Below are positions 1-64,000 of a stretch of 64,000 nt of DNA, piece after piece (position 1 is the stretch's first letter; the number at the start of each line of letters is the position of its first letter). Location: the NCBI RefSeq assembly GCF_020523795.1, contig NZ_JAJALI010000001.1:558001-622000 (forward strand), in the 5' to 3' direction. The notes beneath the pieces are model-generated. The model worked only from the letters and a program-made list of their open reading frames with translations. It had not been told where the DNA came from and ran no database searches. Both the position numbers and the translations under genes were made by a program. This DNA is from Ancylobacter sp. Lp-2. GTDB lineage: Bacteria > Pseudomonadota > Alphaproteobacteria > Rhizobiales > Xanthobacteraceae.

Positions 1-49
1 GCGGAAGGCCGGTCTGCGGCGTGGCCTTGGCCGGGCGAAGGCAGGGCGC

Positions 50-1234
50 TCAGGCGAGAGCGATCTCGACCCGCACCACTGTCCCGCTACCCTCGGGGGC
101 CGCGGCATATAGGGCCTCGCCGCCGAGCTGGCTGGCGAGGCCCTGGATGATCCGCCAGCCAAGGCCCCTGCTCTGGCTGAGATCGGTGCCCTCCGGCAGG
201 CCGCGGCCGTCATCGGCGATGGCGATCTCGTAGCGCCGCTCGTCGCGTGGCGTCACTGTGAGCCGCAGCGTGCCAGCCGTGCCGGGGGCATAGGCGTGCT
301 TGAGCGAATTGGTGACGATCTCCGCCACCAGCATGGACAGCGTGGTGAGTTGCGCCACGTTCAGCGGCAGGTCCGGCGAGACGACCTCGCAGGCAATGCC
401 CTCGATGCCGGCGGCGGCGGCGATCTCGCCGCACAGCTCGCGCAGATACTGGCCGGTCGGCATGTCGAGCCGCTCAGGCGCGTAGAGATGGCGGTGGATG
501 CGGGCGATGGTGTCGAGCCGCGTGCGCGCCTCGTCGAGCGCGCCGAGCGCCTGCGCCGGGTCGCCGGCGGCCCGCCGCCTGTGCAGGTTCAGCAGCGCCG
601 CCACGAACTGCATGTTGTTGGCGACGCGGTGCTGCAGCTCCTGGAACATGATGCGCTGGCTCTCATAGAGCCGGGCGGTGGTGATCTGCTCCTCGCGCAA
701 TTGCTCGGCCGCGCCGAAGGTGAAGTGGATCAGCGCGATGTCGATGGAGGCGATGACGACGAAGAAGGCCAGCGCCAGCAGCGCCTGGCCGTCGGCGATG
801 TTCATCCCGCTTGCCGGGCCGATGAAGAACGCCCATGCGGCGACGGTGGACAGCGCCGCGCAGGTCAGCCCCGGCCTCAGCCCGCAGAAGAAGGTGGTGA
901 GGATGACCGCCGGGAAGAAGGTGAGGAAGGGGAAGCCCGGCGGCAGCACCTCGTCGACGGCGTAGCGCAGCGCCACCGCCGCCGCCAGCATGGCGAGGCC
1001 GACCGCGTCGCCCAGCCAGGGGTGACGGCGCAGCGGCCGCGCCGCCGTCACCAGCCTCCAGAACGGCGAGAGCCGTGCGGGCCGGACCGAGGGCTCACTC
1101 ATGCGGATGGCGCGCCGCTTTCCCGGCGTGGCCGTTTGAGCGATTGCGGCGATCATCGCGCCGTCCCGTCGTCCGTTGAACGGCCATCCGCCCGCCTTCT
1201 TCCCGCCTGACGCACGAGGCCTCAGGGCGAACAT
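50..1234 (-). CDS. Sensor histidine kinase, DUF4118 plus HisKA_2 type
   Basis: Membrane-bound sensor kinase of the HisKA_2 family. After a basic N-terminus, residues about 72-170 form closely packed hydrophobic helices resembling the KdpD-like DUF4118 region. The phosphoacceptor box reads FQELQHRVANNMQ near residue 200. A HATPase domain follows, with N box EIVTNSLKHAY, G1 box DDGRGLPEG and G2 box GLGWRII. No receiver or PAS domain is present, so the partner regulator must be encoded elsewhere. The start is uncertain: the frame opens at 1234, but in-frame ATGs at 1156 and 1102 would remove a low-complexity leader and none has a clearly superior ribosome site. The gene diverges from a Crp/Fnr regulator with a 64-bp gap. 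The signal sensed cannot be read from the sequence. Confidence 0.9.
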   Translation of the reverse strand: MFALRPRASGGKKAGGWPFNGRRDGAMIAAIAQTATPGKRRAIRMSEPSVRPARLSPFWRLVTAARPLRRHPWLGDAVGLAMLAAAVALRYAVDEVLPPGFPFLTFFPAVILTTFFCGLRPGLTCAALSTVAAWAFFIGPASGMNIADGQALLALAFFVVIASIDIALIHFTFGAAEQLREEQITTARLYESQRIMFQELQHRVANNMQFVAALLNLHRRRAAGDPAQALGALDEARTRLDTIARIHRHLYAPERLDMPTGQYLRELCGEIAAAAGIEGIACEVVSPDLPLNVAQLTTLSMLVAEIVTNSLKHAYAPGTAGTLRLTVTPRDERRYEIAIADDGRGLPEGTDLSQSRGLGWRIIQGLASQLGGEALYAAAPEGSGTVVRVEIALA

Positions 1235-1298
1235 GCCCCTGCATGCCTAGCTCGCTACCTCCCTTGTAGGGCCTGCGCGCGCCGCGTTCTGCGCACTG

Positions 1299-2156
1299 GT
1301 GAACATTTCTTCCCCTACCGCGTTGCCAGTCTACCCAATGCGAACGGAGGGCGGCGGAGTGGCGAGCGTGGCCAATGTCGGGATCGGTGGTGCGGCGACC
1401 GGCAACAATTTGCTGGCGGCGGTGCGCGACGTGGATTTCGCGCTGCTGCGTAGTCATCTGATGCGGCTGGAGCGGCCCGCCGGCACGGTATTGTACGAGC
1501 CGGGCGACGATGTGCGCACGGTCTATTTCCCCTGCGGGCCGACCCTCATCTCCTTCATGGTGATGCTGGAGGACGGCCGCCCCGCCGAGGTCGGCATGGT
1601 CGGGCGCGAGGGCGCGGTTGGCGGCATCGTCAGCCAGGGCCGGCTACCGGCCTATTGCCGGGCGCAGGTGCAGATCGGCGGGCCGCTGCTGCGGCTCGAC
1701 AGCGCCGATCTCGAGCGTGCCAAGGACCAGTCGGGGATGCTGCGCCACCTGTTCGCCCGTTATGCCGATTGCCTGCTGGCGCAGATCTTCCAGTCGGTGG
1801 CGTGCAACGCCGCCCATTCCATCGAGCAACGCACCGCCAAATGGCTGATCGGTGCCATGGAGCGGTCCGGCGACGCGAATGTCCGCCTCACCCAGGAGCA
1901 GCTCGCCGCCATGCTGGCGGTCGGGCGGTCCTATGTCGGCCGGGTGCTGCATGTGCTGCGCGCGGCGGGCGCCGTCGATACGCGGCGCGGCCGGTTGGTG
2001 GTGAAGGACGCGGTTCGCCTGCGGCAGGCGAGCTGCGACTGCTCCGAGGCGGTGCGCCGCCATTTCGACGAGGTGCTCAGCGGCGTCTATCCCAGCGTCG
2101 ACTTCGCCGGCCACGGCGCCGATATCGGCGCCCCCGCCGCGCCGCGCCGGACATAA
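1299..2156 (+). CDS. Crp/Fnr family transcriptional regulator
   Basis: Predicted cytoplasmic DNA-binding regulator of 285 residues. Residues about 35-150 look like a cyclic-nucleotide-type beta-barrel (GTVLYEPGDD, then VYFPCGPTLISFMVMLEDGR and VGMVGREGAVGG). A C-terminal winged helix of the HTH_Crp_2 type follows, with recognition region LTQEQLAAMLAVGRSYVGRVL. There is no N-terminal cysteine cluster as in FNR, so an iron-sulphur oxygen sensor is unlikely. The pair CDC near residue 248 is unexplained. In-frame ATG codons at 1299 and 1338 are both possible starts. It diverges from the sensor kinase; a regulatory link between them is only a guess from position. Confidence 0.85.
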   Translation: MNISSPTALPVYPMRTEGGGVASVANVGIGGAATGNNLLAAVRDVDFALLRSHLMRLERPAGTVLYEPGDDVRTVYFPCGPTLISFMVMLEDGRPAEVGMVGREGAVGGIVSQGRLPAYCRAQVQIGGPLLRLDSADLERAKDQSGMLRHLFARYADCLLAQIFQSVACNAAHSIEQRTAKWLIGAMERSGDANVRLTQEQLAAMLAVGRSYVGRVLHVLRAAGAVDTRRGRLVVKDAVRLRQASCDCSEAVRRHFDEVLSGVYPSVDFAGHGADIGAPAAPRRT

Positions 2157-2273
2157 GGGGCAGCCCCTCTCGCTCTTGCCCGCGCCGCCCGCTCGCCTTA
2201 CCTGTGCGAAACGGCCGGTCCGCCGGTCGAGTCGGTGTCGATGCCGGCGCCCATCGTGCCGGGAGGCGGCTGT

Positions 2274-3119
2274 ATGCCCATCGCTCTTCTCGAACAGCGT
2301 GCTCTCGCCCGGGTCGGCGGCGCCGATGCGGTGCATTTCCTCGACAATCTGCTTACCGCCCGCACGCCGGCGCCGGGTGCGGCGCGCTATGCCGCGCTGC
2401 TTACCCCGCAGGGCAAGATCATCGCCGACATGTTCGTGCTCGGCGGCGAGGACGGCTTCCACCTCGACCTGCCGGCCGACCGGCTCGCCGAGCTGCTGAA
2501 GCGCCTCACGCTCTACCGCCTGCGCGCCAAGGTGGAGATCGCGGCGCTGGAGGGCTGGCGCGTCGGCATCGCTTGGGGCGGCAGCGAGCCGCCCGCCGGC
2601 GCACTCGCCTTCGCCGATCCGCGCCTGCCGGCGCTCGGCACTCGCTTCCTGCTGGCGCCCGGCGCCGCTATCGCGCCGGATGCCGACGAGGCCGCCTGGC
2701 AGGCGCACCGCGTGGCGCTCGGCGTGCCGGAGGGCGGGCGCGACTTCGCCTATGCCGACGCGTTCCCGCATGAGGCGGACATGGACCAGCTGGGCGGCAT
2801 CGACTTCGACAAGGGCTGCTATGTCGGCCAGGAGATCGTCAGCCGCATGCAGCACCGCGGCACCGCGCGCACCCGCATCGTGCCGTTCGCGGTATGCGGT
2901 ACCCCGCCGGCTCCCGGCACGCCGATCCTCGCCGGCGGCAAGACGCTCGGCACGGTCGGCTCCGGCGTCGAGGGGCGGCTTCTGGCGACGGTGCGCCTCG
3001 ACCGCCTCGCCGAGGCGCGCGAATCCGGGTTGGCCGTCGAGGCGGATGGCGCGACGCTGGTGCCCGAACGGCTCAACTGGGCCAGCTTCGTCATTCCGGG
3101 CACCGGGAGCGCCGCCTGA
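2274..3119 (+). CDS. ygfZ: YgfZ/GcvT-like folate-binding iron-sulphur cluster repair protein
   Basis: Member of the YgfZ/IBA57 family, which uses tetrahydrofolate to support maturation or repair of some Fe-S enzymes. The family signature KGCYVGQEIVSRMQHRG is intact in the C-terminal half, and the N-terminal part (FLDNLLTA, ALLTPQGKIIADMFV) matches the GcvT-like fold. I chose ATG 2274 because a GGGAGGCGG ribosome site lies just upstream; an in-frame start at 2235 has none as good. Its stop overlaps the start of tag by one base, so it probably opens a short run with tag, the HD hydrolase and the phosphatase-like gene. Confidence 0.92.
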   Translation: MPIALLEQRALARVGGADAVHFLDNLLTARTPAPGAARYAALLTPQGKIIADMFVLGGEDGFHLDLPADRLAELLKRLTLYRLRAKVEIAALEGWRVGIAWGGSEPPAGALAFADPRLPALGTRFLLAPGAAIAPDADEAAWQAHRVALGVPEGGRDFAYADAFPHEADMDQLGGIDFDKGCYVGQEIVSRMQHRGTARTRIVPFAVCGTPPAPGTPILAGGKTLGTVGSGVEGRLLATVRLDRLAEARESGLAVEADGATLVPERLNWASFVIPGTGSAA

Positions 3120-3754
3120 TGCAGGCCCAAATGCATGTCCACGCCGACGGTCGCCACCGCTGCAAATGGTGCGGCACCGATCCGCTCTACGTCACCTATC
3201 ACGACACCGAATGGGGCGTGCCGGAGCTGGACGACCGCGCGCTGTTCGAAAAGCTGATCCTCGACGGCTTCCAGGCCGGGCTCGCCTGGATCACCATCCT
3301 GCGCAAGCGCGACGGCTTCCGCCACGCCTTCGACGGCTTCCGGCCGGAGATCGTCGCCGGCTACGGGCCGGACAAGATCGAGGCGCTGATGCAGGATGTC
3401 GGCATCGTGCGCAACCGCGCCAAGATCGAGGCGACCATCCGCTCCGCCCGCGTCTGGCTCGACATCATGGAGAAGGGGCCGGGGTTCTCGGCGCTGCTGT
3501 GGGGCATCAACGGCCCGACGCTGGACAATCGCCGCGAGGTGGGCGACGCGCCCATCGTCACCTCGCCGGTGGCGTTGGCGATGTCGAAGGAGCTGAAGGG
3601 CCGCGGCTTCAACTTCGTCGGCCCGACCATCGTCTATGCCTTCATGCAGGCGGTCGGCATGGTCGACGACCATGACGTCACCTGCCATCGCCACGGCGCG
3701 CGGGAATTCGGGCCTGGAAAGTTAGAGGCCGCCAAGTCCGAGGTTAGCCGTTGA
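3119..3754 (+). CDS. tag: DNA-3-methyladenine glycosylase I
   Basis: Base-excision repair enzyme removing 3-methyladenine from alkylated DNA. The 211-residue protein has the zinc-binding N-terminus typical of TagI (CKWCGTDPLYVTYHDTEWG) and the matching C-terminal His/Cys segment (DDHDVTCHRH), with the helix-hairpin-helix core between (LILDGFQAGLAWITILRKR). ATG 3119 overlaps the ygfZ stop (TGATG), and the start is fixed by the conserved N-terminus; the frame stays open upstream only as an overlap with ygfZ. Its end overlaps the next gene by four bases, indicating translational coupling. Confidence 0.95.
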   Translation: MQAQMHVHADGRHRCKWCGTDPLYVTYHDTEWGVPELDDRALFEKLILDGFQAGLAWITILRKRDGFRHAFDGFRPEIVAGYGPDKIEALMQDVGIVRNRAKIEATIRSARVWLDIMEKGPGFSALLWGINGPTLDNRREVGDAPIVTSPVALAMSKELKGRGFNFVGPTIVYAFMQAVGMVDDHDVTCHRHGAREFGPGKLEAAKSEVSR

Positions 3755-4377
3755 GCGCCGCCCGTGCCGCCCGCGCGTGGCAGCGCATGCTGTCCGGCCG
3801 GCGGCTGGACCTGCTCGATCCCTCACCGCTGGACGTCGAGATCGAGGACATCGCCCATGGCCTCGCTCGCGTCGCCCGCTGGAACGGCCAGACCAGCGGC
3901 GAGCACATCTTCTCCGTCGCGCAGCATTCGGTGCTGGTGGAACTGATCGCCCGCCGGCAGGCGGAGGCCGCCGGCGTCGATCTCGACCGCCGCTGGCGCC
4001 TCGCCACCCTGCTGCACGACGCGCCGGAATATGTGGTCGGTGATATGATCAGCCCGTTCAAGGCGGTGATCGGCGGCGACTATAAGAGTGTCGAGGCGCG
4101 CCTGCTGACGGCGATCAGCCTGCGCTTCGGTCTGCCGGCGCAATGGCCGGCGGCGCTGGTCGGCAAGGTGAAGGCGGCCGACCGCGCCAGCGCCTTCCTG
4201 GAGGCCACCCGCCTGGCCGGCTTCGAGGTCGGCGAAGCCAAGCGCTTCTTCGGCGCGCCGTTTCCGCTCGATGCCGCCACCGAGCGCGAACATCTCACCC
4301 CGTGGAGCGCCGGCGAGGCCAAGGCGCGCTTCCTCGCCCGCTTCACCGAACTCGTCGACCCGGCGCCCGGAGCCTGA
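3751..4377 (+). CDS. HD-domain phosphohydrolase, YfbR-like
   Basis: Predicted metal-dependent phosphohydrolase of 208 residues. The HD signature is visible: histidine in FSVAQHSVLVE, then LATLLHDAPEYVVGDMISPFK, with a later Asp in KAADRAS. This resembles the YfbR/5'-deoxynucleotidase branch, but substrate specificity is not deducible. The best start is TTG 3751, which overlaps the tag stop as TTGA and suggests coupled translation. It sits between tag and a phosphatase-like gene, so a housekeeping role in nucleotide metabolism is plausible but only inferred. Confidence 0.85.
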   Translation: MSAARAARAWQRMLSGRRLDLLDPSPLDVEIEDIAHGLARVARWNGQTSGEHIFSVAQHSVLVELIARRQAEAAGVDLDRRWRLATLLHDAPEYVVGDMISPFKAVIGGDYKSVEARLLTAISLRFGLPAQWPAALVGKVKAADRASAFLEATRLAGFEVGEAKRFFGAPFPLDAATEREHLTPWSAGEAKARFLARFTELVDPAPGA

Positions 4378-4378
4378 A

Positions 4379-4882
4379 ATGATCCACGTCTGCCCGCTCT
4401 CGCGCCTCGAGGAGACGGTGACCCGCACCGGCGCCTCGCATGTGCTGACTGTCATCAATGTCGGCACGCCGGTGCTGCGCCCGGCCGCCATCCGCGCCGA
4501 GGACCATCTCTTCGTCGGCTTCAACGATATCGTGGCGCCGCAGGACGGGCTGATCCACCCGGCCGGGGAGCATGTGGCGGAGATCCTCGCTTTCGCCCGT
4601 CGCTGGCCGCGCCAGGCACCGCTGGTGGTGCACTGCTTCGCCGGCATCAGCCGGTCCACCGCCTCGGCCTTCATCGCCGCCTGCGCGCTTTCACCGGACC
4701 GCGACGAGCGGGAGATCGCGGGCGCCCTGCGCACCGCCTCGCCTAGCGCCACCCCCAACGCGCTGCTGGTGTCGCTCGCCGACGCCGCGCTCGGCCGGCA
4801 GGGGCGCATGAGCGCGGCCATCGCCGCCATCGGCCGCGGCAGCGAGGCGATGCAGGGCGAGCCGTTCGAGCTCGCCTACTGA
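4379..4882 (+). CDS. Tyrosine-phosphatase-like protein
   Basis: A 167-residue protein with a Cys-X5-Arg phosphatase loop in VVHCFAGISRST, preceded by a beta strand as in protein tyrosine and dual-specificity phosphatases. A candidate general-acid region (FVGFNDIVAP) lies upstream. ATG 4379 follows the HD gene stop directly, so the two are likely co-transcribed. The substrate is unknown. The catalytic Cys and Arg are both present, so it is probably active. Confidence 0.75.
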   Translation: MIHVCPLSRLEETVTRTGASHVLTVINVGTPVLRPAAIRAEDHLFVGFNDIVAPQDGLIHPAGEHVAEILAFARRWPRQAPLVVHCFAGISRSTASAFIAACALSPDRDEREIAGALRTASPSATPNALLVSLADAALGRQGRMSAAIAAIGRGSEAMQGEPFELAY

Positions 4883-5090
4883 TCCCGCTACGTGCTAGGT
4901 CGGGCTGGCTTGACCTCCGGGGACCATGCTCTGGCCGTATTCTGCGGCTATTGCGCAACAGTCGCGACCGAAATGACACAGCGCGACGGTTTCCCGATGG
5001 CCGTTAACCCTTGTTCAAAACATGAGGGGACCATCGGGATCGTCGTGCTATGGTGAGTCGGTCGCGCTTGATGCGCGCGGAGGTGCCAGC

Positions 5091-5363
5091 TTGTCCGAGA
5101 TTACCGATCCGACCGCCATCGATCCCGCTGCCGAGCGGGCGCAGGAAGACGAGCGCCATGCCGCGCTTGCCTATCTCGACGAGGCGTGGAACGAGGCGGT
5201 CTATGACGGCCTCGACGAGGACTGTCTCGCGCAGGCGGCGCTGTTCACCGCGATCCGTTCGATGGTCGCCACCTATGGCGAGGACGCCGCCGCCGATTTC
5301 GCGGCGCGCCTTGCCGAGCGCATCCGCGCCGGCGAATACACCGTGCCGATGAACCGCCAGTGA
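5091..5363 (+). CDS. Small acidic conserved-type protein of unknown function
   Basis: A 90-residue, acidic, helical protein (DEAWNEAVYDGLDEDCLAQAALFTAI, then FAARLAERIRAGEYT). No signal peptide, membrane segment or catalytic motif is visible and I do not recognise a family. The start is TTG 5091 because GGAGGT sits about seven bases before it; the frame extends upstream to 5022 without a comparable site. It is followed seven bases later by a gene on the opposite strand, so it ends a convergent pair. Codon use looks like its neighbours. Confidence 0.7.
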   Translation: MSEITDPTAIDPAAERAQEDERHAALAYLDEAWNEAVYDGLDEDCLAQAALFTAIRSMVATYGEDAAADFAARLAERIRAGEYTVPMNRQ

Positions 5364-5369
5364 GGCGCG

Positions 5370-5879
5370 TCAGCCGGGCGGGTCTGCCCGGCTGAGAATA
5401 TCCAGCCCATCGACGTCGGTCTCGCAGGTCTCCCAGCCGCGCCGGCGATAGAAACCCGCCTTCTCCGGCCGCGCGGCGAGATAGATCCGCGCATGGCCGA
5501 GGCGGAAGGCGAGACGGCTCGCCGCCTCCGTCAGCGCCGCGCCGATGCCGGCCCGCCGATACGCCGGCTCCACCCACAACGCCGCCACCCAGGGCGCCAG
5601 CGCCGGCCGCTCCTCCATGTCGCTTGCGATCAGCGAGGCGGTGCCGAGGAATACGGTGCCGCGCAGCGCGACCAGCGTGGTCGGTATCGGTCCCGGACCC
5701 AGGCTTTCCTGCAGCCGCGTGCGCACCGCATCTTCCGGCACGCCGGCCTCCAGCCACCAGGCCCGCCAGATACGGTCGGCCACCACCGGGGTGAAAGCGG
5801 GAGCGTGGCGCAAATCGTCGATCGCCACCCCATCGGGCGTTGTCGGCGCGCCGGCCGGGAAGGGTGTGTCGGCCTTCAT
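5370..5879 (-). CDS. GNAT family N-acetyltransferase
   Basis: A 169-residue acetyl-CoA-dependent N-acetyltransferase. Motif A is clear (WVAALWVEPAYRRAGIGAALTEAAS), preceded by the beta strand TTLVALRGTVFLGTASLI and followed by the motif B region IYLAARPEKAGFYRRRGWE. Length fits a single GNAT domain. The acceptor substrate cannot be inferred. It is convergent with the small acidic gene and lies downstream of rpsU, separated from it by a terminator. Confidence 0.85.
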   Translation of the reverse strand: MKADTPFPAGAPTTPDGVAIDDLRHAPAFTPVVADRIWRAWWLEAGVPEDAVRTRLQESLGPGPIPTTLVALRGTVFLGTASLIASDMEERPALAPWVAALWVEPAYRRAGIGAALTEAASRLAFRLGHARIYLAARPEKAGFYRRRGWETCETDVDGLDILSRADPPG

Positions 5880-5977
5880 GCTCGGCTCTTCCGCTCCAGT
5901 CCGTCAGGCAGGCCGGGGCCCCAAGACGGCGGCAATCGGTGGCAATCGACCGGCCGGCGATCATTGGATCGATAAAC

Positions 5978-6007
5978 GCGAAAAGCGCGGCGACCATGTC
6001 GCCGCGC
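5978..6007 (-). terminator. Rho-independent terminator of rpsU
   Basis: A perfect 10-bp stem with a 3-nt loop (arms 5985-5994 and 5998-6007, GCGCGGCGAC and its complement). On the minus strand it is followed directly by TTTT and then CGCGTTT. It lies 40 bases past the rpsU stop, on the correct strand to end that transcript. Confidence 0.85.
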
Positions 6008-6047
6008 TCATCGAATTCATCAAACGAAAGCCCCGTAGGCGGTTCGC

Positions 6048-6287
6048 TCAGCGGCCGCCGGCGACGACCTTCGGCTTGGACGGCAGCAGGCCTTCGCGCT
6101 GGGCGCGCTTGCGGGCCAGCTTGCGAGCGCGGCGGATGGCCTCGGCCTCCTCGCGAGCGCGCTTCTCGGAAGGCTTCTCGTAGTGACCGCGCAGCTTCAT
6201 CTCGCGGAAAATGCCTTCGCGCTGCATCTTCTTCTTGAGGGCCTTCAGGGCCTGATCGACATTGTTGTCCCGAACAAGAACCTGCAC
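6048..6287 (-). CDS. rpsU: 30S ribosomal protein S21
   Basis: Small basic ribosomal protein of the 30S subunit, 79 residues. The N-terminus [20 protein letters not shown] and the tail of RR/KK-rich segments are typical of alphaproteobacterial S21. The start is GTG 6287, with GAGGAAG positioned just upstream; the frame is open far beyond this, but the family begins here. It has its own predicted promoter about 105 bases upstream and a strong terminator downstream, so it is probably monocistronic. Confidence 0.95.
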
Positions 6288-6396
6288 GTGTCTTCCTCTT
6301 CGTGCCTTCGCTATCGCGATACGTTGAATCTCGGAGATCGGGGGAACGGCGTCCCGAAAACCACTCGGGACGGCACTCGGCCAATCAAGGTGTGCG

Positions 6397-6425
6397 CACA
6401 TAGCAGAACCGTTTCTGCTTGTCCA
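6397..6425 (-). promoter_or_regulatory. Predicted rpsU promoter with palindrome in the spacer
   Basis: Minus-strand -35 TGGACA (6420-6425) and extended -10 TGC-TATGTG (hexamer 6397-6402) are 17 bp apart. The spacer is occupied by a perfect inverted repeat, AGCAGAA (6402-6408) and TTCTGCT (6413-6419), with a 4-nt centre. That is where a repressor would block RNA polymerase. The -10 hexamer matches consensus only at its first three positions, so the promoter call is moderate; the palindrome is exact. Confidence 0.5.
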
Positions 6426-6487
6426 CAGCCCGCGCCGGAGCGCTCCGGCGAATCCTGCCGGTAGGGCCAATTTCGCGTGAAAACCGC

Positions 6488-7111
6488 CTATTCCGTGCCG
6501 TGGACGATGATCACCTCGGCCTCGGCCGCCGCCTTGCGGAACACCAGCGCCGCCTGGTAGGCGGCCGAGTGATAGGCCGCGCGGGCGGTTTCGTAATCCT
6601 TGAAGGCGAGCACCACATTGCGCGAGCGGGCCGAGCCGTGCACCGCCGCATGCCGGCCGCCGCGCACCAGGAACCAGCCCTTGGAGGCTTCGACGGCGGT
6701 GGCGTCGGCGGCGATATAGGGCTTGTAGCCCTCGGGGTCGTGCACGTCGATGCGCATCACCCAATAGGCGGTGCCGGGTCCGCTGGCGGGTCCGTCGATC
6801 CCGCCCGCCGCCGGCTGGTTGCCCTCATACTGCTCGACGACCAGATGCTCGCCGTCGGAAGAGGCGAGGCGGTGCTGGTAGGCGGCCTGGTATTCCGGAG
6901 ACTGGAAGCAGGCGAGCGCGGTGTCGTAGTCCTTGAACTCCACCACGACATTGCGCGAGCGCGCCACGCCCTCGGGGGCCTCGAACGCGCCGCCGCGCAC
7001 CAGGAAGCGGCCGCCGAAAGCGGCGATCGCGGCGTCCGCACCGGCGACATAGGGCTTGTAGGCCTCGGTGTCGCGCACGTCGATGCGGCTGATCCAGTAA
7101 CCCTTGGTCAT
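6488..7111 (-). CDS. Tandem DUF1330 domain protein
   Basis: A 207-residue protein made of two DUF1330 (EthD-like, ferredoxin-fold) repeats. Repeat one contains [18 protein letters not shown] and [20 protein letters not shown]. Repeat two contains [18 protein letters not shown] and [20 protein letters not shown]. Each carries the typical FLVRGG segment. ATG 7111 has an AGGGAAAGG ribosome site. It starts 37 bases after the pyrF stop on the same strand, so it is likely co-transcribed. The biochemical role of DUF1330 is unknown; the internal duplication means a single chain could mimic the usual dimer. Confidence 0.88.
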
Positions 7112-7148
7112 GGTGATGAACCTTTCCCTGTTCGGAAGACCCGGTCGC

Positions 7149-7871
7149 TCAGGCGAGCGCGGCGGCGATCTCGGCCTGCACCGCGCGGGCGGCGGCGGCG
7201 GGGTCCGGCGCGCCGACGATCGGCCGGCCGACCACGAGATGGTCGGCGCCGGCGCGAATGGCGTCGCCCGGCGTGGCGATGCGCTTCTGGTCGCCGGCGG
7301 CAGCGCCGGTCGGGCGCACACCGGGGGTGACGATGGCGCGCTTCGGTCCCAGCACCTCGCGCACCATCGCGGCGTCGGTCGGGGCGCAGACGATGCCGTC
7401 TATACCGGTCTCGCGCGCCTGCTCGACCCGGCGGCGCACCGTGGCGTCGACGCCGGCGGCGTAGCCGGCCTCAGAGAGGTCGGCCTCGTCATAGGAGGTC
7501 AGCACGGTCACGGCGAGAATGCGCAGCGGGCTGGCGCCCTTGCCTTCCATCGCCGCGCGCATGGTCTGGGGGTAGGCGTGCACGGTGAGGAAGCTGGCGC
7601 CCATATGGGCGACGCTCGCCACGCCCTTCGCCACCGTGTTGCCAATGTCGTGCAGCTTGAAGTCGATGAAGACCTTCTTGCCCTCGCCGATCAGCTCGCG
7701 GGCGAAGCCGAGGCCGCCGGCGAAGCCGAGCTCATAGCCGATCTTGTAGAAGCTCACCGTGTCGCCGAGCCGGGAGACCACGTCTTCCGCCGCCCGGAGC
7801 GAGGGCAGGTCGAGGGCGACGATCAGCCGATCGCGCGGATCGGGAACGGCAAGGCGCGCGGCGGGGCTCAT
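7149..7871 (-). CDS. pyrF: Orotidine 5'-phosphate decarboxylase
   Basis: Last step of de novo UMP synthesis: decarboxylation of OMP. The 240-residue protein shows the catalytic Asp-x-Lys-x-x-Asp array in [14 protein letters not shown], the N-terminal LIVALDLPS strand, the TVHAYPQ strand, and the phosphate-binding end TPGVRP...[14 protein letters not shown] 7871 is the start consistent with family length. It lies between an FMN reductase and the DUF1330 gene, all on the minus strand with short gaps, suggesting one transcript. Confidence 0.96.
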
Positions 7872-7939
7872 CGGCAGTCTCCGGTCGGCGGGCTCTCGGA
7901 GGATCCGGCCGCATCTCGGCGCGGTGGCCCGCAAGGACG

Positions 7940-8536
7940 CTAGGCGCGCAGGCCCGCGCGCAGCGCCGACTGGTCGATAAGCGTGCGCAGCGTTCCGCGC
8001 AAGCGTTCCAGCTGCCGTTCGTCCTTGAAATCGCCGGCGTCGGTGAACGCCTGGTGCGCGGCGGGCACCATCGCCTGCTCGGCGAGCACTAGCGCGCTGA
8101 GGCCGAGCGCCAGCACCTGGCGCAGCATCATCGCCGCGCGATAGCCGCCGAGCGCCCCCGGCGAGGTCGAGCCGATGGCGAAGACCGGTCCCTTGAACGG
8201 GTCGTGGCCGCCGCCACCCGGCGCGCCCTTGGCGCGGCTGGCCCAGTCGATGGCGTTTTTCAGGAGCGGCGGCACGGCGGCGTTGTATTCCGGCGTGGCG
8301 ATGAACACGCCATCGGCCAGCGCCAGCTGGCTGCGCAGCTGCTCGGCCGCTTGCGGCACGCCCTCCTCGGCCTCGAGGTCGGCATCGTAGATCGGCAGCG
8401 GATAGTCCTCGAGCGAGATCAGCACCGGCTCGGCGCCGAGCAAGGCGAGCTCCTTGGCGGCGATCGCCGCAAGCGTCGCGGAATAGGAACCGGTGCGGAT
8501 TGAGCCGGAGAAGGTGAGGATCTTGGTCGGGCGCAT
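7940..8536 (-). CDS. NADPH-dependent FMN reductase family protein
   Basis: Flavodoxin-fold oxidoreductase of 198 residues. The FMN phosphate loop is near the N-terminus ([11 protein letters not shown]) and the conserved [19 protein letters not shown] segment binds the isoalloxazine ring. [13 protein letters not shown] is also typical of the family. The start is ATG 8536, preceded by GGAG. Likely roles are quinone, chromate or azo-dye reduction, but the substrate is not readable. It precedes pyrF by 68 bases on the same strand. Confidence 0.88.
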
Positions 8537-8650
8537 GAGAATCTCCGCACGGAAGGAAACGCTGCGAACCGGAACCATTGGGAACCGGAACGCCGGATGC
8601 CGGCACGGCGGAGCGGCACCGCCGGCCGCGCCGCCCGTCGAGGGCCGGTG

Positions 8651-9250
8651 TCAGGCGGTGCGGGAACGATACACCCAGACGCGCGCCGGCGGCAGGTTAG
8701 CCCAGACGCGCGGGCTGCGATGGGCGTCGAAGCGCTCGGCCTGCAGCGGCACCGGCGAGACCACGGCATAGGTGAACTGGATGAACGGCGCCTGCGGCCG
8801 CGACAGCTCGAAGGACTGGTCGAGCAGGCTGTAGCGCTCCGCCACCGGGCGGGTGAACAGCGGCAGCGAGGACACTACCGCCGCCGCCGGCTTGTCCAGC
8901 ATGCCGTCCAGCGTCTTGCTGATGCCATAGGCGTCGCCGCGGATCACGTTCACGCCGGGAAAGCGCGCCTGCAGCAGCTTGCAGAATTCCGGGTTGTATT
9001 CGATCAGCACCAGCCGCTCGGGTGCGACGCCGCGGGCGAGCAGCGCCGCCGTCACCGGGCCGGTGCCGGGGCCTAGCTCGATGATGGGGCCGTCCGAATC
9101 GGGGTCGACATAGCCGGCCATGGTGCGCGCCAGCGCCCGGCCGGAGGGCGACACCGCTCCGGTGCGCAGCGGATCCTGAAGCCAGGACTGGAGAAAACGG
9201 ACTTCGTCGGGACGTGACTTCGGGCTGTCGGAGCAGGAGCGATGCAGCAT
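8651..9250 (-). CDS. pmtA: Phospholipid N-methyltransferase, PmtA type
   Basis: SAM-dependent methyltransferase of 199 residues resembling rhizobial PmtA, which methylates phosphatidylethanolamine towards phosphatidylcholine. The SAM motif is [16 protein letters not shown], followed by [19 protein letters not shown] (motif II) and [11 protein letters not shown], which matches the family's post-motif region. The segment ahead of it ([16 protein letters not shown]) is also characteristic. There is no membrane segment, as expected for the soluble Pmt class. It lies downstream of dnaJ on the same strand, an arrangement I recall from other rhizobiales. Confidence 0.82.
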
Positions 9251-9415
9251 GCCACTTGGATTCCAGAGCGCCGAAACGACCGGCCGTGAATGAAGGGAAC
9301 GAAAGGCAATCCGCGAAGACTATGCGCGCTATCGGGCAATGTTAAGTCACGGCGATGACGCAGCCGTTACACCCCAATGACGTTCCGGTTGCTACCGATA
9401 CGTCAGTCGCAGGCA

Positions 9416-10558
9416 TCATTCCGCATCCCCGGCGAAGAAATCCTTCACCTTGGCGAAAAAGCCGTGCGCCTCGGGGTGATTTTCCTTGGAGGATTCCGTC
9501 TCGAACTCGGCGAGCAGCTCGCGCTGGCGGCGGGTGAGGTTCTGCGGCGTTTCCACCACCACCTGCACATACATGTCGCCGCGATTGCGGGTGCGCAGCA
9601 CCGGCATGCCCTTGCCGGCGAGCCGGAAGCGCTTGTTGGACTGGGTGCCCTCGGGGATCTTCACCTTGGAGGTGTCGCCGTCGATGGTCGGCACCTCGAA
9701 GGAGCCGCCCAGCGCCGCCGTCACCATGGAGATCGGCGCACGGCAGAACAGGTCGGCGCCGTCGCGCTGGAAGAAGTCGTGCGGGCCGATGGAGAGGAAG
9801 ATGTAGAGGTCGCCCGCCGGGCCGCCGCGCGCGCCGGCTTCGCCCTCGCCGCCGAGGCGGATGCGGGTGCCGTCCTCGACGCCGGCGGGGATGCCGACCT
9901 GCAGCGTGCGCTCCTTGGTGACGCGTCCGGCGCCGGCGCAGGCCGGGCAGGGGTCCTCGATCACCTGGCCGCGACCCTGGCAGCTCGGGCAGGTGCGCTC
10001 CAGCGTGAAGAAACCCTGCGCCTGGCGCACGCGGCCGGCGCCGCCGCAGGTGCGGCAGGAGGTCGGCTGGGTGCCGGGCTTGGCGCCGGTGCCGGTGCAG
10101 GCCTCGCAGGTGATGGAGGTCGGCAGGTGGATGGTGGCATCCTTGCCGCCGAACGCTTCCTCCAGCGTGATTTCCATGTTGTAGCGCAGGTCGGCGCCGC
10201 GCTCGCGGCCGGTGCCTCGCGCTCCGCCGCCGCCGCCGCGCCGGCCGCCGCCCATGCCGAACAGGTCGTCGAAAATGTCGGAGAAGGTGGAGGCGAAGTC
10301 GTTGCCGAAGCCCGGCCCGCCACCGCCGCCATTCTCGAAGGCGGCATGGCCGAAGCGGTCATAGGCGGCGCGCTTCTGCGGGTCCTTCAGCACGTCATAG
10401 GCTTCGCTGATCTGCTTGAAGCGGTCCTCCGCCCCGGTATCGCCGGGGTTCTTGTCGGGGTGCCACTTCATGGCGAGCTTGCGATAGCTCGACTTCAGCT
10501 CCCCGTCCGAGCAGGTGCGGGTCACTTCGAGCAGTTCGTAATAGTCGATCTTGGCCAT
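9416..10558 (-). CDS. dnaJ: Chaperone DnaJ
   Basis: Hsp40 co-chaperone stimulating DnaK ATPase. The 380-residue protein has the J domain with HPD ([10 protein letters not shown]), a Gly/Phe-rich linker (residues about 78-125), four CxxCxGxG zinc-binding repeats ([32 protein letters not shown]) and a C-terminal substrate-binding region. I chose ATG 10558, giving the family N-terminus [12 protein letters not shown]; an in-frame ATG five codons earlier is less typical. It lies 242 bp downstream of dnaK, with a hairpin in the gap. Confidence 0.97.
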
Positions 10559-10750
10559 TGGTCGCCGTGCCACCGAATTGTTTCGTCCACCGGCCAGCCG
10601 CTCCGCGCGGATCCCCGGTCAAATCCCAGGGAAGGCGCGCGGCTGGCGGGACATTCGGGCCCGTTACATGCAGGAAACTTGCCGCCGGCCGCCCGGTCCG
10701 CCGGAAAACCGGACGGAAGCTGGACGGCGGTCTGCCCGCATCGTCATTAC

Positions 10751-10782
10751 AAAGCCGCCCCGGAAGCGGACTCCCGGGGCGG
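10751..10782 (-). terminator. Hairpin between dnaK and dnaJ
   Basis: A perfect 9-bp GC stem (CCGCCCCGG at 10755-10763 and its complement at 10774-10782) followed on the minus strand by CTTTG. It lies 19 bases past the dnaK stop. The U-run is short, so it may be a partial terminator or a stabilising 3' end that raises dnaK over dnaJ expression. Confidence 0.5.
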
Positions 10783-10800
10783 GGATTGCGAAAAAGCCGA

Positions 10801-12699
<1,899 letters not shown>

Positions 12700-12839
12700 G
12701 TACATTCTCCTTCTGGCAGGCCGGCCGGACCTCATTGAGCACCCGGAGAGGATGGCATCGGCGCGTTGCGCTGCACCGTCCCCCGGACCGGCCCCCGATA
12801 GATTGGGTACGGCGCTTTGCATCGCGCCGTTCGCCGCCG

Positions 12840-12868
12840 ATATAGGGGCGGCGTTACGCACCTGCAAG
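12840..12868 (-). promoter_or_regulatory. RpoH-type heat-shock promoter of dnaK
   Basis: On the minus strand CTTG (12865-12868) is followed after 18 bp by CCTATAT (12840-12846) and then CGG. This fits the alphaproteobacterial heat-shock consensus CTTG-N17/18-CYTATNTNNG. Predicted transcription would start near 12832, leaving a leader of about 130 nt before the dnaK ATG. Confidence 0.8.
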
Positions 12869-12911
12869 AAGCCTTCTGGGCAAGAAACCGTCCGGGCAGG
12901 AAACCGTCCGG
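12864..12911. repeat. Three 16-bp tandem repeats at the dnaK promoter
   Basis: Three adjoining 16-bp units: GCAAGAAGCCTTCTGG (12864-12879), GCAAGAAACCGTCCGG (12880-12895) and GCAGGAAACCGTCCGG (12896-12911). The first unit supplies the -35 CTTG of the heat-shock promoter. The second repeats that CTTG, but 34 bp from the -10. Confidence 0.85.
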
Positions 12912-12990
12912 GTTGAATCGGAACGGCGGCGGATGTCCGCCCGGCTTCTCCGCGCCGGGGGCGCGCCGCGGGCAAGCCTTGCCGGCAGCC

Positions 12991-13920
12991 TCAGGCCGCA
13001 ACCGCGGTGTCGAGGCCGCGGAACCGCGCCGCCAGCGTCCGGAGCGCCGGCACCTGCGGACCGATTTCCCGCCAGTGGCGCGGATTGAGCTCGAGGATCG
13101 CCGTCACGCCGGGGTTCAGCGTCACCGTCTCCACCACCGCCTGCCAGTCGATGCCGCCCCAGCCGATCGGCAGGTGCAGGTCGCCATCGCCGAAAGCGGC
13201 TGCCTCGGCGGAGGACCGGGTCCACAATTCGCTCGGCCGGCCAAAGCTGTCGTGCAGGTGCAGATGCGCGACATACGGCACCAGCTCGGCGATTTCCGCC
13301 AGCGGGTCGAGGCGTGTCTCAGCGCAGCGGATGAACGCGTGGCTGACGTCGAGCGTCGCCTTCACCGCCGCGTGGTCGATGGCGGCGAGCTGGCCGGCGA
13401 GCTTCAGCGGGCTGGCGGTCTCGCGGGCGCCGCCGGTGCGGAAGACATTCTCCACGCACAGGGTGATGCCTGCGGCGGCCGCCTTGTCGCCGGCACGGGC
13501 GAGTGCATCGCGCTGGCGGGCATAGGCGAGCTCGATGTCGTCGCCGTGCTCGCGCACGATGCCGCTATGGATGACGAGCGTGTCGCTGCCGATGGCGCCG
13601 GTGATCTCGATCGAGGCCTCCAGCACCGCCTCGTGGCGGGCCAGCCGCTCGGGCACGTCCATCAGGTTGATGGCCAGCGGCCCGTGCACGGTGTAGCCGA
13701 GCTTGCGGCCGGACAGCGCACGGGTGAGATCGGCCAGCCGGTCGGTGAGCACGCGGCCGCCGACGATGAGGTGCCAGCCATGCACCGGCAGCTCCACCAC
13801 ATCGACGCCCAGCGCCTCCGCTTCGTCGAGAGAAAGGCCGAGGTCGTCGAACTCGGGACTGCCTTCACGCAGGGAATAGCCACAGGCACGTATGGGGGAA
13901 GCCGGGAGGGGCATCTGCAT
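12991..13920 (-). CDS. Sugar phosphate isomerase/epimerase family TIM-barrel protein
   Basis: A 309-residue protein of the xylose-isomerase-like / AP-endonuclease-2 TIM-barrel superfamily. Putative divalent-metal ligands fall in the expected order: TLVIHSG, ITLCVENVFR, VKATLDVSHAF, HLHLHDSFG and AILELNPRH. No DNA-repair-specific motif is evident, so a sugar or inositol-type isomerase is more likely. Its natural substrate is unknown. It lies upstream of dnaK on the same strand, separated by the heat-shock promoter region, and is probably an independent unit. Confidence 0.8.
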   Translation of the reverse strand: MQMPLPASPIRACGYSLREGSPEFDDLGLSLDEAEALGVDVVELPVHGWHLIVGGRVLTDRLADLTRALSGRKLGYTVHGPLAINLMDVPERLARHEAVLEASIEITGAIGSDTLVIHSGIVREHGDDIELAYARQRDALARAGDKAAAAGITLCVENVFRTGGARETASPLKLAGQLAAIDHAAVKATLDVSHAFIRCAETRLDPLAEIAELVPYVAHLHLHDSFGRPSELWTRSSAEAAAFGDGDLHLPIGWGGIDWQAVVETVTLNPGVTAILELNPRHWREIGPQVPALRTLAARFRGLDTAVAA

Positions 13921-14066
13921 CGTTCGGATTTTCCTTCACTTCGCAGGAGAATGGGCATCGCTGCGCCGCTCGCACGACGCAACTGCGCCCGCAACATGAC
14001 ACGCGAATGTCGGAATCGCCTAATGCCCCAGGGGCATCCGGAGGGTCATCAGGGCCTTGTGCCGCC

Positions 14067-14450
14067 TCACATTTTCGGCGAAATCCAGCCCATCACCGCG
14101 CCCTCGGCGTCCTTCACCACGGCGATGCGGCCAACGCCCGGCACGTCGAAGGGGCCCTTAAGGACCTCGCCGCCGGCCGCCTTGGCCTCCTTGGTGCTGG
14201 CGTCGACATCGTCGACCGCGGCATAGGTCATCCAGTGCGGCGGTATGCGGTCGAATTCCGGGCCACTCATCGGAAACACGCCGCCAATGTCGGCGCCTCC
14301 CTTCCGGATGATCCAGTAGGTGTCGTCGCCCATCGGCATCGGCGCGAAGTCCCATCCCATCAGCCGCCCGTAGAAACCCTTGGCGGCTTCGACATCATGG
14401 CTGTTGAGTTCGTTCCAGACGACGGTACCGTGTTGTGGGGTGTGGGGCAT
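14067..14450 (-). CDS. VOC family protein (glyoxalase/bleomycin-resistance fold)
   Basis: A 127-residue single-chain vicinal-oxygen-chelate protein. The first module has VVWNELNSHDVEAAKGFYGRLMGW and the second MTYAAVDDVDASTKEAKAAGGEVLKG, ending DAEGAVMGWISPKM. Several of the residues that bind metal in glyoxalase I are not obvious, so enzymatic activity is uncertain. It diverges from the GST gene across 218 bp with no other feature that I can support. Confidence 0.85.
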   Translation of the reverse strand: MPHTPQHGTVVWNELNSHDVEAAKGFYGRLMGWDFAPMPMGDDTYWIIRKGGADIGGVFPMSGPEFDRIPPHWMTYAAVDDVDASTKEAKAAGGEVLKGPFDVPGVGRIAVVKDAEGAVMGWISPKM

Positions 14451-14668
14451 GGGTGTCCTCCCTTGTTTGTTCTCGGCGCGGGCGAGCCCGGCCGGCCGCG
14501 TTAACGGCTCGGATACGATACGTTGAAAAAAGCGCGCCGGGTGGTATCGGCAAGCTCGATCCCTGCTGCCATCTTGATGCCGTCATCGCTTGCGATGTCG
14601 CCGGAACCCCTCTAGACCGATCAGCGGACGGCGCTCTTCTCAGGCGGCCGCGCGGCGCTCCCCGGACA

Positions 14669-15358
14669 ATGCAGCTCTATCATCATCCCTTCTGCCAGTT
14701 CTCGCGTTTGATCCGTCTCGCCCTCGGCGAGATGGGAATGGGTCCCGAACTCATCGAGGAGCGGGTGTGGGAACGGCGACCGGGCTTTCTCACGCTCGAT
14801 CCTGCCGGCCAGACGCCGGTGCTGGTGGAGGCGGACGGGCTGGTGGTGCCCGGCGGCACCGTCATCGCCGAATATCTCGACGAGACCTACGGCCATGCGA
14901 TGGGCGATCGTCGCTTGCTGCCCGGCGGCCGCGAGGAACGCATCGAGGTGCGCCGGCTGATGGCGTGGTTCAATGAGAAGTTCTACTTCGAGGTGTCCGA
15001 GCCGCTGGTGCGCGAGAAGGTCTACAAGCGCTTCATGCCGCGCGAGGCGGGCGGCGGTCCGCCGGACATGCCGGCCATCCGTGCCGCGCGCGCCAATATC
15101 CGCTATCATCTCCACTATATTGGCTGGCTTCTGAAGACGCGGAACTGGCTTGGTGGTGATCGGCTCTCCTATGCCGACCTTGCCGCTGCCGCGCATATTT
15201 CCTGCGTCGATTATCTGGGCGACGTGCCGTGGCACGAGGACGAGACGGCGAAGATCTGGTACGCGCGCATCAAGTCGCGCCCGGCCTTCCGGCCGCTGCT
15301 CGCCCTGACCATGGCGGGCATGCCGCCGGCCGCCTGCTACGCGGATCTGGATTTCTGA
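14669..15358 (+). CDS. Glutathione S-transferase family protein
   Basis: A 229-residue two-domain GST. The thioredoxin-like N-terminal domain begins QLYHHPFCQFSRLIRLALGE and includes the cis-Pro segment GQTPVLVEADG. The usual glutathione-contacting acidic-Ser pair is replaced by PGGTVIAEYLDE. The C-terminal helical domain includes SYADLAAAAHISCVDYLG. ATG 14669 gives the family N-terminus; the open frame further upstream is non-coding in style. The stop overlaps the probable start of queG, suggesting co-translation. Confidence 0.9.
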   Translation: MQLYHHPFCQFSRLIRLALGEMGMGPELIEERVWERRPGFLTLDPAGQTPVLVEADGLVVPGGTVIAEYLDETYGHAMGDRRLLPGGREERIEVRRLMAWFNEKFYFEVSEPLVREKVYKRFMPREAGGGPPDMPAIRAARANIRYHLHYIGWLLKTRNWLGGDRLSYADLAAAAHISCVDYLGDVPWHEDETAKIWYARIKSRPAFRPLLALTMAGMPPAACYADLDF

Positions 15359-16536
15359 GCCCCGGCGCGGCCCGATCCCCACAGCCTGCCCGCTCCGCGC
15401 AGGAGGCGAGGGCCCTTCTCATCGATCTCGGGCGCGAGGAAGGCTTCGACGCCATCGGCATCTGCGCCGCTGACGCCATTCCGCAGGCGGCGCCGCGCCT
15501 CGCGCAATGGCTCGCCTCCGGCGCCCAGGGCGACATGGAGTGGCTGGAGGAGACGGCGGAACGCCGCTCCTCCCCTCGCGCCCTGTGGCCGGAGGTGCGC
15601 TCCGTCATCATGCTCGGCCTGAATTACGGCCCGGACGAGGACCCCCGCGCCGCCCTGGCCGACCGTCTGCGCGGTGCCATCTCGGTCTATGCCCGCGGCG
15701 ACGATTATCACGAGCTGGTCAAGGGCAAGCTGAAGCGGATCTGCTCGCGCTTCGTGCCACGCGTCGGCGGTCCGGACCAGGTTGAAGTGAAGGTGTTCGT
15801 CGACACCGCGCCGCTGATGGAGAAGCCGCTCGCCGCGAGCGCGGGGCTCGGCTGGCAGGGCAAGCACACCAATCTGGTCTCGCGCGAAAAGGGTTCCTGG
15901 CTGCTGCTCGGCGCCATCGCCACCACGCTGGAGCTGCCGCCGGACGCGCCGGAGCGCGACCATTGCGGCTCGTGCCGCTCTTGCCTCGACGCCTGCCCGA
16001 CCGGCGCCTTTCCCGCCCCCTACCAGCTCGATGCCCGCCGCTGCGTCTCCTATCTCACCATCGAGCATCGCGGCCCGATACCGCGCGAGCTGCGCCCGCT
16101 GATCGGCAACCGCATCTATGGCTGCGACGACTGCCTCGCCGCCTGCCCGTGGAACAAGTTCGCCAGCCTCGGCCGCGAGGCGCGGCTCGCCGCCCGCGAC
16201 GAGAACCGCAATCCGGAGCTCGCCGAGCTCGCCCGGCTGGATGACGGCGCGTTTCGTGCCCGCTTCGCCAAGAGCCCGATCAAGCGGACCGGGCGGGTGC
16301 GCTTCCTGCGCAACGTGCTCACCGCGATCGGCAATTCCGGCGAGGTCGGTCTCGCCGGCGAGGCCGAGCGCCTCATCACCGATCCGGCGCCGCTGATCCG
16401 GGGTGCGGCGGTGTGGGCGCTCGCGCGCCTGCTGCCGCCGGCCGACTTCGCCCGGCTGGCCGCCCGCCACGCGCCGGCCGAGGCCGATGCCGCGGTGCGG
16501 GCCGAATGGGACCCCTTGCTGGAGAGTGCCGCGTGA
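15355..16536 (+). CDS. queG: Epoxyqueuosine reductase
   Basis: Final step of queuosine tRNA modification: reduction of epoxyqueuosine using cobalamin and two [4Fe-4S] clusters. The cluster ligands are visible in CGSCRSCLDACPTG and YGCDDCLAACPWNK, and the catalytic region includes VKVFVDTAPLMEKPLAASAGLGWQGKHTN. A C-terminal HEAT-like helical region follows. The start is awkward: no ATG, GTG or TTG occurs in frame between a GTG at 15229, deep inside the GST gene, and well into the conserved domain. I place it at CTG 15355, which overlaps the GST stop as CTGA, but 15229 is the formal alternative. The end overlaps the next gene by four bases. Confidence 0.9.
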   Translation: MSPGAARSPQPARSAQEARALLIDLGREEGFDAIGICAADAIPQAAPRLAQWLASGAQGDMEWLEETAERRSSPRALWPEVRSVIMLGLNYGPDEDPRAALADRLRGAISVYARGDDYHELVKGKLKRICSRFVPRVGGPDQVEVKVFVDTAPLMEKPLAASAGLGWQGKHTNLVSREKGSWLLLGAIATTLELPPDAPERDHCGSCRSCLDACPTGAFPAPYQLDARRCVSYLTIEHRGPIPRELRPLIGNRIYGCDDCLAACPWNKFASLGREARLAARDENRNPELAELARLDDGAFRARFAKSPIKRTGRVRFLRNVLTAIGNSGEVGLAGEAERLITDPAPLIRGAAVWALARLLPPADFARLAARHAPAEADAAVRAEWDPLLESAA

Positions 16537-17393
16537 CGACGCTGATCTGCCTCGGCTATGGCTTCTGTGCCCGTGGGTATGCCGCGCGGTTCGGCGCGCG
16601 GTTCGCGCGGCGCCTCGGCACCTCGCGCCAGGGCGAGCGCGAGGAGGGCGGCGTGCGGTTGCTGGCACCGGAGTCGCCGGGCTTTGCCGAGGCGGTGGCC
16701 GGCGCGGCGGCCATCCTCGTCAGCGCGGCTCCGGGCGAGGTGGGCGACCCCTTCCTGCCCGTGCTCGCCGACGCGTTGGGGAGCGGCACCGGCCCGATCG
16801 TCTATCTCTCCACCATCGGCGTCTATGGCGACAGCGCCGGCGCCTGGATCGACGAGAGCGCGCCGCTCGCCGCCGGCAAGCCCCGCGCCGCCCGGCGGAT
16901 CGCCGCGGAGGCTGCCTGGCAAGCGCTGGGCGTCCGCGCCGGCCGGCCGGTGGCGGTGCTGCGGCTCGGCGGCATCTACGGTCCAGGCCGCAACGCGCTG
17001 ATCGACGTTGCCGATGGCAGCGCCCGCTGCATCGAGCGGGACGGCCAGGTGTTCAACCGCATCCATGTCGACGACATCGCCGCCGCCGTCGACGCCGCCT
17101 TCCGCCTCGGCTTTGAAGGCGCGGTGAACGTGGTCGACGACGAGCCCTCCCCGGCCTGCGCGCCGGTGCGCCATGCCGCCCGCCTGCTCGGCCGGCCGGG
17201 TCCGGTCGCTGAACCTTTCGAAGAGGCTTCCGCCACCATGTCGGCGATGGCGCTGTCCTTCTGGGCCGACAACCGCCGGGTGCGCAACGAGCGGCTCAAG
17301 CGAGAGCTGGGCGTCGATCTGGCCTTTCCGAGCTACCGCGAGGGGCTCGACGCGCTGTTCGCCGCCGGCGAGGGAGCCGCGAGCGCCGATTGA
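16533..17393 (+). CDS. NAD(P)-dependent epimerase/reductase of the SDR superfamily, YeeZ-like
   Basis: A 286-residue extended-SDR-like Rossmann protein. The nucleotide-binding turn is LICLGYGFCARGYAARFG. Later family landmarks are YLSTIGVYGD (catalytic Ser/Tyr region), VLRLGGIYGPGRNAL and FNRIHVDDIAAAV. The start is GTG 16533, overlapping the queG stop as GTGA, so translation is probably coupled to queG. The substrate is unknown; it follows queG but is not part of the known queuosine pathway. Confidence 0.85.
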   Translation: MTTLICLGYGFCARGYAARFGARFARRLGTSRQGEREEGGVRLLAPESPGFAEAVAGAAAILVSAAPGEVGDPFLPVLADALGSGTGPIVYLSTIGVYGDSAGAWIDESAPLAAGKPRAARRIAAEAAWQALGVRAGRPVAVLRLGGIYGPGRNALIDVADGSARCIERDGQVFNRIHVDDIAAAVDAAFRLGFEGAVNVVDDEPSPACAPVRHAARLLGRPGPVAEPFEEASATMSAMALSFWADNRRVRNERLKRELGVDLAFPSYREGLDALFAAGEGAASAD

Positions 17394-17396
17394 GGC

Positions 17397-18035
17397 TCAG
17401 GGCCGGGGCGCGAAGGCGCGCAGGAAGGCGTCGACGGTGAAGCGGATCGCCCGGGCGACCGCTTCGGGCGCCGGCCGCCTCAGGTCGCCGAACAGCACCG
17501 GGGTGACGGTCTGAGCATAGCAGCTGCAGATGAACTGCCGCGCCGCCAGTTCCGGCTCCTCGACGGCGAGCTCGCCATCGGCGGATTTGCCGGCCAGCCA
17601 GCGGCTCAGCAGCGCCACGGTGGTCTCGATGCCCGCCTCGTGATAGGCGGCGCCGACGGCCGGGAATTTCTCGGCGGCGCTGATCACCACCCGCAGCGTG
17701 GCGATGTAGTCGGGTTCCGCCATCGCCGCGATGTAGCGCCGGGCGACGGCGGTGAGTTCGGCGCCCACATCGCCCTGCGGGTCGAGCTGGAAGCAGCGCT
17801 CGGCGATATCCGAGCATTTCTCGCGCAGCAGGGCGCGGAACAGCTCCTCCTTCGAGACGAAGTAGGTGTAGAGCGTGCCCTTGGACACGCCGGCCGCCCG
17901 CGCGATCTCGCCCATGCTGGCGCCGTCGAAGCCGCTCGCCAGGAAGACGCCGGCGGCGCCGTCGAGGATCTGCCGGCGCTTGCCGCCCGCGGCGGGAAAG
18001 GTCCAGTCGTTCGGGATGGTGAGGGCGGTGGCCAT
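17397..18035 (-). CDS. TetR/AcrR family transcriptional regulator
   Basis: A 212-residue repressor-type protein. The N-terminal TetR helix-turn-helix spans about residues 18-65 (RRQILDGAAGVFLASGFDGASMGEIARAAGVSKGTLYTYFVSKEELF). The C-terminal ligand domain resembles the AefR-like class. It is convergent with the SDR gene and faces kup across 589 bp; its target and ligand are not evident. Confidence 0.88.
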   Translation of the reverse strand: MATALTIPNDWTFPAAGGKRRQILDGAAGVFLASGFDGASMGEIARAAGVSKGTLYTYFVSKEELFRALLREKCSDIAERCFQLDPQGDVGAELTAVARRYIAAMAEPDYIATLRVVISAAEKFPAVGAAYHEAGIETTVALLSRWLAGKSADGELAVEEPELAARQFICSCYAQTVTPVLFGDLRRPAPEAVARAIRFTVDAFLRAFAPRP

Positions 18036-18136
18036 TGGGGATCATCGCTGCGCGGGGATTCGCCCCGAAATCTAGTACGTTTTCGAATTGTGGTGATCAC
18101 GTTGCCGCTATTGCGGTTGAAGATTTCTCGACCCCG

Positions 18137-18165
18137 CTGACAAAGCCGGCTCACGGGCCTATATA
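18137..18165 (+). promoter_or_regulatory. Sigma-70-like promoter in the gap before kup
   Basis: CTGACA (18137-18142) and TATATA (18160-18165) are separated by 17 bp on the plus strand. Transcription from here would give kup a leader of about 450 nt, or a separate small RNA. The rest of this 589-bp gap holds one strong inverted repeat (18313-18355) and no open frame that I trust. Confidence 0.4.
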
Positions 18166-18312
18166 GCCTCTTGTCGGCTGACCGAACGGTTCAGACGATA
18201 AATTGGATCCAATGTTCCGGCCGCATGACTCTTCGGAGTTCCGGCCGGGCCGGTTGCCGCCGCCGTGAGTCCGAATGGCTCCCGCAAGCCTGAGGGTCGC
18301 TCCGACGGATGG

Positions 18313-18355
18313 TTGAGGGAGGGGAGCTTCCGCCCCCCACGCTCCTCTCCCTCAA
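18313..18355. repeat. Long inverted repeat upstream of kup
   Basis: Two 14-nt arms, TTGAGGGAGGGGAG (18313-18326) and CTCCTCTCCCTCAA (18342-18355), pair with one G-T and enclose a C-rich 15-nt loop. The arms resemble the GGGAG/CTCCC stems found around 50.6 kb. It may be a leader structure or a dispersed palindrome. Confidence 0.65.
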
Positions 18356-18624
18356 ATCTTCCCGGCTTACCGCCTCTGCCTGCCCCCACCGGCATCGATC
18401 CGATGTCTCCGGGACCCGGGTTCCCCAGCGCCGGCCGATGCTTGGCGGACTTTTGGGGAAACACCGCTTGGCGTCGGCGGCGCGCCGCGCTATTGCTGCG
18501 GTGCGCGACTTCCTCCTCATCGTCGGCGTCGATCATGCCAAGGGCCAGTTTGGTGAAATGCGTCCGCAGCCGTCGGGGCGGCCGGTGCCCACTGTGCCGT
18601 CCGTCAGGGGCATAACGAGGCATT

Positions 18625-20514
18625 ATGGCCCGAACCTCTTCTTCGACCAGCGCGAAACGCGTGATTCCCTTTACCGCCGAACTTGCGGCGCTTGGCGTGG
18701 TGTTCGGCGATATCGGCACCAGTCCGCTCTACGCCTTCAAGCAGGGATTGCTGGCGGTAGGGGGAGTCTCGGTCACCCATGACGAGGTGCTGGGCCTGCT
18801 GTCGCTCGTCACCTGGGCGATCATCCTGTCGGTGACCATCAAATACGTGCTGCTGGTGCTGCGGGCGGATAATGACGGCGAAGGCGGCATCCTGGCGCTG
18901 GTGACGTTGCTCGACCTGCATCGTAGCGCCAATGGCGGGCGCCTGTGGCTGCTCGTCGCCGGTCTGGTCGGTGCGGCGATGCTGATCGGCGATGGCGTGC
19001 TCACCCCGGCCATGTCGGTACTCTCGGCCATCGAGGGCCTGGAGGTGGTGGCGCCGGCGCTGGACCACTGGATCGTCGCCGTCACCGTGGTGGTGATCGT
19101 GGCGGTCTTCGTGTCGCAGCGGGCCGGCACCGATCGCATCGGCGCCTTCTACGGGCCGATCATGCTGCTCTGGTTCGTCACGCTCGGCGCCTTCGGCCTT
19201 TACGGCATCCTCCAGCAGCCCGGCGTGCTGGTCGCGGTCGATCCGCGCTACGGCATCGCCCTCATCGCCGATCACATCTGGCTGGCGGGCGCGGTGCTCG
19301 GCGCCACCTTCCTCGCCATCACCGGCGGCGAGGCGCTCTATGCCGATCTCGGCCATTTCGGCAGGCCGGTGATCACCCGCGCCTGGCTGTTCGTCGCCAT
19401 GCCCGCTCTGCTGCTGAACTATTACGGCCAGGGCGCCACCGTGCTGGTCAATCCGGCGGCGGTGCGCAATCCGTTCTACGACCTGTCGCCGGACATTTTC
19501 GACGTGCCGCTGCTGTTCCTGGCGGCGGCGGCGACGGTCATCGCTTCGCAGGCGATCATCACCGGCGTGTTCTCGCTGGCCAAGCAGGCGATCGAGCTCG
19601 GCTACCTGCCGCCGATGCGCATCCGCTACACCAGCGAGCACAACGACCAGCACATCTATATCGGCCGGCTCAACTGGCTGCTGCTGCTGGCCTGCACCGC
19701 GGTGGTGGTCTCGTTCGGCTCGTCGGACCGGCTCGCCTCCGCCTATGGCATCGCGGTGGCGATGGCGATGATCTCCACCACCATCCTGTTCGTCGCCTAT
19801 GTGAAGCGGCTCGGCCGGTTGCCGGTGCTGGCGCTGGTCGGCCTCGCCGCCGGGCTGCTGGTGGTCGACGTCTCCTTCGCCGCCGCCAACCTGACCAAGC
19901 TGCACGATGGCGGCTGGCTGCCGGTCGCCATCGCCTCGCTGGTGCTGGTGGTGATGGTGAGCTGGCGGCGCGGGCTCGAAGGGCTGGGCATCCAGCAGAA
20001 GCGTTTCGCCGAGCCGCTGGAGGAGTTCGTTGCCCGCGGCAAGCCGGCGGGCTGCGCGACCTCGCCACGCACCGCCATCTTCCTGTCGCGCGGCGGCGCG
20101 CTCACCCCGGTGGCGCTCGGCCGGCTGTCCGACCTGTTCAACGTGCAGTTTTCGAAATCGGTCATCGCCTCGGTGTGGATCGCCTCGCGCCCGCGCGTGC
20201 CGGTGGACGAGCGGGTGCGCGTCACGGTGCTGGACGCCGGCCATGTGCGGGTCGATGTGCGCTTCGGCTACATGCAGCAGATCGACGTGCCCTCGGTGCT
20301 CGGCCCGGCGCTGTATTCGCTCGGCATCGATCCGGACGAGGCGGTCTACGTCATCGGCCACGAGCGCATCATGCCGCCGGAGGAGATCCTCGGCATCCGC
20401 GACGCGCTCGCCCATGTCTTCGCGTTCCTGGCCCGCAACGCCGAGCGCTCGGTGGACCGCTTCGGCCTGCCGCGCCCGCGCACCATCGAAATCGGCTATC
20501 CGGTGCGGCTGTGA
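18625..20514 (+). CDS. kup: Low-affinity potassium uptake protein Kup
   Basis: Inner-membrane K+/H+ symporter of 629 residues, the usual length. The family signature GVVFGDIGTSPLYAFKQ sits near residue 30, with TIKYVLLVLRADNDGEGG after the second helix and GDGVLTPAMSVLSA in the third. About twelve hydrophobic helices occupy residues 20-450, and a cytoplasmic C-terminal domain ends the protein. The ATG is preceded by an ACGAGG site. A long upstream gap with a promoter-like element may provide regulation. Confidence 0.96.
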   Translation: MARTSSSTSAKRVIPFTAELAALGVVFGDIGTSPLYAFKQGLLAVGGVSVTHDEVLGLLSLVTWAIILSVTIKYVLLVLRADNDGEGGILALVTLLDLHRSANGGRLWLLVAGLVGAAMLIGDGVLTPAMSVLSAIEGLEVVAPALDHWIVAVTVVVIVAVFVSQRAGTDRIGAFYGPIMLLWFVTLGAFGLYGILQQPGVLVAVDPRYGIALIADHIWLAGAVLGATFLAITGGEALYADLGHFGRPVITRAWLFVAMPALLLNYYGQGATVLVNPAAVRNPFYDLSPDIFDVPLLFLAAAATVIASQAIITGVFSLAKQAIELGYLPPMRIRYTSEHNDQHIYIGRLNWLLLLACTAVVVSFGSSDRLASAYGIAVAMAMISTTILFVAYVKRLGRLPVLALVGLAAGLLVVDVSFAAANLTKLHDGGWLPVAIASLVLVVMVSWRRGLEGLGIQQKRFAEPLEEFVARGKPAGCATSPRTAIFLSRGGALTPVALGRLSDLFNVQFSKSVIASVWIASRPRVPVDERVRVTVLDAGHVRVDVRFGYMQQIDVPSVLGPALYSLGIDPDEAVYVIGHERIMPPEEILGIRDALAHVFAFLARNAERSVDRFGLPRPRTIEIGYPVRL

Positions 20515-20733
20515 GCGCCGTTCACACAAACGCGACCGTCATCCGCCCGTCACGGCGTTGCCGCGTTCTGGGCCGACAAGCGCGCCCTTCCATGGCGGGG
20601 CGCCGCGGCCTATTCCCCAAGGGAAGTATGCCGTGCGGTGTCGCCGCAGTGACGGGCGGTTCCGCCGGAGGCCAAGCTCTGCTACGGCTGGGCCGGGAAC
20701 GCGCATGACGACATACAGGACGACGGGGACGCC

Positions 20734-21867
20734 ATGAGCAGCACGCTGAGCGCGATAGCGAAGTTCTTACGCGAGCGTGTCGGCTGGCATGGCGTGGGGC
20801 TGGTGGCGAGCCTGGCCATCATCGGCGTCGCCGTGATCGTGCTCTACGAGATGTTGCGCAACATCCACCCCGGCGAGGTGCTGGACGCGCTTACCGATAC
20901 CCCGCCCTGGCGGGTGGCGCTCGCCGCCCTGTTCGTCGCCTGCGCCTATTTCACCCTGACCTTCTACGACTGGTTCGCCCTGCGCACCATCGGCAAGAGC
21001 CATGTGCCCTACCGCACGGCGGCGCTGGCCTCCTTCACCTCCTATGCCATCGGCCACAATATCGGCTTCTCCGCCTTCACCGGCGGCACGGTGCGCTACC
21101 GTATCTATTCCGCGCACGGGCTCGGGGCGGTGGACGTCGCCAAGCTGTGCTTCATCACCGGCCTCACCTTCTGGCTGGGCAACATGGCGATCCTCGGCCT
21201 CGGCATCAGCATCGAGCCGTGGGCGGCGAGCGCGGTCGACCAGCTGCCGCCCTGGATCAACCGGCTGATCGGCCTCGGCCTTCTGGCGGCGCTGGCCGCC
21301 TATGTGGTGTGGGTCGGGCTGAAGCCGCGGCGCATCGGCATCGGCAAGGGCCACTGGCAGGTGACGCTGCCGGGCTGGAAGCTGACGCTGCTGCAGATGG
21401 TGATCGGCATGGTCGATCTCTCCTTCTGCGCGGCGGCGATGTATGTGCTGATGCCGCAGACGCCGTTCATCGACCCGATCGCGCTCGGCGTGGTGTTCAT
21501 CTCCGCGACGCTGCTCGGCTTCGCCAGCCATGCGCCCGGCGGGCTCGGCGTGTTCGACGCCGCCATGCTGGTCGCGCTGTCGCAGTTCGAGAAGGAGCCG
21601 CTGCTCGGCGCGCTGCTGCTGCTGCGCCTGCTCTATTATGTGACGCCCTTCGCCATCGCCCTCGTCACCATGGGCATTCGCGAGCTTCTGCTCAGCCGCC
21701 GGCGGCGGTCGAGCGGCGCGATGTCGCTGGATACCGCACTGGCCGCCGCGGCGGTGCCGGCATTGCTCGAGGATGTGCAGCCGCTGGCCGCCGGGCCGGC
21801 CGCCGCAGCTTCCGAAGCGTCGGTGGAAGCCGACGACGCCGAGGCGCCGCGCCGGGCGGTCGGCTGA
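20734..21867 (+). CDS. YbhN-like integral membrane protein (LPG synthase TM-region family)
   Basis: A 377-residue polytopic membrane protein of the UPF0104/YbhN group, which matches the flippase-like half of lysylphosphatidylglycerol synthase. Characteristic segments include SYAIGHNIGFSAFTGGTVRYRIY and [18 protein letters not shown]. About eight helices span residues 20-320; the last 55 residues are Ala-rich and hydrophilic. No aminoacyl-transferase domain follows, so it is not an MprF itself. A lipid-related function is inferred only. It follows kup by 219 bp, in which I see nothing definite. Confidence 0.8.
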   Translation: MSSTLSAIAKFLRERVGWHGVGLVASLAIIGVAVIVLYEMLRNIHPGEVLDALTDTPPWRVALAALFVACAYFTLTFYDWFALRTIGKSHVPYRTAALASFTSYAIGHNIGFSAFTGGTVRYRIYSAHGLGAVDVAKLCFITGLTFWLGNMAILGLGISIEPWAASAVDQLPPWINRLIGLGLLAALAAYVVWVGLKPRRIGIGKGHWQVTLPGWKLTLLQMVIGMVDLSFCAAAMYVLMPQTPFIDPIALGVVFISATLLGFASHAPGGLGVFDAAMLVALSQFEKEPLLGALLLLRLLYYVTPFAIALVTMGIRELLLSRRRRSSGAMSLDTALAAAAVPALLEDVQPLAAGPAAAASEASVEADDAEAPRRAVG

Positions 21868-21921
21868 CCCTGGGTGGTCGGCGGCCCTTGCCCCGTCCCC
21901 TCGTCCCGTCCGGCCCGGTCC

Positions 21922-22680
21922 TCAGCGCGTCAGGCTCGGCACCATGCCCTGGATGGCGCTCGGCAGCCGCTTGACCTTCACTCCCTTGGGCAGCGCCACC
22001 GCCTCGGGAGAGAGCGCGGCACGCGAGATGTCCGTCGCCTGGAACATCACCTTCTTGCCGGCATCGGTATAGGTCAGCGAGCGCAGCGGTAGCCCGTCGA
22101 GGGTGATGCAGGCCTCCACCGGCGCCGAGGTGGTGCGGTCGGTGCCGCGCCAGATGTCGCAGGGCTCGCCGGCTACCGTATCGGTGCCCCAGTACTGGCT
22201 GTCGGCCGGCATGTCGATCGCCGCATATTCCGGCGGCAGTGTCATCTCCACCGCCACCCGGCCGAGCCCGGGCAGGTTGGACAGCACCGCGAGCTTGCGC
22301 GCTTTCAAGTCGATGAAGCCGGTCAGCGTCGTCGCCACCGTGGCGACGGCGACATCGACGCGGATGCGGCCCTGGCGATGCACGATGTGCACGTCGCCGC
22401 CGTCCGGCAGGGTTCGCCCGCGCAGGGTGAAGTCGACGGCCGGCCGCGGCGGCATCGGCCCCGGCGCCGGCGGCCCGAAGGGGGCGGGTGCGAAGGGCGG
22501 CGGGCCGAACACCCCTGCCGGCGGCCCGAAGGGCGGCGCCTCGAAGCCGGGCGGCCCGAAGGCGGGCGGCATGCCGGGCGGCGGCCCGGGCGGCGAAGGT
22601 TCGGCAGCGGCAGCCGCGCCTGCGCACAGGCCGCAGAGGCCCGTGGTCAGCAAGCGCCGGATCGGCCGGAGAAAGATCAT
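21922..22680 (-). CDS. Exported protein with Pro/Gly-rich linker, unknown function
   Basis: A 252-residue predicted secreted protein. The first 26 residues form a signal peptide (basic MIFLRPIRR, then a hydrophobic stretch ending AGAAAAAEP). Residues about 27-80 are a repetitive Pro/Gly/Phe linker (PPGMPPAFGPPG-like). A globular domain follows containing DVHIVHRQGRIRVDVAV and PCDIWRGTDRT, which looks like a small beta-rich lipoprotein-chaperone-like fold, but I cannot name a family. ATG 22680 was chosen because it starts the signal peptide; the frame remains open upstream to 22827. Confidence 0.75.
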   Translation of the reverse strand: MIFLRPIRRLLTTGLCGLCAGAAAAAEPSPPGPPPGMPPAFGPPGFEAPPFGPPAGVFGPPPFAPAPFGPPAPGPMPPRPAVDFTLRGRTLPDGGDVHIVHRQGRIRVDVAVATVATTLTGFIDLKARKLAVLSNLPGLGRVAVEMTLPPEYAAIDMPADSQYWGTDTVAGEPCDIWRGTDRTTSAPVEACITLDGLPLRSLTYTDAGKKVMFQATDISRAALSPEAVALPKGVKVKRLPSAIQGMVPSLTR

Positions 22681-22904
22681 GTCGCGGTCACGGTCCCGGG
22701 TCGGACGAAATGGGATCGGGCGGAAGGATGATGCGGTCGGCGCCCGCCTCGTTCCAGGTAGGAACGGCACGACGCAACACCCCGAGGCATCCGGCATCCG
22801 CCGGACGACCTGGCGCCTGTTGCGCACCCGCCCCCCTGTGACCGACGCAGAGTCATGCTCTTATGCCGAGGAGGTCTGGCAGGCAATCTGGGCGCCAGCA
22901 GGGC

Positions 22905-24008
22905 TCAACCATCGGCTCGGTGCAGAAAATTGCGCCCGTCGAGCACGATCTGCGGGTCGGGGACGCCGACCACCCGGTCGTCGCGCTCGGCATAGGGCAG
23001 GCGCGCCAGCACCTGGCGGATGACGCCGAGCCGCGCGCGCATCTTGTCGTTGGCGAGCACGGCGGTCCACGGCGCTCCCGGCTGGTCGGTGGCGGCGATC
23101 ATCGCGTCGCGCGCCGCCGAGATCGCCTCCCAGCGGGACGGCGCGGCGAGGTCGACCGGCGACAGCTTCCAGTGCTTCAGCGGGTCTTTCTTGCGGGCGA
23201 ACAGCCGCTTCAGCTGCATCTCGCGGCCGATGTCGAGCCAGACCTTGAACAGGCGGATGCCGTCCTCGGCGAGCATCTTCTCGAAGGTCGGCGCCTGTTC
23301 AAGGAAATGCGCCGTCTCCTGCGGCGAGCAGAAGCCCATCACCGGCTCGACCACCGCGCGATTGTACCAGGAGCGGTCGAACAGCACGATCTCGCCCTTG
23401 CGCGGCAGATGCGCGATGTAGCGTTGGAAATACCACTGGCCGGCCTCGGCCTCGGTGGGCTTGCTCAGCGCCACCACCCGCACGAAGCGCGGGTTGAGAT
23501 GCTGCACGAAGCGGTGGATGGCGCCGCCCTTGCCGGCCGCGTCGCGGCCCTCGAACACGATGACGATGCGCTCGCCGGTCTCGCTGACCCAGCGCTGCAG
23601 TTTGAGAAGCTCGATCTGCAGTCCGAGCAGCTCCTTTTCATAGTGCTTGCGCTTGGGCCGGTCGGCATAGGGATAGTTGCCGCTGCGATAGGCCCGCTCG
23701 TCGATGATCGCCGGCAGCGCCGGCAGGTCGAGCGAGAAGCTGCCGAGCGCCGAGGCGAGCTTGCCGGCATCGGCGTCCTTCGACGCACCGTTCTTGCCCG
23801 CCGCGCCTTTGCCGGCCGCGCCCTTGGTCGACGAGTTCTTGCCAGCCACGCTCTTGTCCTGCGCCTTCTTGCGGCGGGCGCCGTCGGCAGCCGGCGGCGC
23901 CGTGCCATCCTGCGTGTCGGGGAGGGCGTCCTGCGCCGTGACGGCATCGGTGGCGGAGGATTTCGCGGCGGCGGGCTTGACCGCTGCGCGGTTCGCCTTC
24001 TTCGTCAT
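22905..24008 (-). CDS. ppk2: Polyphosphate kinase 2 family protein
   Basis: PPK2 transfers phosphate between polyphosphate and nucleotides. The 367-residue protein has Walker A IVFEGRDAAGKGG, the lid-region arginines of NPRFVRVVAL, and the Walker B-like GEIVLFDRSWYNRA. The C-terminal helix region has YPYADRPKRKHYEK-type flanks typical of the single-domain class. Residues 1-85 are an Ala/Lys-rich disordered extension (repeated AAGKG/KGAAGK blocks) not needed for catalysis. ATG 24008 has AGAGG upstream. It diverges from phoR across 145 bp, which places polyphosphate metabolism beside the Pho regulon; no Pho box is obvious in that gap. Confidence 0.93.
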   Translation of the reverse strand: MTKKANRAAVKPAAAKSSATDAVTAQDALPDTQDGTAPPAADGARRKKAQDKSVAGKNSSTKGAAGKGAAGKNGASKDADAGKLASALGSFSLDLPALPAIIDERAYRSGNYPYADRPKRKHYEKELLGLQIELLKLQRWVSETGERIVIVFEGRDAAGKGGAIHRFVQHLNPRFVRVVALSKPTEAEAGQWYFQRYIAHLPRKGEIVLFDRSWYNRAVVEPVMGFCSPQETAHFLEQAPTFEKMLAEDGIRLFKVWLDIGREMQLKRLFARKKDPLKHWKLSPVDLAAPSRWEAISAARDAMIAATDQPGAPWTAVLANDKMRARLGVIRQVLARLPYAERDDRVVGVPDPQIVLDGRNFLHRADG

Positions 24009-24153
24009 ATGGAAGCCTCTCGATGAGACCATAAGAAGAAATGGTTGAGTCGCTCCCTCGCCCGCTGGAAGGATTTTCCGGCGAATCCATCCGGCAGGCG
24101 AACACAACATAACGTAAAGAATGAAATTTGGGCATCCCGAGGAGGTGAACGCC

Positions 24154-25479
24154 ATGAGCATCGAGGAATCCGGCCCGTTCGCGCGTGAGACGCTCGGCGA
24201 GCGTCTCCTCGCGGCGCGCTGGATTCTGCTCGCCGGCGGCCTCGGCCTGCTCGTCGCCGTGGGGCAGGAGGTGCTCGCCGCCGGTCCGGCACTGCTGCTC
24301 GGCGGGGTGCTGTTGCTTGCCGCTTGCCTGCCGGCGGGGCGCTGGCGCTTCCGCCAGCCGGTCGCCGCCGCCCTCTCGCGCTTCCGTGAGCCGCCGGCGC
24401 CGCCGCCGGACCGGCTCGCCGCGCTGGTGGTGGCGCTGCCCGAGGCGGCGTTGCTGCTCGATCATCGCGGCACGGTGCGCGCCGCCAATACGCGGGCGTC
24501 CGGCATGCTGGCGGCGGTGCGCGTCGGCGATCCCGTCTCCTTCGCGGTGCGGGTGCCGGAAGTGCTGGAGGCGATCCGCGCCGCCAGCGCCGACGGCAAG
24601 GCCCGCCGCGTCGAGTTCAGCCAGCGGGTGCCGGTCGACCGCTGGCTGCGCGCCGACATCGTGCCGGTCACCGGACCGGGCGCCGGCGGGGGCCGTGCGG
24701 AGAAGGCTGAGGCGCTGCTGCTCAGCTTCACCGATCTCACCCCGCAGCGGCGCGTCGAGCAGATGCGGGTCGATTTCATCGCCAATGCCAGTCACGAGCT
24801 GCGCACCCCGCTCGCCTCGCTTTCCGGCTTCATCGAGACGCTGCAGGGCCCGGCCCGTAACGACGCCACCGCCCGCGAGCGCTTCCTCAAGATCATGGCC
24901 GAGCAGGCCCGGCGCATGTCGCGCCTGATCGACGACCTGCTGTCGCTGTCGCGCATCGAGCTCAACGCCCATATGCGCCCGCAGTCGCGGGTGGACCTGG
25001 GCGCGGCGGTCGGTCATGTGCGCGAGGCGCTGGCCCCGCTCGGCGCCGAGCGGGGCGTGGAGATCGTCTTCGAGCAACCGGCGGTGCCGGTGCTGGTTCA
25101 GGGCGATCGCGACGAGCTGATCCGCGTCTTCGAGAACCTGGTCGAGAACGCGCTGAAATACGGCGCCTCCGGCGGGCGGGTGGAGATCACCCTTTCGCGC
25201 GAGGCGGACGACGCGCTGGTCGCGATCCGCGACTACGGGCCAGGCATCGCCCCCGAGCACGTGCCCCGCCTCACCGAGCGCTTCTACCGCGTCGACACCG
25301 CCCATTCGCGCGAGCAGGGCGGCACCGGGCTCGGCCTCGCCATCGTCAAGCACATCGTCGCCCGTCATCGCGGCCGGCTCGGCATAGACAGCATTCCGGG
25401 CGAGGGCTCGACATTCTCGGTGCGGCTGGCGGCACTGCCGGCGGAAGCGACGAAAAACGATGTCAAGACAATGGCTTGA
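24154..25479 (+). CDS. phoR: Phosphate regulon sensor kinase PhoR
   Basis: Membrane sensor kinase that phosphorylates PhoB under phosphate limitation. The 441-residue protein has two N-terminal hydrophobic helices (residues about 22-60), a PAS-like linker (LPEAALLLDHRGTVRAANTRA), the H-box FIANASHELRTPLASLSGFI, N-box NLVENALKYG, and G boxes IRDYGPGIAPEHVPRLTERFYR and GGTGLGLAIVKHIV. ATG 24154 follows GAGGAGGTG, the best ribosome site in the region. It heads the pst-phoU-phoB block, separated from pstS by a Pho box. Confidence 0.95.
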   Translation: MSIEESGPFARETLGERLLAARWILLAGGLGLLVAVGQEVLAAGPALLLGGVLLLAACLPAGRWRFRQPVAAALSRFREPPAPPPDRLAALVVALPEAALLLDHRGTVRAANTRASGMLAAVRVGDPVSFAVRVPEVLEAIRAASADGKARRVEFSQRVPVDRWLRADIVPVTGPGAGGGRAEKAEALLLSFTDLTPQRRVEQMRVDFIANASHELRTPLASLSGFIETLQGPARNDATARERFLKIMAEQARRMSRLIDDLLSLSRIELNAHMRPQSRVDLGAAVGHVREALAPLGAERGVEIVFEQPAVPVLVQGDRDELIRVFENLVENALKYGASGGRVEITLSREADDALVAIRDYGPGIAPEHVPRLTERFYRVDTAHSREQGGTGLGLAIVKHIVARHRGRLGIDSIPGEGSTFSVRLAALPAEATKNDVKTMA

Positions 25480-25480
25480 T

Positions 25481-25509
25481 CTGTCATTTAAGTGTCATTG
25501 CAAAGTCAT
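25481..25509 (+). promoter_or_regulatory. Pho box with three PhoB half-sites before pstS
   Basis: Three 7-mers at an exact 11-bp period: CTGTCAT (25481-25487), GTGTCAT (25492-25498) and AAGTCAT (25503-25509). The first two match the PhoB consensus CTGTCAT-N4-CTGTCAT almost perfectly. They begin two bases after the phoR stop and 115 bp before the pstS start. Confidence 0.9.
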
Positions 25510-25623
25510 AGAACGGTGGCGTCCGGTCGTTAAGAGTCCCGTGTGACCCCTCACCGCCTACGGGCAACACCTCCGGCCCGGCTCGTGCGCCGCGCGAGCC
25601 GCTGAAGCACTGGGAGAAGACCT

Positions 25624-26667
25624 TTGAAATTCAACCGCCTCCTCGGCGTCGCCGTGGTCTCGTTCGCCGCCCTGACCGGCAACGCCTTCGCTGCCGACAT
25701 CAACGGCGCGGGAGCCTCGTTCCCGGCCCCGGTCTACCAGGCCTGGGCTGCGGCTTATAAGGCGAAGTCCGGCACCGGCCTCAACTATCAGTCGATCGGC
25801 TCGGGCGGTGGTCAGAACCAGATCGTCAACCGCACCGTCGATTTCGGCGCCTCCGACGCGCCGATGAAGGACGACAAGCTCGAGCAGGCCAGCCTGCTGC
25901 AGTTCCCGACCGTGATCGGCTCGGTGGTCGCCATCGTCAACATTGACGGCGTCGCCGACGGCCAGCTCACCCTCGACGGCGCCACCCTCGCCGACATCTA
26001 CCAGGGCAAGATCACCAAGTGGAACGACCCGAAGATCGCCGCGCTCAACAAGGGCGTGACGCTGCCGGATCTGGCCATCGTCCCGGTCTACCGCTCGGAT
26101 TCGTCGGGCACCTCCTTCGTGTTCACCTCCTACCTCGCTTCGGTCAGCGCGGACTGGAAGTCCAACATCGGCGCCGCGACCTCGGTGCAGTGGCCGGCCG
26201 GCGCCGGCGCCAAGGGCAATGAAGGCATTGCCGGCACCGTGAAGAACACCAAGGGCGCGGTCGGCTATGTCGAGTTCGTCTATGCCGCGGCCAACTCGCT
26301 GACCTCGACCAACCTCGTCAACAAGGCCGGCAAGGTCGTGAAGCCGACCACCGACGCCTTCATGGACGCCGCCGCCGCCGCCGACTGGAAGGGCGCGAAG
26401 AACTTCGCCGCCTCGATGATCGACACCGCCGGCGAGAAGGCCTGGCCGATCACCAGCGCCACCTACATCCTGCTGCCGAAGAACCCCGCCAACGGCGCGC
26501 AGTCGGCCGAGGCGATCAAGTTCTTCGACTGGGCGTATGGCGCCGAGGGCGACGCCATCGCCGAGAAGCTGCACTATATCGCGCTGCCGGACTCGGTGGT
26601 CAGCGCCATCCGCGACGCCTGGAAGGCCGAAGTGAAGGCCGACGGCAAGGCGGTCTGGACCAACTGA
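25624..26667 (+). CDS. pstS: Phosphate ABC transporter substrate-binding protein
   Basis: Periplasmic high-affinity phosphate receptor, 347 residues. A signal peptide (MKFNRLLGVAVVSFAALTG, cleaved after NAFA) precedes the mature protein. Phosphate-contact segments are visible: INGAGASFPAP, IGSGGGQNQIVNRTVDFGASDAPM and VYRSDSSGTSFVFTSYL. The start codon is TTG 25624 with GGGAGAAG upstream. The gene lies directly downstream of the Pho box and is followed by a strong intercistronic hairpin. Confidence 0.97.
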   Translation: MKFNRLLGVAVVSFAALTGNAFAADINGAGASFPAPVYQAWAAAYKAKSGTGLNYQSIGSGGGQNQIVNRTVDFGASDAPMKDDKLEQASLLQFPTVIGSVVAIVNIDGVADGQLTLDGATLADIYQGKITKWNDPKIAALNKGVTLPDLAIVPVYRSDSSGTSFVFTSYLASVSADWKSNIGAATSVQWPAGAGAKGNEGIAGTVKNTKGAVGYVEFVYAAANSLTSTNLVNKAGKVVKPTTDAFMDAAAAADWKGAKNFAASMIDTAGEKAWPITSATYILLPKNPANGAQSAEAIKFFDWAYGAEGDAIAEKLHYIALPDSVVSAIRDAWKAEVKADGKAVWTN

Positions 26668-26687
26668 GCCCTCAGGCTCTGAGATCG

Positions 26688-26730
26688 GGCGAGGGGGTGT
26701 CGCCGTCCTGACGGCCGTCCCCTCGCCTTT
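26688..26730 (+). terminator. Long stem-loop between pstS and pstC
   Basis: Outer arms GGCGAGGGG and CCCCTCGCC (26719-26727) enclose an inner hairpin, GCCGTC (26702-26707) paired with GACGGC (26710-26715). TTT follows at 26728-26730. It lies 20 bases after the pstS stop and could act as a leaky terminator or RNA-stabilising element that favours pstS mRNA over the downstream genes. Confidence 0.6.
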
Positions 26731-26871
26731 CGCTCGCCGATATCCGTGCCGTGCCTTCCGCGTCTTGCCCGCCCCGGGCATGCGAGCGTCCATCGTGGCG
26801 CCCGTCATGCCGGAGAGCAGGCAATCCCGTTTCAAGCGCATCAGCGGCGACAGCGCTCAAGGACATTCGAC

Positions 26872-27849
26872 ATGGCTGCCTCCATCAGCGGAACCGAGGC
26901 CGACACGGCCCTGATCGCCGCGCACAAGCCGACCGGGCGCGTCAGCGATCCCATCTTCGTCGGCCTGCTCTGGGCCAGCGGCATTTTCGTGCTGGTTCTG
27001 CTCGGCCTCATCATCGCCATGCTCTTCGAGGGCGGGTTGCCCGCGCTGCGCGAGTTCGGCATTTCCTTCCTCTGGTCCACCACCTGGAACCCGGTCACCG
27101 AGCGCTTCGGCGCCGGCGTCATGGTGTTCGGTACGGTGGCGAGCGCGGTGATCGCCGTCATCGTGGCGCTGCCGCTCTCCTTCGGCATCGCCTTCTTCCT
27201 CACCGAGATCGCCCCCGGCCCGTTCCGCCGGCCGATCGGCGTCGCCATCCAGCTGCTCGCGGCCGTCCCGTCGATCATCTACGGCATGTGGGGCTTCTTC
27301 ATCGTGGTGCCGCTGATCGCCGCCTATGTGCAGCCGCCGCTGATCGAGTGGCTCGGGCCGATCCCGCTGCTCGGTGCGCTGTTCCAGGGGCCGCCGCTCG
27401 GCGCCGGCATGCTCACCGCCGGACTGATCCTGGCGCTGATGATCCTGCCCTTCATCACCGCGATGTTCGTCGAGGTGCTGGAATCGGTGCCGCCGATGCT
27501 GAAGGAATCCGCCTACGGCGTCGGCGCCACCAGCTACGAGGTCTATCGCAACGTCTCGGTGCCCTATGGCCGCACGGCCATGGTCGGCGCGGTGATGCTC
27601 GGCCTCGGCCGCGCGCTCGGCGAGACCATGGCGGTCACCTTCGTCATCGGCAACGCGACCCGCATGTCGGCCTCGCTGTTCGCGCCGGGCGCCACCATCG
27701 CCTCGACCATCGCCAACGAGTTCCCCGAGGCGTCGATCGGCTCGCTCAAGCTGCAGTCGCTGCTGCAGCTCGGCTTCATCCTGTTCGTCATCTCCTTCAT
27801 CGTTCTCGCTCTTTCGCGCCTGCTGGTGCGCTCGAAGCTCAAGGGCTGA
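26872..27849 (+). CDS. pstC: Phosphate ABC transporter permease PstC
   Basis: Inner-membrane channel subunit of the Pst transporter, 325 residues with six or more hydrophobic helices. Family landmarks include LSFGIAFFLTEIAP, the region around LLAAVPSIIYGMWGFF, and the EAA-type loop SAYGVGATSYEVYRNVSVPYG, followed by GLGRALGETMAVTFVIGN. ATG 26872 is preceded by AAGGAC. It follows pstS by 204 bp containing the stem-loop and pairs with pstA 14 bp downstream. Confidence 0.96.
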   Translation: MAASISGTEADTALIAAHKPTGRVSDPIFVGLLWASGIFVLVLLGLIIAMLFEGGLPALREFGISFLWSTTWNPVTERFGAGVMVFGTVASAVIAVIVALPLSFGIAFFLTEIAPGPFRRPIGVAIQLLAAVPSIIYGMWGFFIVVPLIAAYVQPPLIEWLGPIPLLGALFQGPPLGAGMLTAGLILALMILPFITAMFVEVLESVPPMLKESAYGVGATSYEVYRNVSVPYGRTAMVGAVMLGLGRALGETMAVTFVIGNATRMSASLFAPGATIASTIANEFPEASIGSLKLQSLLQLGFILFVISFIVLALSRLLVRSKLKG

Positions 27850-27863
27850 GGGGAGAGGAAATC

Positions 27864-28697
27864 ATGGCATCGCTCGCCCGCCGTCGCACCACCGACTATG
27901 TCGTCAAGGCCATCTCCACCGGCTTCGCCGCGCTTTCGCTGGTGCTGCTCGCCTGGATCCTGTGGACGTTGCTGTCCCGCGGCCTGCCGGCCCTCGGCCC
28001 GCACGTCTTCACCAAGATCACCGCGCCCCCCGGCGCCGGTGGCGGCCTGCTCAACGCCATCGTCGGCTCGCTGATCCAGATCGGCGTCGCGCTGATCGTC
28101 GGCACGCCCATCGGCCTGATGTGCGGCACCTTCCTCGCCGAGAACGGTCGCGGCACCCAGGTCGCCAACGTCGTGCGCTTCGTCAACGACGTGCTGCTGT
28201 CGGCGCCGTCCATCCTGATCGGTCTGTTCGTCTACCAGCTGCTGGTGGTGCCGTTCGGCGGCTTCTCCGGCTGGGCCGGCTCGGCGGCGCTCGCCATCCT
28301 GGTCATCCCGGTGGTGGTGCGCACCACCGAGGACATGCTCAACCTGGTGCCGATCGGCCTGCGCGAGGCGGCCTTCGCGCTCGGCGCGCCGCAGTGGAAG
28401 GTGGTCACCTTCATCACCTGGCGCGCGGCCCGCGCCGGCATCGTCACCGGCATCCTCTTGGCGCTGGCCCGCGCCGCCGGCGAGACCGCGCCGCTGCTGT
28501 TCACCTCGCTCGGCAATAATGGCTGGTCGCTGAACATGTCGGCGCCCATGGCGTCGCTGCCGATCGCGATCTATCAATACGCCGCCAGCCCCTTCGAGGA
28601 CTGGGTCGCCCTCGCTTGGGCCGGCGCCCTGATCATCACCGTCGGGGTGCTGACCCTGAACGTCCTGTCCCGCCTGGCTCTGGCGAAGATGAAGTGA
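27864..28697 (+). CDS. pstA: Phosphate ABC transporter permease PstA
   Basis: Second channel subunit of the Pst transporter, 277 residues. Visible landmarks are [32 protein letters not shown], the EAA loop [20 protein letters not shown] and [22 protein letters not shown] 27864 follows the strong ribosome site GGGAGAGGAA; the reading frame is open upstream only as a shadow of pstC. It is followed eight bases later by pstB. Confidence 0.96.
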
Positions 28698-28704
28698 GAC
28701 GGCC

Positions 28705-29526
28705 ATGAATTTTGCACCCGATACCTCGATCGACATCGCTTCCGCCGTCAATCGCGCCACCGCGCCGTCCGCCGAGCCCAAGCTCAAGGTGGAGAAGCTG
28801 AATTTCTACTACGGCGACAACCACGCGCTGAAGAACATCAACTTCACCATTCCCGAGAAGCGCGTCACCGCGATGATCGGGCCGTCGGGCTGCGGCAAGT
28901 CCACGCTGCTGCGCGTGTTCAACCGCATGTACCAGCTCTATCCGGGCCAGCGCGCGGAAGGGAAGATCCATTTCGACGGCGGCGACCTCCTGTCGAAGAA
29001 CCTGGACTCGACCGTAATCCGCTCGCGCATCGGCATGGTCTTCCAGAAGCCGACGCCGTTCCCGATGTCGATCTACGACAACATCGCCTTCGGCGTGAAG
29101 CTGCACGAGAGCCTCTCCAAGTCGCAGATGGACGAGCGGGTGGAATGGTGTCTGCGCAAGGCCGCCATCTGGGAGGAGACCAAGGACCGCCTGCACACCT
29201 CGGCGCTCGGTATGTCCGGCGGCCAGCAGCAGCGCCTGTGCATCGCCCGCACCATCGCGGTGCGGCCGGAAGTGATCCTGCTCGACGAGCCGACTTCGGC
29301 GCTCGACCCGATCTCGACCTCGAAGATCGAGGACCTGATCGACGAGCTGAAGCAGGAATTCACCATCGTCATCGTGACGCACAACATGCAGCAGGCCGCC
29401 CGCTGCGCCGACATCACCTCGTTCTTCTATCTCGGCGAGCTGATCGAGGTCGGACCGTCGAACGAGATCTTCACCAATCCGCGCGAGGCGCGCACCCGCG
29501 ACTACATCACCGGCCGCTTCGGCTGA
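28705..29526 (+). CDS. pstB: Phosphate ABC transporter ATP-binding protein
   Basis: ATPase of the Pst importer, 273 residues. Walker A is [19 protein letters not shown], the Q loop [19 protein letters not shown], the signature [16 protein letters not shown], Walker [14 protein letters not shown], and the H-loop [13 protein letters not shown]. The N-terminal 30 residues are a short leader before the ABC domain. It sits in the canonical order between pstA and phoU. Confidence 0.97.
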
Positions 29527-29552
29527 GTGGCGACGGGAAAAAGGATCGTCCG

Positions 29553-30269
29553 ATGCCCTCCGAACACATCGTCTCCTCGTTCGACACCGATCTCAAGGAG
29601 ATCAGCCGCCACGTGGTGGAGATGGGTGGCCAGGCCGAACAGCTGGTCGCCGATTCCGTGCAGGCGCTGATCAAGCGCGACGCCGAGCTCGCCCAGAAGG
29701 TGATCGTGCTCGACGGCCCGATCGACCTCCTGCAGCGCGAGATCGAGGAAAAGGCGATCCTCACAATCGCCCGCCGCCAGCCGCTGGCCGGCGACCTGCG
29801 CGAGATCGTCGCCGCGATGCGCATCGCCAACGACCTCGAGCGCATCGGCGACCTCGCCAAGAACACCGCCAAGCGCGTGCTCGCCCTCACCGGCGAGTTC
29901 CACCCGCAGAAGCTGGTGCGCGGCGTCGAGCACATGTCCAGCATGGTGCTCGAGCAGCTGAAGGAAGTGCTCGACGCCTATGCCGCCCGCGACGACGCCC
30001 GCGCCATCGAGGTGTGGAAGCGCGACGGCGAGATCGACGTGCTCTACACCTCGCTGTTCCGCGAGCTCCTCACCTACATGATGGAAGACCCGCGCAACAT
30101 CTCGCTGTGCACGCACCTGCTGTTCTGCGCCAAGAATATCGAGCGCATCGGCGACCACGCCACCAACGTCGCCGAGACGGTGCACTACCTGGCCACCGGC
30201 CAGCTGCTGACCGACGAGCGGCCGAAGCAGGACACCACCAGCCTTACCTCGGTTCCGTTCCCGTCCTGA
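29553..30269 (+). CDS. phoU: Phosphate signalling protein PhoU
   Basis: Peripheral regulator linking Pst transport to PhoR and suppressing the Pho response when phosphate is plentiful. The 238-residue protein consists of two three-helix PhoU repeats. The metal-site motifs are RIANDLERIGDLAKN in the first and NIERIGDHATNVAETV in the second. ATG 29553 follows AAGGAT. It is in the standard position between pstB and phoB. Confidence 0.96.
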   Translation: MPSEHIVSSFDTDLKEISRHVVEMGGQAEQLVADSVQALIKRDAELAQKVIVLDGPIDLLQREIEEKAILTIARRQPLAGDLREIVAAMRIANDLERIGDLAKNTAKRVLALTGEFHPQKLVRGVEHMSSMVLEQLKEVLDAYAARDDARAIEVWKRDGEIDVLYTSLFRELLTYMMEDPRNISLCTHLLFCAKNIERIGDHATNVAETVHYLATGQLLTDERPKQDTTSLTSVPFPS

Positions 30270-30301
30270 GGCGGGGAGGGATCTTTCTCACGGGATAAGC
30301 G

Positions 30302-31003
30302 ATGCCGACCAACATTCTCATCGTCGAGGACGAGGAGCCGCTCACCCTGCTGCTGCGCTACAATCTCGAGGCCGAGGGTTATTCGGTCGAGAGCGTGGCG
30401 CGCGGCGACGAGGCCGAGACGCGGCTGCGCGAGAAGGTGCCGGATCTGGTCCTGCTGGACTGGATGCTGCCGGGCCTGTCCGGCATCGAGCTGTGCCGGC
30501 GCCTGCGCGCCCGGCCGGAAACCGAGCGCATGCCGATCCTCATGCTCACCGCCCGCGGTGAGGAGACCGAGCGCGTGCGCGGCCTCGCCACCGGCGCCGA
30601 CGACTATGTGGTGAAGCCGTTCTCGGTGCCGGAGCTGGTGGCGCGGGTACGGGCGCTGCTGCGCCGGGCCAAGCCCGACCACATCTCGACGCTGCTGCGC
30701 GCCGGCGACATCGAACTCGACCGCGAGACCAAGCGGGTGCACCGCTCCGGCCGCGAGCTGCATCTCGGCCCCACCGAGTTCCGGCTGCTGGAGTTCCTCA
30801 TGCAGTCGCCGGGCCGGGTCTATTCGCGCGAGCAACTGCTCGACGGCGTCTGGGGCCAGGACGTCTATATCGACGAGCGCACCGTCGACGTGCATGTCGG
30901 CCGGTTGCGCAAGGCGCTGAACCGCCCGCGCCAGCCCGACCCGATCCGCACCGTGCGCGGCTCGGGCTATTCCTTCAACGAGATGTTCGCCCGCGCCCAT
31001 TGA
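30302..31003 (+). CDS. phoB: Phosphate regulon response regulator PhoB
   Basis: OmpR-family response regulator of 233 residues. The receiver has the acidic pair VEDEEP, the phosphoacceptor Asp in LVLLDWMLPG, and the Thr/Lys switch residues in MLTAR and YVVKPFS. The C-terminal winged helix contains LGPTEFRLLEFLMQSPGRVYSREQLLDGVWG and RTVDVHVGRLRKAL. It would bind the Pho box at 25481-25509. It closes the phosphate block. Confidence 0.97.
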   Translation: MPTNILIVEDEEPLTLLLRYNLEAEGYSVESVARGDEAETRLREKVPDLVLLDWMLPGLSGIELCRRLRARPETERMPILMLTARGEETERVRGLATGADDYVVKPFSVPELVARVRALLRRAKPDHISTLLRAGDIELDRETKRVHRSGRELHLGPTEFRLLEFLMQSPGRVYSREQLLDGVWGQDVYIDERTVDVHVGRLRKALNRPRQPDPIRTVRGSGYSFNEMFARAH

Positions 31004-31076
31004 GGCGCGGTGCCGATGCGGCGAGCGGTGCCGCCGGCCCACGGGTCGGCGGAAGACTGCCCGGCGGAGCGTCGCC

Positions 31077-32201
31077 TCACGGCTTGGGGAAGGCCAGCGG
31101 CAGCGGGGTCGGCATCGGCTTCAGCGGCGCGACGGCCAGCGCCTTGGCGTCGAGGTCGAAGCTCGTCAGGTCGATAGCGCGCAGCACCTGATCGTCATAG
31201 GTCTTCACATAATAGCGCCGGTTCTTCAGGTCGGCGACCGACGACCACTGGGTGTATTCCAGATCGGCGGTGCTGCCGCCGCCGGGCTGGATGAAGCCGA
31301 CCGGGATGTCGAAATTGTTGAGGATGTGCTCGGCGAGGCGCACGCTCGGCTCGCCGCTGGGCAGCTTCTGCGCCGACATCGCATAGCCGAGCGCACGGAC
31401 GAAGCGCGAGGGCGGCGTCGGGTCGCCGGGAATGCCGAGCAGGCCGGAGCCCTGGCCGAATGAGGAAATGGTCTGGCCGGCCACCTTGATGTCTGGCGCG
31501 TTGACCGGCGAGATCTTCACATAGTTCTTGAGATTGGTCAGGTGCCAGCTGAATTCGGGCGCGTTGGTCATCACCCCCAGCGGGTTGTCGTAGACCTTCA
31601 GCTCGCCACCCACCGGCTCGATCACCAGCGAGGCGCCGCCGGCGTCGTGCAGCGCGTAGTGGAAGGGCGGGGTGATGCCCATTTGCGGCTGGGCGACGTC
31701 AACGATGGCGATGCCGGCGAGCGCCGCCTTCACCTCGGCCACGGTGGCGAAATTGGTCAGCGCCCAGGTCAGGAAGTCCCACGGCGCCATGGCGCTCTTG
31801 GGGTCCGCCTTGGCCGGGTCGGCATAGCCAGCATAGTCGGGGAAATACAGGATTCCGCCGGCGAGGCCCTTCTCGTTCATGCCGTCGGTCAGCACCGGCA
31901 GGCCGAAGGCGTTCATGCCGACGGCGGCATAGGTCGAGGTCCAGGCGAGGCCGGGCTTGCCGCCGGGGCCGGTGCCGGCCAGCGCGAAGTGGCGGGGTAT
32001 CACCATCACGTCGGAGGCGAGCTTGAAGCCGAATTCCATGGTGCGGCCATAGACATAGGCGCCGTCGGAAGTGCCCAGCAGGAAGCTGGTGCAGGCCTGC
32101 GCCGGCGCGCCGAGGGCGAGGCTCAGCGCCATGGCGAGGGAGACGCCGAGGCGGGCGCCGCGTCCCGCAAGCGTCCGGCGTTTCGATTTTGCCTCGAACA
32201 T
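31077..32201 (-). CDS. Choloylglycine hydrolase / penicillin V acylase family protein
   Basis: Secreted N-terminal-nucleophile hydrolase of 374 residues. A basic N-terminus and hydrophobic stretch (LGVSLAMALSLALGAPAQA) form a signal peptide ending exactly before Cys37, the predicted catalytic nucleophile (CTSFLLGTSDGAYVYGRTMEF, with the conserved Arg). Other family features are TDGMNEKGLAGG, VMTNAPEFSWHLTNL and WSSVADLKNRRYYVKTYDD. It should hydrolyse linear amides such as conjugated bile acids, penicillin V or acyl-homoserine lactones, but specificity is unknown. It is convergent with phoB and diverges from the nitrile hydratase operon. Confidence 0.9.
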   Translation of the reverse strand: MFEAKSKRRTLAGRGARLGVSLAMALSLALGAPAQACTSFLLGTSDGAYVYGRTMEFGFKLASDVMVIPRHFALAGTGPGGKPGLAWTSTYAAVGMNAFGLPVLTDGMNEKGLAGGILYFPDYAGYADPAKADPKSAMAPWDFLTWALTNFATVAEVKAALAGIAIVDVAQPQMGITPPFHYALHDAGGASLVIEPVGGELKVYDNPLGVMTNAPEFSWHLTNLKNYVKISPVNAPDIKVAGQTISSFGQGSGLLGIPGDPTPPSRFVRALGYAMSAQKLPSGEPSVRLAEHILNNFDIPVGFIQPGGGSTADLEYTQWSSVADLKNRRYYVKTYDDQVLRAIDLTSFDLDAKALAVAPLKPMPTPLPLAFPKP

Positions 32202-32263
32202 GGTGCGAATCCCTCTCTATTTCGAAGGGCACAGCGTAAGGCAGATCCGGCTGGCGGCAAGGG

Positions 32264-32301
32264 TACCCAGGGTGGCAACGGGATACCCAGGGCGGCAAGG
32301 C
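32264..32301. repeat. 20-bp-period direct repeat in the gap before the nitrile hydratase genes
   Basis: TACCCAGGGTGGCAACGG (32264-32281) recurs as TACCCAGGGCGGCAAGGC at 32284-32301, and the preceding GGCGGCAAGGG is a partial third unit. It lies in the 279-bp divergent gap between the choloylglycine hydrolase and nitrile hydratase genes, nearer the former. Its role is unknown. Confidence 0.6.
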
Positions 32302-32480
32302 GCCGGGGACCGTCAATCGGGACGCTGCACGCGCCGCTGCGCCCGCTCGTCCGCCTGCTTTTTCACCATGCCGTTTTTCTACTCCTGCGTCGTCGACACG
32401 CGCCGGGCGTGTCCGCATAATGCAGACTTCCCGGCGATTTCAGGCTGGCGATTTCAGGCTCTTGGGCGGACCGCATCGGC

Positions 32481-33194
32481 ATGGCAGGGCAGCACGACGA
32501 CCACGATCATGGCGATCATTCGCATAACGATCACGCGCATGACGGTCATGATCACGATCATTTCCACCGCATCCACTCGCAGGAAGCCGATGCGCTGCTG
32601 ATGTCGATCGCCGACATCGAGATCAGCGCCCGCGTCAAGGCGCTGGAGGAGCTGCTCACCCAGAAGGGGCTGATCGATCCGTCGGCGCTCGACGCGGTGG
32701 TGGATCTCTACGAGAACCAGATCGGCCCGAAGAACGGCGCCAGGGTGATCGCCCGCGCCTGGGCCGATCCCGCCTACAAGGCGTGGTTGCTCGCCGATCC
32801 CAACGCCGCCATCGCCGATCTCGGCTTCGCCGGCGCGCAGGGCGAGAACATGGTGGCATTGGAAAACACGGCGGATGTGCACAACGTCGTCGTCTGCACC
32901 CTGTGCTCCTGCTACCCGTGGCCGGTGCTCGGCCTGCCGCCGGTCTGGTACAAGAGCATGCCCTACCGCACCCGCATCGTGCGCGACCCGCGCTCAGTGC
33001 TGGCGGAATTCGGCACCGTGCTGCCGGCCACCACCGAGATCCGCGTCTGGGACAGCAATTCCGAGGTCCGCTACCTCGTCGTGCCGCGCCGCCCGGAGGG
33101 CACCGAGGGTCTCGACGAGGCGGCGCTCGCCGCCCTCGTTTCCCGCGACAGCATGATCGGCGTCACCGAAGCCCTGAGCCCGGAGCCGGCCTGA
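32481..33194 (+). CDS. Cobalt-type nitrile hydratase alpha (or thiocyanate hydrolase gamma-like) subunit
   Basis: Metal-bearing subunit of a nitrile-hydratase-family enzyme, 237 residues. The claw motif CTLCSC lies at residues 139-144; Thr in the second position is typical of the cobalt (rather than iron) class, in which two cysteines become oxidised. The following [23 protein letters not shown] and REYLV-type strands match the family. Residues 1-34 are extraordinary: twelve histidines with many aspartates ([20 protein letters not shown]). This looks like a metal-binding tail added to the normal subunit. The gene overlaps the next by one base. Nitrile hydratase versus thiocyanate hydrolase cannot be settled from sequence alone. 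Confidence 0.92.
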
Positions 33195-33532
33195 TGAACT
33201 CGGTTCATGATTGCGGCGGCTTCGACGGCTTCGGCCGGGTGGTACCGGAGGGCTATGACGGAAGCGAGCCGGTGTTCAAGCACGAGTGGGAGCGGCGCAT
33301 GTGCGCGCTGTTCATGGTCACCATCGGCGCGCATTACTCCGACGACGAGTTCCGCCAGTCGCGCGAGCGGCTGGAACCGGTGACGTACCTCACCCGCCCC
33401 TATTACGAGCAATGGTGGTTCGCGGTGGCGCGGCTGATGATGGAGAAGGGGCTGATGACCCCCGAGGAATTCGGCCGCCATCTCGCCGCCGGGCCTACGC
33501 CGTCCGCCGACATTCTCGCCGGAGACGCCTGA
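33194..33532 (+). CDS. Nitrile hydratase beta subunit, N-terminal half encoded separately
   Basis: A 112-residue protein matching only the N-terminal helical half of a normal nitrile hydratase beta subunit: [16 protein letters not shown] start, then FKHEWERRMCALFMV, YLTRPYYEQWWFAVARLM and GLMTPEEFGRHLAAG. It stops where the beta linker would begin, and the C-terminal half is the next gene. ATG 33194 overlaps the alpha stop (TGATG) and its own stop overlaps the next ATG. This split is known in thiocyanate hydrolase and in three-subunit nitrile hydratases such as ToyJKL, so it need not be a broken gene. Confidence 0.9.
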   Translation: MNSVHDCGGFDGFGRVVPEGYDGSEPVFKHEWERRMCALFMVTIGAHYSDDEFRQSRERLEPVTYLTRPYYEQWWFAVARLMMEKGLMTPEEFGRHLAAGPTPSADILAGDA

Positions 33533-33897
33533 TGCTCAGCGCCGCCGACATTCTCGACATTCTCGCCACCGGCGCCACCACCCGGATCGAGGATCCCGCC
33601 CGCGCCCCGGCCTTCGCGCCCGGCGATGAGGTCGTCACCCGCACCCTCAGCCCGCTCACCCATACGCGGCTGCCGCGCTACTGCCGCGGCAAGCGCGGCG
33701 TGGTGGTGAAGGTGCACGGCCTCTACGCGCTGCCGGATGTGCGCGCCATCGGCGATGAGGAAACGCGCGAATATTGCTACGCCGTGCGCTTCGACATGCG
33801 CGAGCTCTGGGGCCCGCAGGGCGCGGCGACCGACAGCCTCACCATCGACCTGTGGGACAGCTATCTGCTGCCCGCCCCGGCGGAGGCGACGCCGTGA
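33532..33897 (+). CDS. Nitrile hydratase beta subunit, C-terminal half encoded separately
   Basis: A 121-residue SH3-like barrel corresponding to the C-terminal half of nitrile hydratase beta. The core is FAPGDEVVTRTLSPLTHTRLPRYCRGKRG (conserved THTRxPxYxRG region that packs on the metal site), followed by VVVKVHGLYALPD, YAVRFDMRELWG and LTIDLWDSYLLPA. ATG 33532 overlaps the previous stop. Because both halves have intact starts, ribosome coupling and conserved ends, they look like true separate subunits. Confidence 0.9.
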   Translation: MLSAADILDILATGATTRIEDPARAPAFAPGDEVVTRTLSPLTHTRLPRYCRGKRGVVVKVHGLYALPDVRAIGDEETREYCYAVRFDMRELWGPQGAATDSLTIDLWDSYLLPAPAEATP

Positions 33898-34232
33898 CCG
33901 GCCCGCTGCTGCCCGATCTCGACCGGCCGAAGGCCTTCGCCGCGCCGTGGGAGGCGCAGGCCTTCGCGCTGGTGGTGAAGCTGCACGAGCGCGGCCTGTT
34001 CGAATGGCCGGAATTCGCCGCCCGGCTCAGCGCCGAGATCCACGCCCATCCGGACCAGCCCTATTATGTCTGCTGGCACGAGGCGGCAGTGGAATTGCTG
34101 GTCGACAAGGGGCTGGTGGAAGCCGGCGCCTTTCTCGACCAGGCGCGGGCGGTGGTGCGGTTCCGCGCCTCCGACCATCACCATGTCGCCCGCCTGACTC
34201 CCATCGCCGTCGACCCCGCGCGGGCCGGCTGA
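33894..34232 (+). CDS. Nitrile hydratase accessory (activator) protein
   Basis: A 112-residue protein of the nitrile hydratase accessory family, itself related to the beta N-terminal half. Typical segments are FAAPWEAQAFALVVKLHERGLFEWPEFAARL and YYVCWHEAAVELLVDKGLV. Such proteins aid cobalt incorporation or cysteine oxidation of the alpha subunit. The start is GTG 33894, overlapping the upstream stop as GTGA. It is last in the four-gene run. No amidase or cobalt transporter gene is seen within the window. Confidence 0.88.
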   Translation: MTGPLLPDLDRPKAFAAPWEAQAFALVVKLHERGLFEWPEFAARLSAEIHAHPDQPYYVCWHEAAVELLVDKGLVEAGAFLDQARAVVRFRASDHHHVARLTPIAVDPARAG

Positions 34233-34292
34233 ACGGGCGTGGAGGATCTGCGGGCGCGCGCCGCCAGCGCACGCCGCTCCCGCTCCCCGCAC

Positions 34293-34376
34293 GAACCCGG
34301 CTGCTGCCGAGTTCGTCCCCCAGTAAGGTCACCATCGGAGACATCCGATGGTGACGGAGAGGGTTGGGGTGAGGGG
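34293..34376. repeat. Dispersed hairpin repeat, copy A
   Basis: A near-palindrome (34293-34314, beginning GAACCCGGCTGCTGCC) is followed after 12 nt by a 12-bp perfect stem with 4-nt loop (GTCACCATCGGA 34328-34339, complement 34344-34355) and then GGAGAGGGTTGGGGTGAGGG. The same three-part unit occurs at 50668-50752. It lies between the nitrile hydratase accessory gene and the SDR gene; the rest of this 273-bp gap holds nothing that I can name. Confidence 0.85.
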
Positions 34377-34505
34377 GCCGGCGCTTCCCATCGGGTCACG
34401 CCGCCGCACCGCGCGAAGACCTGCGCTGCCTGAACTGGCGCCCCCCCGGCTGCTCCTCGCCGTTCCAACGCCGCGACGGCCGAACGTGCCAGCCCCGTCG
34501 CCCCC

Positions 34506-35270
34506 TCAGGTCCGGGTGATCGACAGCCCGCCATCCACCAGATGCGCGGTGCCGGTGACGAAGGACGCGTCGTCCGAGGCGAGATAGAGCGCGGCGCGCG
34601 CCAGCTCCTCCGGCTGGCCGGCCCGCTTCAGCGCGTGCAGGCCGTTGATGAAGCCCTGCGCCTCGGCCGTGTTGTTGGCCTCGCGATACATCTCGGTCTC
34701 CACTGCGCCGGGCAGCAGCGCGTTCACCCTTATGCCCTGCGGGCCATATTCCGCCGCCAGCGCCTGGGTGAGGCCGATCAGCCCGGATTTCGAGGCGGCA
34801 TAGGCCGCCATCTGCGGAAACGCCGTCGTGTAGCCGACGAAGGTCGAGGTGAAGATCACCGAGCCGCTGCCGGTCTTCGCCATTTCGCCGATCTGGTGCT
34901 TGGCGCCGAGGAAGGCGCCGGTGAGGTTCACCGCCAGCGCCTGGTTCCAGCCGTCGAGGGACACGCCGGTGCTCGGGCCCTTCTCGCCCAGCGTGCCGGC
35001 ATTGTTGAAGGCGATGTCGAGCCGGCCGAACCGCTCGACCGCCAGCGCCACCAGCGCGCGGGCATAGTCCTCGGCACTCACGTCGCCGGCCAGCGCCACC
35101 GCCTCGCCGCCGGCGGCGGTGATCTCCGCCACCAGCGCGTCGAGCTCGGCCTGCCGGCGGGCGCCCACCACCAGTTTCGCGCCCTCGCGGGCGAACAGCG
35201 TCGCCGTCGCCCGGCCGATGCCGGAGCTGGCGCCGGTGATCAGCGCCACCTTGTCCTGAAGACGTCCCAT
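34506..35270 (-). CDS. SDR family oxidoreductase
   Basis: Classical short-chain dehydrogenase/reductase of 254 residues. Cofactor motif ALITGASSGIGRAT is near the N-terminus, NNAG lies in IAFNNAGTLG, the catalytic Ser falls in VIFTSTFVGY, and Tyr/Lys in YAASKSG. The end LASDDASFVTGTAHLVDGG is typical. The Arg after beta-2 (VVGARRQ) favours NADP(H). ATG 35270 is preceded by AGGAG. It diverges from a LysR regulator, the standard arrangement for a regulator and its target. Confidence 0.93.
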   Translation of the reverse strand: MGRLQDKVALITGASSGIGRATATLFAREGAKLVVGARRQAELDALVAEITAAGGEAVALAGDVSAEDYARALVALAVERFGRLDIAFNNAGTLGEKGPSTGVSLDGWNQALAVNLTGAFLGAKHQIGEMAKTGSGSVIFTSTFVGYTTAFPQMAAYAASKSGLIGLTQALAAEYGPQGIRVNALLPGAVETEMYREANNTAEAQGFINGLHALKRAGQPEELARAALYLASDDASFVTGTAHLVDGGLSITRT

Positions 35271-35357
35271 CGAAATTCTCCTGAGGTTGCGAGCCGCCGC
35301 CGCGCGGCCGGCCCGCCGGTTGTCATCGTGTCGGCAGGGAGTATGGCGATGCCGGTG

Positions 35358-35408
35358 CGTTCGGATTAGTCTGCGAAAAATGGAATTGATGTCCGGGAAA
35401 TCCGAACG
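35358..35408. promoter_or_regulatory. Inverted repeat at the LysR/SDR divergent promoter
   Basis: CGTTCGGATT (35358-35367) and AATCCGAACG (35399-35408) form an exact 10-bp inverted repeat separated by 31 bp. The second arm touches the LysR ATG. The arms are about four helical turns apart, which suits a regulator bound to two sites; autoregulation of the LysR gene is the simplest reading. Confidence 0.55.
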
Positions 35409-36305
35409 ATGAAGCTCGACGGCATCGCCGCCTTCGTCGCCATCGCCGAGGCGGGCTCGATCAGTGAGGCGGCCCGCCGGCTGAGGCTGTCGAAATCGGT
35501 GGTCAGCGACCGGCTGAAGGAGTTGGAGCAGCGGCTCGGCGCCAGCCTGATCCACCGCTCCACCCGCAAGCTGTCGCTCACCGAGGACGGCCTCGCCTTT
35601 CTGGAACGTGCCTCGGGGGCGCTGCACGAGCTGGAATCCGCCGCCGCCGCCTTGGCCGAGCGGCGCGGTGCGCTGGCCGGTCCGCTGCGGCTCTCCGCAC
35701 CGGTCACCTTCAGCCGGCTGCATCTCGGTCCGGCGCTCTACCCCTTCCTCGCCCGGCATCCGCGCATCGAGCTGACCCTCGATCTCGACGATCGCCGTAT
35801 CGACGCCCATTCGGAAGGCTATGACGGCGTGGTGCGGCACGGGCCGCTGCATGACAGCCGGCTGGTCGCCTGGCGGCTCGCCCGCAGCCGGCGGGTGCTG
35901 GTGGCCTCGCCGGATTATCTCGCCCGCCACGGCACGCCGTGCAGCCTCGCCGAGCTGGAGGCACATCGCGGCATCTTCTACACCGGCCGCGGCATCGCCG
36001 ACTGGCGCTTCCTCACCGAGGACGGAACGGTGCATCTGCGCGCGCCGGCGGCGCTGCGGGTGAACAATGGCGAGTTGATGCGCGACGCCGCGCTTGCCGG
36101 GCTCGGCATCGCCTTGCTGCCACTGTTCATCTCCGGGCCGCTGCTGAAAGACGGCACGCTGGTGGCGGTCGAGGTCGGCGCGGTGACCGAGCCGGAATTC
36201 ATCTATGTCGCCCACCCGGAGGGACGTCACCCCCCGGCCAAGCTGCGGGCGCTGGCCGACTGGCTGCGGCAGGCCTTCGGCGACCCGCCCTATTGGGAGC
36301 CGTGA
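35409..36305 (+). CDS. LysR family transcriptional regulator
   Basis: A 298-residue LysR-type regulator. The N-terminal winged helix-turn-helix is complete (FVAIAEAGSISEAARRLRLSKSVVSDRLKELEQRLGASLIHRSTRKLSLTEDG). The effector domain follows, with LRLSAPVTFSRLHLGPAL and GIALLPLFISGPLL, most like the CrgA subgroup. It is divergently oriented to the SDR gene, its likely target. The inducer is unknown. Confidence 0.92.
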   Translation: MKLDGIAAFVAIAEAGSISEAARRLRLSKSVVSDRLKELEQRLGASLIHRSTRKLSLTEDGLAFLERASGALHELESAAAALAERRGALAGPLRLSAPVTFSRLHLGPALYPFLARHPRIELTLDLDDRRIDAHSEGYDGVVRHGPLHDSRLVAWRLARSRRVLVASPDYLARHGTPCSLAELEAHRGIFYTGRGIADWRFLTEDGTVHLRAPAALRVNNGELMRDAALAGLGIALLPLFISGPLLKDGTLVAVEVGAVTEPEFIYVAHPEGRHPPAKLRALADWLRQAFGDPPYWEP

Positions 36306-36425
36306 GCCAAGCCTCCACCAAGCCCCCGCTGCGCTTCCGTTACCCCCGGATTGACTTTTCTGCCGTTGCGTCACACCTGTCCGCCCACAACACGGCAAAA
36401 ACCAAGGCTGTCCGGGGGGAACGCC

Positions 36426-37379
36426 ATGCAACGCCTGTCGACCGAGGACGTGCCGCGGCACGAGCGCCTCGCTTTCATCCATGATGTGGTCGGCCGCCAT
36501 GCCGCCGGCATGAGCTTCAATCCGGTGGACTCCGAGAGCTTCCGCGCCCGATTCTCCATCCTGCCGCTCGACGGCGTGCTGGTGGGCGACGCCTGCTACG
36601 ACGCCTTCACCGCGGTGAGGTCGCGCGAGCTGCTCGCCGACGGCCGCGACGACTACCAGCTGCTGGTCAATCCGGTCGGCTACGAGACCGAGATCGACGG
36701 CGGCCGCACGCTGGCCCTCGGCGCCGGCGAGTTGCTGGCCTTCGACCAGTCGGCGCGCTTCGTCACGCGGGCGCCGGCGAGCTGCTACGAGGTGCTGGTG
36801 CTGCCGCGCCGGGCGCTGGCGGCGCTGGTGCCCGGCCTCGGCGGCCACGCCTTCCGCACGGCGGGACGCGAGACGGCCGGGCTCGGTCTGCTGGTCGGCT
36901 ATGCCCAGCTGCTGCGCCGCCACCCGCCGGCGACGCCGGAGGCCTCCCGGCTGGCGGCTGATCATCTCGTTCGGCTCGCCGCGCTCACCCTCGCCGCCAG
37001 TCCGGCGGAGGGCGCCGAGCAGCACGGCTCGGCGCTGCGCGGCGCCCGGCTGGCGTTGATCCAACGGCACATCCTCGCCCGGCTCGACGATCCCGAGCTC
37101 GACATCGCCGCCATTGCCCGCCGCCACGGCATCTCGCCGCGCTATGTGCAGCTGCTGTTCGCGCAGGAGGGCACCAGCTTCTCGGATTTCCTGCGCGAGG
37201 CGCGGCTGGAGCGGGCCTTCCACCGGCTCGGCGACCCGTCGAGCCGCGAGAGCATCGCCGGCCTCGCCTTCGACGCCGGCTTCACCGACCTGTCCACCTT
37301 CAACCGCGCCTTCCGCCGCCGCTATGGCTGCACGCCGTCCGACGTGCGGGCGCGGGCGGTGCGGGCGAGGAACAATTGA
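36426..37379 (+). CDS. AraC family transcriptional regulator
   Basis: A 317-residue regulator with an N-terminal AraC-binding-like sensor domain (VGYETEIDGGRTLALGAGELLAFDQS) and a C-terminal double helix-turn-helix (DIAAIARRHGISPRYVQLLFAQEGTSFSDFLREARLERA, then SIAGLAFDAGFTDLSTFNRAFRRRYGCTPSDVR). ATG 36426 follows GGGGGAA. The following small exported gene is 124 bp downstream and need not be in the same unit. The ligand is unknown. Confidence 0.9.
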   Translation: MQRLSTEDVPRHERLAFIHDVVGRHAAGMSFNPVDSESFRARFSILPLDGVLVGDACYDAFTAVRSRELLADGRDDYQLLVNPVGYETEIDGGRTLALGAGELLAFDQSARFVTRAPASCYEVLVLPRRALAALVPGLGGHAFRTAGRETAGLGLLVGYAQLLRRHPPATPEASRLAADHLVRLAALTLAASPAEGAEQHGSALRGARLALIQRHILARLDDPELDIAAIARRHGISPRYVQLLFAQEGTSFSDFLREARLERAFHRLGDPSSRESIAGLAFDAGFTDLSTFNRAFRRRYGCTPSDVRARAVRARNN

Positions 37380-37503
37380 AGACCGAACAACTGAAGACCG
37401 GGTAGCCGGCTGCGCGGCATGCCCAGTTGCTGCGCGCCATGCCGAGACCGGACCGTCCGGTCCGTTTAGCAAGACGCTCGCCTTTCACCAGCGAGTGCCA
37501 ATC

Positions 37504-38037
37504 ATGTCTTACCTGCCCCTACGCCTGCGGACGCGTGCGGCTATCGTCACGCTTGCGCTCGTCCTGCTCGCCGGCCTCGTCGCCCATGCGGTGGCGGGTC
37601 CCGCGCCTCTCACCACCGCCGACGCCACCAAGGTGGTCGACCTCGTCGAGAAGCTGTCGCCGGAGCTCGGCCCGCTCGCCTATGACGAGGAGACCGCCGA
37701 CGAGTGGTTCACCCGCGACGAGGTGCGCGGCGGGTTGATCGCCAAGGCCGGCTTCACCCGCGAGAGCTGGCGCGCCGCCTTCGACGCCACCTTTTGCGGC
37801 TATCTCGCCAATCTGCCGGAGGCGCCGCTCGACGCCCGCTTCGCGCAGATGCGCACGCGCCTCGAGCACACGCCGCGCATGACGCCGGAGCAGCGCGCCG
37901 CCGCGCTCGCCTTCGTCGACGAGCACGAGCAGCGCCTCGGCCAGCTGCGCGCCGCCGGCCGGCCGGATGCCGCGACGGTGCGCCCGCTGGTATCGCGCCT
38001 CGATCGGCTGATGCCGCAGGATGTCGCGAGCGAGTGA
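37504..38037 (+). CDS. Exported or membrane-anchored protein of unknown function
   Basis: A 177-residue protein with an N-terminal signal or anchor (RTRAAIVTLALVLLAGLVAHAVAG). The remainder is helical, charged and rich in Ala/Arg/Glu (DEETADEWFTRDEVRGG, FDATFCGYLANLPEAP, MTPEQRAAALAFVDEHEQRL). I recognise no domain. ATG 37504 is the start that creates the signal sequence; the frame is open upstream only as an overlap of the AraC gene. Confidence 0.65.
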   Translation: MSYLPLRLRTRAAIVTLALVLLAGLVAHAVAGPAPLTTADATKVVDLVEKLSPELGPLAYDEETADEWFTRDEVRGGLIAKAGFTRESWRAAFDATFCGYLANLPEAPLDARFAQMRTRLEHTPRMTPEQRAAALAFVDEHEQRLGQLRAAGRPDAATVRPLVSRLDRLMPQDVASE

Positions 38038-38232
38038 CGTCGCCCGTGCGTAACGTCGCCGGCGGATAGCCGCTGGCGCGTCACCTCCGCCGGCGCCTCA
38101 TCGCGGCGGCGGGTCGTCGCCCGCGGCTCGCCGGGGGGCGTACGGCGCCGGCGGAGGACTGGCCCTCGCCGGGCTCTGAGAGGGGGATTTCAGCAGAGGG
38201 ATGGGTGCGGGCGGCAGGTTCGCGTGGCCGCC

Positions 38233-38312
38233 GCGCCGGGTTTCGGAAGCATCGGGCTTCCTGGGCATCGGGCTTTTTGGGCGCCGGGCTTGGGGAACGC
38301 GGGGCTCACGGG
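38233..38312. repeat. Five degenerate 16-bp tandem repeats downstream of the exported-protein gene
   Basis: Successive 16-mers: GCGCCGGGTTTCGGAA, GCATCGGGCTTCCTGG, GCATCGGGCTTTTTGG, GCGCCGGGCTTGGGGA and ACGCGGGGCTCACGGG. The period is not a multiple of three, so it is not a protein repeat. It lies in a 413-bp gap between the exported-protein gene and phaZ in which I see no credible gene. Confidence 0.75.
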
Positions 38313-38450
38313 GTTCGGTCCGCCCGTCGGAGCATATTGCCTGGGCGGCGGCTCCCAAATCCCGCCCGGGGACATCGATTGCCACCGACGGCGTGAGCCG
38401 GACGGGCGGGGCAGGCCAGGTGGCCAGACCATGGCCGGCCCCGCTATTTT

Positions 38451-39830
38451 TCAGGCCTCCGGCTCGGCTTTGGCGGGCTCCGCCGGCTGGTTGTGGCCCT
38501 TCTTCGGCCAGTTATGGCTCAGCACGAAGTCGGAAATGCGCGGGGCGATCTCGGCGCGGAAGCGCGAGCCGTTGAACACGCCGTAATGGCCGACGGTCGG
38601 CTGGAGATAATGCGCCCGCTTGTCCTCCGGCAGATTCACGCACAGCGTGTGCGCCGCCCGGGTCTGGCCGACGCCGGAAATGTCGTCGTTCTCGCCCTCG
38701 ACGGTGAGCAGCGCCACATTGCGGATGGCGCCGGGATCGACGATCTCGCCGCGATGGGTGAAGCTGCCCTTGGGCAGTGCGTGGTCGATGAACACCGCCT
38801 GCAGCGTCTGCAGGTAGTATTCCGCCGGCAGGTCCATCACCGAGAGATATTCGTCGTAGAACTCGCGGTGCCTAGCGGCGCTGTCGCCGTCGCCCTTCAC
38901 CAGATGGCGGAACATGTCGGCATGCGCCTGCAGGTGCCGCTCCAGATTCATGCTCATGAAGCCGTGCAGCTGCAGGAAGCCGGGATAGACCTGCCGCATC
39001 ACGCCGGGATGCGGCCACGGCACGGTGGTGACGACGTTGCGGCGGAACCAGTCGAGCCCGCGCGCCTCCGCGAAGTCGTTCACCGCGGTGGGGCTCTCGC
39101 GGGTGTCGATCGGCCCGCCCATCAGCACCATGGAGGCGGGCACGTCGGGGTCGCCCTTGGCTTCCATCACCGACACGGCGGCCAGCACCGGCACCGCCGG
39201 CTGGCACACGGCGAGCGCGTGCACGCCGCCGCCGAGGAAGTGGAAGATCTCGATCAGGTAGTCGATGTAGTCGTCGAGGTCGAAGCGCCCGGCGCTAAGC
39301 GGCACCTCGCGCGCATCGGTCCAGTCGGTGATGTAGATGTCGTGGTTGGGCAGCAGCGTCTCCACCGTGCCGCGCAGCAGCGTCGCATAGTGGCCGGACA
39401 GCGGGGCGACGATCAGCATGCGCGGCTGCGGCCGGCGCGGCGGCCGCGTGAACGCCCGCTCGAAATGGATGAGCCGGCAGAACGGCTTTTCCCACACCGT
39501 CTCGATGCGCACCGGCACCTTGGTGCCGCCCACCGTGGTGTGGTCGATCCGCCAGTCCGGCTTGCCGTAGCGCCGCGTGGTGCGCTCGAACATCTCGAAG
39601 CCGGCGAGCAGCGTGCGGCCGAAATCGGTATGGGCGAGCGGGTTGGCCGGGTTGCGGTAATAGAGCCGCCCGGCATCCGCCAGCATGCGCAGCGGGTCGA
39701 GCGCCGCCTGGCCCATCTCGAACATCCAGTAGAGCGGCTTGGAGAAGACCGAGGCCGCCTCCAGCATTTCCGTCGGCGTCCCTGCGACTGCTTCCGCGTC
39801 GGGCAACGTCCCGAATACACCGATCGCCAT
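38451..39830 (-). CDS. phaZ: Intracellular polyhydroxyalkanoate depolymerase
   Basis: Mobilises stored polyhydroxybutyrate granules inside the cell. The 459-residue protein matches the short-chain-length intracellular family: MFEMGQAALDPLRMLADAGRLYYRNPANPLAHT near the N-terminus, LIVAPLSGHYATLLRGTVETLLPNHDIYITDW, and the nucleophile region VHALAVCQPAVPVLAA, where Cys takes the place of Ser as in PhaZ1-type enzymes. ATG 39830 follows GGAGGCG. It diverges from regB; a TGC-rich palindrome upstream may be a PHA-regulator site. PHA synthase is not in the window. Confidence 0.94.
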   Translation of the reverse strand: MAIGVFGTLPDAEAVAGTPTEMLEAASVFSKPLYWMFEMGQAALDPLRMLADAGRLYYRNPANPLAHTDFGRTLLAGFEMFERTTRRYGKPDWRIDHTTVGGTKVPVRIETVWEKPFCRLIHFERAFTRPPRRPQPRMLIVAPLSGHYATLLRGTVETLLPNHDIYITDWTDAREVPLSAGRFDLDDYIDYLIEIFHFLGGGVHALAVCQPAVPVLAAVSVMEAKGDPDVPASMVLMGGPIDTRESPTAVNDFAEARGLDWFRRNVVTTVPWPHPGVMRQVYPGFLQLHGFMSMNLERHLQAHADMFRHLVKGDGDSAARHREFYDEYLSVMDLPAEYYLQTLQAVFIDHALPKGSFTHRGEIVDPGAIRNVALLTVEGENDDISGVGQTRAAHTLCVNLPEDKRAHYLQPTVGHYGVFNGSRFRAEIAPRISDFVLSHNWPKKGHNQPAEPAKAEPEA

Positions 39831-39977
39831 ACGCGCCTCCGATGTGTGAATGGGGTTCTGCAACGCACCTGTACCGGTAGAACCGCCCGCATCCGGCCAG
39901 CGTAGCCTCGTCGGTAGGTCGGCAATTCCCGAGGTCCCGCCCGGGTTCCCGCGACAGCGAAGAAACCGGCGGAATTG

Positions 39978-39990
39978 TTGTGCAGCGCAA
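39978..39990. promoter_or_regulatory. Palindrome upstream of phaZ, candidate PhaR-type site
   Basis: TTGTGCAGCGCAA is a 13-bp imperfect palindrome of form TTG-n-GC-n-GC-n-CAA. It lies about 150 bp before the phaZ start, in the phaZ/regB divergent region. TGC-rich palindromes of this sort are bound by the PHA regulator PhaR in other alphaproteobacteria; the assignment here is inference. Confidence 0.35.
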
Positions 39991-40081
39991 CACATAGTCG
40001 CTTTCGGCCGCACGTCAACGAATCAGCGCATTCCCGCCGCGCCTCGCTTGCCTGTATAGAGGGCGCGCAAGGGGGAACAAA

Positions 40082-41443
40082 ATGCCACTTTCGCTGGATC
40101 ATCCGATCGGCGAGCGCTTTTTCGGCCTCAGGCTGGACACGCTCATCCGCCTGCGCTGGCTGGCGATTTCCGGCCAGACCGCCGCCATCGTCGTGGTGCA
40201 GTGGCTGCTCGGCTTCACCGTGCCGATCGGCGCCTGCCTCGCGGTGGTGGCGCTTTCCGCATGGCTGAACCTCGCTCTGCGCCTGCGCTCGCCCGGCGCG
40301 CGGCGGCTGTCCAATACCGAGGCGACCTGGCTGCTGGCCTATGACATCCTGCAGGTGGCGGCGCTGCTGTTCCTCACCGGTGGCCTCGCCAATCCCTTCG
40401 CGGTGCTGTTCCTCGCCCCGGTGCTGATCTCGGCCACCGCGCTGTCGCCGCGCTCCACCTTGCTGCTCGGGCTGCTCGCCGGGTTCCTCGCGGCGCTGGT
40501 CGGGCTGTGGCAGATGCCGCTGCCCTGGCGGCACAGCGACGCGGTCGGCGGCGGGCCGCTGCTGCCGCCGCTCTATCTCGCCGCCATCTGGTGCGCGCTG
40601 GCAGTGTCCATCGCCTTCATCGGCACCCATGCCTGGCGGGTGGCCGAGGAGACGCGCGAACTGTCCGAGGCGCTCGCCGCCACCGAGCTGGTGCTGGCGC
40701 GCGAGCAGCATCTCTCGGCGCTGGACGGCCTCGCCGCCGCCGCCGCCCATGAGCTCGGCACCCCGCTGGCCACCATCACCGTGGTCGCCAAGGAACTGGC
40801 GCGCGGCCTGCCGGCCGACAGCCCGCTCGCCGATGACATCCGCCTGCTCGGCGAGCAGTCCGACCGATGCCGCGCCATATTGCGCCGCCTCACCACGCTC
40901 GATGCCGGCGAGGCGCCGTTCGACCGCATGAAGGTCACTCATCTGCTGGAGGACGTCGCCTCGCCGCACCGCGATTTCGGCATCGCCGTCGAGGTCTCCG
41001 CCACCACCCGCATCGGCGAGCCGGTGATCGCCCGCAATCCCGGCCTGATCTACGGGCTCGGCAACATCGTGGAGAACGCCGTCGACTTCGCCGCGCGCCG
41101 GGTGGAGATCGCCGCCGACTGGAACGACCGCGACCTCGTCGTCACCGTCACCGATGACGGGCCGGGCTTCCCGGCCGAGCTCATCGACAGCATCGGCGCG
41201 CCCTATCTCACCAGCCGCGGCCGCCATCGCTGGCGGCGCGAGGAGAATGGCGAGGGCGAGGATGGCGAGCACGGGCTCGGGCTCGGCCTGTTCATCGCCA
41301 AGACGCTGCTGGAGCGCTCCGGCGCCGAACTGGCCTATGTGAACCTGCCGGCGCCGCGCCACGGCGCCCGCGTCACCGTGCGCTGGCCACGCCGGCAGGT
41401 CGATATTTCCGAGCGCGAGACCGTCGTCGCCGAGGCGAAATGA
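40082..41443 (+). CDS. regB: Redox-sensing histidine kinase RegB/ActS
   Basis: Global redox sensor kinase, 453 residues. Six hydrophobic helices occupy residues about 25-190, with the quinone-contacting heptapeptide GGLANPF at residues 100-106. The H-box is DGLAAAAAHELGTPLATI with phosphoacceptor His223. The redox-active cysteine expected in the dimer interface is Cys263 (EQSDRCRAIL). The ATPase domain has NIVENAVDFA, TDDGPGFP and GLGLGLFIAKTLLERSGA. A charged insertion (RRGRHRWRREENGEGEDGE-like) precedes the G2 box. ATG 40082 follows AAGGGGGAA. It pairs with regA 129 bp downstream. Confidence 0.95.
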   Translation: MPLSLDHPIGERFFGLRLDTLIRLRWLAISGQTAAIVVVQWLLGFTVPIGACLAVVALSAWLNLALRLRSPGARRLSNTEATWLLAYDILQVAALLFLTGGLANPFAVLFLAPVLISATALSPRSTLLLGLLAGFLAALVGLWQMPLPWRHSDAVGGGPLLPPLYLAAIWCALAVSIAFIGTHAWRVAEETRELSEALAATELVLAREQHLSALDGLAAAAAHELGTPLATITVVAKELARGLPADSPLADDIRLLGEQSDRCRAILRRLTTLDAGEAPFDRMKVTHLLEDVASPHRDFGIAVEVSATTRIGEPVIARNPGLIYGLGNIVENAVDFAARRVEIAADWNDRDLVVTVTDDGPGFPAELIDSIGAPYLTSRGRHRWRREENGEGEDGEHGLGLGLFIAKTLLERSGAELAYVNLPAPRHGARVTVRWPRRQVDISERETVVAEAK

Positions 41444-41467
41444 CAAGCGTTGACGCTGCGCTATAAT
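41440..41467 (+). promoter_or_regulatory. Predicted separate promoter for regA
   Basis: ATGACA (41440-41445) overlaps the regB stop and is followed after 16 bp by a perfect TATAAT (41462-41467). Both hexamers are near consensus, so regA may be transcribed independently of regB. The leader contains a GGCCGCC/GGCGGCC stem (41522-41528 and 41538-41544). Confidence 0.6.
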
Positions 41468-41572
41468 GCCACGGCGCTGTGCATTGCCGCCCCTGCGGTG
41501 TAGCCTCGCATAAAACACAGAGGCCGCCGCAATGCATGGCGGCCGCTAGGGAGCCCTCGCCAGGGAAACGCC

Positions 41573-42121
41573 ATGCTCGATACCACCGCCGATAACATCG
41601 AACGCTCGCTGCTGATCGTCGATGACGACCGGCCGTTCCTCCAGCGTCTGGCCCGCGCCATGGAAATGCGCGGCTTCGCGGTGACCACGGCGGAAACCGT
41701 CGCCGACGGCCTCGCCCGCGTTGAGGGCGGCCCGCCGGCCTATGCCGTGGTCGACATGCGGCTCGGCGACGGCAACGGCCTCGACGTCATCTCGGCGCTG
41801 AAGCGCCGCCGCCCGGAAGCGCGCGGCATCATCCTCACCGGCTATGGCAACATCGCCACCGCGGTGAACGCGGTGAAGATGGGCGCGGTCGACTATCTGG
41901 CCAAGCCCGCCGACGCCGACGACATCTGCGCCGCGCTCAACGCCCAGGCCGATTACAAGCCGCAGCTGCCGGAAAACCCGATGTCGGCCGACCGGGTGCG
42001 CTGGGAGCACATCCAGCGGGTCTACGAGCTGTGCGGGCGTAACGTGTCGGAGACGGCGCGCCGCCTCTCCATGCATCGCCGCACGTTGCAGCGCATCCTC
42101 GCCAAGCGGGCGCCGCGATAA
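41573..42121 (+). CDS. regA: Redox response regulator RegA/ActR
   Basis: A 182-residue response regulator partnered with RegB. The receiver has acidic residues in LLIVDDDRPFL, phosphoacceptor Asp61 (AVVDMRLGDGNG), and the switch residues in IILTGYGNIATAV and YLAKPAD. A proline-containing linker leads to the Fis-type helix-turn-helix HIQRVYELCGRNVSETARRLSMHRRTLQRIL, essentially the invariant RegA DNA-binding domain. The protein should control respiration, carbon or nitrogen metabolism genes according to redox state. Confidence 0.96.
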   Translation: MLDTTADNIERSLLIVDDDRPFLQRLARAMEMRGFAVTTAETVADGLARVEGGPPAYAVVDMRLGDGNGLDVISALKRRRPEARGIILTGYGNIATAVNAVKMGAVDYLAKPADADDICAALNAQADYKPQLPENPMSADRVRWEHIQRVYELCGRNVSETARRLSMHRRTLQRILAKRAPR

Positions 42122-42236
42122 GGCGCCGCGCGCGCCGCGCTAGAGTTTCGCTCGCGCGCCACGCTGAAATCCCGGGCGCCGAGCCCCCGGCCCGGCCCGG
42201 CCCGGCGCGCTGTGGGCCGTGCGGCAATCCTCGCCG

Positions 42237-42986
42237 CTAGATGCGGCGCTGGACGATGTCGAGGAACTTGCTCATCGCCCGCGAGGGAAGCTGGTTCAGC
42301 AGCGGGCGGAACGCGATGCGTTCATAGGAGGCGAGGGCGAGATAGAGCTCGGGACAGACCATGTCCACCGGGAGCGGGGCGATCGCGTTGCGCTTGAGGT
42401 GGTCCTCCACCTGGGCGATCAGGTCCGGCCGGCGCTCGCTGACATAGACCAGCGCGTTCTGCCGGTACCAGAAATGCACGTCGTCGGCGTTCCACACCTG
42501 CGGCCGGATCAGGTCGAAATGCCGGAACGACCGGGTTTCGAACCGTTCCACCCAGTAGGACTGCCATTGCTCGTTGATGTGCCGGAACCCGCCCTGGAAG
42601 GGGATGGCGGCGCCGAACAGGATCAGGTCGCTGTGGGCCGTCAGGCTGTGGACCAGTTCCTCGCCGCCCTGCCGGCTCACATGCTCGGCCACTTCCAGAC
42701 AGATGGCGAGGTCGAAGCGCTGGCCGAGATCGAAGGGCTTTTCGAGGTCGACGATGCGCACCGCGTCCGCCGCGATGCGGAGCTTCGCCACGTCCGTCCA
42801 GGGACCGTCCACGCCGAGGATGGTCTCGATTCCGAACCCCTGCGCCGCCTGGAGCCAGATGCCGTCGCCGCAGCCGACATCGAGCACGCTGCCGAAGGGG
42901 AGAGCGGAGCGCAGGGCCGAGAGGATGCGGTCGGCCGCGGCCGCGGTCTTGGTCTGGTGCCGGCGATGCCAGTCGACGTCGTACAT
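42237..42986 (-). CDS. Class I SAM-dependent methyltransferase
   Basis: A 249-residue methyltransferase. SAM motif I is SVLDVGCGDGIWLQAAQGFGI with motif II ILGVDGPW; FDLAICLEVAEHVSRQGGEELV is the post-motif acidic/His region common in small-molecule and glycan methyltransferases. The segment NADDVHFWYRQNALVYVSE later is also seen in glycan-related relatives. The substrate is not known. ATG 42986 was chosen for its GAGGGCG site; the frame opens further upstream at 43088. It is convergent with regA. Confidence 0.82.
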   Translation of the reverse strand: MYDVDWHRRHQTKTAAAADRILSALRSALPFGSVLDVGCGDGIWLQAAQGFGIETILGVDGPWTDVAKLRIAADAVRIVDLEKPFDLGQRFDLAICLEVAEHVSRQGGEELVHSLTAHSDLILFGAAIPFQGGFRHINEQWQSYWVERFETRSFRHFDLIRPQVWNADDVHFWYRQNALVYVSERRPDLIAQVEDHLKRNAIAPLPVDMVCPELYLALASYERIAFRPLLNQLPSRAMSKFLDIVQRRI

Positions 42987-43334
42987 CGGTTCGCCCTCTT
43001 CAGGGAAAAGGAACGGATGGAACGCACGCGCGCCGTGAAACGGCGAATGGCGGCCTGATCGTGCCGCGACCGGAATGCGACGATTCATGGAATGCGAAGA
43101 TTCATGCGCGGAAGCGGGCGGCTGGTGGCTCGCGATCCGGCATCCCGCACGAGGCCGGATGTGGCATGCTACCGGCAGGGGTGCCGGGCATGAAGAGACG
43201 ACAAGGGATAAGGCGAGCGATCTCTCGCGCCCCGACCCCGGGACCGCTTGTCCGAAAGGATAGGGGGCTCGTCCCGGCGTGCCCCGCGCCGGCCGTCTGC
43301 GCGGCCTTCCCCGAACACGGTGTCGCGGCCAGCC

Positions 43335-44156
43335 TCAGCCCGGCTCCTTTCGGAAGGCCAGCACCGCGCTCACCTCGATGACGTCGTGGAAGCGCCCGTC
43401 CGGGGCGAGCCGTTCGAGTTCGTCGCGCAGCTCGCGCTCGAAGGCCGGCTGGGCATCGCCGAGCGCCGCCGGCGAGGTGAGCGAGCGCGAATAGGCGAGG
43501 CCGATCACATCCTCGATGCCGCGCTCGCGCGGCAGGATGCGGCCGATCCGTTCGACATGGGCGAAGGGCGAGGCGAGCAGCACCGCCTCATGCGGCACCC
43601 AGCCCGGCTGCTGGCGCGCCCGCCGGTCGGCATAGCGCTGCGGCGCGTGCCGCTCGGCCAGCCGGTCGAGCACCGCATGCCAGTCCGGGGTGGCGTGCAG
43701 CCGCCGGTCGCCCATCAGCACCACGCCGCCGCCCGGCTCGATCAGCGTGTCGAGCGCGCGCAGCGTCGCCGGCCGGTCCATCCAGTGGAAGGCGCGGCCC
43801 ATCACCGCCGCGCCGAACCGGCCGAGTGCCGGCGAGAGGTCGTAGGACGAGCCGCGGATCAGTTCGAGCCGCACCCCGGCCGCCGCCGCATCGGCCTTGG
43901 CCGCCGCCAGCATGGAAGGCTCGGGATCCATGCCGGTGACGTCGTAGCCGAGCCGCGCGAACAGGATCGCCAGCGGCCCCGGCCCGCAGCCGACGTCGAG
44001 CAGCCGGTCGCCGGCCTCCAGCCCGACGCGATCCGCCACGGCGGCGATCAGCTCGGGCGGATAGGGCTGGCGGTAGCGGCCGTAATAGTCCGCCGTCGAG
44101 CGGAAGCGGGCGGCGTCGTAGGGGATAGGCGGGGTCTGGAGCTGGACGACGCTCAT
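43335..44156 (-). CDS. Class I SAM-dependent methyltransferase
   Basis: A 273-residue methyltransferase with the domain at the N-terminal side: YYGRYRQPYPPELIAAVADRVGLEAGDRLLDVGCGPGPLAILFARLGYDVTGMDPEPSML (motifs I and II) and LGRFGAAVMGRAFHWMDRPATLRALDTLIEPGGGVVL. The C-terminal half varies. The family includes Smt-like and UbiE-like enzymes; the substrate is unknown. ATG 44156 is the likely start, with AGAGG upstream. It is separated from the preceding methyltransferase gene by about 350 bp in which I see no feature. Confidence 0.82.
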   Translation of the reverse strand: MSVVQLQTPPIPYDAARFRSTADYYGRYRQPYPPELIAAVADRVGLEAGDRLLDVGCGPGPLAILFARLGYDVTGMDPEPSMLAAAKADAAAAGVRLELIRGSSYDLSPALGRFGAAVMGRAFHWMDRPATLRALDTLIEPGGGVVLMGDRRLHATPDWHAVLDRLAERHAPQRYADRRARQQPGWVPHEAVLLASPFAHVERIGRILPRERGIEDVIGLAYSRSLTSPAALGDAQPAFERELRDELERLAPDGRFHDVIEVSAVLAFRKEPG

Positions 44157-44263
44157 CTGGCGAACCTCTGCGACGGACCCCGCAACGCGGTACCCGCAAA
44201 GCTTCGCCGGCAATCGTGACGAAGTTGCGTCCGATGCTCCCCGCCCATTCCGTTGCGGAATGT

Positions 44264-45265
44264 CTAGACCCGCAGCCCGTTCTCCTGCGCCAGCTCCTTC
44301 AGCCGCCGCTCGGCGCGCGCGCCCATATGGCCGATCACCTCGGCGGCGCAGAGCGCGCCGAGCCGCAGCGATTCCTCCGGGGCGAAGCCGCGCGCGAAGC
44401 CGTGCAGGAAACCGGCGGCGAACAAATCGCCGGCGCCGGTGGTGTCGACCACCTCCTCGACCGGGTGGGCGGGCACCGCGACGCGCTCATTGCCGGACAC
44501 CCACAGCGCGCCCTGCTCGGAGCGGGTCACCACCGCCCGGCGCACATCGGCGGAGAGCTGGGCGAGGGCGGTGTCGAAATCGGCGGTCTCGTACAGCGCC
44601 TTCAGCTCGCCTTCATTGGCGAAGACCAGGTCGACGGTGCCCTCGCGCATCAGCTTGAGGAACTCGGCGCGGTAGCGGTCGACGCAGAAGGCGTCGGACA
44701 GCGTCAGCGCCACGTGCCGCCCGGCGTCGTGGGCGATGGCGGCGGCCTTGAGGAAGGCCTGCTTGGCCGGCGGCGGATCCCACAGATAGCCTTCGAGATA
44801 GGTCACGGTGGCGCTCGCCACCGTCGCGGCGACGACGTCGTCCGGGGTGAGGTCCTGCGCCGCGCCGAGATAGGTGTTCATGGTGCGCTCGCCGTCCGGC
44901 GTCACCAGGATCAGACAGCGGGCGGTGGCGGCACCGGCCTGCGCCGCCGGGGTGCGATAGGCGACGCCGGCCGCCTCGATGTCGTGGGCGAAGATGGCGC
45001 CAAGCGCATCGTCCTTCACCTTGCCGACGAAGCCGGCGCGCCCGCCCAGTTCGGCGATGCCGGCCATGGTGTTGGCCGCCGAGCCGCCGGAGATCTCGAT
45101 GCCCGGCCCCATGGCGGCATAGACCGTCTCGGCACGTTCCTCATCGATCAGCGTCATGCCGCCCTTGCGCATGCCGTGGGCGATCAGGAAGTCGTCCTCG
45201 GCGCGGGCGAGCACATCGACGATGGCGTTGCCGAAACCGATCACATCGAGGGTTGCCGCGGTCAC
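44264..45265 (-). CDS. PfkB family carbohydrate kinase, adenosine-kinase-like
   Basis: A 333-residue sugar/nucleoside kinase. The N-terminal signature is ISGGSAANTMAGIAELGGRAGFVGKVKDDALG and the C-terminal PfkB signature with the catalytic Asp is VVDTTGAGDLFAAGFLHGFA. VYLEGYLWDPP and LVFANEGELKAL are typical of the adenosine kinase branch of alphaproteobacteria. The start is GTG 45265. It diverges from murJ across about 595 bp, which contain two degenerate copies of the murJ 5' end. Confidence 0.88.
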   Translation of the reverse strand: MTAATLDVIGFGNAIVDVLARAEDDFLIAHGMRKGGMTLIDEERAETVYAAMGPGIEISGGSAANTMAGIAELGGRAGFVGKVKDDALGAIFAHDIEAAGVAYRTPAAQAGAATARCLILVTPDGERTMNTYLGAAQDLTPDDVVAATVASATVTYLEGYLWDPPPAKQAFLKAAAIAHDAGRHVALTLSDAFCVDRYRAEFLKLMREGTVDLVFANEGELKALYETADFDTALAQLSADVRRAVVTRSEQGALWVSGNERVAVPAHPVEEVVDTTGAGDLFAAGFLHGFARGFAPEESLRLGALCAAEVIGHMGARAERRLKELAQENGLRV

Positions 45266-45346
45266 GTTCGGGCCTTTCGGATGGGGAAGCGATGTCTGGC
45301 GGTAGCAGAGCCGGCGCGTGGCGGCAATGCCGGGCGGCCTCGAGGG

Positions 45347-45705
45347 GAGGCCGGGAGGTCAATCGTCGATCTCTCCCTCGAATCTCGATGGCTGGCGCGG
45401 TCAGGGGCCGTTGATGCCTTGATGTCCCGTCGCGGCCTGTCCCATCCTCATCCCGCCGCCGCGACCCTGTGCGTGCGCGGCTTTGTTCCGGCACGGCGGC
45501 GGTCGCCCCGTCCGGCCGTGGGGGCGAGGCCGAGACGTCAATCGTCAGCTCGTCCCCGAGCCTCCATGGCTGGCGCGCTCAGGATCATGGGTGCCTTGAT
45601 GTCCCGCCGCGGCTTATCCCGCCGTCGTCTCGCCAACGCGGCCCCGCGCGTGCCGGGCTTTGCTCCCGGCGCGGCGGTGGCGGGGGCCCCGTCCGGCGTC
45701 AGGAT
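45347..45705 (+). repeat. Two degenerate tandem copies of the murJ 5' region
   Basis: Two adjoining units of about 179 bp (45347-45525 and 45526-45705) resemble each other and the true murJ start. All three share GCCTTGATGTCCC at the start codon (ATG at 45422, 45599 and, in murJ, 45861) and GCTGGCG 30-31 bp upstream of the ATG. Downstream the copies run alongside murJ through GCGCGTGC and GCGGCGGTGGCG. They are not intact murJ genes: pieces cover only the first 100 or so bases of the coding region. Confidence 0.75.
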
Positions 45706-45860
45706 GAGGCCGAGGCCCCAGCCCTCGCCCTTCCACGACCGGCCCTTGGGAAGCGCGCCCTTCGCCCCCACGCCTTCCCCCGCATGGTTGCACTGCGGCG
45801 CCCTTCCGCCGCGCGTTCCGAGCGTCTATTGCTGGCGAGGTCCCAACCGCCGGCGCCTTG

Positions 45861-47492
45861 ATGTCCCTGCTGCGGCATGCCTCCACCGTCGTCTCGCTGA
45901 CGCTGCTCTCGCGCGTGCTCGGTTTCGCCCGCGACGCGGCGGTGGCGGCGCTGTTCGGCACCGGCGCGGTGGCCGACGCCTCGGTCGCCGGCCTCGCCAT
46001 TCCCCAGCTCGCCCGCCGGCTGCTCGGGGAGGGGGCGCTGAACGCCGCCATCCTGCCGCGCCTGCCCGCCGCTTCTTCCCCGCCCGCCCCTTCCGCCGCG
46101 ACTCATCCCGCCACGCTCGGTACCGTCGCGCCGGAGCCTGCGCCGGCTTCCGCCTCGCTTCCCGCCGTTGCGACCGCCGCCCCGCCCTCCTCCACGCCGC
46201 CCTCCCCGCCCTCGGGCGCCTTCGCCGGGGCGCTGCTCCTCGCCTTCACCGTCGCGGCGGGCCTGCTGGCGGCGGGGCTGGCGCTGTTCATGCCGCAGGT
46301 GGCGGCGCTGCTGGCGCCGGGCTTCCTCGACGATCCCGCCCGTGCCGGCGGCGCGGTGCTGGCCGGGCGCATCGCCATGTTCGCTTTGCCGCTGGCCGCC
46401 TGCGCCGGCGTGCTCGCCGCGTTGGTCAATGCCGCCGGCCGGGTGACGCGCCCGGCCTTCGCCCCCGCCGTCGGCAATCTCGCCGTGCTGGCGGTGATCG
46501 GCCTGTTCGCCCTCCTCCATGTCGGCGGTAGCGAGGGGTTCGGCGCCCGCGCGCTGGTGTTCCTCGCCGTGGCGACGCTGGCCGGCGCGCTCGCCCAGCT
46601 CCTGGTGATCGGCGCCGCGCTGCCCTATCGGCCGGCCACCCTTGTGCCGAACCGCGCGGCGCTGAAGGCGGCGCTGCCGGTGCTGCTGGCGGCCGGGCCG
46701 ACGCTGTTCGCCGCCGCGCTGCCGCAGCTGCGCATCCTCGTCGCCAATGCCAGCGCCTCCGGTCTCGACGGCGGCGTCTCGGCGCTGTTCTACGCCACCC
46801 GCCTCGTCGAATTGCCGCTCGGCCTGGTCGGGGCGAGCGCCGGGGCGGTGCTGCTGCCGGCGCTGGCGGTGCGCGGTCGGCCGGAGAATCTGACGGGTCA
46901 CGCGCTCGTCGCGGCGCTGGCGCTCACCGCCCCGGCGGCGATGGGCCTCGCTCTGCTGGCCGAGCCGATCGTGCGGGTGCTGTTCCAGCGCGGCGCCTTC
47001 GACGCGCAGGCGACCGCGCTCACCGTCACTGCGCTGGCGATGCTGGCGGCGAGCCTGCCCTTGCAGGCGATGGAGCGCATCCTGTCGACCGCCGCCTTCG
47101 CGCAGGGGCTCGGCCGGCTGGTCACCCGCGTCAGCCTCGCCGCGCTGGTCGCCGGCGGGGGGATCGGCTTCGCCGCCGCCGGCCCGCTCGGCCTTGCCGG
47201 GCCGGCGCTCGGCGTCGTTGTCTCCAGCGTGGTGGCGCTCATCGGCCTGTGGGGCGGGCTCGCCCGCGCCGGCCTGCTGCGTCTCGACGGCGGCGAATGG
47301 CGGCGGCTGGCCGCCTGCCTCGCGGCGACGCTGGTCATGGCGCTGCCGGTCGGGCTGTCGGCGCATTTCCTCGCCGCCCCGCTCGCCGCCGGCGGCCTTT
47401 CCGGCGCGCTGGTGCTCGGCGGCGTGGTGCTGGCCGGTGTCGTCGCCTATGGGCTGGCCGCCGGCGGCCTCGGCCTGCTGCCGCGCCGCTGA
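45861..47492 (+). CDS. murJ: Lipid II flippase MurJ
   Basis: Membrane flippase for the peptidoglycan precursor lipid II, MOP superfamily. The 543-residue protein has about fourteen hydrophobic helices. Conserved early residues are present in [27 protein letters not shown] and [17 protein letters not shown]. An unusual insertion, residues about 70-122, is almost pure Pro/Ala/Ser/Thr ([26 protein letters not shown]) and lies between two helices. A later family segment is [29 protein letters not shown] 45861 is the start; the adjacent TTG is weaker. trpS follows, an order common in rhizobiales. Confidence 0.92.
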
Positions 47493-47652
47493 GACCGTTC
47501 CGGCTTCCGGCTTACAGCCCGGGCTTCAGGCTTACGGGCCCTTGCGCCGTCAGGCCGTGCGTGCCATGACGCGGACCCTGGAAAGCCGCGTCCGCGGCGG
47601 ACCCGGCGGGAGATCCCGTTTCTTCGAGGTTGCCAGCCTTTTCGAGGGTGTA

Positions 47653-48708
47653 ATGAACGTCCAGCAGCGCGTGTTTTCCGGCGTGCAGCCGACCGGCAAC
47701 CTGCATCTCGGCAATTATCTCGGCGCCATCAAGCGCTTCGCCGAGCTGCAGGACAGCTTCGACTGCATCTATTGCGTGGTGGACATGCACGCCATCACCC
47801 CGGACATGCGGGTCTGGGGCGGCCCGTCCGAGCTGTCGCGCAACATCCGCGAAGTCACCGCCGCCTACCTCGCCGCCGGCATCGACCCGACCAGGCACAT
47901 CGTCTTCAACCAGAGCCAGGTCTCCGGCCATGCCGAGCTCGCCTGGGTGTTCAACTGCGTGTCCCGCCTCGGCTGGCTGAACCGCATGACCCAGTTCAAG
48001 GAGAAGGCCGGCAAGGACCGCGAGAACGCCTCGGTCGGCCTCTACGCCTATCCCAACCTGATGGCCGCCGACATCCTGCTCTACCACGCCACCCATGTGC
48101 CGGTGGGCGAGGACCAGAAGCAGCATATCGAGCTCACCCGCGACATCGCGCAGAAGTTCAACAACGACTTCGCCGAATCGATCGCCGCCAACGGCCTCGG
48201 CCGGGGCGAGGAGGGCGGCTATTTCCCGCTCACCGAGCCGCTGATCGGCGGCCCGGCGGCGCGGGTGATGAGCCTGCGCGACGGTTCGAAGAAGATGTCG
48301 AAGTCGGATCCCTCCGACCTGTCGCGCATCAACCTCACCGACGATGCCGACGCCGTCGCCTCGAAGATCCGCAAGGCCAAGACCGATCCGGAGCCGCTGC
48401 CCACCGAGCTCGACGGCCTCAAGGGCCGCCCGGAGGCGGAGAACCTCGTCGGCATCTACGCCGCGCTGTCCGGCAGCGGCAAGGAAGAGGTGCTGGCGAA
48501 TTATGGCGGCGGCCAGTTCTCCACCTTCAAGGGCGCGCTGGTCGAGCTGGCGGTGGAGAAGCTCGGGCCGATCGGCAACGAGATGAAGCGCCTTGTCGCC
48601 GATCCCGGCCATATCGACGCGGTGCTGCGCGACGGCGCCGAGCGCGCCCGCGCCATCGCCGACGTCACCATGCGCCAGGTGAAGGACATCGTCGGCTTCG
48701 TGCGCTGA
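47653..48708 (+). CDS. trpS: Tryptophanyl-tRNA synthetase
   Basis: Class I aminoacyl-tRNA synthetase charging tRNA-Trp, 351 residues. The HIGH-like motif is [19 protein letters not shown], the tryptophan-binding region is in [20 protein letters not shown] and the KMSKS loop is [17 protein letters not shown] 47653 follows GAGGGTG. It lies 160 bp after murJ and is probably partly co-transcribed with it. No tryptophan leader peptide is evident. Confidence 0.97.
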
Positions 48709-48818
48709 GCGCCGGCCGCCGGGGGGCGCGTTCTCGCGCCGCTTCGCCTGCCGCGACGGGCCCTCGCCTTCGTTTTCGCTCGCCCCTGGTTCCGCCGGGT
48801 GCGAGGCGCCGCGTGCCG

Positions 48819-49286
48819 CTATTGCGGCGCCAATTCCATCGCCATGTGCATGGAGCGGACCGCCAGCCCCATCCGCCGATAGAAGTGTTGCGCCGCCTCA
48901 TTGGCGGCGGACACGTTGAGGCTGAGCGCCTCCACGCCCTCCTCGTCGAGTAGGGCGCGCATTGCCGCGAACAGCGTGGTGCCATGGCCCCGGCGGCGCT
49001 GGGCGGCCTCGATGCCGAACGCCATGAGAAACGCCGCCTTCGCACAGGGCGGATCCGGATGTTTGGCGTCGGGGCGCCCGGAAAAATCCAGCACCCGCAC
49101 GGCGCTCATGCCGATGACGGCGCCGTCCTGCTCCACCACCAGCGTCCGGCACCCTTCGATCACCTCCAGCAGCCGCACTTCGCCGCAGTCCGGGCCGTAA
49201 TCGGGTTCGTCGGCTTCAGTGGCGATCTGGCGGAGCAGGCGGAGTATCGCGCCTTCGTCGGCCGGCGTCGCGGGGCGGATCAGCAT
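48819..49286 (-). CDS. GNAT family N-acetyltransferase
   Basis: A 155-residue acetyltransferase. Motif A is FLMAFGIEAAQRRRGHGTTLFAAMRALL, preceded by CRTLVVEQDGAVIGMSAVRV and followed by the motif B region ALSLNVSAANEAAQHFYRRMGL. ATG 49286 begins the fold; the frame continues upstream without a better start. The acceptor is unknown. It is convergent with trpS and divergent from the sugar ABC locus. Confidence 0.85.
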   Translation of the reverse strand: MLIRPATPADEGAILRLLRQIATEADEPDYGPDCGEVRLLEVIEGCRTLVVEQDGAVIGMSAVRVLDFSGRPDAKHPDPPCAKAAFLMAFGIEAAQRRRGHGTTLFAAMRALLDEEGVEALSLNVSAANEAAQHFYRRMGLAVRSMHMAMELAPQ

Positions 49287-49463
49287 GGCGGCACTCGCTC
49301 GAGGGCGGCGGTGATCCGCCGATTTCCGGAACCCAGGCAGCTTCGGCGCCCCGGTCTGATCCGACAAGAGCGGACCGCTGGCGCCCACGCGCCGGCCGGG
49401 CCGTTGCGTCAGCTCCGGCATGACGTTTGCGGCCGCGAAGGGCTCGCTGCACTGCGGCTGAAA

Positions 49464-49480
49464 AGTCAAACAGTATGACT
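49464..49480. promoter_or_regulatory. 17-bp palindrome upstream of ytfQ, candidate operator
   Basis: AGTCAAACAGTATGACT is an imperfect palindrome of pattern AGTCA-n-AC-n-GT-n-TGACT, 86 bp before the ytfQ ATG. FadR-type GntR regulators bind short palindromes with a central AC-n-GT, and such a regulator is encoded in this locus. It is the only palindrome of this quality in the 280-bp gap before ytfQ. Confidence 0.5.
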
Positions 49481-49566
49481 ATTCAAGCGTTCCAAACCGT
49501 GCCATAAAACGCCAGCTCACAAGCGCCCGGAAGTGGCGCGCAGCTGAACCTCACGGGAGAAACGCC

Positions 49567-50544
49567 ATGTCCTTCAAGGCTTTGATGCTCGCTACCGCCA
49601 TGTCGGCGGCTCTGTCCGGCGCCCTGTTCGCCACAGGCGCCCGCGCGGGCGACCTTACCGTCGGCTTCTCGCAGATCGGCTCGGAATCGGGCTGGCGCGC
49701 GGCGGAGACCACCGTCTCCAAGGCGGAGGCGAAGAAGCGCAACATCACCTTCAAGATCGCCGACGCCCAGCAGAAGCAGGAGAACCAGATCAAGGCGATC
49801 CGCTCCTTCATCGCCCAGGGTGTCGACGCCATCTTCCTCGCCCCCGTCGTCTCCACCGGCTGGGACACGGTGCTGAAGGAGGCCAAGGAGGCCAAGATCC
49901 CGGTCGTGCTGCTCGACCGCGACATCGATCCCTCCGGCAAGGAACTCTACCTCACCGCCGTCACCTCGGATTCGGTGCATGAGGGCAAGGTCGCCGGCCA
50001 GTGGCTGGTGAAGACCGTCGCCGGCAAGCCCTGCAACGTGGTGGAGCTCCAGGGCACGGTCGGCGCCTCGGTCGCCGCCAACCGCAAGAAGGGCTTCGAG
50101 GACGGCATCGCCGGCGCCTCCAACGTCAAGATCGTCCGCTCGCAGACCGGCGACTTCACCCGCGCCAAGGGCAAGGAAGTCATGGAAAGCTTCATCAAGG
50201 CCGAGGGCGGCGGCAAGAACATCTGCGCCGTCTACGCGCACAACGACGACATGATGGTCGGCGCCATCCAGGCGATGAAGGAAGCCGGGCTGAAGCCGGG
50301 TACCGAAGTGCTCACCGTCTCCATCGACGCGGTGCCGGACATCTTCAAGGCGATGGCGGCCGGCGAGGCCAATGCCACCGTCGAGCTGACCCCCAACATG
50401 GCGGGCCCGGCCTTCGACGCCATCGTCGCCTACAAGGACAAGGGCACGGTGCCGCCGAAGTGGATCCAGACCGAATCCAAGCTCTACACCCAGGCCGACA
50501 ACCCGAAGGCGATCTACGATTCCAAAAAGGACCTCGGCTACTGA
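49567..50544 (+). CDS. ytfQ: Sugar ABC transporter substrate-binding protein, YtfQ type
   Basis: Periplasmic sugar receptor of 325 residues. A signal peptide (MSFKALMLATAMSAALSGAL, cleaved after ARA) precedes a type-I periplasmic-binding fold: LTVGFSQIGSESGWRAAETTV, FIAQGVDAIFLAPV, VVLLDRDIDPSG and YAHNDDMMVGAIQAMKEAG. YtfQ relatives bind galactofuranose and arabinofuranose forms, which agrees with the downstream enzymes. ATG 49567 follows GGGAGAAA. The ATPase gene is 615 bp downstream, an unusually large gap filled with hairpin repeats. Confidence 0.9.
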   Translation: MSFKALMLATAMSAALSGALFATGARAGDLTVGFSQIGSESGWRAAETTVSKAEAKKRNITFKIADAQQKQENQIKAIRSFIAQGVDAIFLAPVVSTGWDTVLKEAKEAKIPVVLLDRDIDPSGKELYLTAVTSDSVHEGKVAGQWLVKTVAGKPCNVVELQGTVGASVAANRKKGFEDGIAGASNVKIVRSQTGDFTRAKGKEVMESFIKAEGGGKNICAVYAHNDDMMVGAIQAMKEAGLKPGTEVLTVSIDAVPDIFKAMAAGEANATVELTPNMAGPAFDAIVAYKDKGTVPPKWIQTESKLYTQADNPKAIYDSKKDLGY

Positions 50545-50597
50545 GGCCGGGCGAGGTCCGGCGCCGCTTGTCTCCGGGCGGCGCCTCTTCCTCCACC

Positions 50598-50935
50598 GAA
50601 GCCCGGTCGTTGCCGGGTTCGCGGAGAGGGAGGCATGGAACCGAGAGGGGCTCCCTCTCCCTGCGTAGAACCCGGCTGCTGCCGAGTTCTGCCGACAGCA
50701 GGGTCAAAGTCGGAAATGTCCGACTTTGACCGGAGAGGGATGGGGTGAGGGGTTCTTCCCGATCTCTCCCTCACCGATACGCCTCGCGGCCACCTCTCCG
50801 TCGAAGCCGGATACCTCCGGCTTCGACTCCGCCGGAACCCAACCCGGCGATATCGGGTTCGGGCGGCCGGATGCTTCCGGTCTCGACCTTGCCGGAACCG
50901 AACCCGGCAATGGCCGTGTCCAGGCGGAGGAGAGG
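50598..50935. repeat. Cluster of hairpin repeats between ytfQ and ytfR, including dispersed repeat copy B
   Basis: Several palindromes follow one another. An imperfect GAAGCCCGG/CCGGGTTC-type pair occupies 50598-50620. GGAGAGGGAG pairs with CTCCCTCTCC (50623-50632, 50651-50660). Copy B of the dispersed repeat covers 50668-50752, with a 13-bp stem at 50702-50714/50719-50731. GGTGAGGG pairs with CCCTCACC (50744-50751, 50768-50775). TCGAAGCCGGA pairs with its complement (50801-50811/50816-50826). A 60-bp tandem duplication covers 50816-50935. The rest of the 615-bp gap holds no gene that I can support. Confidence 0.8.
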
Positions 50936-51159
50936 ATGAGCGGCGCATCCCCCGAAGCTCCGCCGCGAGGGGAGACCGAGCCGGCCCACCCGGCGCGCTC
51001 CGCGCGGCCCCGTCTTCATCGCCCTCTACCCGCCGGAAGGGCTCACGCCTCGATCCTCCGGCGGCGCCGTCCACTTCTTCTCCCTGTGGAGAATGGCGGC
51101 TTGTCCACCGATCTGTCCACAGCCTGTCCACCGAGGCCCGCCGCCGGCGAGAGCGTTCC

Positions 51160-52731
51160 ATGACCCCGAGCGACACCCCGACCGATGATCGCCGCGATCC
51201 GGCTCCCCTGCTGGAGCTCGCCGGCTTCTCGAAGTCCTTTGCCGGCTTCAAGGCGCTCGACGGCGTCAGACTTACCCTGCGTCATGGCGAGGTTCATGCG
51301 CTGCTCGGCGAGAATGGCGCCGGCAAGTCGACGCTGATCAAGTGCATGACCGGCGTCGTCCATCGCGACGCCGGCACGCTGCGGCTCGACGGCGCCCTGA
51401 TCGCCCCGCGCTCGGCGGCGGAGGCGACGCAGGCGGGCCTCGCCACCGTCTATCAGGAGGTCAATCTCGCCCCCAACCTGTCGGTGGCGCAGAATCTGTT
51501 CCTCGGCCGCCAGCCCACCCGCTTCGGCCTGGTGCGCGAGGGCGAGATGCGCCGGCGCGCGGCGGCGGTGCTGGCCGGCTTCGACCTCAACATCGACGTC
51601 GCCGCGCCGCTGGAGAGCTATTCGGTCGCCGTGCAGCACATCGTCGCCATCGCCCGCGCGGTGGACCAGTCGGCCCGCGTGCTGATCCTCGACGAGCCCA
51701 CCGCCAGCCTCGACGCCCATGAGGTGGAGATCCTGTTTGCGGTGATGCGCAAGCTGAAGGCGCGCGGCATCGGCATCGTCTTCGTCACGCACTTCCTCGA
51801 TCAGGTCTATGCGATCTGCGACCGCATCACCGTGCTGCGCAACGGCCGGCTCGCCGGCAGTGCCACCACCGCCGAGCTGCCCCGGCTCGATCTCGTCAAG
51901 ATGATGCTCGGCCGCGAGCTGGCGCATGCCACAGCCGAGCGTGCCCTCGCCGCCGCGTCGGGCGAGGCCGCTGGCGGGCGCGAGGCCGCCTTCGCCGCCT
52001 TTGAGGGCTATGGCAAGGCGGGCTATGTCGCGCCGTTCGACCTCGCCTTGCGCCCCGGCCATGTGGTCGGCCTTGCCGGCCTGCTCGGCTCCGGCCGCAC
52101 CGAGACCACCCGCCTCGTCTTCGGCGCCGCGACAGCCGACACCGGCACCGCCATCGTCGACGGCGCCAAGGTAGCGCTGGCCAGCCCGGCCGAGGCGCTG
52201 CATCTCGGCTTCGGCTATTGCCCGGAGGAGCGCAAGACCGAGGGCATCGTCGCCGAGCTCACCGTGCGCGAGAACATCGTGCTCGCTTTGCAGGCCAAGC
52301 GCGGCGCGCTGAAGCCGCTGTCGCGCCGCGAGCAGGACGAGATCGCCGCCCGATTCATCCGCCTGCTCGACATCCGCCCGCCGGATCCGGAACGGCCGAT
52401 CGGCCTCCTGTCCGGCGGCAACCAGCAGAAGGCGCTGCTGGCCCGCTGGCTCGCCACGCAGCCGCGCCTCCTGATCCTCGACGAGCCGACGCGCGGCATC
52501 GATGTCGGCGCTCACGCCGAGATCATCGCGCTGATCCGCCGGCTGTGCACTGAAGGCATGGCGCTGCTCGTCGTCTCTTCCGAGCTGGAGGAGATCGTCA
52601 CCTATGCCGATGAGGTGATCGTGCTGCGCGACCGCCACCATGTCGCCCGCCTCACCGGCGAGGCCATCACCGTGCCCGGCATCCTCGCCGCCATCGCCGC
52701 CGATGCGCCGGCGGGCGAGCAGGCCGCGTGA
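51160..52731 (+). CDS. ytfR: Sugar ABC transporter ATP-binding protein, YtfR type (two ABC domains)
   Basis: Energising subunit with two tandem ABC domains in 523 residues. The first has Walker A LGENGAGKSTLIKCMTG, a degenerate signature SYSVAVQHIVAIARAV and Walker B VLILDEPTASLDAHE. The second has a degenerate Walker A (LAGLLGSGRTETTRLVFG), signature LSGGNQQKALLARWL and Walker B LLILDEPTRGIDVGA. This asymmetry is usual for the RbsA/YtfR family. ATG 51160. The stop overlaps the possible GTG of the next frame, and ytfT follows by 11 bp. Confidence 0.93.
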   Translation: MTPSDTPTDDRRDPAPLLELAGFSKSFAGFKALDGVRLTLRHGEVHALLGENGAGKSTLIKCMTGVVHRDAGTLRLDGALIAPRSAAEATQAGLATVYQEVNLAPNLSVAQNLFLGRQPTRFGLVREGEMRRRAAAVLAGFDLNIDVAAPLESYSVAVQHIVAIARAVDQSARVLILDEPTASLDAHEVEILFAVMRKLKARGIGIVFVTHFLDQVYAICDRITVLRNGRLAGSATTAELPRLDLVKMMLGRELAHATAERALAAASGEAAGGREAAFAAFEGYGKAGYVAPFDLALRPGHVVGLAGLLGSGRTETTRLVFGAATADTGTAIVDGAKVALASPAEALHLGFGYCPEERKTEGIVAELTVRENIVLALQAKRGALKPLSRREQDEIAARFIRLLDIRPPDPERPIGLLSGGNQQKALLARWLATQPRLLILDEPTRGIDVGAHAEIIALIRRLCTEGMALLVVSSELEEIVTYADEVIVLRDRHHVARLTGEAITVPGILAAIAADAPAGEQAA

Positions 52732-52742
52732 GGGAGGGGATC

Positions 52743-53726
52743 ATGTCGCTTCGCCTGCCCCGTATCGGCACCTCGCAAGTGGTGGCGCTGCTCGTCATCC
52801 TCGCCATCAACTGGGTGGTGTCGCCGCAATTCTTCGACATCCGCCTGCAGGATGGCCGCCTGTTCGGCAGCCTGATCGACGTGCTGAACCGCGGCGCGCC
52901 GGTGGCGATCCTGTCGCTCGGCATGGTGCTGGTCATCGCCATGCGCGGCATCGATCTGTCGGTCGGCGCGGTGATGGCGATCTGCGGCGCCATCGCCGCC
53001 AGCCTCGCCGACAGCTACCCGCTGCCCGTGGTGCTCGCCGCCGCGCTCGGTGCCGGCCTCGCCTGCGGGCTGTGGAACGGCTTCCTGGTGGCGGTGCTCG
53101 GCATCCAGCCCATCGTCGCCACGCTGATCCTGATGGTGGCGGGGCGCGGCATCGCCCAATTGATCACCGAGGGCCGCATCGTCACCTTCACCTCGCCGGA
53201 GCTTGCCTTTCTCGGCGGTGGCTCGGTGCTGGGCCTGCCCACCCCGATCGTCATCACCCTCGCTCTGCTGGCGCTGACGCTGCTCATCGTGCGCGGCACC
53301 GCGCTCGGCCTCTTGATCGAGGCGACCGGCGGCAATGCCCGCGCTGCCGCGCTAGCCGGCGTCGGCACGCGGCTGATCACGCTCGCGGTCTATGCCTGGT
53401 GCGGGCTGTGCGCCGCCATCGCCGGCATCGTGGCCGCCGCCGACATCCTCGGCGCCGACGCCAACAATGCCGGCCTGTGGCTGGAGCTCGACGCCATCCT
53501 GGCGGTGGTGATCGGCGGCACCTCTTTGTTCGGCGGCCGCTTCTCGCTGGTGCTGGCGGTGGTCGGCGCCCTCATCATCCAGGCGATGAACACCGGCATC
53601 CTGCTCTCTGGCTTCCCGCCGGAGACCAACCTGGTGGTCAAGGCGGTGGTGGTGCTCGCCGTGCTGCTCGCCCAGTCGCCGCGCCTCGCCGGCCTCGGCT
53701 CCAACCTATTCGGGAGGCGCGCATGA
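52743..53726 (+). CDS. ytfT: Sugar ABC transporter permease, YtfT type
   Basis: Inner-membrane permease of 327 residues with about ten hydrophobic helices. Family segments are GAPVAILSLGMVLVIAMRGIDLSVGAVMAICGAIAA, GIQPIVATLILMVAGRGIAQLITEGR and AIEATGGNARAAALAGV-type loop, ending in LVVKAVVVLAVLLAQSPRL. ATG 52743 follows AGGGAGGGG. Its stop overlaps the next gene (ATGA), so the two permeases are translationally coupled and form the channel heterodimer. Confidence 0.92.
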   Translation: MSLRLPRIGTSQVVALLVILAINWVVSPQFFDIRLQDGRLFGSLIDVLNRGAPVAILSLGMVLVIAMRGIDLSVGAVMAICGAIAASLADSYPLPVVLAAALGAGLACGLWNGFLVAVLGIQPIVATLILMVAGRGIAQLITEGRIVTFTSPELAFLGGGSVLGLPTPIVITLALLALTLLIVRGTALGLLIEATGGNARAAALAGVGTRLITLAVYAWCGLCAAIAGIVAAADILGADANNAGLWLELDAILAVVIGGTSLFGGRFSLVLAVVGALIIQAMNTGILLSGFPPETNLVVKAVVVLAVLLAQSPRLAGLGSNLFGRRA

Positions 53727-54715
53727 ACGCCACTAGCCGTCTCCTGCCGGTCGCTGCCACCACGGCGGTGTTCCTGATCGGCTTCCTGATCTGCTCGCTC
53801 ACCTTCCCCAACTTCGCCTCGCTGCGGGTGGTGATGAACCTGTTCACCGACAATGCCTTTCTCGGCATCGTCGCGGTGGGCATGACCTTCGTCATCATCT
53901 CCGGCGGCATCGATCTGTCGGTCGGCTCGGTGATCGGTTTTTCCACCGTGTTCCTCGCCATCGCCATCGAGCGCTGGGGCGTGCCGCCGCTCGCCGCCTT
54001 CGCGCTGATCCTGGTGATCTCGGCGCTGTTCGGCGCGGCGATGGGCGCGGCGATCGAATATTTCGAGCTGCCGCCCTTCATCGTCACGCTGGCCGGCATG
54101 TTCCTCGCGCGCGGCGCCAGCTTCCTGATGTCGACGGAATCGATCCCGATCACCGCCGATCTCTATTCCCACCTCGCCGAGCAGGCGCTGCGGCTGCCCG
54201 GCGGCGCCCGGCTCACCGTGCCGGCGATGGTCATGATCCTCGTCGTCGCGGGCGGCATGGTGCTGCTGCACCTCACCCGGTTCGGCGCCAATGTCTACGC
54301 GCTGGGCGGCTCGCGGGTCTCCACCGCGCTGATGGGGGTGAACGTCACCCGCACCACCGTGCTGATCTACACGCTGTCGAGCGCGCTGGCCGGCCTGTCG
54401 GGCATCGTGTTCTCGCTCTACACCTCGTCCGGCTACTCGCTGTCGGCGGTGGGGGTGGAGCTCGACGCCATCGCGGCGGTGGTGATCGGCGGCACGCTCT
54501 TGTCCGGCGGCTATGGCTTCGTGTTCGGCACCTTCGTCGGCGTGCTGATCCAGGGGCTGATCCAGACCTACATCTCGTTCGACGGCTCGCTGTCGAGCTG
54601 GTGGGCGAAGATCGCCACCGGGCTGTTGCTGTTTGCCTTCATCGGCTTCCAGCAGGTTACGCTGGGGCTGGCGCGGCGTTCGCGCCGTCACGCGACCGGA
54701 GGCGCCCACGCATGA
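53723..54715 (+). CDS. yjfF: Sugar ABC transporter permease, YjfF type
   Basis: Second permease, 330 residues and about ten helices. Landmarks are GIVAVGMTFVIISGGIDLSVGSVIGFST, LPPFIVTLAGMFLARGASFLM, the EAA-like loop FGANVYALGGSRVSTALMGVNVTRT and AIAAVVIGGTLLSGGYGF. ATG 53723 overlaps the ytfT stop by four bases, and its own stop overlaps the regulator start by four bases, showing a tightly coupled operon. Confidence 0.92.
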   Translation: MNATSRLLPVAATTAVFLIGFLICSLTFPNFASLRVVMNLFTDNAFLGIVAVGMTFVIISGGIDLSVGSVIGFSTVFLAIAIERWGVPPLAAFALILVISALFGAAMGAAIEYFELPPFIVTLAGMFLARGASFLMSTESIPITADLYSHLAEQALRLPGGARLTVPAMVMILVVAGGMVLLHLTRFGANVYALGGSRVSTALMGVNVTRTTVLIYTLSSALAGLSGIVFSLYTSSGYSLSAVGVELDAIAAVVIGGTLLSGGYGFVFGTFVGVLIQGLIQTYISFDGSLSSWWAKIATGLLLFAFIGFQQVTLGLARRSRRHATGGAHA

Positions 54716-55434
54716 ATTCCCGGATCATCGTCATCCCCGCCCGCCGCGGCCATTCCAATCATGCCGAGGTGGCGCGCACCATCGGCATCGACATCATCGC
54801 CGGCCGCTATGGCGAGGGGGCGAAGCTGCCGGGCGACGCCGAGCTGACGCTGCTGTTCGGCGTCTCCCGCCCGGTGCTGCGCGAGAGCGTCAAGACGCTG
54901 GTCGCCAAGGGACTTTTGTCCACCAAGGCGCGCGTCGGCACCGTGGTGCGCGAGCGCTCGGCGTGGAACATGTTCGATCCGGACGTGCTCGCCTGGCATC
55001 TCGATGCCGGCATCGACCGCCGCTTCCTGCGCGACCTCGCCGAGATCCGGTTGGCGGTCGAGCCCCGCGCGGCCGCGCTCGCCGCCGAGCGCCGCAGCGA
55101 GGAGGACCTCGAGCTGATGCGCGTCGCCGTCGCCCGCATGGGCGAGGAGCCCGGCGCCTCCGAGGGTTTCGCCGAGGGCGACCTCGCCTTGCACATCGCC
55201 ATCGCCAATGCCTCGGGCAACCCGTTCATGCGCTCCATCGGCGCGGTGATCGAGGCGGCGCTGCGGGCTTCCTTCGTGCTCTCCGCCCCGGCGGATGCGC
55301 GCGAGCGCGACGTCGCGGTGGTCGCGCATGAGCGCATCGTCGAGGCCATCGCCGACAAGGACGCCGAGGCGGCCGGCGCGGCGATGACGCATGTGATCTT
55401 CAATGGCCTGCGCCGCCACGGCGCGGCGGGCTGA
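54712..55434 (+). CDS. GntR/FadR family transcriptional regulator
   Basis: A 240-residue regulator with an N-terminal GntR winged helix (IIAGRYGEGAKLPGDAELTLLFGVSRPVLRESVKTLVAKGLLSTKARVGTVV) and a C-terminal FCD effector domain. Metal or ligand residues of FCD are visible in FAEGDLALHIAIANASGNPFM and VAHERIVEAIADKDAEAA. ATG 54712 overlaps the yjfF stop. As the only regulator in this locus it most likely controls ytfQ onward, through sites such as the palindrome at 49464-49480. The inducer is probably a sugar acid or its keto-deoxy product (inference). Confidence 0.92.
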   Translation: MNSRIIVIPARRGHSNHAEVARTIGIDIIAGRYGEGAKLPGDAELTLLFGVSRPVLRESVKTLVAKGLLSTKARVGTVVRERSAWNMFDPDVLAWHLDAGIDRRFLRDLAEIRLAVEPRAAALAAERRSEEDLELMRVAVARMGEEPGASEGFAEGDLALHIAIANASGNPFMRSIGAVIEAALRASFVLSAPADARERDVAVVAHERIVEAIADKDAEAAGAAMTHVIFNGLRRHGAAG

Positions 55435-55446
55435 ACGGGTGCCGAA

Positions 55447-57186
55447 ATGAGCGACGAGACCGACAAGAAGAAAACCCTGCGCAGTCAGGCGTGGTTCGGC
55501 CGCCAGGACAAGATGGGCTTCTACTACCGCTCGTTCCTGAAGAACTCCGGCACGCCGCAGGACCAGTTCGACGGCCGCCCGGTGATCGGCATCTGCAATA
55601 CCTGGTCCGAGCTCACCCCCTGCAACATCCATTTCCGCGACCTCGCCGAGCATGTGCGGCGCGGCGTGCTGGATGCCGGCGGCTACCCGCTGGAATTCCC
55701 GGTCTCCTCGCTCGGCGAGGTGACGATGCGTCCCACCGCCATGCTGTTCCGCAACCTCGCCTCGATGGATGTCGAGGAAGCCATCCGCGCCCATCCGCTC
55801 GATGGCGTGGTGCTGCTGATGGGCTGCGACAAGACCACCCCGGCCCTCCTGATGGGCGCCGCCTCCGCCGACCTGCCGGCCATCGGCGTCTCCGGCGGCC
55901 CGCAATTGCGCGGCGTCTATCGCGGCCAGATCATCGGATCCGGCACCAACATCATCTCGATGAGCGAGCAGCTGCGCGCCGGCGAGGTGACGCTGGAGGA
56001 GTTCCACGCGGCGGAAGCCGGCATGAACCGCTCGGCCGGTTCCTGCATGACCATGGGCACCGCCTCGACCATGGCCTCGATGGTGGAAGCGCTCGGCATC
56101 GGCCTGCCGGAGAACGCCGCCATCCCCGCCGCCGACGCCCGCCGCGCCTTGCTGGCCCGCATGGCCGGCCGCCGCATCGTCGAGATGGTGCATGAGGACC
56201 TGAAGCCCTCCGACATCCTGACCCGCGCCGCCTTCGAGAACGCCATCCGCACGCTGGCCGCCATTGGCGGCTCCACCAATGCGGTGGTGCACCTGCTGGC
56301 CATTGCCGGGCGCATCGGCGTCGACCTCAGCCTCGAGGATTTCGACCGCCTCGGCCGCGACATCCACTGCCTGGTCGACCTGATGCCGTCCGGCCGCTTC
56401 CTGATGGAGGATTTCTACTATGCCGGCGGCCTGCCCGCCGTGCTGCGCGCGCTCGGCGAGCGCGGCCTCCTGCACAAGGACGCCCGCACCGCCAATGGCC
56501 GCACCTTGTGGGAGAACGTCGCGCAGGCGCCGAACTGGAACGCCGAGGTCATTACCCCGTTCGAGGCGCCGTTCAAGGAGGAGGCCGGCATCGCCATCCT
56601 CACCGGCAACCTCGCCCCGGACGGCGCCGTCATCAAGCCGTCGGCGGCCTCGCCCGAACTGATGGTCCACACCGGCCGCGCCGTCGTCTTCGAGAGCGTC
56701 GAGGAGATGCACCACGCGGTGAACGACGAGGATCTCGACATCGACGCCTCCTGCATCATGGTGCTGAAGCATTGCGGGCCGAAGGGCTATCCCGGCATGG
56801 CCGAGGTCGGCAACGTGCCTTTGCCGGCTAAGCTCCTGCGCCAGGGCGTGCGCGACATGATCCGCATCTCCGATGCCCGCATGTCCGGCACCGCCTATGG
56901 CACGGTGGTGCTGCACGTCGCTCCGGAGGCCACCGCCGGCGGCCCGCTCGCCTTGGTGAAGAACGGCGACCTCATCACCCTCGACGTACCCGCCCGCTCG
57001 CTGCACCTGCATGTGGAGGAGGCCGAACTCGCCGAGCGCCGCGCCGCCTGGGTGGCGCCGCAGCCGCACGCCGCGCGCGGCTACCAGCGCCTCTATATCG
57101 ACCACGTGCTGCAGGCCGATCGCGGCGCCGATTTCGACTTCCTGGTCGGGCGCTCCGGTTCGCCGGTGCCGCGCGACAACCACTGA
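55447..57186 (+). CDS. L-arabonate-type sugar-acid dehydratase (IlvD/Edd family)
   Basis: Fe-S dehydratase of 579 residues that removes water from an aldonate to give a 2-keto-3-deoxy acid. The three cluster cysteines lie in [25 protein letters not shown] and [24 protein letters not shown] and RISDARMSGTAYGTVVLHVAPEA are conserved, and the C-terminus ends in the family's terminal His (PRDNH). Length and sequence are closest to rhizobial L-arabonate dehydratase. A second paralogue, the xylonate-type dehydratase, lies 3.6 kb downstream, so they probably serve different acids. ATG 55447 is 12 bp after the regulator. Confidence 0.85.
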   Translation: MSDETDKKKTLRSQAWFGRQDKMGFYYRSFLKNSGTPQDQFDGRPVIGICNTWSELTPCNIHFRDLAEHVRRGVLDAGGYPLEFPVSSLGEVTMRPTAMLFRNLASMDVEEAIRAHPLDGVVLLMGCDKTTPALLMGAASADLPAIGVSGGPQLRGVYRGQIIGSGTNIISMSEQLRAGEVTLEEFHAAEAGMNRSAGSCMTMGTASTMASMVEALGIGLPENAAIPAADARRALLARMAGRRIVEMVHEDLKPSDILTRAAFENAIRTLAAIGGSTNAVVHLLAIAGRIGVDLSLEDFDRLGRDIHCLVDLMPSGRFLMEDFYYAGGLPAVLRALGERGLLHKDARTANGRTLWENVAQAPNWNAEVITPFEAPFKEEAGIAILTGNLAPDGAVIKPSAASPELMVHTGRAVVFESVEEMHHAVNDEDLDIDASCIMVLKHCGPKGYPGMAEVGNVPLPAKLLRQGVRDMIRISDARMSGTAYGTVVLHVAPEATAGGPLALVKNGDLITLDVPARSLHLHVEEAELAERRAAWVAPQPHAARGYQRLYIDHVLQADRGADFDFLVGRSGSPVPRDNH

Positions 57187-57233
57187 TCCGTTTGCACCGA
57201 CCCGTTCGCATTGATCTGTTTTGAGGTTGCCCG

Positions 57234-58166
57234 ATGACCACGACTTCCGCCGCCCGTCCCTATAAAGGCGTCTTCCCGGTCGCCCCGACCGTGTTCGATG
57301 CCGAGGGCCGGCTCGACCTCGAGGGCCAGAAGCGCGCCATCGACTGCATGATCGACGGCGGCTCGCATGGCCTGTGCATCCTCGCCAATTTCTCCGAGCA
57401 GTTCGTGCTCACCGACGACGAGCGCGACCTCGTCATGCGCACCGTGCTGGAGCATGTCGCCGGCCGGGTGCCGGTGATCGTCACCACCACGCATTTCTCC
57501 ACCTTCGTCTGCGCCGAGCGCTCGAAGCGGGCGCAGGAGATGGGCGCGGCGATGGTGATGATCATGCCGCCCTATCACGGCGCCACCTTCCGGGTGCCGG
57601 AGCCGGCGATCTACGATTTCTATCGCGCCGTGTCGGATGCCATCGATATCCCGATCATGGTGCAGGACGCCCCGGTGGCCGGCACGCCGCTCTCCGTGCC
57701 CTTCCTGGCGAAGATGGCGAAGGAGATCGAGCAGCTCGCCTATTTCAAGATCGAGGTGCCCGGCGCGGCGGGCAAGCTGCGGGCGCTGATCGAGGCCGGC
57801 GGCGACGCCATCGAGGGGCCGTGGGACGGCGAGGAGGCCATCACCCTGATGGCCGATCTCGACGCCGGCGCCACCGGCGCCATGACCGGCGGCGGCTATC
57901 CGGACGGCATCCGCCAGATCATCGATCCCTATGTCGCGGGGGATCGCGCGGCGGCGGTGGCCGCCTATGCCCGCTGGCTACCGCTGATCAATTACGAGAA
58001 CCGCCAGACCGGCCTCGCGGCGGCTAAGATCCTGATGAAGGAAGGCGGCGTCATCGCCCATGACACGCTGCGCGCGCCGCTGCCGCCGGTGCATCCCGCC
58101 ACCCGCGCCGGGTTGATCGAGATCGCGCGCACGCTCGATCCCGTCGTGCTGAGCTGGGGGAAGTGA
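57234..58166 (+). CDS. DapA-fold 2-keto-3-deoxy-L-arabonate dehydratase-like protein
   Basis: A 310-residue (beta/alpha)8 Schiff-base enzyme of the DHDPS/N-acetylneuraminate lyase superfamily. The Schiff-base lysine is in [12 protein letters not shown]. The Tyr of [13 protein letters not shown] and [15 protein letters not shown] are other landmarks. Together with an upstream arabonate dehydratase and downstream semialdehyde dehydrogenase, this fits conversion of L-2-keto-3-deoxyarabonate to 2-oxoglutarate semialdehyde. An aldolase activity (cleavage) cannot be excluded from sequence. ATG 57234 follows a short AT-richer gap. Confidence 0.85.
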
Positions 58167-58168
58167 CC

Positions 58169-59776
58169 ATGATCTTGCCAACCGGTATCACCGGTGCCCT
58201 GCTGATCGGCTCGCGCGAGGTGACGGAAGGCCCGACCTTCCGCGCCGTCGATCCCGCGCTTGGGGTCGAGATCGAGCCGGCCTTCGTCGAGGCCGGCGCG
58301 GCCGATGTCGCCGCCGCCGCCGCCCTCGCCGCGAAGGCCTTCCCCGCCTACCGCGCCACCACGCCGGAGCAGCGCGCGGCCTTCCTCGACGCTGTCGCCG
58401 CCGAGATCGAGGCCATTGGCGATGCCCTCATCGAGCGGGCGACGCAGGAGACCGGCCTGCCCGCCGCCCGGCTGCAGGGCGAGCGCGCCCGCACTACTGG
58501 CCAGTTGCGGCTGTTCGCCTTGTGGATCCGCGCCGGCGGCGCCGACGAGCCGCGCCTCGACAGTCCGCTGCCGGATCGCAAGCCGCTGCCGCGCGCGGAC
58601 CTGCGGCTGCGCCATATCGGCGTCGGGCCGGTGGCGGTGTTCGGCGCCTCGAATTTCCCGCTCGCCTTCTCGGTGGCCGGCGGCGACACCGCCTCGGCGC
58701 TCGCCGCCGGCTGCCCGGTGATCGTCAAGGGCCATCCCGCCCATCCCGGCACCTCTGAGCTGATCGGCCGCGCCATCCGCGCGGCGGTGGCGAAGGCCGG
58801 CCTGCCGGAAGGCGTGTTCTCGCTGCTCACCGGCACGTCGCATGAACTCGGCGGCGCGCTGGTGGCCGATCCGCGCATCGCGGCGGTGGGCTTCACCGGT
58901 TCCCGCGCCGGCGGCCTCGCCCTCGTGGCGATCGCCGCGAAGCGTCCGGTGCCGATCCCGGTCTATGCCGAGATGAGCAGCATCAACCCGGTATTCCTGC
59001 TGCCCGCCGCGCTGGAATCGCGCGCCGAGGCGCTCGGCACCGCCTTTGTCGGCTCGCTGACCATGGGCGCCGGCCAGTTCTGCACCAATCCCGGCCTCGT
59101 CATCGCCATCGAGGGCGAGGGGCTCGACCGCTTCCTCGCCAGCGCCGGGGCGGCGGTGAGCGGCGCGCCGGCCGCCACCATGCTCACCCCCGGCATCGCC
59201 GGCGCCTATGCCAAGGGCGTGACCGCGCTCGCCGCAGCCGGCGCCACCGAGATCGCCCGCGGCGGTGCCGAGGCCGGCCCGAATGCCTGCCGCCCGGCGC
59301 TGTTCGTTGCCGAAGCGGGGGCCTTCCTATCGGAGGCCGCCCTCTCGCACGAGGTGTTCGGCGCCTCCTCCCTGGTGATCCGCTGTCGCGACGCCGCCGA
59401 GATGCTCGCCGTCGCCCGCGCGGTGGAGGGCCAGCTCACCGCCACCCTGCATCTGGACGCCGCCGACCACCCGCTGGCGGCCGAGCTCGTCCCGGTGCTG
59501 GAGGAGAAGGCCGGCCGCATCCTTGCCAATGGCTGGCCGACCGGTGTCGAGGTCTGCCACGCCATGGTGCATGGCGGCCCCTTCCCGGCGACGAGCGACC
59601 CGCGCTCGACCTCGGTCGGCACCCTCGCCATCCGCCGCTTCCTGCGTCCGGTCTGCTACCAGGACCTGCCCGAGGCGCTGCTGCCGCCGGCGGTGCGCGA
59701 CGGTAATCCGCTGCGCCTGCCGCGCCTCCTCGACGGCACCATCGTGCCGGCGCCCGCGTCGGAGGGCGGAAAATGA
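58169..59776 (+). CDS. 2-oxoglutarate semialdehyde dehydrogenase-like aldehyde dehydrogenase
   Basis: NAD(P)-dependent aldehyde dehydrogenase of 535 residues, the larger KGSADH type. The Rossmann region is [46 protein letters not shown]. The general-base Glu is in [10 protein letters not shown], the catalytic Cys in [12 protein letters not shown], and [26 protein letters not shown] is typical of this class. It would oxidise 2-oxoglutarate semialdehyde to 2-oxoglutarate, closing the Weimberg-type route. I chose ATG 58169, behind GGGGGAAG; a GTG at 58163 overlapping the previous stop is the alternative. Confidence 0.87.
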
Positions 59777-59858
59777 TCGCATCGGTCATCGCGGTCGGCC
59801 GATCGGCCGCATCGTCCACCTCACTGCCCTCGATTTCGCTCTCATCGGACAGCGCGTC

Positions 59859-60779
59859 ATGATCCGTCTCGCCATTGTCGGCCTCGGCAAGATCGCCCGC
59901 GACCAGCACCTCCCCGCCATCGCCAAGACGGAGGGGATCGGGCTGGTCGCCATCGCCAGCCGTAACGCCACGCTGGAGGGCGTGCCGCATTTCGCCGGCC
60001 TCGACGAATTGCTGGCGAGCGACGTCGCGGTCGATGCGGTGGCGCTCTGTACCCCGCCTCAGGTGCGGCGCGAGCAGGCGGCGCTGGCGCTAAGCCACGG
60101 AAAACACGTGCTTCTCGAGAAGCCGCCGGGCGCCACGGTCAGCGAGCTCGCCCCGCTGGTCGCGGCGGCGCAGGCGTCCGGAAAGACGCTGTTCGCCACC
60201 TGGCATTCCCGCTTCGCCCCGGCGGTGGAGCCCGCTCGTGCCTTCCTCGCCGAGCACGCGCCCAGCGCGGTCACGGTGGAGTGGAAGGAAGACGTCCGCG
60301 TCTGGCATCCCGGTCAGGACTGGATCTTCGAGCCGGGTGGTCTCGGAGTTTTCGATCCTGGAATCAATGCCTTATCGATCCTGACCCGTATCCTGCCGAA
60401 CCCCTTCTTCCTGACGCAGGCCACCCTCAGCTTCCCGGCCAACCGCGACGCCCCCATCGAGGCGGCGCTGGATTTCGCCGATAGCACGGGGGTGCCGATC
60501 CGTGCCGAGCTCGATTTCCTGCAAACCGGCCCGCAGACCTGGGACATCCATGTCGAGACGGCGGCGGGAAAGCTCACCCTGTCGCTCGGCGGCTCCAAAC
60601 TGTTCCTCGACGGCAAGCCGCTGATCGAGGAGCCGGAAGCCGAATATCCCGGTATTTACAGACACTTCGCCGATCTAGTCGCCCGCGGCGCGGGGGATAT
60701 CGACCTGTCGCCGCTGCAGCACGTCGCCGATGCATTCCTGCTCGGTCGGCGTATCGTGGTGGAACCGTTCGAAGGTTGA
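59859..60779 (+). CDS. Gfo/Idh-type L-arabinose / D-galactose 1-dehydrogenase
   Basis: NAD(P)-dependent aldose 1-dehydrogenase of 306 residues that oxidises the sugar to its lactone. The N-terminus [19 protein letters not shown], the cofactor/substrate segment [14 protein letters not shown], and [16 protein letters not shown] with [15 protein letters not shown] are diagnostic of the arabinose/galactose dehydrogenase branch rather than inositol dehydrogenases. ATG 59859 gives this N-terminus. It is 82 bp after the semialdehyde dehydrogenase and 10 bp before the second dehydratase. Confidence 0.88.
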
Positions 60780-60789
60780 GGAGAGCATC

Positions 60790-62595
60790 ATGCACGGCAA
60801 CGCCCCCAAATCCGACCGCAAGCTGCGCTCCCGCGCCTGGTTCGACAACCCGCACAATATCGACATGACCGCGCTCTATCTGGAGCGCTATCTCAATTTC
60901 GGCCTGTCGCAGGAAGAGCTGCAGAGCGGTCGCCCGATCATCGGCATCGCCCAGACCGGATCCGACCTATCCCCTTGCAATCGCCACCATATCGAGCTGG
61001 CCAAGCGCACCCGCGAGGGCATTCGCGAGGCCGGCGGCATCGCCATCGAGTTCCCCGTCCACCCGATCCAGGAGACCGGCAAGCGCCCCACCGCCGGCCT
61101 CGACCGCAACCTCGCCTATCTCGGGCTGGTGGAAGTCCTCTACGGCTACCCGCTCGACGGCGTGGTGCTGACCATCGGCTGCGACAAGACCACCCCGGCG
61201 CTGCTGATGGCCGCTGCCACCGTCAACATTCCCGCCATCGCGCTGTCGGTCGGGCCGATGCTGAACGGCTGGTACAAGGGCGAGCGCACCGGCTCCGGCA
61301 CCATCGTGTGGAAGGCGCGCGAGCTGCTGGCGGCCGGCGAGATCGACTATGCCGGATTCGTCAAGCTGGTGGCTTCCTCAGCGCCGTCAACGGGTTACTG
61401 CAACACCATGGGCACGGCGACGACGATGAACTCGCTCGCCGAGGCGCTCGGCATGCAGCTGCCCGGCTCCGCCGCCATCCCGGCGCCCTATCGCGACCGG
61501 CAGGAGGTTGCCTACCGCACCGGCCTGCGCATCGTCGAGATGGTGCATGAGGATCTCAAGCCCTCCGATATCCTCACCCGCGACGCCTTCCTCAACGCCA
61601 TCCGGGTGAATTCGGCGATCGGCGGCTCCACCAACGCGCCGATCCACCTCAATGCGCTCGCCCGCCATGTCGGAGTGGAGCTCTCCATCGACGACTGGCA
61701 GACCTATGGCGAGGAGGTGCCGCTGCTGGTCAACCTGCAGCCGGCCGGCGAGTATCTCGGTGAGGACTACTACCATGCCGGCGGCGTGCCGGCGGTGGTC
61801 AAGCAGCTGATGAATCAAGGGCTTATCGTCGAGGAGACGATGACGGCCAATGGCCGTACCCTCGGCGACAATTGCCGCGAGGCGCGCATCGAGGACGAGA
61901 ACGTCATCCGTCCCTATGAGACGCCGCTGAAGCAGAGGGCCGGCTTCCGGGTGCTGCGCGGCAATTTGTTCTCCTCGGCGATCATGAAGACCAGCGTGAT
62001 CTCGCAGGAGTTCCGCGACCGCTACCTCTCCAACCCCGAGGATCCCGAGGCCTTCGAAGGCCGCGCCGTGGTGTTCGACGGGCCGGAGGATTACCACGCC
62101 CGCATCGACGATCCCGCGCTCGCCATCGACGAGCACACGGTGCTGTTCATGCGCGGCGCCGGCCCGGTCGGCTATCCCGGCGCGGCGGAAGTGGTGAACA
62201 TGCGGGCGCCGGATTACCTCATCAAGGCCGGCGTCCACGCGCTGCCCTGCATCGGCGACGGCCGCCAGTCCGGCACCTCCGGTTCGCCCTCCATCCTCAA
62301 CGCCTCGCCGGAAGCGGCGGTCGGCGGCGGCCTCGCGCTGCTGCGCACCGGCGACCGGGTGCGCATCGACCTGAAGCGCAACAGCGCCAACATGCTGATT
62401 TCCGAAGAAGAACTGGAACAGCGCCGGCAGGAGCTGGCGGCGAGCGGCGGCTATCACTACCCGGCGCACCAGACGCCCTGGCAGGAGATCCAGCGCAGTT
62501 TCGTCGGCCAGCTGGAGACCGGCGCGGTGCTGGAGCCGGCGGTGCGCTACCAGCGCATCGCTCAGACCATGGGGATGCCGCGTGACAACCACTAG
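60790..62595 (+). CDS. D-xylonate-type dehydratase (IlvD/Edd family)
   Basis: Second Fe-S sugar-acid dehydratase, 601 residues. Cluster cysteines are in [25 protein letters not shown] and [15 protein letters not shown]. The N-terminal [26 protein letters not shown] and the [21 protein letters not shown] region strongly resemble Caulobacter-type xylonate dehydratase, and the C-terminus ends PRDNH. Likely substrates are D-xylonate or the related D-galactonate/D-fuconate; which one cannot be told here. Its last 14 bases overlap the following lactonase gene. Confidence 0.85.
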
Positions 62596-63505
62596 CGCCC
62601 CCACCCAAGCCCCAATCCTCGCCCCCGCCGGGGCGGCGACACTGCTCTGCGCCGCGCGCTGCCATCTCGGCGAAGGGCCGAGCTACGACGCGGCCAGCGA
62701 CACCGCGTGGTGGTTCGACATTCTCGAGAAGCATCTCTACGCCCAGAGCCCCTCCGGCGGCGCGCACCGCGTGCACGAGCTGCCGGTAATGGCGAGCGCG
62801 CTGGCCGTGGTCGACGAGCGCCGGCAGCTCATCTCCACCGAGCACGGGCTGATGCTGCGCGACATAGCCAGCGGCCGGCTGGACAAGGTGGCGGACATTG
62901 AGGCCGACGACCCGGCGACGCGCTCCAATGATGCACGGGTGCATCCCTCCGGCACCTTCTGGGTGTCGACCATGGGCAAGCGCGCCGAGCAGGGCGCCGG
63001 CGCCATTTATGCCTTCCGCGCCGGCGCGTTGCTGCGGCTGTTCTCCGGCATCAGCATCCCCAACGCCATCTGCTTCTCGCCGGATGGCACGGTCGGTTAT
63101 TTCGCCGACACCCGCGAGAACACGCTGTTCCGGGTGGAGCTCGACCCGCTGACCGGCCTGCCGGAGGGCGAGCCGCAGACGCTGCACCGCCACCCGGAAG
63201 CCGGCGGCCTCGACGGCGCGGTGACTGACGCCGAGGGGCTGATCTGGTGCGCGATCTGGGGCGGCGGGCGCGTCAACGCCTATTCGCCGGCCGGCGAGTT
63301 GGTCCGCAGCCTCGACGTGCCCGCCCGGCAGCCGAGCTGCCCGGTCTTCGTCGGCCGCGATTTCGACCGGCTGCTGGTCACCTCCGCCTTCGAGGGCATG
63401 GACGAGGCGGCGCGCGCCGGCGATCCCGGCCATGGCCGGACCTTCCTCTTCGATGTCGGCGCGCGCGGACGCGCCGAGCCGCGCGTGCGGCTGGGAGGCC
63501 TGTGA
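62582..63505 (+). CDS. SMP-30/gluconolactonase family sugar lactonase
   Basis: Six-bladed beta-propeller lactonase of 307 residues, hydrolysing aldonolactones to aldonates. Metal-binding landmarks are the Glu in [57 protein letters not shown] and [19 protein letters not shown]. It would act directly after the 1-dehydrogenase. The start is GTG 62582, inside the end of the upstream dehydratase, and its stop overlaps the dgoK ATG; both overlaps indicate coupled expression. Confidence 0.9.
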
Positions 63506-64000
63506 TGCAGGCACCCGCTCAGACCCCCGCTCATGTCGTCGTCGACTGGGGCACGTCGAGCTTCCGCCTGTGGGCGCTGGATGCCGAGGGACAGGTGCTG
63601 GCCGAGCGCCGCAGCCCCCAGGGGCTCGCCGTCTCCGCCGCCGAAGGCTTCGAGGCGGTGCTGGAATCGCATCTCGCCGCGCTCGGCGTGCCGGCCGGCG
63701 TGCCGGTGATGATGTGCGGCATGGTCGGCTCGCGCTCGGGCTGGAAGGAGGCCGCCTATCTCGACGCGCCGGTGCGCCTCGACCGCCTCGCCGAGCTTGC
63801 GACCGAGGTGCCCGCCGCCCGCCGTCCCGTGCGCATCCTGCCCGGCATCGCCCAGCGCGATGTCGAGCACCCCGACGTGATGCGCGGTGAGGAAACCCAG
63901 CTGCTGGCGCTGGCCAGCGATGGGTATGACGGCCTTGCCTGCCTGCCCGGCACCCATTCCAAATGGGTGCGGATGGAGGCCGGTGCCGTCGCCGGTTTCG
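63505..64000 (+). CDS. dgoK: 2-dehydro-3-deoxygalactonokinase, partial (cut by window end)
   Basis: First 165 residues of a DgoK-type kinase that phosphorylates 2-keto-3-deoxygalactonate. The ASKHA-like phosphate loop is VVVDWGTSSFRLWALD, then MMCGMVGSRSGWKEAAYLDAP, RILPGIAQRDVEHPDVMRGEETQLLAL and LPGTHSKWVRM, all typical. ATG 63505 overlaps the lactonase stop. The gene runs off the right edge of the window, so its end and any following KDPGal aldolase are not seen. Its presence widens the locus from arabinose to D-galactose catabolism. Confidence 0.9.
   Translation, partial: MQAPAQTPAHVVVDWGTSSFRLWALDAEGQVLAERRSPQGLAVSAAEGFEAVLESHLAALGVPAGVPVMMCGMVGSRSGWKEAAYLDAPVRLDRLAELATEVPAARRPVRILPGIAQRDVEHPDVMRGEETQLLALASDGYDGLACLPGTHSKWVRMEAGAVAGF

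Follow-up and report, generated by a model that had tools for sequence, protein, structure and literature searches.

The 64,000-nucleotide stretch of the Ancylobacter sp. Lp-2 genome analysed here (the window) harbors an operon which is predicted from its sequence to encode an activator-matured, split-β, cobalt-type nitrile hydratase (NHase), a variant of a known enzyme. The best explanation, which we consider highly probable, is that this split-β cobalt NHase is matured by its activator and that a His-rich tail on the α subunit helps to gather cobalt during maturation; the substrate would be an organic nitrile rather than thiocyanate (R-CN + H2O -> R-CONH2). NHases are industrial catalysts, and loading recombinant NHase with cobalt is known to be difficult.

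Gene organization and enzyme identity

The first gene (32481-33194, + strand) encodes an NHase α subunit of 237 amino acids (TIGR01323, 302.4 bits, cut-off 249.85), of which residues 1-32 (32481-32576, + strand) form a His/Asp-rich N-terminal tail with 12 His. It is followed on the same strand by βN (33194-33532, 112 amino acids; PF21006, 94.4 bits, cut-off 21.5) and βC (33532-33897, 121 amino acids; PF02211, 100.4 bits, cut-off 27.7), corresponding to the N- and C-terminal halves of NHase β, and by a βN-like activator or accessory protein of 112 amino acids with a GTG start (33894-34232, + strand; TIGR03889, 67.7 bits, cut-off 46), which also matches PF21006 (35.0 bits). The junctions α/βN, βN/βC and βC/activator read TGATG, TGATG and GTGA. 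Profile searches aligned βN to positions 1-103 and βC to positions 120-226 of the 226 positions of TIGR03888; alone they score 90.1 and 103, below the cut-off of 152.2, as expected for halves, and both β domains are present above their own cut-offs, carried by two chains. The original prediction of four genes with stop-start overlaps at 32481-34232 was correct in coordinates, frames and counts. The cobalt-class claw CTLCSC that it placed in α is seen in the residues of a protein that passes TIGR01323, its reading of two small proteins as the halves of a normal β agrees with the two Pfam domains and the complementary TIGR03888 spans, and its accessory protein matches the activator family above cut-off.

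A promoter-like site (TCGACA-17-CATAAT, 32393-32421, + strand) lies ca. 60 bp 5' of the α start; with 10 of 12 consensus matches, and one such site seen against 0.3 expected in shuffled sequences, the consensus scan gives weak evidence. A choloylglycine-hydrolase-family amide hydrolase (31077-32201, - strand; PF02275, 261.9 bits) is encoded divergently from the operon and is retained in the related loci L002 and L003, while no match was found at the orthologous site of L004 (E 1e-15). Model searches of the window detected no amidase-signature (PF01425) or NicO-type cobalt transporter (PF03824) gene; elsewhere in the genome the amidase model has 13 matches and the NicO model has 4, the latter at two sites. 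The search for RNA families in the window gave 0 matches. The genome contains one α homologue. Among named relatives Ancylobacter sonchi is the nearest (α 96% identical), and of 30 genomes in the genus 8 have an α homologue, counting the present one. Four genomes from the order of an Azospirillum (G1518, G1520, G1522 and G1524) show 8-12 weak, partial NHase-α-like matches, mostly clustered, which we take to be probably NHLP-type RiPP precursor gene arrays.

The three-piece layout resembles that of thiocyanate hydrolase (SCNase) and of ToyJKL, and the window enzyme could in principle be a relative of these with a split β inherited from that lineage. The SCNase γ subunit indeed aligns with α in the PDB (157-163 bits), reaching into the N-terminal tail (query 17-100). 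The α subunit scores 178.2 on the SCNase γ model TIGR03887, however, against a cut-off of 291.45, and NHase relatives are far closer for all three chains. The best single-stretch PDB match of α is the cobalt NHase of P. putida (3QXE, 284 bits; 4OB1 reaches 297 only through the summing of two overlapping copies), βN matches SCNase β with only E 0.031, and βC gives 2e-23 with the P. putida NHase versus 4e-7 with SCNase α. Among 398 genomes of the phylum no TIGR03887 match above cut-off was found. In the α tree, eight of the nine labelled sequences from loci with the order βN-βC-α group apart in a starred clade with 11 members (SH-aLRT 99), the ninth (L080) being placed outside it, loose on a long branch. 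The window α lies outside this clade as well, in a tree that holds no ToyJ or S. canus anchor sequence; the link of S. canus and ToyJKL to the clade is made through the S. canus gene order (PMC7329996) and the published placement of the NHases of S. canus and S. rimosus on a branch of their own (PMC13243292). The window order, α-βN-βC-activator, differs from the S. canus type. Since a member of the clade (L124) matches NHases ahead of SCNase in the PDB, the clade itself is not shown to be SCNase. The kinship to thiocyanate hydrolase or ToyJKL suggested in the original prediction is thereby weakened, in a comparison that covered SCNase directly and ToyJKL through the S. canus gene order and literature, and we regard descent from that lineage as very improbable; an origin of the window's split in the SCNase-like clade was rejected on the TIGR03887 score and the α tree.

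Sequence motifs point in the same direction as the preferred NHase assignment. The claw CTLCSCY is reported to mark the cobalt type (PMC2770081), and C[T/S]LCSC followed by YPW is present in 120 of the 138 α sequences, including that of the window; one more reads WPW, and YPR follows the claw in 11, which have the order βN-βC-α (8) or an unresolved order. Arg54 and Glu58 of βN are invariant in all 134 aligned sequences, as are Arg46 and Tyr50 of βC in all 135, so both β halves look active. At a position where the P. putida enzyme has His (3QXE) or Leu (3QYH) the window has Gln, and the residue varies across the family. Taken together, these residues suggest that the enzyme is active and that its pocket differs somewhat.

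Recurrence of the split β subunit

The division of β into two chains is genuine. Six loci of the Ancylobacter group, the window included, are split with ATGA or TGATG overlaps; because the split recurs in other assemblies, those of congeners among them, it is not a sequencing frameshift, an artefact that the original prediction had named as grounds for refutation. The cut falls in the linker and no domain is lost, 120-126 bases separating the two domain matches versus 115 in the fused gene of A. radicis. Among 54 distinct split loci, βN and βC overlap by 1 or 4 nucleotides in 35, lie within about 10 bases in 15 and overlap by 14 in one; the other three gave no start.

For a survey of gene orders 149 loci were fetched by similarity or model score, a non-random set which includes duplicates and the window's own genome and which reduces to 138 distinct α cores. 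The order α-βN-βC-activator was found in 48, α-β-activator in 57, β-α-activator in 21 and βN-βC-α in 10, with 13 others. Two loci showed α only: the stretch of L031 ends just after α, and L081 has βN and βC ca. 2.6 kb upstream. In a set of 114 distinct new loci (set 1, see below) only two have the window's gene order, so in that set the split is the minority form. Tandem β-like genes (α-β-β-activator) occur in L097 and in five set-1 loci.

Within the genus, six of the eight loci are split with α first, one has a fused β with α first, and one is a distant β-α-activator locus. In the window, L002, L003 and L004 the operon is flanked by phoB upstream and by a short-chain dehydrogenase and a LysR gene downstream. 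Since L004 (A. radicis) shares these flanks yet has a fused β at the site orthologous to that of the window, one chromosomal site exists in both a split and a fused form. The loci L005, L376 and L377 lie elsewhere: in the stretches searched the flanking genes were not found, save dehydrogenase homologues at 31-33% identity. On the tree of the 138 distinct α cores, which was built quickly and leaves 54 of its 135 inner branches open, the distribution of split and fused β over 134 labelled rows needs 10 changes, a count from which direction cannot be read. The roughly ten switches between one- and two-chain β on this tree, one of them at a single orthologous site in one genus, provide natural pairs for testing whether splitting matters.

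The His-rich tail and cobalt maturation

The 12 His of the window α are at residues 5, 8, 10, 13, 15, 18, 20, 23, 25, 27, 29 and 32, in agreement with the count originally given for the first 32 residues. Across the locus set His makes up 27% of the α tails and 1.4% of the α cores, so the richness of the tail is not due to chance. Among the 135 readable tails (of 138 sequences), at least 4 His are present in 78 (counted from the nearest ATG) to 81 (from the farthest ATG), and at least 10 in 19, with a maximum of 18. Because at least 4 His occur in 49 of the 56 α-first enzymes with a fused β and in only 15-17 of the 45 α-first split enzymes, the tail is a common family trait and does not go together with the split. 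A split-β congener (L087/L376) has an α N-terminus about as long but without His (MTRTPSQQPEPAEPERTATPPAGAGEAAAGG), and an activator tail with only 2 His; the tail is thus not essential to the split-β type. The tail therefore loses the special standing that it had in the original prediction: of the two properties named there as refuting, commonness among relatives is borne out, and its absence from L087 suggests that in evolution it is dispensable. An α start at Met41, by which the tail would be lost, was rejected: L004 has only a GTG, and no ATG, after the tail, the sole ATG of many relatives precedes the His run, and the 12 His are kept relative to L002 despite three synonymous changes in His codons. 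A Roseomonas metagenome-assembled genome (L078, 5191-6600) encodes βN and a His-rich α fused in one protein (HHHHHHDHDHDHDHDHDHH between the domains), resembling the His-rich linker of eukaryotic NHases; no βC match was found nearby on the same strand.

In the proposed mechanism, β is produced as two chains separated at the linker that joins its N- and C-terminal domains, and the stop-start overlaps would link the translation of the four genes, which would keep the chains in balance. The βN-like activator would bind nascent α, and by inference from the P. putida enzyme cobalt would enter in the α-activator complex, where two claw cysteines would be oxidised, after which loaded α would join βN and βC. 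The His/Asp tail most likely serves to concentrate cobalt near the claw during loading. For P. putida, with the order α-β-activator, cobalt is reported to enter an α-P14K complex from which loaded α swaps into the enzyme (PMC3511329), and by analogy maturation in the window may proceed in the same way.

The original prediction envisaged a self-loading enzyme. In the strict form of this reading, the tail would take the place of the activator and supply α with cobalt unaided. Tail composition fits such a role, and cobalt is reported to enter S. canus apo-α without activator under reducing conditions (PMC7329996). An activator gene is nevertheless part of the operon, and the route described for P. 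putida leads through the α-activator complex (PMC3511329). Moreover, an activator was called in 119 of the 138 distinct relatives and is accompanied by a His-rich α tail in 67 of them, so tail and activator usually co-occur. Self-loading is therefore not supported, and we consider it improbable. In S. canus the split-β NHase is reported to mature with βN (AnhD) acting as chaperone, no activator having been found (PMC7329996). The window encodes both a free βN and an activator; because the S. canus βN does the work of an activator, the activator of the window could be partly redundant. In a quick tree of 253 βN and activator domains the activators need two changes, both forced by starred branches. 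A test of whether the activators form a single clade gave a better tree with the activators together, which was not rejected (AU p 0.67), on an alignment with few columns and many long branches.

The tail might also be irrelevant to loading, being a tolerated low-complexity expansion of a DNA repeat or a metal buffer of a general kind. In favour of this, tails show free variation in length and order, the DNA that encodes the tail consists of a GAYCAY-like repeat, and L087 does without a tail. The comparison with L002 points the other way: α codons 1-40 differ by seven synonymous changes, three of them at His, and six non-synonymous ones, none at His, so that all 12 His are retained while six other codons changed their amino acid; from these counts, random changes would spare every His with a chance of about 0.1. 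The α cores differ by 15 synonymous and four non-synonymous changes. In addition, His richness recurs in distant lineages, also in some activators where α is without it. On balance a tail with no part in loading seems unlikely, although it deserves some weight, and a function in cobalt gathering during activator-dependent maturation is preferred.

The His-rich activators led to the tentative idea, which we hold to be somewhat less than even in probability, that the His/Asp tail acts as a movable, cobalt-collecting part of the α-activator maturation complex, located at the α N-terminus or the activator C-terminus, with lineages swapping the two places. In eight split loci of an Erwinia/Pantoea/Brenneria alni/Acerihabitans group, in which L052 (recorded as Martelella) is counted, the α tail has 0-1 His (MSDITEPTTPPN and similar). 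The activator C-terminus is His-rich in seven of these eight, for example DHDHHHHHHHHHHHHDHDHH in L056; in the eighth, L052, the activator is cut by the contig end. Four His-tailed proteins were checked (L056, L016, L041 and L047) and pass TIGR03889. Activators of this kind are also seen in Mesorhizobium/Azospirillum, some actinomycetes, Paracraurococcus, Mangrovicoccus-like bacteria, Latescibacterota and one Bradyrhizobium locus, and two Brenneria loci with the order β-α-activator (L043, L049) have neither tail His-rich. A parallel is reported for ureases, where UreG mostly carries a His stretch if UreE is missing (PMC2770081).

A tail was scored as His-rich when any 15 residues held at least 4 His, a rule fixed before new loci were added. 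In the 119 discovery loci the tail was found on α only in 63, on the activator only in 20, on both in 4 and on neither in 32 (Fisher one-sided p 1.2e-5). Set 1 comprised 125 loci, 25 from a search and 100 chosen by hand from match lists, mostly from the taxonomic order of the window; 11 duplicates were dropped, and of the 114 kept 103 had an activator call. These gave 70, 1, 0 and 32 in the same categories (p 0.32), with one activator-rich locus only. Set 2 comprised 89 loci, of which 22 were too short, four were duplicates and one had no α; 62 were kept, and the 39 with an activator call gave 8, 6, 1 and 24 (p 0.48). The exchange was not confirmed, as neither new set alone supports it. These separate counts still contain 16 loci (1 + 3 + 12) in which the tail taken for that of the activator really belongs to a β fused to its C-half and which were removed from the pooled set. 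The 245 pooled loci, which include the discovery loci, gave 140 with α only, 27 with activator only, 5 with both and 73 with neither (Fisher p 8e-8, ignoring kinship). In six of them, scored as α only (4), both (1) and neither (1), the activator frame runs off the end of the available sequence, so that its tail may have escaped reading, and in three (Latescibacterota, activator only) the α tail is too short for the rule and was scored as 0 His, a score that was borne out. Pagel tests on the pooled loci gave p 0.062 at the preset threshold of 4, 0.0039 at 3 and 0.018 at 5, and the correlation by independent contrasts was r -0.15, with p 0.015, or 0.062 in a sign-flip test. On starred branches there were 4-6 independent pairs, which gave no power. 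Thus, both tails together are rare (5 of 245), the tree-corrected support is marginal (p 0.004-0.06), and as support for tail exchange the counts are suggestive only. One of the five loci with both tails, L109, has a His-rich α; its activator frame contains a run rich in His and also continues uninterrupted into the next reading frame, as far as the analysed sequence extends. If the tail really moves between α and activator, this would point to the complex where cobalt is captured.

Comparison with known systems

In the open-access literature consulted we recognised no description of the order α-βN-βC-activator or of a His-rich activator of a cobalt NHase, and found nothing relevant on an Ancylobacter NHase. 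SCNase likewise has three structural chains, as judged from PDB names, and a known activator, P15K (cited in PMC3511329), whereas the window enzyme stays below the TIGR03887 cut-off and its PDB match to SCNase is much weaker. Eukaryotic NHases (Monosiga and others) likewise possess a His-rich stretch, of up to 17 residues, but there β and α are reported to be fused with this stretch as the linker, while in the window it is a free N-terminus (PMC3323583, PMC2603476).

The P. putida NRRL-18668 cobalt NHase with P14K (3QXE) shares with the window, the split aside, the α-β-activator order (PMC3511329), as well as the CTLCSC-YPW claw and a His-rich α N-terminus (HTHDHHHDG in P. putida). It differs in having one β gene and a tail whose aligned portion shows 5 or more His, versus 12. 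Similar to the window, the NHases of S. canus and M. flocculans are described with β as two chains (PMC7329996, PMC11573777, PMC13243292), which in S. canus are homologous to the β N- and C-halves (PMC7329996). Unlike the window, S. canus has the order βN-βC-α with no activator found (PMC7329996), and in M. flocculans α is located between the two β genes; the window has α first and encodes an activator. Three-subunit NHases as such are thus already known from these two organisms, and the split β and the His tail of the window each recur among its relatives. Of most interest are the repeated changes between split and fused β, one of which took place at a single orthologous site, and the possibility that the His tail moves.
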